IMG/VR virus record: IMGVR_UViG_3300028388_000731
Coordinates: 1-20,020 of that record
DNA length: 20,020 bases
DNA from: a virus
Strand: one strand, 5' to 3'
Shown here: piece by piece, positions 1 to 20,020 of the stretch
Layout of the letters: every line of letters begins with the position of its first letter
How positions within the stretch are numbered: position 1 is the first letter of the stretch
Translations under genes and position numbers: made by a program
Notes under the pieces: generated by a model
The model's input: only the letters and a program-made list of their open reading frames with translations
Databases searched by the model: none
What the model was told of the DNA's origin: nothing

Positions 1-50
1 GAATCTCGATTTTCCGCTAGAGACACCGCTCAAAAACAAGGGTTGAGATT

Positions 51-578
51 GTGGCAGAGAGGCACGTCAACAAAGTGGACCTTGCCGCCCTCATGGGCGT
101 TTCGTCGGTCACTATCGGGCAGTGGGTTTCTAAAGGGTGCCCCTATGTGCAGAAAGGCGCTGCTGGAAAGGCGTGGGTATTTGATGTGCCAGAGGTGGTC
201 GGCTGGCGGGAACAGCAGGTCGCACTTCAAGCGGTAGGCGATACCAAGTCGCTAGACATCGACGAGGCGCGCAGGCGGAAACTGGCAGCAGAGGCGGCAC
301 TGTCTGAGCTTGATCTTGCAGTGCGCAAGGGCGAGCTAGTCGAGATCGAAAGCGTAGCCTCCGCTGTAGCCGAGGAGTACGCCAACGTGCGGGCCAAATT
401 GCTTGGCCTGCCAACCAAAGTAGCGCCGCAGGCAATCGGCATTACCGAAACGGCAGAGCTTCAGAGCCTGCTTGAGAGCGTTGTGACAGAGGCATTAGAG
501 GAGCTTGTAAGGGATGGCGTCTACTCTGCGGAAGGTGCTACGGAAGCAGAGGGCGGAGAACCTCAAGCCGCCGCCTAA
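51..578 (+). CDS. Terminase small subunit, Nu1-like
   Basis: The predicted role is DNA recognition at cos, to start packaging together with the large subunit encoded next. Residues 1-50 look like the winged-helix/MerR-like DNA-binding domain of lambda Nu1: an HTH with VSSVTIGQWVSKGCP, followed by GKAWVFDVPEVVGW. The middle is charged and helical (about residues 60-110), and the acidic alanine-rich C-terminus probably contacts the large subunit. At 175 residues it is close to lambda gpNu1 (181). The start is GTG at 51, the only start that keeps the HTH whole. A weak purine-rich stretch (AAGGG, then GAG) precedes it. The 3' end overlaps the large terminase gene by 65 bases, as expected for coupled terminase genes. 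The 50 bases upstream hold no gene I can support. By lambda analogy cos would lie just to the left, but I cannot see it. Confidence 0.88.
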   Translation: MAERHVNKVDLAALMGVSSVTIGQWVSKGCPYVQKGAAGKAWVFDVPEVVGWREQQVALQAVGDTKSLDIDEARRRKLAAEAALSELDLAVRKGELVEIESVASAVAEEYANVRAKLLGLPTKVAPQAIGITETAELQSLLESVVTEALEELVRDGVYSAEGATEAEGGEPQAAA

Positions 579-2367
579 ACTCACGGTATCTCAGTGGTCG
601 GACGAATACCGCCGCCTATCGGCTGAGGCCAGCGCAGAGCCTGGTCGGTGGTTTACGTCGAGGGCTGAATACCAGCGCGGCATCATGGACGCAGTGAGCG
701 ACCCGCTCATCGAGACTGTGGTGGTGATGTCCTCTGCGCAGGTTGGCAAGACGGAAGTGGTCAACAACATAGTTGGGTATCACATCCACCAAGACCCCGC
801 GCCGATGCTGGTTCTACAGCCTACGGTTGAGATGGCGCAAACGTGGAGCAAGGACAGGCTGGCTCCGATGCTTAGGGATACGCCTGCGCTGAAGGGCAGG
901 GTGAAGGCTCCGCGTAGTAAGCAGTCGGCGAATACCCTATTGCACAAGGTGTTCCCCGGCGGGCACATCACCATGACGGGCAGCAACGCGCCTGCAAGTC
1001 TCGCCTCGCGCCCCATCAGGGTTGTGTTGTGTGACGAGGTGGACCGTTATCCGCCGAGCGCAGGGACGGAGGGCGATCCTGTAAGTCTGGCGAGAAAGCG
1101 GGCGACGACGTTCTGGAATCGTAAGGTCATATTGACCAGCACCCCAACGGGTGCCGGGACATCCCGCATTGAGGCTGAGTTTGAGCTTTCGGACAAGCGC
1201 TACTTCATGGTGCCGTGTCCGCATTGCGGGGACTCGCAGCGGCTGCTGTGGGGCAATGTGAAGTGGCTCAAGAGCGATGACGGCGAAAGCCTGCCAGACA
1301 CTGCTGCCTACCATTGCGGCGAGTGCGGCGCGCTGTGGTCTGAGGCTGAGCGACTGGCGGCGATCCGCAAGGGCGAATGGCAGGCCACAGCGGACGGCGG
1401 GCGCATTGCTGGGTTCCATTTGTCGGAACTCTATAGTCCGTGGTCATCCATACCCGACATGGCGCGCAACTTCCTAGCGTCGAAGAAGAACACCGAAACC
1501 CTGCGGACGTTCGTCAATACAGCGCTGGGTGAGCCGTGGGAGGACCGTGGCGAGCAAGTAGACCAGCACGGGCTATACGGGCGCAGGGAGAAATACGCAG
1601 CACCTGTCCCGGATGGGGCGCTGATCTTGACCGCTGGCATTGACGTCCAGCGCGACCGCATTGAGATGGAGGTGGTCGGCTGGGGTGAGGGCGAGGAGTC
1701 GTGGAATATCGACTATCGCATTATCGCTGGCGATCCTGCGCGTGATGAAGTGTGGCAAGACCTAGAAAACGCGCTGCACGCACAGTATCAGCATGAGACA
1801 GGGACAAGCCTGAACATTACCGCAGCGGTGATTGACTCAGGCGACCAGACTACCCGCGTCTATGACTTTGTGCGGCAGTCGAGGCATCACCGACTGTTTG
1901 CCGGCAAAGGTGTTCCAGGCGCAGGGCGTCCTGTGGCCAAGGTGTCCCGCGCAACGTCAGGCAAGCATCGCAGGCAGGTTGATCTGTATCAGGTCGGTGT
2001 TGATGACGCGAAAGGCACTATCTACGCACGGCTGCGGATGAAGGACGAAGGCGCGGGGTATTGTCACTTCCCGCTAGGTCGCGACGAGGAGTATTTCGCG
2101 CAGCTGACGGCTGAGAAGCTGATTACCAAGTACCGATTGGGCAGACCCAATAAAGAGTGGCACAAGATCAGAGCGCGGAATGAGGCGTTGGATTGCCGAG
2201 TGTATGCGTATGCAGCGCTCAAAATATTGTCGCCAACATGGGGCGCAGTGTCGGCTAACTTTGCAAAGAAAGTAAATCCGCCTAAGCAGGCAGAGCCAGT
2301 AATGCCGCGCACTACGCAAAGGCGCAGGCCGCAGCGTTCGCGCAAGTCGTGGGCGACTGACATCTAA
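514..2367 (+). CDS. Terminase large subunit, GpA family
   Basis: This is the packaging motor ATPase and cos-cutting nuclease acting at the procapsid portal. The N-terminal ATPase shows a Walker A-type SSAQVGKTE (residues 73-81), Walker B VVLCDEVDRY (170-179) and a TSTPT coupling motif (208-212). Two CxxC pairs (C235/C238 and C268/C271) form a zinc-ribbon-like insert typical of GpA proteins. The nuclease part follows, with AGIDVQRDRIE (374-384) and VIDSGD (439-444) supplying likely metal-binding acidic residues. Length (617 residues) is near lambda gpA (641). The ATG at 514 has GAGGAG ten bases upstream, inside the small subunit gene. The C-terminal 20 residues are basic. The gene appears intact. 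Confidence 0.96.
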   Translation: MASTLRKVLRKQRAENLKPPPKLTVSQWSDEYRRLSAEASAEPGRWFTSRAEYQRGIMDAVSDPLIETVVVMSSAQVGKTEVVNNIVGYHIHQDPAPMLVLQPTVEMAQTWSKDRLAPMLRDTPALKGRVKAPRSKQSANTLLHKVFPGGHITMTGSNAPASLASRPIRVVLCDEVDRYPPSAGTEGDPVSLARKRATTFWNRKVILTSTPTGAGTSRIEAEFELSDKRYFMVPCPHCGDSQRLLWGNVKWLKSDDGESLPDTAAYHCGECGALWSEAERLAAIRKGEWQATADGGRIAGFHLSELYSPWSSIPDMARNFLASKKNTETLRTFVNTALGEPWEDRGEQVDQHGLYGRREKYAAPVPDGALILTAGIDVQRDRIEMEVVGWGEGEESWNIDYRIIAGDPARDEVWQDLENALHAQYQHETGTSLNITAAVIDSGDQTTRVYDFVRQSRHHRLFAGKGVPGAGRPVAKVSRATSGKHRRQVDLYQVGVDDAKGTIYARLRMKDEGAGYCHFPLGRDEEYFAQLTAEKLITKYRLGRPNKEWHKIRARNEALDCRVYAYAALKILSPTWGAVSANFAKKVNPPKQAEPVMPRTTQRRRPQRSRKSWATDI

Positions 2368-2378
2368 CGAGGCACATC

Positions 2379-2945
2379 ATGCAAAACGTATTCGACGCGG
2401 CGGTATACCCGACTGCGGAGCCTCGCACGGCTGTCGCAAAAGATCGATGGGTGTGGCGCAGGACTGACATCGCAGCGGTATACCCGCCTGCGTCCTATGA
2501 ACTGTTCTATAGATTCACGAACCAGGCAGACACTACTGAAGTTCAGGAGTTTTTCGCTACTGAAGCGGATGGCGATTACGTCATCGAGATGGAAGCCTTC
2601 GACACGGAGCTATTCAACGCTGGAACGTATGCGTGGGAGGCGGTGATTCTCAACGCATCGGCCTCTGAGGCCGTAGTGGATCGCGGTTTTCTTGAGGTCA
2701 CAGCGGCAGGAACGGCAAGTCACACGCTCAAGGTGTTGCAAGCCATCAGGGCGACGATTGAAGGCACCGCAACAGAGGAGCAGTCGCGCATCGAGATTGC
2801 GGGGCGTGTTCTGGAGCGCCGCAGCATTAAGGACCTGACGGACCTCGAGGCGAGGTATTCGCGCAAGTGGCGGCAGGAGCGGGCGGCGATTGATCGGGCG
2901 GCTGGCCGGCCTGTGGCTCGCGTTCTGTTAAAGATGGGCGCTTGA
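2379..2945 (+). CDS. Head protein with gpW-like C-terminal domain
   Basis: The position between terminase and portal is that of lambda gpW, the head-completion protein to which the connector and tail attach. The last 60 or so residues, with GRVLERRSIKDLTDLEARY followed by a basic helix and a short strand-like end, resemble the gpW fold pattern. The first 110 residues are not gpW-like: they are acidic, strand-rich and aromatic, and may be a separate beta domain. Two AVYP-containing copies occur near residues 7-13 and 32-38. The whole protein is 188 residues, against 68 for gpW, so it looks like an extended or fused form. GAGG precedes the ATG by eight bases. The stop is followed one base later by the portal start. 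The gpW assignment is by position and C-terminal pattern; the function of the N-terminal domain is unknown. Confidence 0.6.
   Translation: MQNVFDAAVYPTAEPRTAVAKDRWVWRRTDIAAVYPPASYELFYRFTNQADTTEVQEFFATEADGDYVIEMEAFDTELFNAGTYAWEAVILNASASEAVVDRGFLEVTAAGTASHTLKVLQAIRATIEGTATEEQSRIEIAGRVLERRSIKDLTDLEARYSRKWRQERAAIDRAAGRPVARVLLKMGA
2400..2492 (+). repeat. 18-base direct repeat in the gpW-like gene
   Basis: An 18-base sequence at 2400-2417 beginning GCGGTATACCCG recurs at 2475-2492 with one mismatch. The copies start 75 bases (25 codons) apart, in the same frame, and both encode AVYP plus a small residue. It may be a small internal duplication or a repeated binding motif. Confidence 0.6.
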
Positions 2946-2946
2946 T

Positions 2947-4344
2947 ATGGGCTGGTTTCGTCGAAAGCCCAAGGCGCCCGAGAGGCGTGCATTGGCGCCG
3001 AATCCGTGGAAGCACTGGACGCCGGCAAGCGCCGAGAAGGAGCAGCATTACCTGTCGCTCGTTCTTCGTGGCGCGTTCCATTCCGAGCAGGCTAACCGCC
3101 TGCTTTTCGGATGGGACTCTGCCAGCCAGACTATCGACTATTACCTGATTCAAGAATTGCGCCAGCTTCGGGCGCGGTCTCGGGCGATGGTCCGAGGCAA
3201 TCCCTACGGCAAGCGTTTTATATCGACGGTCAAAGCAAACGTCGTCGGGCCGCAGGGCGTGCAGGTGCAGGCGCGCTCATTGCGACTGAATGGCGAGTTG
3301 GACACTCCGGCGAATGATGCGATAGAGGCGGCGTGGCGCGAATGGGGGCACAAGCACTGCGACTATCTCGGGCGGCATACGTGGCAGGACATCCAGAACC
3401 TCTGCATTGCTTGTGCTGCGCAGGATGGCGAGTTTCTGGTACGCAAGCACTACACCGGGCGTCACAAGTTTCAGCTCCAGGTTGTCGATCCGGAGCTACT
3501 TGATGTCGAGAAGAACGAGGAAGTCGGGGATGGCGAGATCAGGCTAGGCGTCGAGTACGACGCCACAGGTCGCCGTGTCCGGTACCACTTCAAGAAGAAG
3601 ACGCATCCCGTATCTGGCGGGTATGACAACTACGACGAGTTCTCAGTTGCGGCAGGCGACATCATTCACGGATTCATCAGTGAGTGGCCGGATCAGTCAC
3701 GCGGTACGCCGTGGATGCACGCAAGTCTTGAGCGGTCAAAGCACCTGGAGAAGTACGAGGAAGCGGCAATTGTCAAGGCGCGCAGCACTGCGGCGACGAT
3801 GGCATTCCTGCGGTCGCAAGAGGGAGATGCTTACGAGGGCGAGGAGTCATTTGTGAAGGCGCACTTGCAAGGCATCGCCTCTGGCCTGGGCATCAGCTAT
3901 CACAGCCTCTCCAATGATCTGGAGGGCGTGAATTATTCCAGCATCCGTGCAGGCGTTCTTGAGGACCGCGAGGTGTTCAAAGGCCTGCAGAATTGGTTCA
4001 TCCGCACGCTGGTGCAGCCTGTGTATGAGCAATGGGTGACTCAGGCGGTGGGCGAGGAAGCAATACGCATTGGTCGCGTCCCGCTGAGGAAGCCAATTGG
4101 TGAGTATTATCCCGCGCACTATCAGGCAAGGCGGTGGGCCTGGGTCGATCCGCAGAAAGACGGCGCGGCAAACCAGATGGCAATCGACAACATGACGAAG
4201 TCCCGCAGCGCGATCATCCGCGAGCAGGGGGACGATCCAGAGAACGTATTCCGCGAGATCAAGGCAGAGCAGGACATGCTAGACGCTTTGGGTCTCGTCC
4301 CGGTTTCCAGTCAGACGGAGGTCAACGATGAGCCTCAAGAATGA
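2947..4344 (+). CDS. Portal protein, lambda gpB family
   Basis: The portal forms the dodecameric ring at one capsid vertex through which DNA enters and to which the terminase and connector bind. The N-terminal half contains the family block RSRAMVRGNPYGKRFISTVK followed by NVVGPQGVQVQ, near residues 78-108. It continues with a DNA-translocating stem/crown pattern (VVDPELLD, DIIHGF) and ends in a polar acidic tail. Length 465 is a little shorter than lambda gpB (533). The start ATG is one base after the previous stop, so translation is probably coupled; there is no strong ribosome site. The last 17 bases overlap the next gene. It is intact. Confidence 0.93.
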   Translation: MGWFRRKPKAPERRALAPNPWKHWTPASAEKEQHYLSLVLRGAFHSEQANRLLFGWDSASQTIDYYLIQELRQLRARSRAMVRGNPYGKRFISTVKANVVGPQGVQVQARSLRLNGELDTPANDAIEAAWREWGHKHCDYLGRHTWQDIQNLCIACAAQDGEFLVRKHYTGRHKFQLQVVDPELLDVEKNEEVGDGEIRLGVEYDATGRRVRYHFKKKTHPVSGGYDNYDEFSVAAGDIIHGFISEWPDQSRGTPWMHASLERSKHLEKYEEAAIVKARSTAATMAFLRSQEGDAYEGEESFVKAHLQGIASGLGISYHSLSNDLEGVNYSSIRAGVLEDREVFKGLQNWFIRTLVQPVYEQWVTQAVGEEAIRIGRVPLRKPIGEYYPAHYQARRWAWVDPQKDGAANQMAIDNMTKSRSAIIREQGDDPENVFREIKAEQDMLDALGLVPVSSQTEVNDEPQE

Positions 4345-6169
4345 AATTCTCGACCGCAAGATGGAGCGGTCAGAGCAGATTGAAACCCGTGCCGTAGATG
4401 ACGACACGCGCACGGTAGAGATCGCCTTTTCGTCCGAAGCGCCCTATGAAAGGGCATTCGGCGTGGAGGTGTTAAGCCATAACCGCGAGAGTGTGAAGCT
4501 CGACCGCCTTGAGCGCGGCGCTGCGGTTTTGGTGAATCACGATCCCTCCGATCAGGTGGGTGTCGTGGTATCTGCGCGCATTGATGACGACAGTGTTGGT
4601 CGGTCAGTAATCCGATTCAGCCAGTCACAGCGTGGGCAGGAAATTTACCAGGACGTTAAAGACGGCATCCGGCAGCTTGTGTCGGTCGGCTATCGCATTC
4701 ACGACTACGAGATTGAGGAGCGCAGGGGCGAGCCTGATCTGGTGACTGTGACGCGGTGGGAGCCGTTCGAGTTATCCATTGTCGCCATCCCTGCTGACAC
4801 TTCCGTCGGCGTGGGGCGTTCTGATTCATCAAATCCGCAGCTAAAGGAGGACGACAAAATGTCTGATGCGGAAAAGCAAGAGGTCGAGATCGAAGCCGTA
4901 GCGCACGACGCCATCGACCGTAACGCGGAGCTTAACAAGCTGCGCACCGAAGAAACCCGTCGTATCGACTCCATCCGTCAGATCGCCGAAAAGTTCGATC
5001 TTGACGCATTGGGCCGCGATGCAATCTCCGAGGGCTGGAGCGTCAACGATTTCAACGCAAAGGCACTGGAGAAGGTTGGACAGCGCAACAGCGCGGCCCG
5101 CTCCAAGTCCAGCCATGACGGCGAAGTGGATTTGTCTGCGCGGGAGCGCAAGCAGTTCTCCATGATCCGCCTGATGGATGCTCTGTCCAACCCGAATGAC
5201 CGGGCAGCGCAGAAGCGTGCAGCGTTCGAGCTTGAGGTGTCCGCAGAGGCGCAGCGCGGCTTCGGTGGCGACTTCAACTGCCGTGGTGAGTTCGTCCCTT
5301 CTAGCCTGCTTGGCCGTGATCTTTCGGCTGGCACGTCAACGGATGGGGCCGAGCTTGTGGCGACTAACCTGCTGGCAGGTAGCTATATCGAAGTGCTGCG
5401 CAACGCATCCTCCGTGATGCGCGCCGGCGCGACGATGCTTCCTGGCCTTGTGGGCGACGTAGCTATCCCGCGCCAAACCTCTGCCGCTGCATCCACTTGG
5501 ATCAGCGCCGAGGACGGAGACGCCACCGAGAGCGAGCCGCAGTTCGACCAGGTGACGCTGGCCCCGAAGGACCTGGCCTGCTACACGGAAGTCACGCGGC
5601 GCCTGCTTCAGCAGTCCACGCCTGCCATTGAGGCTATTGTCCGCAATGACCTCGCTATGGCCCAGGCTCTGGGCATTGATGCGGCTGCGCTGTATGGCAC
5701 CGCCTCAAACGGCCAGCCTCGCGGCATTGCAAACCAGTCCGGCATCAACGTCAAGGATTTGGCTGCTGCTGATCCCACCTATGCAGAGATTGTCGAAATC
5801 ATCAAGTTGGTGATGGCAGATAATGCACTCATGGGTACGCCGATGTGGATGGTTGAGGCTAACGGGTGGGAAGCACTCAAGACCACGCCCAAGCAGGGAA
5901 GCGGCGTTGAGGGCAACTTCATCCTGGGCGATTCTGATCGTGTTGTGGGCTACCCCTACATCATGTCGAATCAAGTTACCGATGAGCATTACTTCTTCGG
6001 TGACTTCTCGCAGTTGCTGATCGGCGAGTGGGGCGGTCTCGAGGTGAACGTGGACCCGTACACGCACAGCCTCAAGGGTAAGATTCGTTATGTGACGTTC
6101 AAGACTGTCGATGTGGCTGTTCGCCAGCCCACCGCATTCTGCCATGCACACGACGGCATCGTGCCCTGA
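4328..6169 (+). CDS. Prohead protease fused to HK97-type major capsid protein
   Basis: This is a single reading frame with two units. Residues 1-165 match the HK97-type prohead serine protease (peptidase S78/U35). The likely catalytic His71 lies in VLVNHDP, Ser119 in RQLVSVGYRI, and a glutamate near 145-148 in RWEPFELSIVAIP. Residues 178 to about 325 are charged and helical, like the scaffolding delta domain. From about residue 330 (LSAGTSTDGAELV) the HK97 capsid fold begins and runs to the end, with AIPRQTSAA, LACYTEVTRRLL and GTASNGQPRGI. GGAGG stands six bases before the ATG. The protease would cleave the delta region from capsid subunits after shell assembly; the exact cut site is not visible. 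Lambda-type terminase and portal are thus combined with an HK97-type shell. No separate scaffold or decoration gene is present. An internal start at 4859 may give capsid protein alone. Confidence 0.94.
   Translation: MSLKNEILDRKMERSEQIETRAVDDDTRTVEIAFSSEAPYERAFGVEVLSHNRESVKLDRLERGAAVLVNHDPSDQVGVVVSARIDDDSVGRSVIRFSQSQRGQEIYQDVKDGIRQLVSVGYRIHDYEIEERRGEPDLVTVTRWEPFELSIVAIPADTSVGVGRSDSSNPQLKEDDKMSDAEKQEVEIEAVAHDAIDRNAELNKLRTEETRRIDSIRQIAEKFDLDALGRDAISEGWSVNDFNAKALEKVGQRNSAARSKSSHDGEVDLSARERKQFSMIRLMDALSNPNDRAAQKRAAFELEVSAEAQRGFGGDFNCRGEFVPSSLLGRDLSAGTSTDGAELVATNLLAGSYIEVLRNASSVMRAGATMLPGLVGDVAIPRQTSAAASTWISAEDGDATESEPQFDQVTLAPKDLACYTEVTRRLLQQSTPAIEAIVRNDLAMAQALGIDAAALYGTASNGQPRGIANQSGINVKDLAAADPTYAEIVEIIKLVMADNALMGTPMWMVEANGWEALKTTPKQGSGVEGNFILGDSDRVVGYPYIMSNQVTDEHYFFGDFSQLLIGEWGGLEVNVDPYTHSLKGKIRYVTFKTVDVAVRQPTAFCHAHDGIVP
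4844..4850 (+). promoter_or_regulatory. Strong internal ribosome binding site inside the protease-capsid fusion
   Basis: AAGGAGG, a near-perfect Shine-Dalgarno sequence, ends eight bases before an in-frame ATG at 4859. It falls exactly between the protease and delta/capsid domains and is stronger than the site in front of the full-length gene. Confidence 0.75.
4859..6169 (+). CDS. Major capsid protein from a nested in-frame start
   Basis: This is the shorter product expected from internal initiation at codon 178 of the fusion gene, 436 residues beginning MSDAEKQEVEIEA. It contains the delta-like scaffolding segment (about residues 1-150 of this product) and the complete HK97 capsid fold, and lacks the protease. 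Capsid protein is needed in hundreds of copies and protease in far fewer, so a strong second start would fix the ratio. The strategy resembles lambda C/Nu3, where an internal start yields scaffold, but here the nested product would be the capsid protein itself. The ribosome site and frame are seen directly; use of the start is inferred. The alternative is that only the fusion is made and the protease cuts itself free. Confidence 0.65.
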   Translation: MSDAEKQEVEIEAVAHDAIDRNAELNKLRTEETRRIDSIRQIAEKFDLDALGRDAISEGWSVNDFNAKALEKVGQRNSAARSKSSHDGEVDLSARERKQFSMIRLMDALSNPNDRAAQKRAAFELEVSAEAQRGFGGDFNCRGEFVPSSLLGRDLSAGTSTDGAELVATNLLAGSYIEVLRNASSVMRAGATMLPGLVGDVAIPRQTSAAASTWISAEDGDATESEPQFDQVTLAPKDLACYTEVTRRLLQQSTPAIEAIVRNDLAMAQALGIDAAALYGTASNGQPRGIANQSGINVKDLAAADPTYAEIVEIIKLVMADNALMGTPMWMVEANGWEALKTTPKQGSGVEGNFILGDSDRVVGYPYIMSNQVTDEHYFFGDFSQLLIGEWGGLEVNVDPYTHSLKGKIRYVTFKTVDVAVRQPTAFCHAHDGIVP

Positions 6170-6189
6170 TCCGCAGGGTAGTGACTACA

Positions 6190-6215
6190 GGGGCCTTCGG
6201 GCCCCTTTTCTTTTT
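6190..6215 (+). terminator. Rho-independent terminator after the capsid gene
   Basis: A six-pair GGGGCC/GGCCCC stem closes a TTCG tetraloop (6196-6199) and is followed at once by TTTTCTTTTT. It lies 21 bases after the capsid stop and just before the next late gene. No promoter is seen after it, so it probably cuts expression of tail genes relative to capsid rather than ending the operon. Under antitermination it would be read through. Confidence 0.88.
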
Positions 6216-6224
6216 GGGGCGCAT

Positions 6225-6428
6225 ATGCAGATCAAGATGATCAAATCCACCAACTGTGACGGCAAGCCTGTCGCTGTGGGCGAGGTGGTAGACGCAACCG
6301 ACCGCGACGGTCGATTCCTGATTGCGCTGGGATTTGCTGAAGTCTACCAGCCGCCGAAGCGCGGCAGGCCGAGGAAGGCACCAGTAAATCGCATGGATGA
6401 CGGCATAGATACCCGTGACGCTGGCTAG
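6225..6428 (+). CDS. Small head-region protein with AT-hook-like tail
   Basis: This 67-residue protein of unknown function lies between the capsid and connector genes. The first 40 residues (GKPVAVGEVVDATDRDGRFL, then IALGFAEV) have the pattern of small phage head proteins that follow the capsid gene in many siphoviruses. Residues 44-52 are PKRGRPRKA, a good match to the minor-groove AT-hook core RGRP, followed by an acidic end. I chose the ATG at 6225 because the frame upstream runs back through the capsid gene and terminator; GGGG lies a few bases before it. It ends 14 bases inside the next gene. Whether the AT-hook-like tail binds DNA is not known. Confidence 0.7.
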   Translation: MQIKMIKSTNCDGKPVAVGEVVDATDRDGRFLIALGFAEVYQPPKRGRPRKAPVNRMDDGIDTRDAG

Positions 6429-6717
6429 CGCATTCCGTCGCGGCATCGACGCCATATATCAGACGGCTGGTGTTGCTGCGACGTACACAGACAGGGCCGG
6501 AGCGCAGTCATCGGTAACGGTGATTGTTGAGCATTCCCTTGGGCAGTACGGCGAGCAGGCCGAGGTGTTGAGGGCGAACGCGGCCATCAGTGTGCGCGTG
6601 TCTGAGGTAGCAAGCAGGCCGCGCAAGGGTGACACGTTTGTTGCTGGTGGTACGGCCTATACCGTTGCAGATGTTCAGAGTTCAAACGAACTTGAGCATG
6701 TGGCACTGGTTACATGA
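6415..6717 (+). CDS. Head-tail joining protein, FII-like
   Basis: This 100-residue protein has the position and strand-rich pattern of lambda gpFII, which caps the head connector and receives the tail. It begins with a helix (FRRGIDAIYQTAG), then ATYTD...SVTVIVEH, and finishes with GDTFVAGGTAYTVADVQ, the pattern of gpFII-type head-tail attachment proteins. Start is GTG at 6415, overlapping the previous gene by 14 bases. The stop overlaps the next ATG (ATGA). Assignment is by order and pattern, with no diagnostic catalytic motif available. Confidence 0.65.
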   Translation: MTLASAFRRGIDAIYQTAGVAATYTDRAGAQSSVTVIVEHSLGQYGEQAEVLRANAAISVRVSEVASRPRKGDTFVAGGTAYTVADVQSSNELEHVALVT

Positions 6718-7346
6718 TTGAGTATGACGTACAGGTAGACAAGGACAGCCTGCGTGAAGCGCAGTCGCTGTTTGAGTTTGTCGGCGGCAACTCCGATGAC
6801 GCGCTGCGGATCGCTATTAACAAAGCTGGCCCGAAGATCAAGACTGCGGCCAGCAAGGCAATACGCTCGCAGGTCCGTCTCAAGGCAAAGTACGTCAACG
6901 ACAAGAAGCGGCTACGTTTCGATAAGGCGTCACGCTCTAGTCTGTCTGGCGCTATTCGCGCAGAGTCACGCGGCATTCTTCTGTCGCGGTTTTCCACCGA
7001 CACGCTGATAGCCGATCCGAATCGGGCAGGGTGGATCAAGCCTCCTGTGATTCCGCCGCGGGGGATCAGAGTGAAGGTGAAGCCGAGCGGATCGGCAGAG
7101 GTGATGGGGAAAGAGTGGTTCTATATGGTGCTGCCGAATTCTCGCGCACTGGCGATTGCCAGGCGTAAGCCTGGAGGTGCTACAGGCGCGCAGGGCGGCA
7201 AGTACGACATCGCCTATGGCCCGTCAGTGTCCCAGGTATTCCGCAATGAAACCCGCGACAGGCTTCTGCCAGAGGCGGGCGCAGAACTACAGAAGCAGAT
7301 GCTAGAAGCCATGCGGTATCTGCTACAGAAAAAATACCCGAGGTAA
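6714..7346 (+). CDS. Minor tail protein Z-like
   Basis: This protein is likely needed to join or complete the proximal tail, like lambda gpZ. It has 210 residues, against 192 for gpZ. It opens with VQVDKDSLREAQSLFEFVG, then DALRIAINKAGPKIKTAASKAIRSQ, the N-terminal helix pattern of the prophage tail protein Z family. It is strongly basic in the middle and ends in a helix rich in Leu and Gln. The ATG shares four bases with the previous stop. Gene order (FII, Z, U, V, G) matches lambda. Confidence 0.75.
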   Translation: MIEYDVQVDKDSLREAQSLFEFVGGNSDDALRIAINKAGPKIKTAASKAIRSQVRLKAKYVNDKKRLRFDKASRSSLSGAIRAESRGILLSRFSTDTLIADPNRAGWIKPPVIPPRGIRVKVKPSGSAEVMGKEWFYMVLPNSRALAIARRKPGGATGAQGGKYDIAYGPSVSQVFRNETRDRLLPEAGAELQKQMLEAMRYLLQKKYPR

Positions 7347-7349
7347 GCC

Positions 7350-7790
7350 ATGCCCATCAGCATACGAGAGCAACTGCTGTCAGCAATTACAACAGCGGTT
7401 GACGGGGAGTATGGCGTACCCGCACCAGAGGACGAGCGCGACCTGCCGTTGACGCTTGTCAGGGATGAGGAAGAAACGGTTACAGAATCCAAGTACGGGT
7501 ACGAGTACGTCGAATTGCCCGTAATCATCGCGACGGCACAGGAAGCCCCTGCACGGGCTGATGGCGCGTCGATAGCAGAGTACATGGAAACGCTACGCGC
7601 AGCGTGTCACGAACTGCTAGCGGGCGTCCGACAGGCAATGCTCACCGATGCAACATTCGGCGGGCTAGCGGATGGGGTTGACTATGCAAGCGGCTCCATA
7701 GCCACAGAAGCAGGGCGGTTTTGCTTTGCAGAGGCAACTTTTAACGTGCGGTATCACACCGTGCGTGGCGATCCTTACACAATCGACTGA
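7350..7790 (+). CDS. Tail terminator, U-like
   Basis: At 146 residues, in the slot of lambda gpU (131), this protein probably forms the ring that stops tail-tube polymerisation and binds the head connector. The N-terminal helix SIREQLLSAITTAV, a central strand pair (EYVELPVIIATAQ), a helix (AEYMETLRAACHELLAGV) and a final strand (EATFNVRYHTVRGDP) give the order expected of this fold. The last segment resembles the FxVxYxT end common in tail terminator proteins. The start follows the previous stop by three bases with AGG close by. Assignment rests on order and pattern. Confidence 0.65.
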   Translation: MPISIREQLLSAITTAVDGEYGVPAPEDERDLPLTLVRDEEETVTESKYGYEYVELPVIIATAQEAPARADGASIAEYMETLRAACHELLAGVRQAMLTDATFGGLADGVDYASGSIATEAGRFCFAEATFNVRYHTVRGDPYTID

Positions 7791-7810
7791 GCCGTAGGAG
7801 GCTTTTCATT

Positions 7811-8794
7811 ATGGGTAATCCCGTCCTTAAGTATGAATCAGGCCAAACGGCCTATTCCTTTGAAGAAATGACAGACAGTGGAGATCAGACTACGTTTTCC
7901 GCGTCCTTCTCGCCTATCTCCCGAGTCAGCGAGCCAACGATTGCGCCGTATGGCCTGAAAACTGGCGGCGTCATCACTCCCACCGGCGCGAATGACGAAG
8001 TAAGCGTTGCGGCGCTGACGGTTGTTGCTCCAGGCATGACGGGCGCAGACTCCGATGGTGTGGTGTCGGTAGCCTCCGACACCGTGACGATCACTCGCGG
8101 GTTGACTACGGACACGCACAACATTACCAGCATCACGGTGGATAGTTCGGGCGCTATCGTGGCTGTGTCTGGCACGGACTCCACGGCGTTCAGCGAAACC
8201 CGTGGCGCTGCTGGTGGTCCTCCGCTAATTCCCGTTGGCAGTGTTGAGATCGGGCAAGTACGCACGACCTCTATCACGGCGGGTGCGATTCTGGCTGCTG
8301 AGATATTCCAGTCGCCTGGGTTGCATCAGGAGCGATCAGATCAACCGATCTGGACCACCAACTACGCGACCGGCCAAGTGGTGTTCGCCGAAGCACTGCC
8401 CGCCATCCACACTGGCGGCGTTGCCAAGAAGGTCTACATTAAGGGTTCGACTCCGATCTTCTCCAATGTGCCGAAAGCGAGCGATTGGGTGCCCGCAGAG
8501 ACAACGTACAGCGTCACCTCTACGGCCACTTACGACGGCGCAATTGGTGCCAGCAGCGCGAGCCTGGGTCAGGGTTCATTCTCTATGATTATGGAGACTG
8601 GAATAGCTGACCCGATCTTGTCGCAGAAGGGCAAAAACATCTGGTTTAAGTTCTTCCCTGACCGCGACCAGACCACGCCCTATCAGTTGACTCAGGGCAT
8701 TTTCGGCGTGTCCCGGTCATATGAGACTGACGGTCAGGTCAATGTATCCTGTACCGTTTCCGCTGCGTCTGAATCGTCTGACATTGCATCCTGA
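7811..8794 (+). CDS. Major tail tube protein
   Basis: This protein polymerises into the tail tube. Its 327 residues are rich in Ser, Thr, Gly and short strands. Features include SVEIGQVRTTSITAGAILAA near the middle and MIMETGIADPILSQKGKNIWFKFFPDR near the end. Residues 55-120 (GVITPTGANDEVSVAALTV, DTVTITRGL) look like an inserted beta domain, so the protein is longer than lambda gpV (246). A strong TAGGAGG lies nine bases before the ATG, as expected for an abundant structural protein. The stop shares one base with the chaperone start (TGATG). Confidence 0.8.
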   Translation: MGNPVLKYESGQTAYSFEEMTDSGDQTTFSASFSPISRVSEPTIAPYGLKTGGVITPTGANDEVSVAALTVVAPGMTGADSDGVVSVASDTVTITRGLTTDTHNITSITVDSSGAIVAVSGTDSTAFSETRGAAGGPPLIPVGSVEIGQVRTTSITAGAILAAEIFQSPGLHQERSDQPIWTTNYATGQVVFAEALPAIHTGGVAKKVYIKGSTPIFSNVPKASDWVPAETTYSVTSTATYDGAIGASSASLGQGSFSMIMETGIADPILSQKGKNIWFKFFPDRDQTTPYQLTQGIFGVSRSYETDGQVNVSCTVSAASESSDIAS

Positions 8795-9258
8795 TGGACG
8801 TACAGCGATTCCTGAATGCCTCCCTCGTTATGAGGGAGGAGCCTGTGCCCGCCCCTGAGCTTGCCGAGTTCTTCGGTGACGAGCCTGCCGAGTGGACCGT
8901 GCGCGGTCTTACTGGTGCAGAGCTTGCCCGATGTAATGAAGCAGCGGAGTCGGGCCGTAATTTTCAGTCCATCGTTGACGCTATCTCGAAGGGCGAAAAA
9001 GCAGAGGCGATCCGCAAGCTGGCCGGTGTGCCGGGCAAGGATGTGCCCGCAGACATCTCCCGCCGCATTCAAATGTTGGTAGAGGGGTCGGTTGACCCTG
9101 TGCTTGATGAGCAGTCGCGTGAGGTGGCGGTAAAGCTATCCGAGACGCACCCTACGCTGTTTTTCACGCTGACCAATAAAATTCTGTCTCTGACAGGGCA
9201 GGGTGCTGAAGCGGGAAAGCGCAAGCCCTCTGGAAAGACCAAGGCTTCCGCAACCTGA
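8794..9258 (+). CDS. Tail assembly chaperone, short form (G-like)
   Basis: This 154-residue protein is the zero-frame product of the frameshift pair. It should bind the tape measure protein before tube assembly and be absent from the finished virion, as lambda gpG is. It is acidic and helical (ELAEFFGDEPAEWTVRGLTGAELARC), with a basic Gly/Lys tail encoded after the slip site. Its place between the tail tube and the tape measure is diagnostic. The start ATG overlaps the previous stop by one base. At codons 141-142 the sequence G GGA AAG allows a -1 shift into the long form. Confidence 0.85.
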   Translation: MDVQRFLNASLVMREEPVPAPELAEFFGDEPAEWTVRGLTGAELARCNEAAESGRNFQSIVDAISKGEKAEAIRKLAGVPGKDVPADISRRIQMLVEGSVDPVLDEQSREVAVKLSETHPTLFFTLTNKILSLTGQGAEAGKRKPSGKTKASAT

Positions 9259-9401
9259 TCTATCTGTGCGCGGACAAGGGGCGTTTTCTCTATGAGGCGC
9301 GCCCCGATCTTTTCCCAGAGGGCCGGGTTACAGATTTAGAGCTAGAGGTCTGGTCAATCTACTACGCAGAGAGAAACCGCGAGATAAAAAAGCATGTCTG
9401 A
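8794..9401 (+). CDS. Tail assembly chaperone, -1 frameshifted long form (G-T-like)
   Basis: Reading zero frame to 9219, slipping back one base and continuing to the TGA at 9399-9401 gives a product of about 202 residues. The added part (about 60 residues) starts AQALWKDQGFRNLIYLCADK and continues RPDLFPEGRVTDLELEVWSI to end NREIKKHV. It has no start codon of its own and no stop until 9401, and its composition is protein-like. It fills the otherwise gene-less interval before the tape measure and overlaps that gene by eight bases. In lambda the T domain recruits the tube protein to the tape measure-G complex; the same is inferred here. Confidence 0.88.
9213..9219 (+). promoter_or_regulatory. 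Programmed -1 frameshift slippery site
   Basis: GGGAAAG is positioned as G GGA AAG relative to the zero frame, the same heptamer in the same phase as the lambda G/T site. The zero-frame stop is 37 bases downstream. A second GGAAAG at 9232-9237 lacks the leading G and is a poor alternative. Confidence 0.87.
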
Positions 9402-12024
9402 CGCAAAACGCACTATTGATATTGTATTCAATGGCGTAGACAAGACGGGCGCGGCTGTCCAAGGGGCTTTGCGGAATACCAGTAACCTTGCTTCTGGCGT
9501 CCAGTCGGCCACGCAGCCATTTGCGAATGCCGCTGCTGCTGCAGTCAAGTACGAAGCGGCGCTGATTGCCACGGGCGCGGCTATTACTGCGTTTTCAATC
9601 AAGGCGGCGAGCGACTTTGATTCTGGGTTCCGCGAGATCGCAACGCTTATTGACGAGCCTGCAGCGTCGCTGAACAACTTTCGTCAGGCGGTCCTTGATT
9701 ATGGTGCCGATAGCGCATTCAGCCTGGAGCAGGTAAACACCGCGGTCTATAACGCCATTTCGGCGGGCGTTGACTATACAGAATCGCTCGATGCTGTGAC
9801 GCAGGCTGAGAAGCTCGCCATTGCGGGGAAAGGCGATCTAGACTCCACACTAAAGCTGTTGGTGTCCAGCCTCAACGCTTACGGCCTGGAAACCGACAAG
9901 GCGGGGCAGTTTTCGGACGCGCTGTTTTCAACAATAAGACAGGGCCAGACCACGCTCCCCGAGTTGAATGCTTCCCTGCAGGGCGTCACGACATCTGCCG
10001 CATCCCTCGGCGTCCCATTCGAGGAAGTTCTAGGCGCGCTGTCTGCACTGACTTCTACTGGCGTCCCCACTTCGCAGGCTGTCACGCAGATCAATGCTGT
10101 ACTGACGGCGCTGCTAAAGCCTTCATCGCAGGCTGCAAATCTCGCGGCAGACCTGGGCATTCAGTTTAACGCCACGGCTGTAGAGTCACAGGGGTTGTCG
10201 GGCGTCCTCAATAGCGTTAGAGAGGCTACTGGCGGCAGTGCCGAGCAGATGGCAATTCTGTTTGGCAGGCAGGAGGCCATCAAGGGTTCCATGTCCCTTA
10301 CTGGACAGGCGGCACAGGCGTTTGCCGCTAACCTTGATGAGTTGCAGGACTCCGCAGGCGCGACAGAGGCGGCTTACGAGAAGCTGGCTGGCAGTTTTGA
10401 GAACGCCACCGGTCGACTGTCGTCATCCTTTGCCGCGCTTGGTGTTGCCATAGGCACGCCGTTACTTGATGACGCAGGCGGCGTTGCTGATGCGCTTGGG
10501 AATGTTCTGGGCGCGCTTTCTGATTCGTTCAATCAGGGCGAACTATCACAGATAACAAAGTTTATTGAGTCTGAATTTTCTGGCCTGTCTGAAGTGCTAC
10601 AGGGTGTTGCTGAGGCGCTGCCCGCTGCGCTCTCGCAGGCTGATCTATCTGGTTTCACCGATGGGCTGACTGCTGTACGGGATGCACTCACATCGTTGTT
10701 TGGTGATCTCGACATTACCGATGTAAACGATCTAGCGAGGGCACTTGAGTTCGTTGGCGATGCGTTCAACGGGCTTTCGCAGTTCTCGGCTGGCGTGATT
10801 GAGTCGTTTGGCCCCCTCCTACAGTATTTTGCCGATCTTGCGGAGAAGGCATCGCAGGGAGGCGATGGGCTGCGCGATCTTGGCAATTCGTTTGGTATAG
10901 CATCCCAGGTCAACATATTTTCCGGTGCGCTGGCTGGCGCGGCTGATGCGGCGGTATCAATCGCTGCAGTGTTGTATGTCGGCAGCAAAGGAAAGGGCGG
11001 CTTGATTTCTGGTTTGCGACTCCTCCCAGGCGCGCTGACTGGAGTTGTAAGCCTGCTTTCCGGCCCCGCTGGGCTTTCTGTTGCAGCGGCTGGCGCAGGC
11101 GTTGCGCTTGGCAGCTTCTTGAACACGCTGCCGGAAAAAGCTGGCTTTGACAGCATCAGTACAAATGTTGGGGATCTCGTAGATAGGTTCAGCGGCCTTG
11201 GCGATCAGGCGGATGATCTGGTCGCAACAGAGTTCTATCCAGCCAGCCTGGACCAGTTCCGCGATATTGAACTTGCGGACAATATCTCAAGTGTTGTGCG
11301 CTCTCTGCTTGGGTTTGAGGATGTAGACCCGGAGCCACTTGATAATTTCGTCGAAAGCCTAAAGGACGGCGGCGGCGCTATTGATGATGTCACCGGGAAG
11401 CTCGATGACAACGTAGCGACCTTGCTTGCCTACCCTGACGACATCAAGCCTGCGTCTGATGCCATGAAGCGTCTAGGCGCTGATGGGCAAGAATTGACTG
11501 GCAATTTCTCTGTCGTTGAGTCTGGGGCGCGCAAGACGGTATCCGCGCTGGATAGCCTGGCCGGGGCGTCAGAGGATTTGCGGGCAGAATTCGCCATTGC
11601 CGCACTGGAGTCTGCGGGTGCGATCCGTGTGGCAGAGATTGAGGCGGACGCAGATCGAGCGGTGGCTGCATTCGATGCCATCGCCTCATCGGTTACGAGT
11701 ACCGGCGATGTGCTAGGCGATCTTTACGGTGCGCTGAGCGACTCCAACATACGCAAGCTCGACAAGCTCGACATCACAAAGCAGATCGAAGCAGAAACCG
11801 AGGCTCGGCAGCGGCTACTAAAGCAGCAGGAAAAGCTGACTGCTGCTGAAATCAGGGTTGCCAATGCCCGCGCCGACTCTCTACGTCGCGGTGATGCGCT
11901 GATCAAGATTGACGGCGCGGGCCTGCAGCCGCACTTAGAAGCCTTCATGTGGGAAATTCTGGAGGCGATTCAGGTGCGTGTTAATGCGGACGGGCAAGAG
12001 TTGCTTCTAGGTGTCGGCGCGTGA
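9394..12024 (+). CDS. Tape measure protein, TP901 type
   Basis: This protein sets tail length and sits inside the tube. Its N-terminal half carries the TP901-type tape measure core: AASDFDSGFREIATLIDEP, then SLEQVNTAVYNAISAGVDYTE, and further Ala/Ser-rich helices to about residue 350. A hydrophobic Gly/Ala-rich stretch at about residues 520-575 could enter a membrane during DNA ejection. A coiled-coil-like helix (EAETEARQRLLKQQEKLTAA) comes near the end. The last 35 residues (DGAGLQPHLEAFMWEILEAI, then QVRVNADGQ) have the pattern of a tape measure C-terminus that binds the tail tip. At roughly 0.15 nm per residue, 876 residues suggest a tail of about 130 nm. The start overlaps the frameshift product by eight bases. 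Confidence 0.93.
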   Translation: MSDAKRTIDIVFNGVDKTGAAVQGALRNTSNLASGVQSATQPFANAAAAAVKYEAALIATGAAITAFSIKAASDFDSGFREIATLIDEPAASLNNFRQAVLDYGADSAFSLEQVNTAVYNAISAGVDYTESLDAVTQAEKLAIAGKGDLDSTLKLLVSSLNAYGLETDKAGQFSDALFSTIRQGQTTLPELNASLQGVTTSAASLGVPFEEVLGALSALTSTGVPTSQAVTQINAVLTALLKPSSQAANLAADLGIQFNATAVESQGLSGVLNSVREATGGSAEQMAILFGRQEAIKGSMSLTGQAAQAFAANLDELQDSAGATEAAYEKLAGSFENATGRLSSSFAALGVAIGTPLLDDAGGVADALGNVLGALSDSFNQGELSQITKFIESEFSGLSEVLQGVAEALPAALSQADLSGFTDGLTAVRDALTSLFGDLDITDVNDLARALEFVGDAFNGLSQFSAGVIESFGPLLQYFADLAEKASQGGDGLRDLGNSFGIASQVNIFSGALAGAADAAVSIAAVLYVGSKGKGGLISGLRLLPGALTGVVSLLSGPAGLSVAAAGAGVALGSFLNTLPEKAGFDSISTNVGDLVDRFSGLGDQADDLVATEFYPASLDQFRDIELADNISSVVRSLLGFEDVDPEPLDNFVESLKDGGGAIDDVTGKLDDNVATLLAYPDDIKPASDAMKRLGADGQELTGNFSVVESGARKTVSALDSLAGASEDLRAEFAIAALESAGAIRVAEIEADADRAVAAFDAIASSVTSTGDVLGDLYGALSDSNIRKLDKLDITKQIEAETEARQRLLKQQEKLTAAEIRVANARADSLRRGDALIKIDGAGLQPHLEAFMWEILEAIQVRVNADGQELLLGVGA

Positions 12025-12374
12025 TCTCGATCACATCAAAGCTGTTCGACCTGCTTGGTCATCTTGAGATTGAGCCGCTGCCCGGCGAGTCCGAGGGTGG
12101 CATATCTCGCAGGGTGTCGCGGGTAGCCACTTTGAATCAAGGTGTCGCTGTGAACGATGGCGGGTTCTCTCACGGCGACCGCACGCTGATTTACCGCTAC
12201 AAGCCTGTTTCCAAGGACCACGACAATCGTGCGCGGCGGCTGGTTGAGTTGCACTCGAGAGTCTACGTATCGAATGCAGATGGCGTGTTCGAATGCGTGC
12301 CTGAGTCGTTTGACCCTGGAGCAGACTCCAACACGATCACGCTGTTTGTTATCTTGAAAGTTTCGGAGGATTGA
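12021..12374 (+). CDS. Minor tail protein downstream of tape measure
   Basis: This is a 117-residue protein of unfamiliar family. It opens with a short helix (SKLFDLLGHL), is then strand-rich (SRVATLNQGVAVNDGGFSHG, then RTLIYRYKP) and ends in NTITLFVILKVSED. The place straight after the tape measure is usual for distal tail components, so a tail-tip role is inferred. The start is GTG at 12021, sharing GTGA with the previous stop. It is intact. Confidence 0.6.
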   Translation: MISITSKLFDLLGHLEIEPLPGESEGGISRRVSRVATLNQGVAVNDGGFSHGDRTLIYRYKPVSKDHDNRARRLVELHSRVYVSNADGVFECVPESFDPGADSNTITLFVILKVSED

Positions 12375-12377
12375 TTC

Positions 12378-12767
12378 ATGCCTGCACCAGCAGAAGCGAC
12401 CTATTCGCTGGCCACAATAATCGCGGCACACACCGCGGTGTTGGGTGAAATCGACGGTGCCGCATCAACGGGCAACCTCATTTTGTATGACGAGAGCGAC
12501 ACCGTGTTGGCGACCATCCCCCTAACCGATCCTGCTGGCACGGTTTCTGGCGCGACAGGACAGCTAACCATAACACCCTCGTCTACGGCGACTGCGGGGG
12601 CTTCTGGTACATGTTCTTGGGGTGCTATCAAGGACTCGGACGGAAACACTATCGTATCGCTGCCAGCAAAGGCTGGATCGTCTGCCGATTCAGGGTTTAT
12701 CGTACTCAATAGTTTAGTGATCGTGTCGGGGGCTGTAGTTACTGCTAGCTCAATCACGGTAGGCTAA
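12378..12767 (+). CDS. Small beta-rich virion protein
   Basis: This 129-residue protein starts with a helix (EATYSLATIIAAHTAVLGEI), then GAASTGNLILYDESDTVLAT, followed by alternating strands rich in Thr, Ser, Gly and Val. That pattern recalls small phage structural proteins with a single beta-sandwich encoded near tail genes. It has no cysteine pairs, signal peptide or catalytic motif apart from one lone Cys. AGGA lies upstream of the ATG, which follows the previous stop by three bases. A minor tail or decoration role is inferred from position and fold pattern. Confidence 0.55.
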   Translation: MPAPAEATYSLATIIAAHTAVLGEIDGAASTGNLILYDESDTVLATIPLTDPAGTVSGATGQLTITPSSTATAGASGTCSWGAIKDSDGNTIVSLPAKAGSSADSGFIVLNSLVIVSGAVVTASSITVG

Positions 12768-12768
12768 C

Positions 12769-15186
12769 GTGCCAACAATCACCACGCAGCCCGCTTCGCA
12801 GAGCGTCACGCTGGGCAACGATGCCACGTTTACCGTTGTTGCCACGGGTTCGGGCACTCTCACTTACCAGTGGTGGAACGCCACGCTTGCATCCTCGATC
12901 AGTGGCGCGACCTCTGCAACGTATACGTTTTCGCCCACATTCGACGAGAACGGCCACGGCTTCTATGTCGTCGTTACCGATTCGGGCGGCAATGTCACTT
13001 CCAGCACGGCGACACTTACAGTCACAGAGGGCGAGGGCGATCCCGGCGAGGGGGGTGGCGACCCCCCGCCAGATCCGCCATCAGGCCCGCCGGAGCCGCC
13101 TGCGGGTGACGATGACCCGCTATGGGCCTATGTTCGGCTGCTGATTCAAGGGTCGTTTACTGACCAGTCAGACGAAGCGCAGACCGTTACTGCCAACGGC
13201 TCTCCGTCGTACACCGAATACAACCTATCTCCTTCCCTGAATGCGCTGGTTTTCACAGGCACCGAATACCTCGAAGTTGCAGACGCTGCGTCTCTCAGCC
13301 CCGGTAGCGATGATTTCTGCTACGAGATGTGGGCGAAATTCCCAGACGGGAACTCAACTTCTGTCGGTGTCATGCTGCAACATGGGCTGCTTACTAACCT
13401 GTTCAGCGGCACGCCCGCAGCCTTTCAGTTCTCGCGCGGTATTGGCGGCATCTATTGGTATGGGTCCACTGATGGCTCGACAACTGATGTCCCTGTAGTT
13501 GACAGCCAGTTGGCTACAGACTTCTACGCTACCCAGGATACAGACTGGCACCACTTCGCGGTCACAAGAAGCGGCGATCTGTTTTCGTGGTGGTTCGATG
13601 GAGAGCTAGTTTCCAGTGCCACGCTTTCGGTTACGCTGCACAATCCATCGGCTGCACTTACTATAGGCGCGGGCAGTGGTGGCGCTGCTGGAACCTCGTT
13701 CCATACGTCTGACGTTCGTCTGACTATTGGGCACCCACGGTATACGTCCGCATTCACGCCGTCGCAGTTCTTCCCGAATCAAGACCCTGGCGCGCCGGTT
13801 GCTTATGTCGCTGCGCCGTCTGTCTTGGCCGGGGCACAGGCTGATGTAGATGGACCCGCCGTGCTTGCGGGAGTCAACCCGGTCGTAAACGATCCTGATT
13901 TTAGTAGTGTGCTGGTGCTGCAGCACTTCGACGGGTCATACGCTCAGATCGTAGACACCATTGCACTGACGCAGGTCAATGCGCCGACGACCAGTGATTC
14001 GGTCTACCGGTGGGGCACAGGCTCTGCCGTGGTCACTTCTGGGCAGTACCAGGATGGCGTTGGTTTCCCGTGGACAGCAGACTTCACGGTTGAGGGCTGG
14101 GCAAGGGTCGAGGCCCCCGCAGCGGGTACGTTCTATATTCTGGATACGCGCGACGAGCCTGGCGATCAAACGGGCTTCGCTCTGCGTGTTGCCGATGATG
14201 CGGCAGTTGAATTCCTGTATTACAGCGGGCTGTCTGGCTGGAATGTTCTGTCAGCCGGGACTGTGCCAGACGCGGAATTTTTCCATTATATGCTGGTGCG
14301 GAATGGCGACACTATATCCGTAGCGATAAATGGCGTTGTCGGGGCGACAGAAACGCGCACATGGGAAATCAGTGCCACCCGATGCCGGTTCGGCGGCGAC
14401 TCCAGCGGCAGCAGCAATGATGGGTATCTCGATGACCTGAGAGTATCCAATATAGCCCGCGATATTGCACTGCCTGCTGCGCCATATCCAGACACAGAGA
14501 ACCTGGTACTCGCGCTGTCGATGTATTCGGCGGCACCCTCGCCGCTCGGCACTCCACAGGCATTCGGGCAGACATGGGCCGCATGGGCAGCAGCGACGTC
14601 GCTGCTTGTGGCCCCGGCGGTGCAGATAGAGAATGATTTTACTGAATTGCTGACGGGCGAAATCAACGAATACTTTCTGCGCGTGCTGGGAGATACAGAC
14701 CTCGACATTCCGATTTCAAGCTGGCAGGCCACGTTGCAACAGGGGCGAGCGTCTTATGTGCAGTGTGTAATCCCAGCTTATGCGGATTACGTTGATGCCA
14801 TTGCAGATCGCATTGGCGTCGAGGATTTCGTGGTCATACGCCGCGCACAGGCGTCATTCGGTGAAGCCACGGCATCTATGGCTACGGCACCCCTTGACCA
14901 GGTGCAGGTCGCGTCGGGTCCATTTGCGTCTACCGCAACGATCTCGGGATACAGTGACGAATTCCGCACATCAGGCGCGTCTGGCACTCGTTCGCTCAGT
15001 GGCGTTAGGCAAACGTCAGTATCACAAAGCGGTGCCAGTCGTGCGCGGGCTGACATCGACTGGTTTCTGCGTCCAGGCCAGACGGTCATCGCTGACGGGC
15101 TGACGTTCGTGGCCGACTATATCAACTACTACGTGCCAGCTGATGGCGACCGCTACATGGACGTAGGCAGCAGGGGCAATGGGTAA
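12769..15186 (+). CDS. Large tail protein with Ig-like and two LamG-like domains
   Basis: This 805-residue tail protein is probably involved in host surface binding. Residues 4-86 form an Ig-like domain (TTQPASQSVTLGNDATFTVV, YQWW, YVVVTD). Residues 88-117 are a Gly/Pro/Asp linker. Two concanavalin A/LamG-like domains follow at about 118-340 (DWHHFAVTRSGDLFSWWFDG) and 375-575 (FFHYMLVRNGDTISVAINGV; GYLDDLRVSNIARD). From about 615 the C-terminal region (DIPISSWQATLQQGRASYVQ, then CVIPAYADYVDAI) resembles tail-hub or baseplate domains and probably anchors the protein. The start is GTG at 12769, one base after the previous stop. The gene ends eight bases inside the next. LamG-like domains in phage often bind sugars, but the ligand is unknown. 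Confidence 0.7.
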   Translation: MPTITTQPASQSVTLGNDATFTVVATGSGTLTYQWWNATLASSISGATSATYTFSPTFDENGHGFYVVVTDSGGNVTSSTATLTVTEGEGDPGEGGGDPPPDPPSGPPEPPAGDDDPLWAYVRLLIQGSFTDQSDEAQTVTANGSPSYTEYNLSPSLNALVFTGTEYLEVADAASLSPGSDDFCYEMWAKFPDGNSTSVGVMLQHGLLTNLFSGTPAAFQFSRGIGGIYWYGSTDGSTTDVPVVDSQLATDFYATQDTDWHHFAVTRSGDLFSWWFDGELVSSATLSVTLHNPSAALTIGAGSGGAAGTSFHTSDVRLTIGHPRYTSAFTPSQFFPNQDPGAPVAYVAAPSVLAGAQADVDGPAVLAGVNPVVNDPDFSSVLVLQHFDGSYAQIVDTIALTQVNAPTTSDSVYRWGTGSAVVTSGQYQDGVGFPWTADFTVEGWARVEAPAAGTFYILDTRDEPGDQTGFALRVADDAAVEFLYYSGLSGWNVLSAGTVPDAEFFHYMLVRNGDTISVAINGVVGATETRTWEISATRCRFGGDSSGSSNDGYLDDLRVSNIARDIALPAAPYPDTENLVLALSMYSAAPSPLGTPQAFGQTWAAWAAATSLLVAPAVQIENDFTELLTGEINEYFLRVLGDTDLDIPISSWQATLQQGRASYVQCVIPAYADYVDAIADRIGVEDFVVIRRAQASFGEATASMATAPLDQVQVASGPFASTATISGYSDEFRTSGASGTRSLSGVRQTSVSQSGASRARADIDWFLRPGQTVIADGLTFVADYINYYVPADGDRYMDVGSRGNG

Positions 15187-16858
15187 GGGGACAATCGTCA
15201 CGGCCAAGGGCGACGGGCTGTATACGATCTCGCTGGACTACGGCACAGAGCAGATCGCAGAGCGTAAAGCGGCGTTGCAGGCAGAGGCAGACGCGCACGA
15301 TTCGGCGCTTCAGGCCGCTATCAGTGATCGTGATGCGAAGCAATCGACACTGCAATCAACGCTGTCTGATCTGGATGCGGCCATCATTGCCGCAAATGCC
15401 AGCCCGGAAGATTCCAGCATGAAAGATGCCGTTGATGATGCGGCCAAACGGGCACGAACTGTTGGCGCGGCGGTTGATTATGCCAATCAGCAGATCGCGC
15501 TATGGAAAATGCGAAAAGCTGCCGCACTGCGCAACATCGAGAAGCTGAACGCGCTCACGCTGACGGAAACCCGCGATGTGTGGTGTGCGGACTATACGGA
15601 CGATGCCAGCGGAGAAGTCGAGACGCTGGAGACGGTAGGTGAGCAGGGCGATATTGTGATAAAGCCGGGAGCGCCGGCGGGTGGTGGCAGCGAATTACGG
15701 CACCGGCTGGCAATGTCGGCAGCGGCGGCCTATTTCAATGCCGCCATGCTGCCTGGCGTGCAGCGGCACAGACCGGGCTACCGCGCTGGCGTACTGACCA
15801 GCATTGACCGTGCTGCGAATACCGGCACCGTGTTGCTGGATTCCGTGAGCAGTTCGGCGCAGGCGCTCCCCATTAACGCAAGCGCAAGCGTGGAAGGTCC
15901 GTTCCGCTACATGACCTGCGACAGCGCCGCCTTCAGTGTTGGCGACGAAGTGGTGGTGGAGTTCTCGCAGTCGTGGGATACGCCGGTTATTGTGGGATTC
16001 AAGACGAACCCTAAGCTGTGTGGGCCGGAGTTTATTGCTTTCCCGATCCGCGTGATTGCAGGCGCAGAGTTTACGGAAGGCTTCCCCCTTCCCACCAGTA
16101 CAATAGAATGGAACCCAGACAACCCACCGACACCCGGCTATGCCGAGGCGGCGGGGGTCACTATCCCTGCCAATGGTTCGACCTGCATCAATAGGGACTG
16201 GGAAGACGCTACTGTCCCAGCGATTTCTTATGAGTATAACAATGCGCTAGAGATCAGCTATCGCACCGGGAAAAGAGCAACATTTGCCAACTTGTCCAAA
16301 GTAGTAACTGCACGCATCGAATTTGGCAATGACGGCGTGCAGCTTGACGACGGATGGACGACGGACTACGTGCCTGAGCAGCCATACTCGATAATGTCCA
16401 GCGTTGATCCAGGTGGCTATGCGTTCCGAATCAGCGCCGAGTATGGCGGACTGAGGCCGCTTGGACGATCAATAACAACTGCATTCGACACGGTAGATGG
16501 GCCTGCTCCAGATTGGGATGGACTAAACGCTGTTTGGGACTACACGCCTTGGGTTTGTACTCCGCGCCGCAATATCACAACTGTTATCCGGACGGAAAGC
16601 TTGAGCTTAAACGATGGGGATTTGATAAGCGAATGTAACCAGATCATGCAGCAATGGTTCAGCGGCATACCTGATCATATTTACATCCGGCACGTAGAAT
16701 CTGGTGCGCGTCTGCGTTATGTGCTGCACAGGTTTAAGAGCCTGTCAGAGAACTTCATTGTACAGCATCCACTGACTCCAGATTGGTCGCAATACAGAAA
16801 CCTTGGGGCCGAGTGGCTGGGCTATATTGGTGTTCTTTACAAGCTGGATCGCGGCTGA
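15179..16858 (+). CDS. Tail-tip protein with coiled coil and OB-like domain
   Basis: This 559-residue protein begins with a short strand motif (GTIVTAKGDGLYTISLDYG). A long Ala/Gln/Asp-rich coiled coil follows at about residues 28-125. An OB-fold-like block at about 200-276 (GVLTSIDRAANTGTVLLDSV, then AFSVGDEVVVEFSQSWDTPV) resembles the barrel seen in phage tail hub and spike proteins. The C-terminal half (280-559) is strand-rich and unfamiliar; its DNA looks less GC-rich and has a different codon feel, so it may be an exchangeable receptor-binding part. It starts eight bases inside the previous gene and is the last rightward gene of the late operon here. Exact role is inferred. Confidence 0.6.
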   Translation: MGKGTIVTAKGDGLYTISLDYGTEQIAERKAALQAEADAHDSALQAAISDRDAKQSTLQSTLSDLDAAIIAANASPEDSSMKDAVDDAAKRARTVGAAVDYANQQIALWKMRKAAALRNIEKLNALTLTETRDVWCADYTDDASGEVETLETVGEQGDIVIKPGAPAGGGSELRHRLAMSAAAAYFNAAMLPGVQRHRPGYRAGVLTSIDRAANTGTVLLDSVSSSAQALPINASASVEGPFRYMTCDSAAFSVGDEVVVEFSQSWDTPVIVGFKTNPKLCGPEFIAFPIRVIAGAEFTEGFPLPTSTIEWNPDNPPTPGYAEAAGVTIPANGSTCINRDWEDATVPAISYEYNNALEISYRTGKRATFANLSKVVTARIEFGNDGVQLDDGWTTDYVPEQPYSIMSSVDPGGYAFRISAEYGGLRPLGRSITTAFDTVDGPAPDWDGLNAVWDYTPWVCTPRRNITTVIRTESLSLNDGDLISECNQIMQQWFSGIPDHIYIRHVESGARLRYVLHRFKSLSENFIVQHPLTPDWSQYRNLGAEWLGYIGVLYKLDRG

Positions 16859-16965
16859 GTCTTGACGATGTGGCGTTGGATGCGCTGTTTGAGTCTGCGG
16901 CCAGCCTGTAGCGCGCGGCCCCGTTAGGCGGCCCAGTCGCCTGCAGCCCGCGCCTTATTTAGCTT
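16859..16965. other. Late operon/HNH junction, no gene seen
   Basis: This stretch separates the convergent ends of the last tail gene and the leftward HNH gene. A five-pair stem (AGGCG/CGCCT, about 16926-16942) lacks a U-run and is not a convincing terminator. A short -1 frame reading at 16861-16911 (LDDVALDALFESAASL) looks protein-like but has no start. Confidence 0.5.
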
Positions 16966-17433
16966 TCACGCCGCTTTTGCGGCCACACAAACAAGGCGGA
17001 CGTTGCCAACGACATAGCCCTTGTCGTTGTCTATCCTGTCAATGCTGGGGGCAAGCGGCGCTCTATTGGACCTGGGCTCGCGAGACAGTGAGAATGGCGT
17101 TGATGTTACTGCGCACTGCCACCCTTGAGAGTAAGCGATGCTAAAAGCATCATGCAGGCCAAGGGAAAACACTCGCTTCCTTCGACCTCTTGAGTTCCTG
17201 TAAGCCTGCAAAAATATCCTCTGAAGGTACGCTCGCAGTTCTTTTCCTTCCTTTTCTGGCACCCACTTTGAGTGTTCCGCCAGCAACGCGAGGCGTATGG
17301 CCTCGTCTCTATCAGCGCTTAACTTCCTCCACCGCCTGCGCTTCACTAGGTAGTAAGCATCTCGCTTAAAGTAGACGCACTTTGGTAGTCCGTTGCTCTG
17401 TGTTTTGCTCTGTGGTGCTGACTTCTCTGCCAT
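16966..17433 (-). CDS. HNH-like endonuclease with integrase-like N-terminus
   Basis: This 155-residue basic protein has two parts. Residues 15-55 (GLPKCVYFKRDAYYLVKRRR, then WRKLSADRDEAIRLA) resemble the N-terminal DNA-binding part of some phage integrases. Residues 95-150 carry an HNH-like pattern: WQCAVTSTPFSL, then PSIDRIDNDKGYVVGNVRLV, with Asp132, Asp135 and Asn144 as likely active-site residues. The protein stops six residues after the core (VAAKAA), where relatives I recall usually run on, so the C-terminus may be cut short. I chose the ATG at 17433 because GGAAGGG stands seven bases before it; a longer frame starts at 17478. The gene lies on the tail side of attP, is leftward, appears less GC-rich than its neighbours, and may be a mobile or accessory gene. 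Nuclease activity is unproven. Confidence 0.6.
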   Translation of the reverse strand: MAEKSAPQSKTQSNGLPKCVYFKRDAYYLVKRRRWRKLSADRDEAIRLALLAEHSKWVPEKEGKELRAYLQRIFLQAYRNSRGRRKRVFSLGLHDAFSIAYSQGWQCAVTSTPFSLSREPRSNRAPLAPSIDRIDNDKGYVVGNVRLVCVAAKAA

Positions 17434-17464
17434 TTTGCGCCCTTCCCGCCTCGCCAACCTCTTG

Positions 17465-17470
17465 ATTATA
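17465..17470 (-). promoter_or_regulatory. Putative -10 box for the HNH gene
   Basis: The minus strand reads TATAAT exactly, 31 bases before the chosen ATG. No convincing -35 is found 16-18 bases upstream (sequence near CACCTC), so the promoter is weak or needs an activator. Confidence 0.4.
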
Positions 17471-17492
17471 CAGCACACAGAAAGACAGAGGT

Positions 17493-17520
17493 GGACGGGG
17501 GAGGATTTCGAGTCCCGTCC
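17493..17520 (+). repeat. Inverted repeat overlapping attP
   Basis: GGACGGG (17493-17499) and CCCGTCC (17514-17520) are exact reverse complements separated by 14 bases. The right arm lies within the tRNA-like core, so the pair could be core-type integrase binding sites. Confidence 0.5.
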
Positions 17521-17529
17521 GCTCCGCCA
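17507..17529 (+). other. attP core matching the 3' end of tRNA-Asp
   Basis: The segment begins TTCGAGTCCCG and ends CCGCTCCGCCA. It equals the T-loop, 3' T-stem and acceptor strand with CCA of a gammaproteobacterial tRNA-Asp (E. coli differs by T for one C in the acceptor). Upstream sequence does not continue as a tRNA, so this is a phage-borne copy that would restore the tRNA on integration. It lies seven bases beyond the integrase stop at 17536, the usual place. Phage genes on both sides indicate attP, not attL or attR. Confidence 0.85.
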
Positions 17530-17535
17530 TATCCA

Positions 17536-18604
17536 TCAACGACTTACGTCGTTTTCTGCCGCATCTGACCCGTGTTTGACCTGTGGCGTGTCGAATCGAG
17601 ACCGGTCCCGCCGCGTCGAGTACTCCTCGATGAACTCGCTGTAGGTTCGCAGGAACATCTCCGCGCTGTGGCCGAGCTCCTTGGCCGCGTCTGCCGAGCT
17701 CCGCCGCCCGCGTGTGCCGGCAGGTATACGGAATACGGTACGGAATGCCGAGCCGCTTGTGGGCCCGCATCCATGCCTGGTTGAAGTCATCCGTATCCAG
17801 CATGGGCCGCCCGAAGCTGTTCACGAAGATGTGCCCCTTGGCGAAACGCGAGGGCAGGGCGTTGATGTAGGGCCGCGCCCATGAAGGCACCAGAACGCGC
17901 CGCCGCTCGCAGGTCTTGGTGGTCGGCTCCAGCCGGCGGCGGGTGATCTGCTTGCTGATGTCGAGCTCCTCGCCGTCGTAGTCCGCCCAGGTCAACCCTA
18001 GGGCCTCTCCGGGGCGAAGGCCGGTGGAGAACAGCAGAGCGAAGTACGCCTGTTCCTGCCCGCTGAGTGCCGCCAGCAGCCGGTCGCGTTCTGCCGGCAG
18101 GTAGCGGTCCACCCGAGGCTTCTGATGGCGCTTGACCTTGATGCCGGCCACGGGGTTGGGCGTGATCTCGGCGTGGTCGAAGATGCCCCGCAGCGGGATC
18201 AGCAGGTTGCGCTTTGTCTTTCCCGACACGTCGATGGCGGACAGCGCCCGCTTGATGTCGCGCTGGCTGATCTCGTTGATGGGCTGACCGGCAAGCGCAG
18301 GCATCCAGTGCCGGTTGATGATGTTCTCGTAGCTCAGACTGGTGGAGCGCTTTGCGTCCAGCGTGGTCATGTATTCCTGGGCGACGTGCTCGAACATGGA
18401 TACGCCTTCGTCGTCATCCTCATGCAGCGCCAGGCCCAGCTTCGCCCGCGCCAGCAGCGCTTCGCGCCGCGCTACCGCATGGGAGAGGTGACGCTTGCCG
18501 AGATCGCCCGCGATGATCTCCGAGTACGCGACCTTGCCGTGCCGCCAGATTCGGATTTCGAGCCCTCGCCCTCTGGGTCGGATGCCACTAGGCCATCCAG
18601 CCAT
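17536..18604 (-). pseudogene. int: Tyrosine integrase, frame broken near the C-terminus
   Basis: This would be the site-specific recombinase for the adjacent tRNA-Asp attP. It begins MAGWPSGIRPRGRGLEIRIW, an arm-binding domain of the GIRxRG type. A SAM-like core-binding domain (about residues 68-150) and the catalytic domain follow. Arg197 (STGLRPGEALGLTW), Lys230 and Arg296 (PYTCRHTRAAEL) are present. After codon CTC at 17698-17696 the frame is lost. Taking one extra base (17695) restores ADAAKELGHSAEMFLRTYSE, with the catalytic Tyr codon at 17641-17643, and the stop at 17536. About seven residues expected between RHT and LGH are also missing, consistent with a net loss near 20 bases. Without repair the frame runs past attP to 17366 with no tyrosine. 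The ATG at 18604 lies inside the excisionase gene, which it overlaps by 133 bases. A sequencing or assembly error is the alternative. Confidence 0.85.
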
Positions 18605-18756
18605 TCGTCTACCCTCGCAACATGGCACAGTGTCGTGTGACCTTTTACCACATACTCCCAGCCCCGCCGCCAGTCGCGCTTCATCCAGCCGTCGATCGTG
18701 CCTTCGCTGACGCCGATGCGAGAGGCCATGGCGGCCTTGCTGATGAGGGGGCTCAT
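18472..18756 (-). CDS. Excisionase-like HTH protein
   Basis: This 94-residue basic protein has an N-terminal helix-turn-helix: MSPLISKAAMASRIGVSEGT, then IDGWMKRDWRRGWEYVVKGH. TTLCHVARVDEWLDG follows, the wing and last helix seen in Xis/AlpA-type proteins. It probably bends DNA at the att site and steers the integrase towards excision. The last 30 or so residues are Ser/Arg-rich and are encoded in the 133 bases shared with the integrase start, so their function is doubtful. The ATG at 18756 shares four bases (ATGA) with the small upstream gene. Confidence 0.75.
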   Translation of the reverse strand: MSPLISKAAMASRIGVSEGTIDGWMKRDWRRGWEYVVKGHTTLCHVARVDEWLDGLVASDPEGEGSKSESGGTARSRTRRSSRAISASVTSPMR

Positions 18757-18851
18757 GCCGCCCACAGAACAGCACCACACAGCAGCACGCCCGTCAGGAC
18801 GCCGTAGGAATAGGCCGTCCAGCCGCACAGGTCATCGTGCCGGCGGCTCAT
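18753..18851 (-). CDS. 32-residue putative membrane protein
   Basis: A short frame reads MSRRHDDLCGWTAYSYGVLT then GVLLCGAVLWAA. A charged N-terminus is followed by one hydrophobic segment (about residues 13-32), so it could sit in the inner membrane with its N-terminus in the cytoplasm. Both ends overlap their neighbours by ATGA (18848-18851 and 18753-18756), and GGGG lies just upstream. This exact tiling argues that it is a real gene. Its function is unknown. Confidence 0.65.
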   Translation of the reverse strand: MSRRHDDLCGWTAYSYGVLTGVLLCGAVLWAA

Positions 18852-19084
18852 GGGGTGTCCCCGCCCGAGAGGGCGTCGTCAATGTCAAACAGGGGCTTGA
18901 TTGCAGGCTGGTTTTTCCATGCCGGGTGCGCCCATCGCTGGCTGTAGGCGAATTGTTTTATTACCTCCCTCAGCCGCTGGCTCTCTGCTTCAAGCTGCTC
19001 GACTTCATTGGCGATTGCTGCCAGTGTTTCGCGAGAGGTCGATTGCTGGGCAATAGCCCGTAACTCACTTCCTATTGCGCTCAT
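18848..19084 (-). CDS. Small early protein with coiled coil
   Basis: This 78-residue protein is not of a family I recognise. Residues 10-45 form a heptad-like helix (ETLAAIANEVEQLEAESQRL, then REVIKQF), followed by a Trp/Pro segment and an acidic end (DIDDALSGGDTP). The ATG at 19084 shares its A with the upstream TGA (TGATG); an overlapping GTG at 19087 is the other possible start. The ribosome site GGGAG lies in the last codons of the upstream gene. A structural partner or regulator of early functions is possible but unsupported. Confidence 0.7.
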   Translation of the reverse strand: MSAIGSELRAIAQQSTSRETLAAIANEVEQLEAESQRLREVIKQFAYSQRWAHPAWKNQPAIKPLFDIDDALSGGDTP

Positions 19085-19111
19085 CACTCACTCCCGCCCG
19101 CGAGGGCTTTG
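19080..19111 (-). repeat. Gene-junction repeat, copy 1
   Basis: A 32-base sequence identical to 19370-19401. Read on the minus strand it encodes KALAGGSE, the stop and the overlapping ATG of the next gene, and contains GGGAG as ribosome site. Confidence 0.9.
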
Positions 19112-19374
19112 TATTTGTCCTTTGCGATGCGCCAATCTTCTTTCCAGTCCGCGAATTCGTTGGGGTGGGTGGCAGGCCAGCCGGACATTGAGCACATCAG
19201 TGCTTCGGCCCAAAACAGCAGACGCGCCTGATCGTCACAGATGGCCTTTAGTCTGTCGCGCTCATCAATGAGTTTCTGTATCGACTCGCTTCGGTCTCTG
19301 TTCTTCAAGCCGCGCAGACAAAGGTCGTGATGATCGCTGCCGGGAAATGCTCCGCACCGGGGACATCTACTCAT
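19084..19374 (-). CDS. Small early protein with zinc-ribbon-like N-terminus
   Basis: This 96-residue protein is of unknown function. CPRCGAFPGSDHHDLC (near residues 4-19) gives three cysteines and two histidines that could bind zinc. A charged helix (SIQKLIDERDRLKAICDDQA) and a Trp-rich second half follow. It ends KALAGGSE, a tail shared exactly with the next gene upstream in the operon. The start ATG is coupled to the previous stop by TGATG. Confidence 0.7.
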   Translation of the reverse strand: MSRCPRCGAFPGSDHHDLCLRGLKNRDRSESIQKLIDERDRLKAICDDQARLLFWAEALMCSMSGWPATHPNEFADWKEDWRIAKDKYKALAGGSE

Positions 19375-19401
19375 CACTCACTCCCGCCCGCGAGGGCTTT
19401 G
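19370..19401 (-). repeat. Gene-junction repeat, copy 2
   Basis: Identical to copy 1 over 32 bases and starting 290 bases away, at the next gene boundary. It has the same tail, stop/start overlap and ribosome site. Confidence 0.9.
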
Positions 19402-19712
19402 CCTAGCGTTTCTCTGGCAATCGCTGCCGGATCGGCACTCATGCTGTCGTCGTTGCCATCCCATGCGTCGATGATTTGATACAGGCCCTGTACAAGCATC
19501 GCTTTCTGGCGCTCTACTGACGCCACTTCAGTACCGCGCTTTTCAAACTCTCGCGCCCAATCCTCCCGCGCCTCGGCAAGCTGTTGGCGAAGCCCCTTAA
19601 TCTCACAATGTTGCTCGGCCAGCAGCAAACCCAGCTCTGCGATTCGGTCGCAATAGTGCGAGCGTTCCAAGCACGTCAAGTACGTCTCGTAGTCCGCTGC
19701 CGGGTCATCCAT
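19374..19712 (-). CDS. Small early coiled-coil protein
   Basis: This 112-residue protein of unknown function is mostly helical. Residues 20-75 form a likely coiled coil (DRIAELGLLLAEQHCEIKGL, then RQQLAEAREDWAREFEKRG), followed by a hydrophobic helix (AMLVQGLYQIIDAWDG). It ends GKALAGGSE. The ATG at 19712 overlaps the upstream TGA by one base, with AAGGAG nine bases before it inside the upstream gene. The LAEAREF/LAEAREDW segment is shared with the next upstream gene, so the two may be distant paralogues. Confidence 0.7.
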   Translation of the reverse strand: MDDPAADYETYLTCLERSHYCDRIAELGLLLAEQHCEIKGLRQQLAEAREDWAREFEKRGTEVASVERQKAMLVQGLYQIIDAWDGNDDSMSADPAAIARETLGKALAGGSE

Positions 19713-19741
19713 CACTCACTCTCCTTGCCCGCGAGGGCTTT
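19710..19741 (-). repeat. Gene-junction repeat, diverged copy 3
   Basis: Shares CATCACTCACTC (19710-19721) and GCCCGCGAGGGCTTT (19727-19741) with the other copies, but differs by extra bases in the middle, giving AGKESE and a better AAGGAG ribosome site. Confidence 0.8.
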
Positions 19742-19948
19742 CACTATCGGGCTTTGTCTTAACGCTTGTGCGAGTCTGTCTGTAGTTTCGTTCTGCGGCC
19801 ACATGCTGCCTGTGAGGCTATCGCAGAACTCAATAAACTCCCGCGCCTCGGCAAGCTGCGCTCGCAGCCTCTCCTGCTCATTCTCCCCGCCGCACCGGGC
19901 GCATCGGTATCCTGGCCATGTCTGTCGGTCAATCGCTGTGTCAGTCAT
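19712..19948 (-). CDS. Small early protein with Cys pair
   Basis: This 78-residue protein is of unknown function. It has one CARCGG knuckle near residues 16-21, a short helix (EQERLRAQLAEAREFIEFCD) and the end VKALAGKESE, a variant of the tail in the two genes downstream. GGAGG lies nine bases before the ATG and belongs to the last codons of the upstream gene. It could be related to Ead/Ea22-like accessory early proteins of lambdoid phages, but that is only a resemblance in size, place and tail. Confidence 0.65.
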   Translation of the reverse strand: MTDTAIDRQTWPGYRCARCGGENEQERLRAQLAEAREFIEFCDSLTGSMWPQNETTDRLAQALRQSPIVKALAGKESE

Positions 19949-19951
19949 CAG

Positions 19952-20020
19952 TCACTCCTCCACATCAGGCCGCGGACACAACACGACCGGCTCATCAATC
20001 ACCACCGCCACAGCAGTGCC
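19952..20020 (-). CDS. Partial early gene, C-terminus only
   Basis: The last 22 codons and stop of a leftward gene that begins beyond the window. The end reads VVIDEPVVLCPRPDVEE and carries the GGAGG ribosome site for the next gene. Too little is present to name it. Confidence 0.5.
   Translation of the reverse strand, partial: GTAVAVVIDEPVVLCPRPDVEE

Follow-up and report, generated by a model that had tools for sequence, protein, structure and literature searches.

It has long been asked whether the mosaicism of phage genomes arises through recombination at short conserved borders or through random illegitimate joining; to our knowledge, mosaic borders with recognizable sequences are rarely found. 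Short conserved boundary sequences of mosaic phages are an established proposal, cited as such in two studies (PMC3029335, PMC2327257). In mycobacteriophage Island3, gp68 and the product of the upstream gene 67 have 18 C-terminal residues, corresponding to about 50 bp, in common, and the authors read this likeness as recombination between short repeats at the gene end (PMC3029335). In T4-type phages, cassettes known as PeSLs lie between small genes and have been proposed to serve modular shuffling (PMC4503421). Finally, start-associated sequences (SAS and ESAS) have been described in Cluster K mycobacteriophages (PMC3203893) and Cluster EF Microbacterium phages (PMC7302621). The SAS is a short repeat with a Shine-Dalgarno (SD) sequence that precedes several non-structural genes, and the authors mention such repeats as possible recombination targets (PMC3203893, PMC7302621). 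It is 13 bp long, has the consensus GGGATAGGAGCCC, and is positioned 3 to 7 bp before starts, usually after gaps of over 50 bp (PMC3203893).

We analyzed a viral DNA fragment of 20,020 bases, here called the window, which belongs to a temperate tailed phage. The plus strand carries genes for the terminase, portal, capsid, and tape measure. After these virion genes, the minus strand carries an HNH-type endonuclease, a tyrosine integrase, and an excisionase-like DNA-binding gene (18472 to 18756; phrog_66, E = 7.8e-6, scanned as 18472-18828). The reading frame of the integrase (17366-18604) is broken near 17710, and its catalytic C-terminal part (AAKELGHSAEMFLRTYSEFIEEYS) carries on in another frame (ORF 17536-17790), which points to an error in sequencing or to an integrase that is disrupted. 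A 32-amino-acid ORF read from the sequence (MSRRHDDLCGWTAYSYGVLTGVLLCGAVLWAA; 18752 to 18850, minus strand) is ATGA-coupled on both sides. Directly upstream of xis/int, at the end of the fragment, are four small minus-strand genes, P1 to P4. P4 (19712 to 19948) encodes 78 amino acids, with a CxxC motif, an LRAQLAEAR coiled coil, and the C terminus KALAGKESE, and has no family match. P3 (19374 to 19715; 112 or 113 amino acids, from a start codon at ATG 19712 or GTG 19715) combines an LRQQLAEAR coiled coil with KALAGGSE, and P2 (19084 to 19377; 96 or 97 amino acids) combines a CPRC knuckle with KALAGGSE; no relative of either was found. P1 (18848 to 19087; 78 or 79 amino acids) begins with MSAIGS and ends with DDALSGGDTP. 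None of the small genes matched a family in PHROGs or Pfam. When viral contigs, plasmids, and bacterial genomes were searched, the small proteins, the integrase, and the junction had no relatives there, and none turned up in phage records (matches at E ≥ 2).

Three consecutive borders in this array carry a junction module, each on the minus strand. The 32-mers w3 (19080 to 19111) and w2 (19370 to 19401) are identical at 32 of 32 positions and read AAAGCCCTCGCGGGCGGGAGTGAGTGATG. The third copy, w1 (19710 to 19741), has a net 3-nt in-frame insertion and runs AAAGCCCTCGCGGGC, then AAGGA, then GAGTGAGTGATG, with the same 15-nt and 12-nt blocks as w2 and w3, and the form found at the three borders is AAAGCCCTCGCGGGC(AA)GGGAGTGAGTGATG. 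All three modules encode a terminal KALAGGSE or KALAGKESE, an SD site (GGGAG, as in w3, or AGGAG), and a TGATG stop/start overlap; the gene after w3 starts with ATGAGCGCAATAGG. No copies of the 32-mer are expected by chance (100 dinucleotide shuffles), and GTGAGTGATG occurs three times in the window, always at module borders, against an expected 0.075. Reading the three borders therefore bears out the original prediction of two identical 32-mers and one diverged copy at consecutive gene borders, each with a protein tail, a ribosome site, and TGATG. The tail itself had been given as ALAGGSE or AGKESE, which begins one residue too late; the shared tail starts with KALAG.

A fourth border, w4 (18847 to 18878, minus strand; tail DDALSGGDTP), overlaps by ATGA instead of TGATG and is 66% identical to w3. 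It was predicted to be a decayed form of the module. That w4 is related to the modules is supported, as w4 and the other window borders have GCCCTC.CGGGCGGGG in common. Its description as decayed is less secure, since w4 resembles a border in another phage, G004 (GATGACGCCCTCGCGGGCGGGGATAAG in locus L057, tail DDALAGGDK; 23 nt at 91%, E = 0.046), and a reading as another subtype fits at least equally well.

The same module was found in an otherwise unrelated phage. G001 (IMGVR_UViG_3300028388_001251) is a 39-kb contig that encodes a podovirus-like portal and head protein, a family A DNA polymerase, and a helicase, and its virion and replication genes differ from those of the window phage. When the two were compared by blastn, the four best matches were all junctions (E = 6e-8, 2e-7, 1e-4, and 1e-3), and all non-junction similarity was at chance level (E ≥ 0.05). 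Before its polymerase, G001 has a tandem array of small genes with three GTGAGTGATG borders, against 0.08 expected. Our comparison set is small and its loci were found via motif searches, and independent support comes only from features outside the search pattern; two of these three borders were not required by the search. Identity between the window and G001 reached 86 to 100% across the 14 core bases and dropped to about 25% in the DNA flanking the module. Across the junction pairs, 29 to 32 of 36 positions were identical, compared with a mean of 14.6 of 36 and a maximum of 22 among 352 cross-record pairs of control SD+TGATG junctions. As the original prediction would have it, different genes are present between the same repeats in the two phages, and conservation is far higher in the repeat DNA than in the bodies of the genes. 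Two further GAGTGAGTGATG borders were found in G003 (L059). The polymerase ORF of G001 (L003 1436-4309) appears to be split by an in-frame intein-like insert; inside it, in another frame, is a 245-amino-acid HNH-like ORF (L003 2979-3716).

Comparison of individual borders revealed that w3 corresponds to the left half of the third G001 border (gC) joined to the right half of the second (gB), with an exact match over 36 nt. The best natural junction matches of w3 in G001, at 28 nt and 22 nt, are both shorter than this hybrid. Among 756 gene-start pairs, none had 8 nt in common after ATG. The composition of w3 is as would be expected from crossing-over at the common core of the gC and gB borders.

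It is probable, in our assessment, that DNA-level junction modules of approximately 28 to 36 nt lie at the borders of small coupled genes and enable gene exchange, and that the shared tail is mostly a by-product. Each module contains the 3' codons of the upstream gene, a strong SD sequence, and the overlapping stop and start for the next gene, and a ribosome ending one gene would start the next via this overlap. Recombination at the module, whether homologous or through short homology, could delete, duplicate, or replace a gene. Termination, ribosome binding, and coupling would survive such an event because the module copies are identical or nearly so within a genome and are common between phages. 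The TGA triplets (GAGTGAGTGATG in the window; RTGAGTGA in G004) place stops in two frames beside the next start, which would explain a clean end in either frame, and the module could take upstream genes in more than one frame. The C-terminal peptide would then be mostly a by-product of the module. We infer the movement of genes by recombination from mosaic sequence patterns; the coupling is likewise putative, and the genes are presumably early. The phage, plasmid, viral, and genome collections searched yielded no close relative of the window phage, and for this reason no gene gain or loss between modules was seen directly.

An alternative is plain paralogy, in which a CxxC/coiled-coil gene was duplicated in tandem and diverged, with the C terminus and ribosome site as its slowest-changing part. 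Several similarities within the gene bodies are consistent with this. The LRxQLAEAR coiled-coil segment of P3 (19563 to 19597, minus strand) is 83% identical over 35 nt to 19838-19872 in P4; CxxC knuckles occur in P2, P4, and two G001 proteins; P4 matched the G001 protein g_9037 at E = 1e-5 in a 13-protein comparison; and a 30-nt RIAELEA segment recurs in four G004 genes. Because of the coiled-coil similarity, we dropped the idea that the small genes are fully unrelated, and the common segments imply that some duplication with divergence, or exchange of segments, has also taken place. Along the gene bodies, the similarity is partial, in CxxC and coiled-coil segments. Against paralogy, no homology was detected between G001 g_9451 or its neighbors and the flanking genes of the window. 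Moreover, the bodies beside the modules are at background identity, yet 28 to 32 nt are identical, including synonymous sites. Together with the reading of the G004 module in two frames, described below, these observations make paralogy a rather unlikely explanation. The proposal that identical borders could allow small genes to be exchanged is supported in part: different genes are found between the same modules, but they are not a random set.

DNA and peptide can be told apart in G004, an 87-kb contig (L057) from the same metagenome as G001 that contains an array of nine tiny coupled genes at 8622-11035. Module sequences differ between phages, and that of G004, GAGGACAAGAGCGRTGAGTGA, is present in this record in five copies, every one of them at a border. 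In each case, the start of the next gene falls 13 nt into the module. The upstream genes read it as a terminal GGQER in one case (at 8800) and as a terminal EDKSDE or EDKSGE in the other four, and the 21-mer at 8800 is identical to the one at 9104, although consecutive genes read the two in different frames. A single 21-mer used in two frames, at a constant distance from the next start, indicates that the DNA and not the peptide is repeated in G004. This frame independence is a feature of G004; all window tails share one frame. In one G004 gene, the window-type sequence AAAGCCCTAGCGGGC directly precedes the module, out of the KALAG frame, and is read ESPSGQ.

Some borders look stacked. At L057 8787-8823, 9893-9927, and 10070-10102 in G004, window-type CTTGCGGGC, CTAGCGGGC, or GGGAGTGAG is found directly before an EDKSGE-type module. 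In the window, stacking is also suggested upstream of w1 (19735-19760, minus strand), where AAAGCCCGATAGTGA looks like part of another module (compare GGAGATAGTGAGTGATG in G001). In addition, one G004 array gene opens with a 27-nt tandem duplication (VSDSKRWDIVSDSKRWDI, L057 10095-10148) that repeats its GTGAGTGA start.

The module could instead be a regulatory site, recognized by an RNA- or DNA-binding protein or acting as a special initiation signal like the SAS, with each copy maintained by selection and not spread by recombination. The conservation extends 15 nt upstream of the SD sequence, beyond the needs of ribosome binding, and Cluster K mycobacteriophages offer a precedent. On the other hand, gB and gA of G001 are without the upstream half of the module, and different phages have different module sequences. 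RNA structure in the module was considered and rejected, as the predicted folds were no better than those of shuffles (z = -1.3 to +0.9). A regulatory site is therefore unlikely.

We consider it very improbable that the KALAGGSE C-terminal peptide is itself functional, as a degradation or interaction tag, even though three proteins of the window and one of G001 end in the same peptide. To separate DNA from peptide conservation, 2.9 million viral contigs were scanned with a degenerate pattern covering all synonymous codons (GCN YTN GCN GGN GGN AGY GAR TGATG). With a leading lysine required, the scan gave zero matches; without it, there was one match, at L003 in G001, which is DNA-identical to the window over 28 nt, from AAGCCC to TGATG. 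The chance of independent codon agreement at A-L-A-G is approximately 0.007, given the codon usage of the window phage and G001. Thus, no synonymous variants of the SE-type tail were found among the viral contigs. G004 genes use a different frame for the corresponding DNA, and the tail varies (KESE, GGDTP, MGGSE). A looser scan recovered the G004 DDALAGGDK border and, in G005, KALAGGEE with synonymous changes (CTA and GCA codons). Since G005 keeps KALAGGEE with other codons, some constraint does act on the peptide. The suggestion that the tail is a by-product of a DNA module is accordingly favored by the two-frame 21-mer of G004 and by the DNA identity of the only other SE-type tail found, and is qualified by the G005 variant. 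Most matches to a loose pattern, GCCCTCGCGGGC...GTGATG, were chance occurrences in the wrong context, with only L003, L015, and L034 at gene borders, and a GGNGGGAGTGAGTGATGA scan returned mostly chance sites apart from L003 and L005/L007.

Convergence on an optimal SD+TGATG sequence, or an assembly artifact, is almost certainly not the explanation: GGGAGTGAGTGATG by itself does mark a few other gene borders, besides occurring at chance sites, but the control junctions were far less similar, the common part includes non-SD codons and the first codons of the next gene, and the copies are internal, at gene borders, and in different genes.

A broader and more tentative possibility is that a frame-tolerant docking module organizes cassette-like arrays of tiny genes and provides the main trade route for these genes among unrelated temperate and lytic phages. 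Such a module might comprise tail codons, an SD sequence, two-frame stops, and an overlapping start, with a sequence specific to each phage. The border hypothesis of mosaicism becomes directly testable at these loci because the border is the only common DNA of two otherwise unrelated phages, its halves appear recombined, and a third phage reads it in two frames. These findings also caution that when small phage proteins have identical C termini, the cause can be a DNA module and not protein function.

In agreement with the boundary-sequence proposal, the short identity at the borders falls off into non-homologous genes on both sides, and different genes are found between the same borders in G001 and the window, one pair having weak coiled-coil similarity. 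The likeness of gp67 and gp68 in Island3 follows the same logic, in that border homology permits gene addition or loss. Unlike the Island3 case, however, the present module is found on three to four consecutive borders, includes the SD sequence and overlapping start of the next gene, recurs in phages without other DNA similarity, and is used in two frames in G004. PeSLs are similar in being regulatory cassettes between small genes with a proposed role in shuffling. They are transcription elements composed of an early promoter and a stem-loop, whereas the present module is a translation stop/start junction: the genes overlap, leaving no intergenic space, no fold exceeds that of shuffles, and no promoter-terminator features were seen in the module. 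The SAS is likewise a short conserved SD-containing repeat at gene starts, but the window module has a different sequence from that of Cluster K, overlaps the coding end of the upstream gene, and couples genes by TGATG. The module thus differs from the known cases as a coding, coupled, array-forming junction, frame-tolerant in G004, that is common to otherwise unrelated phages.
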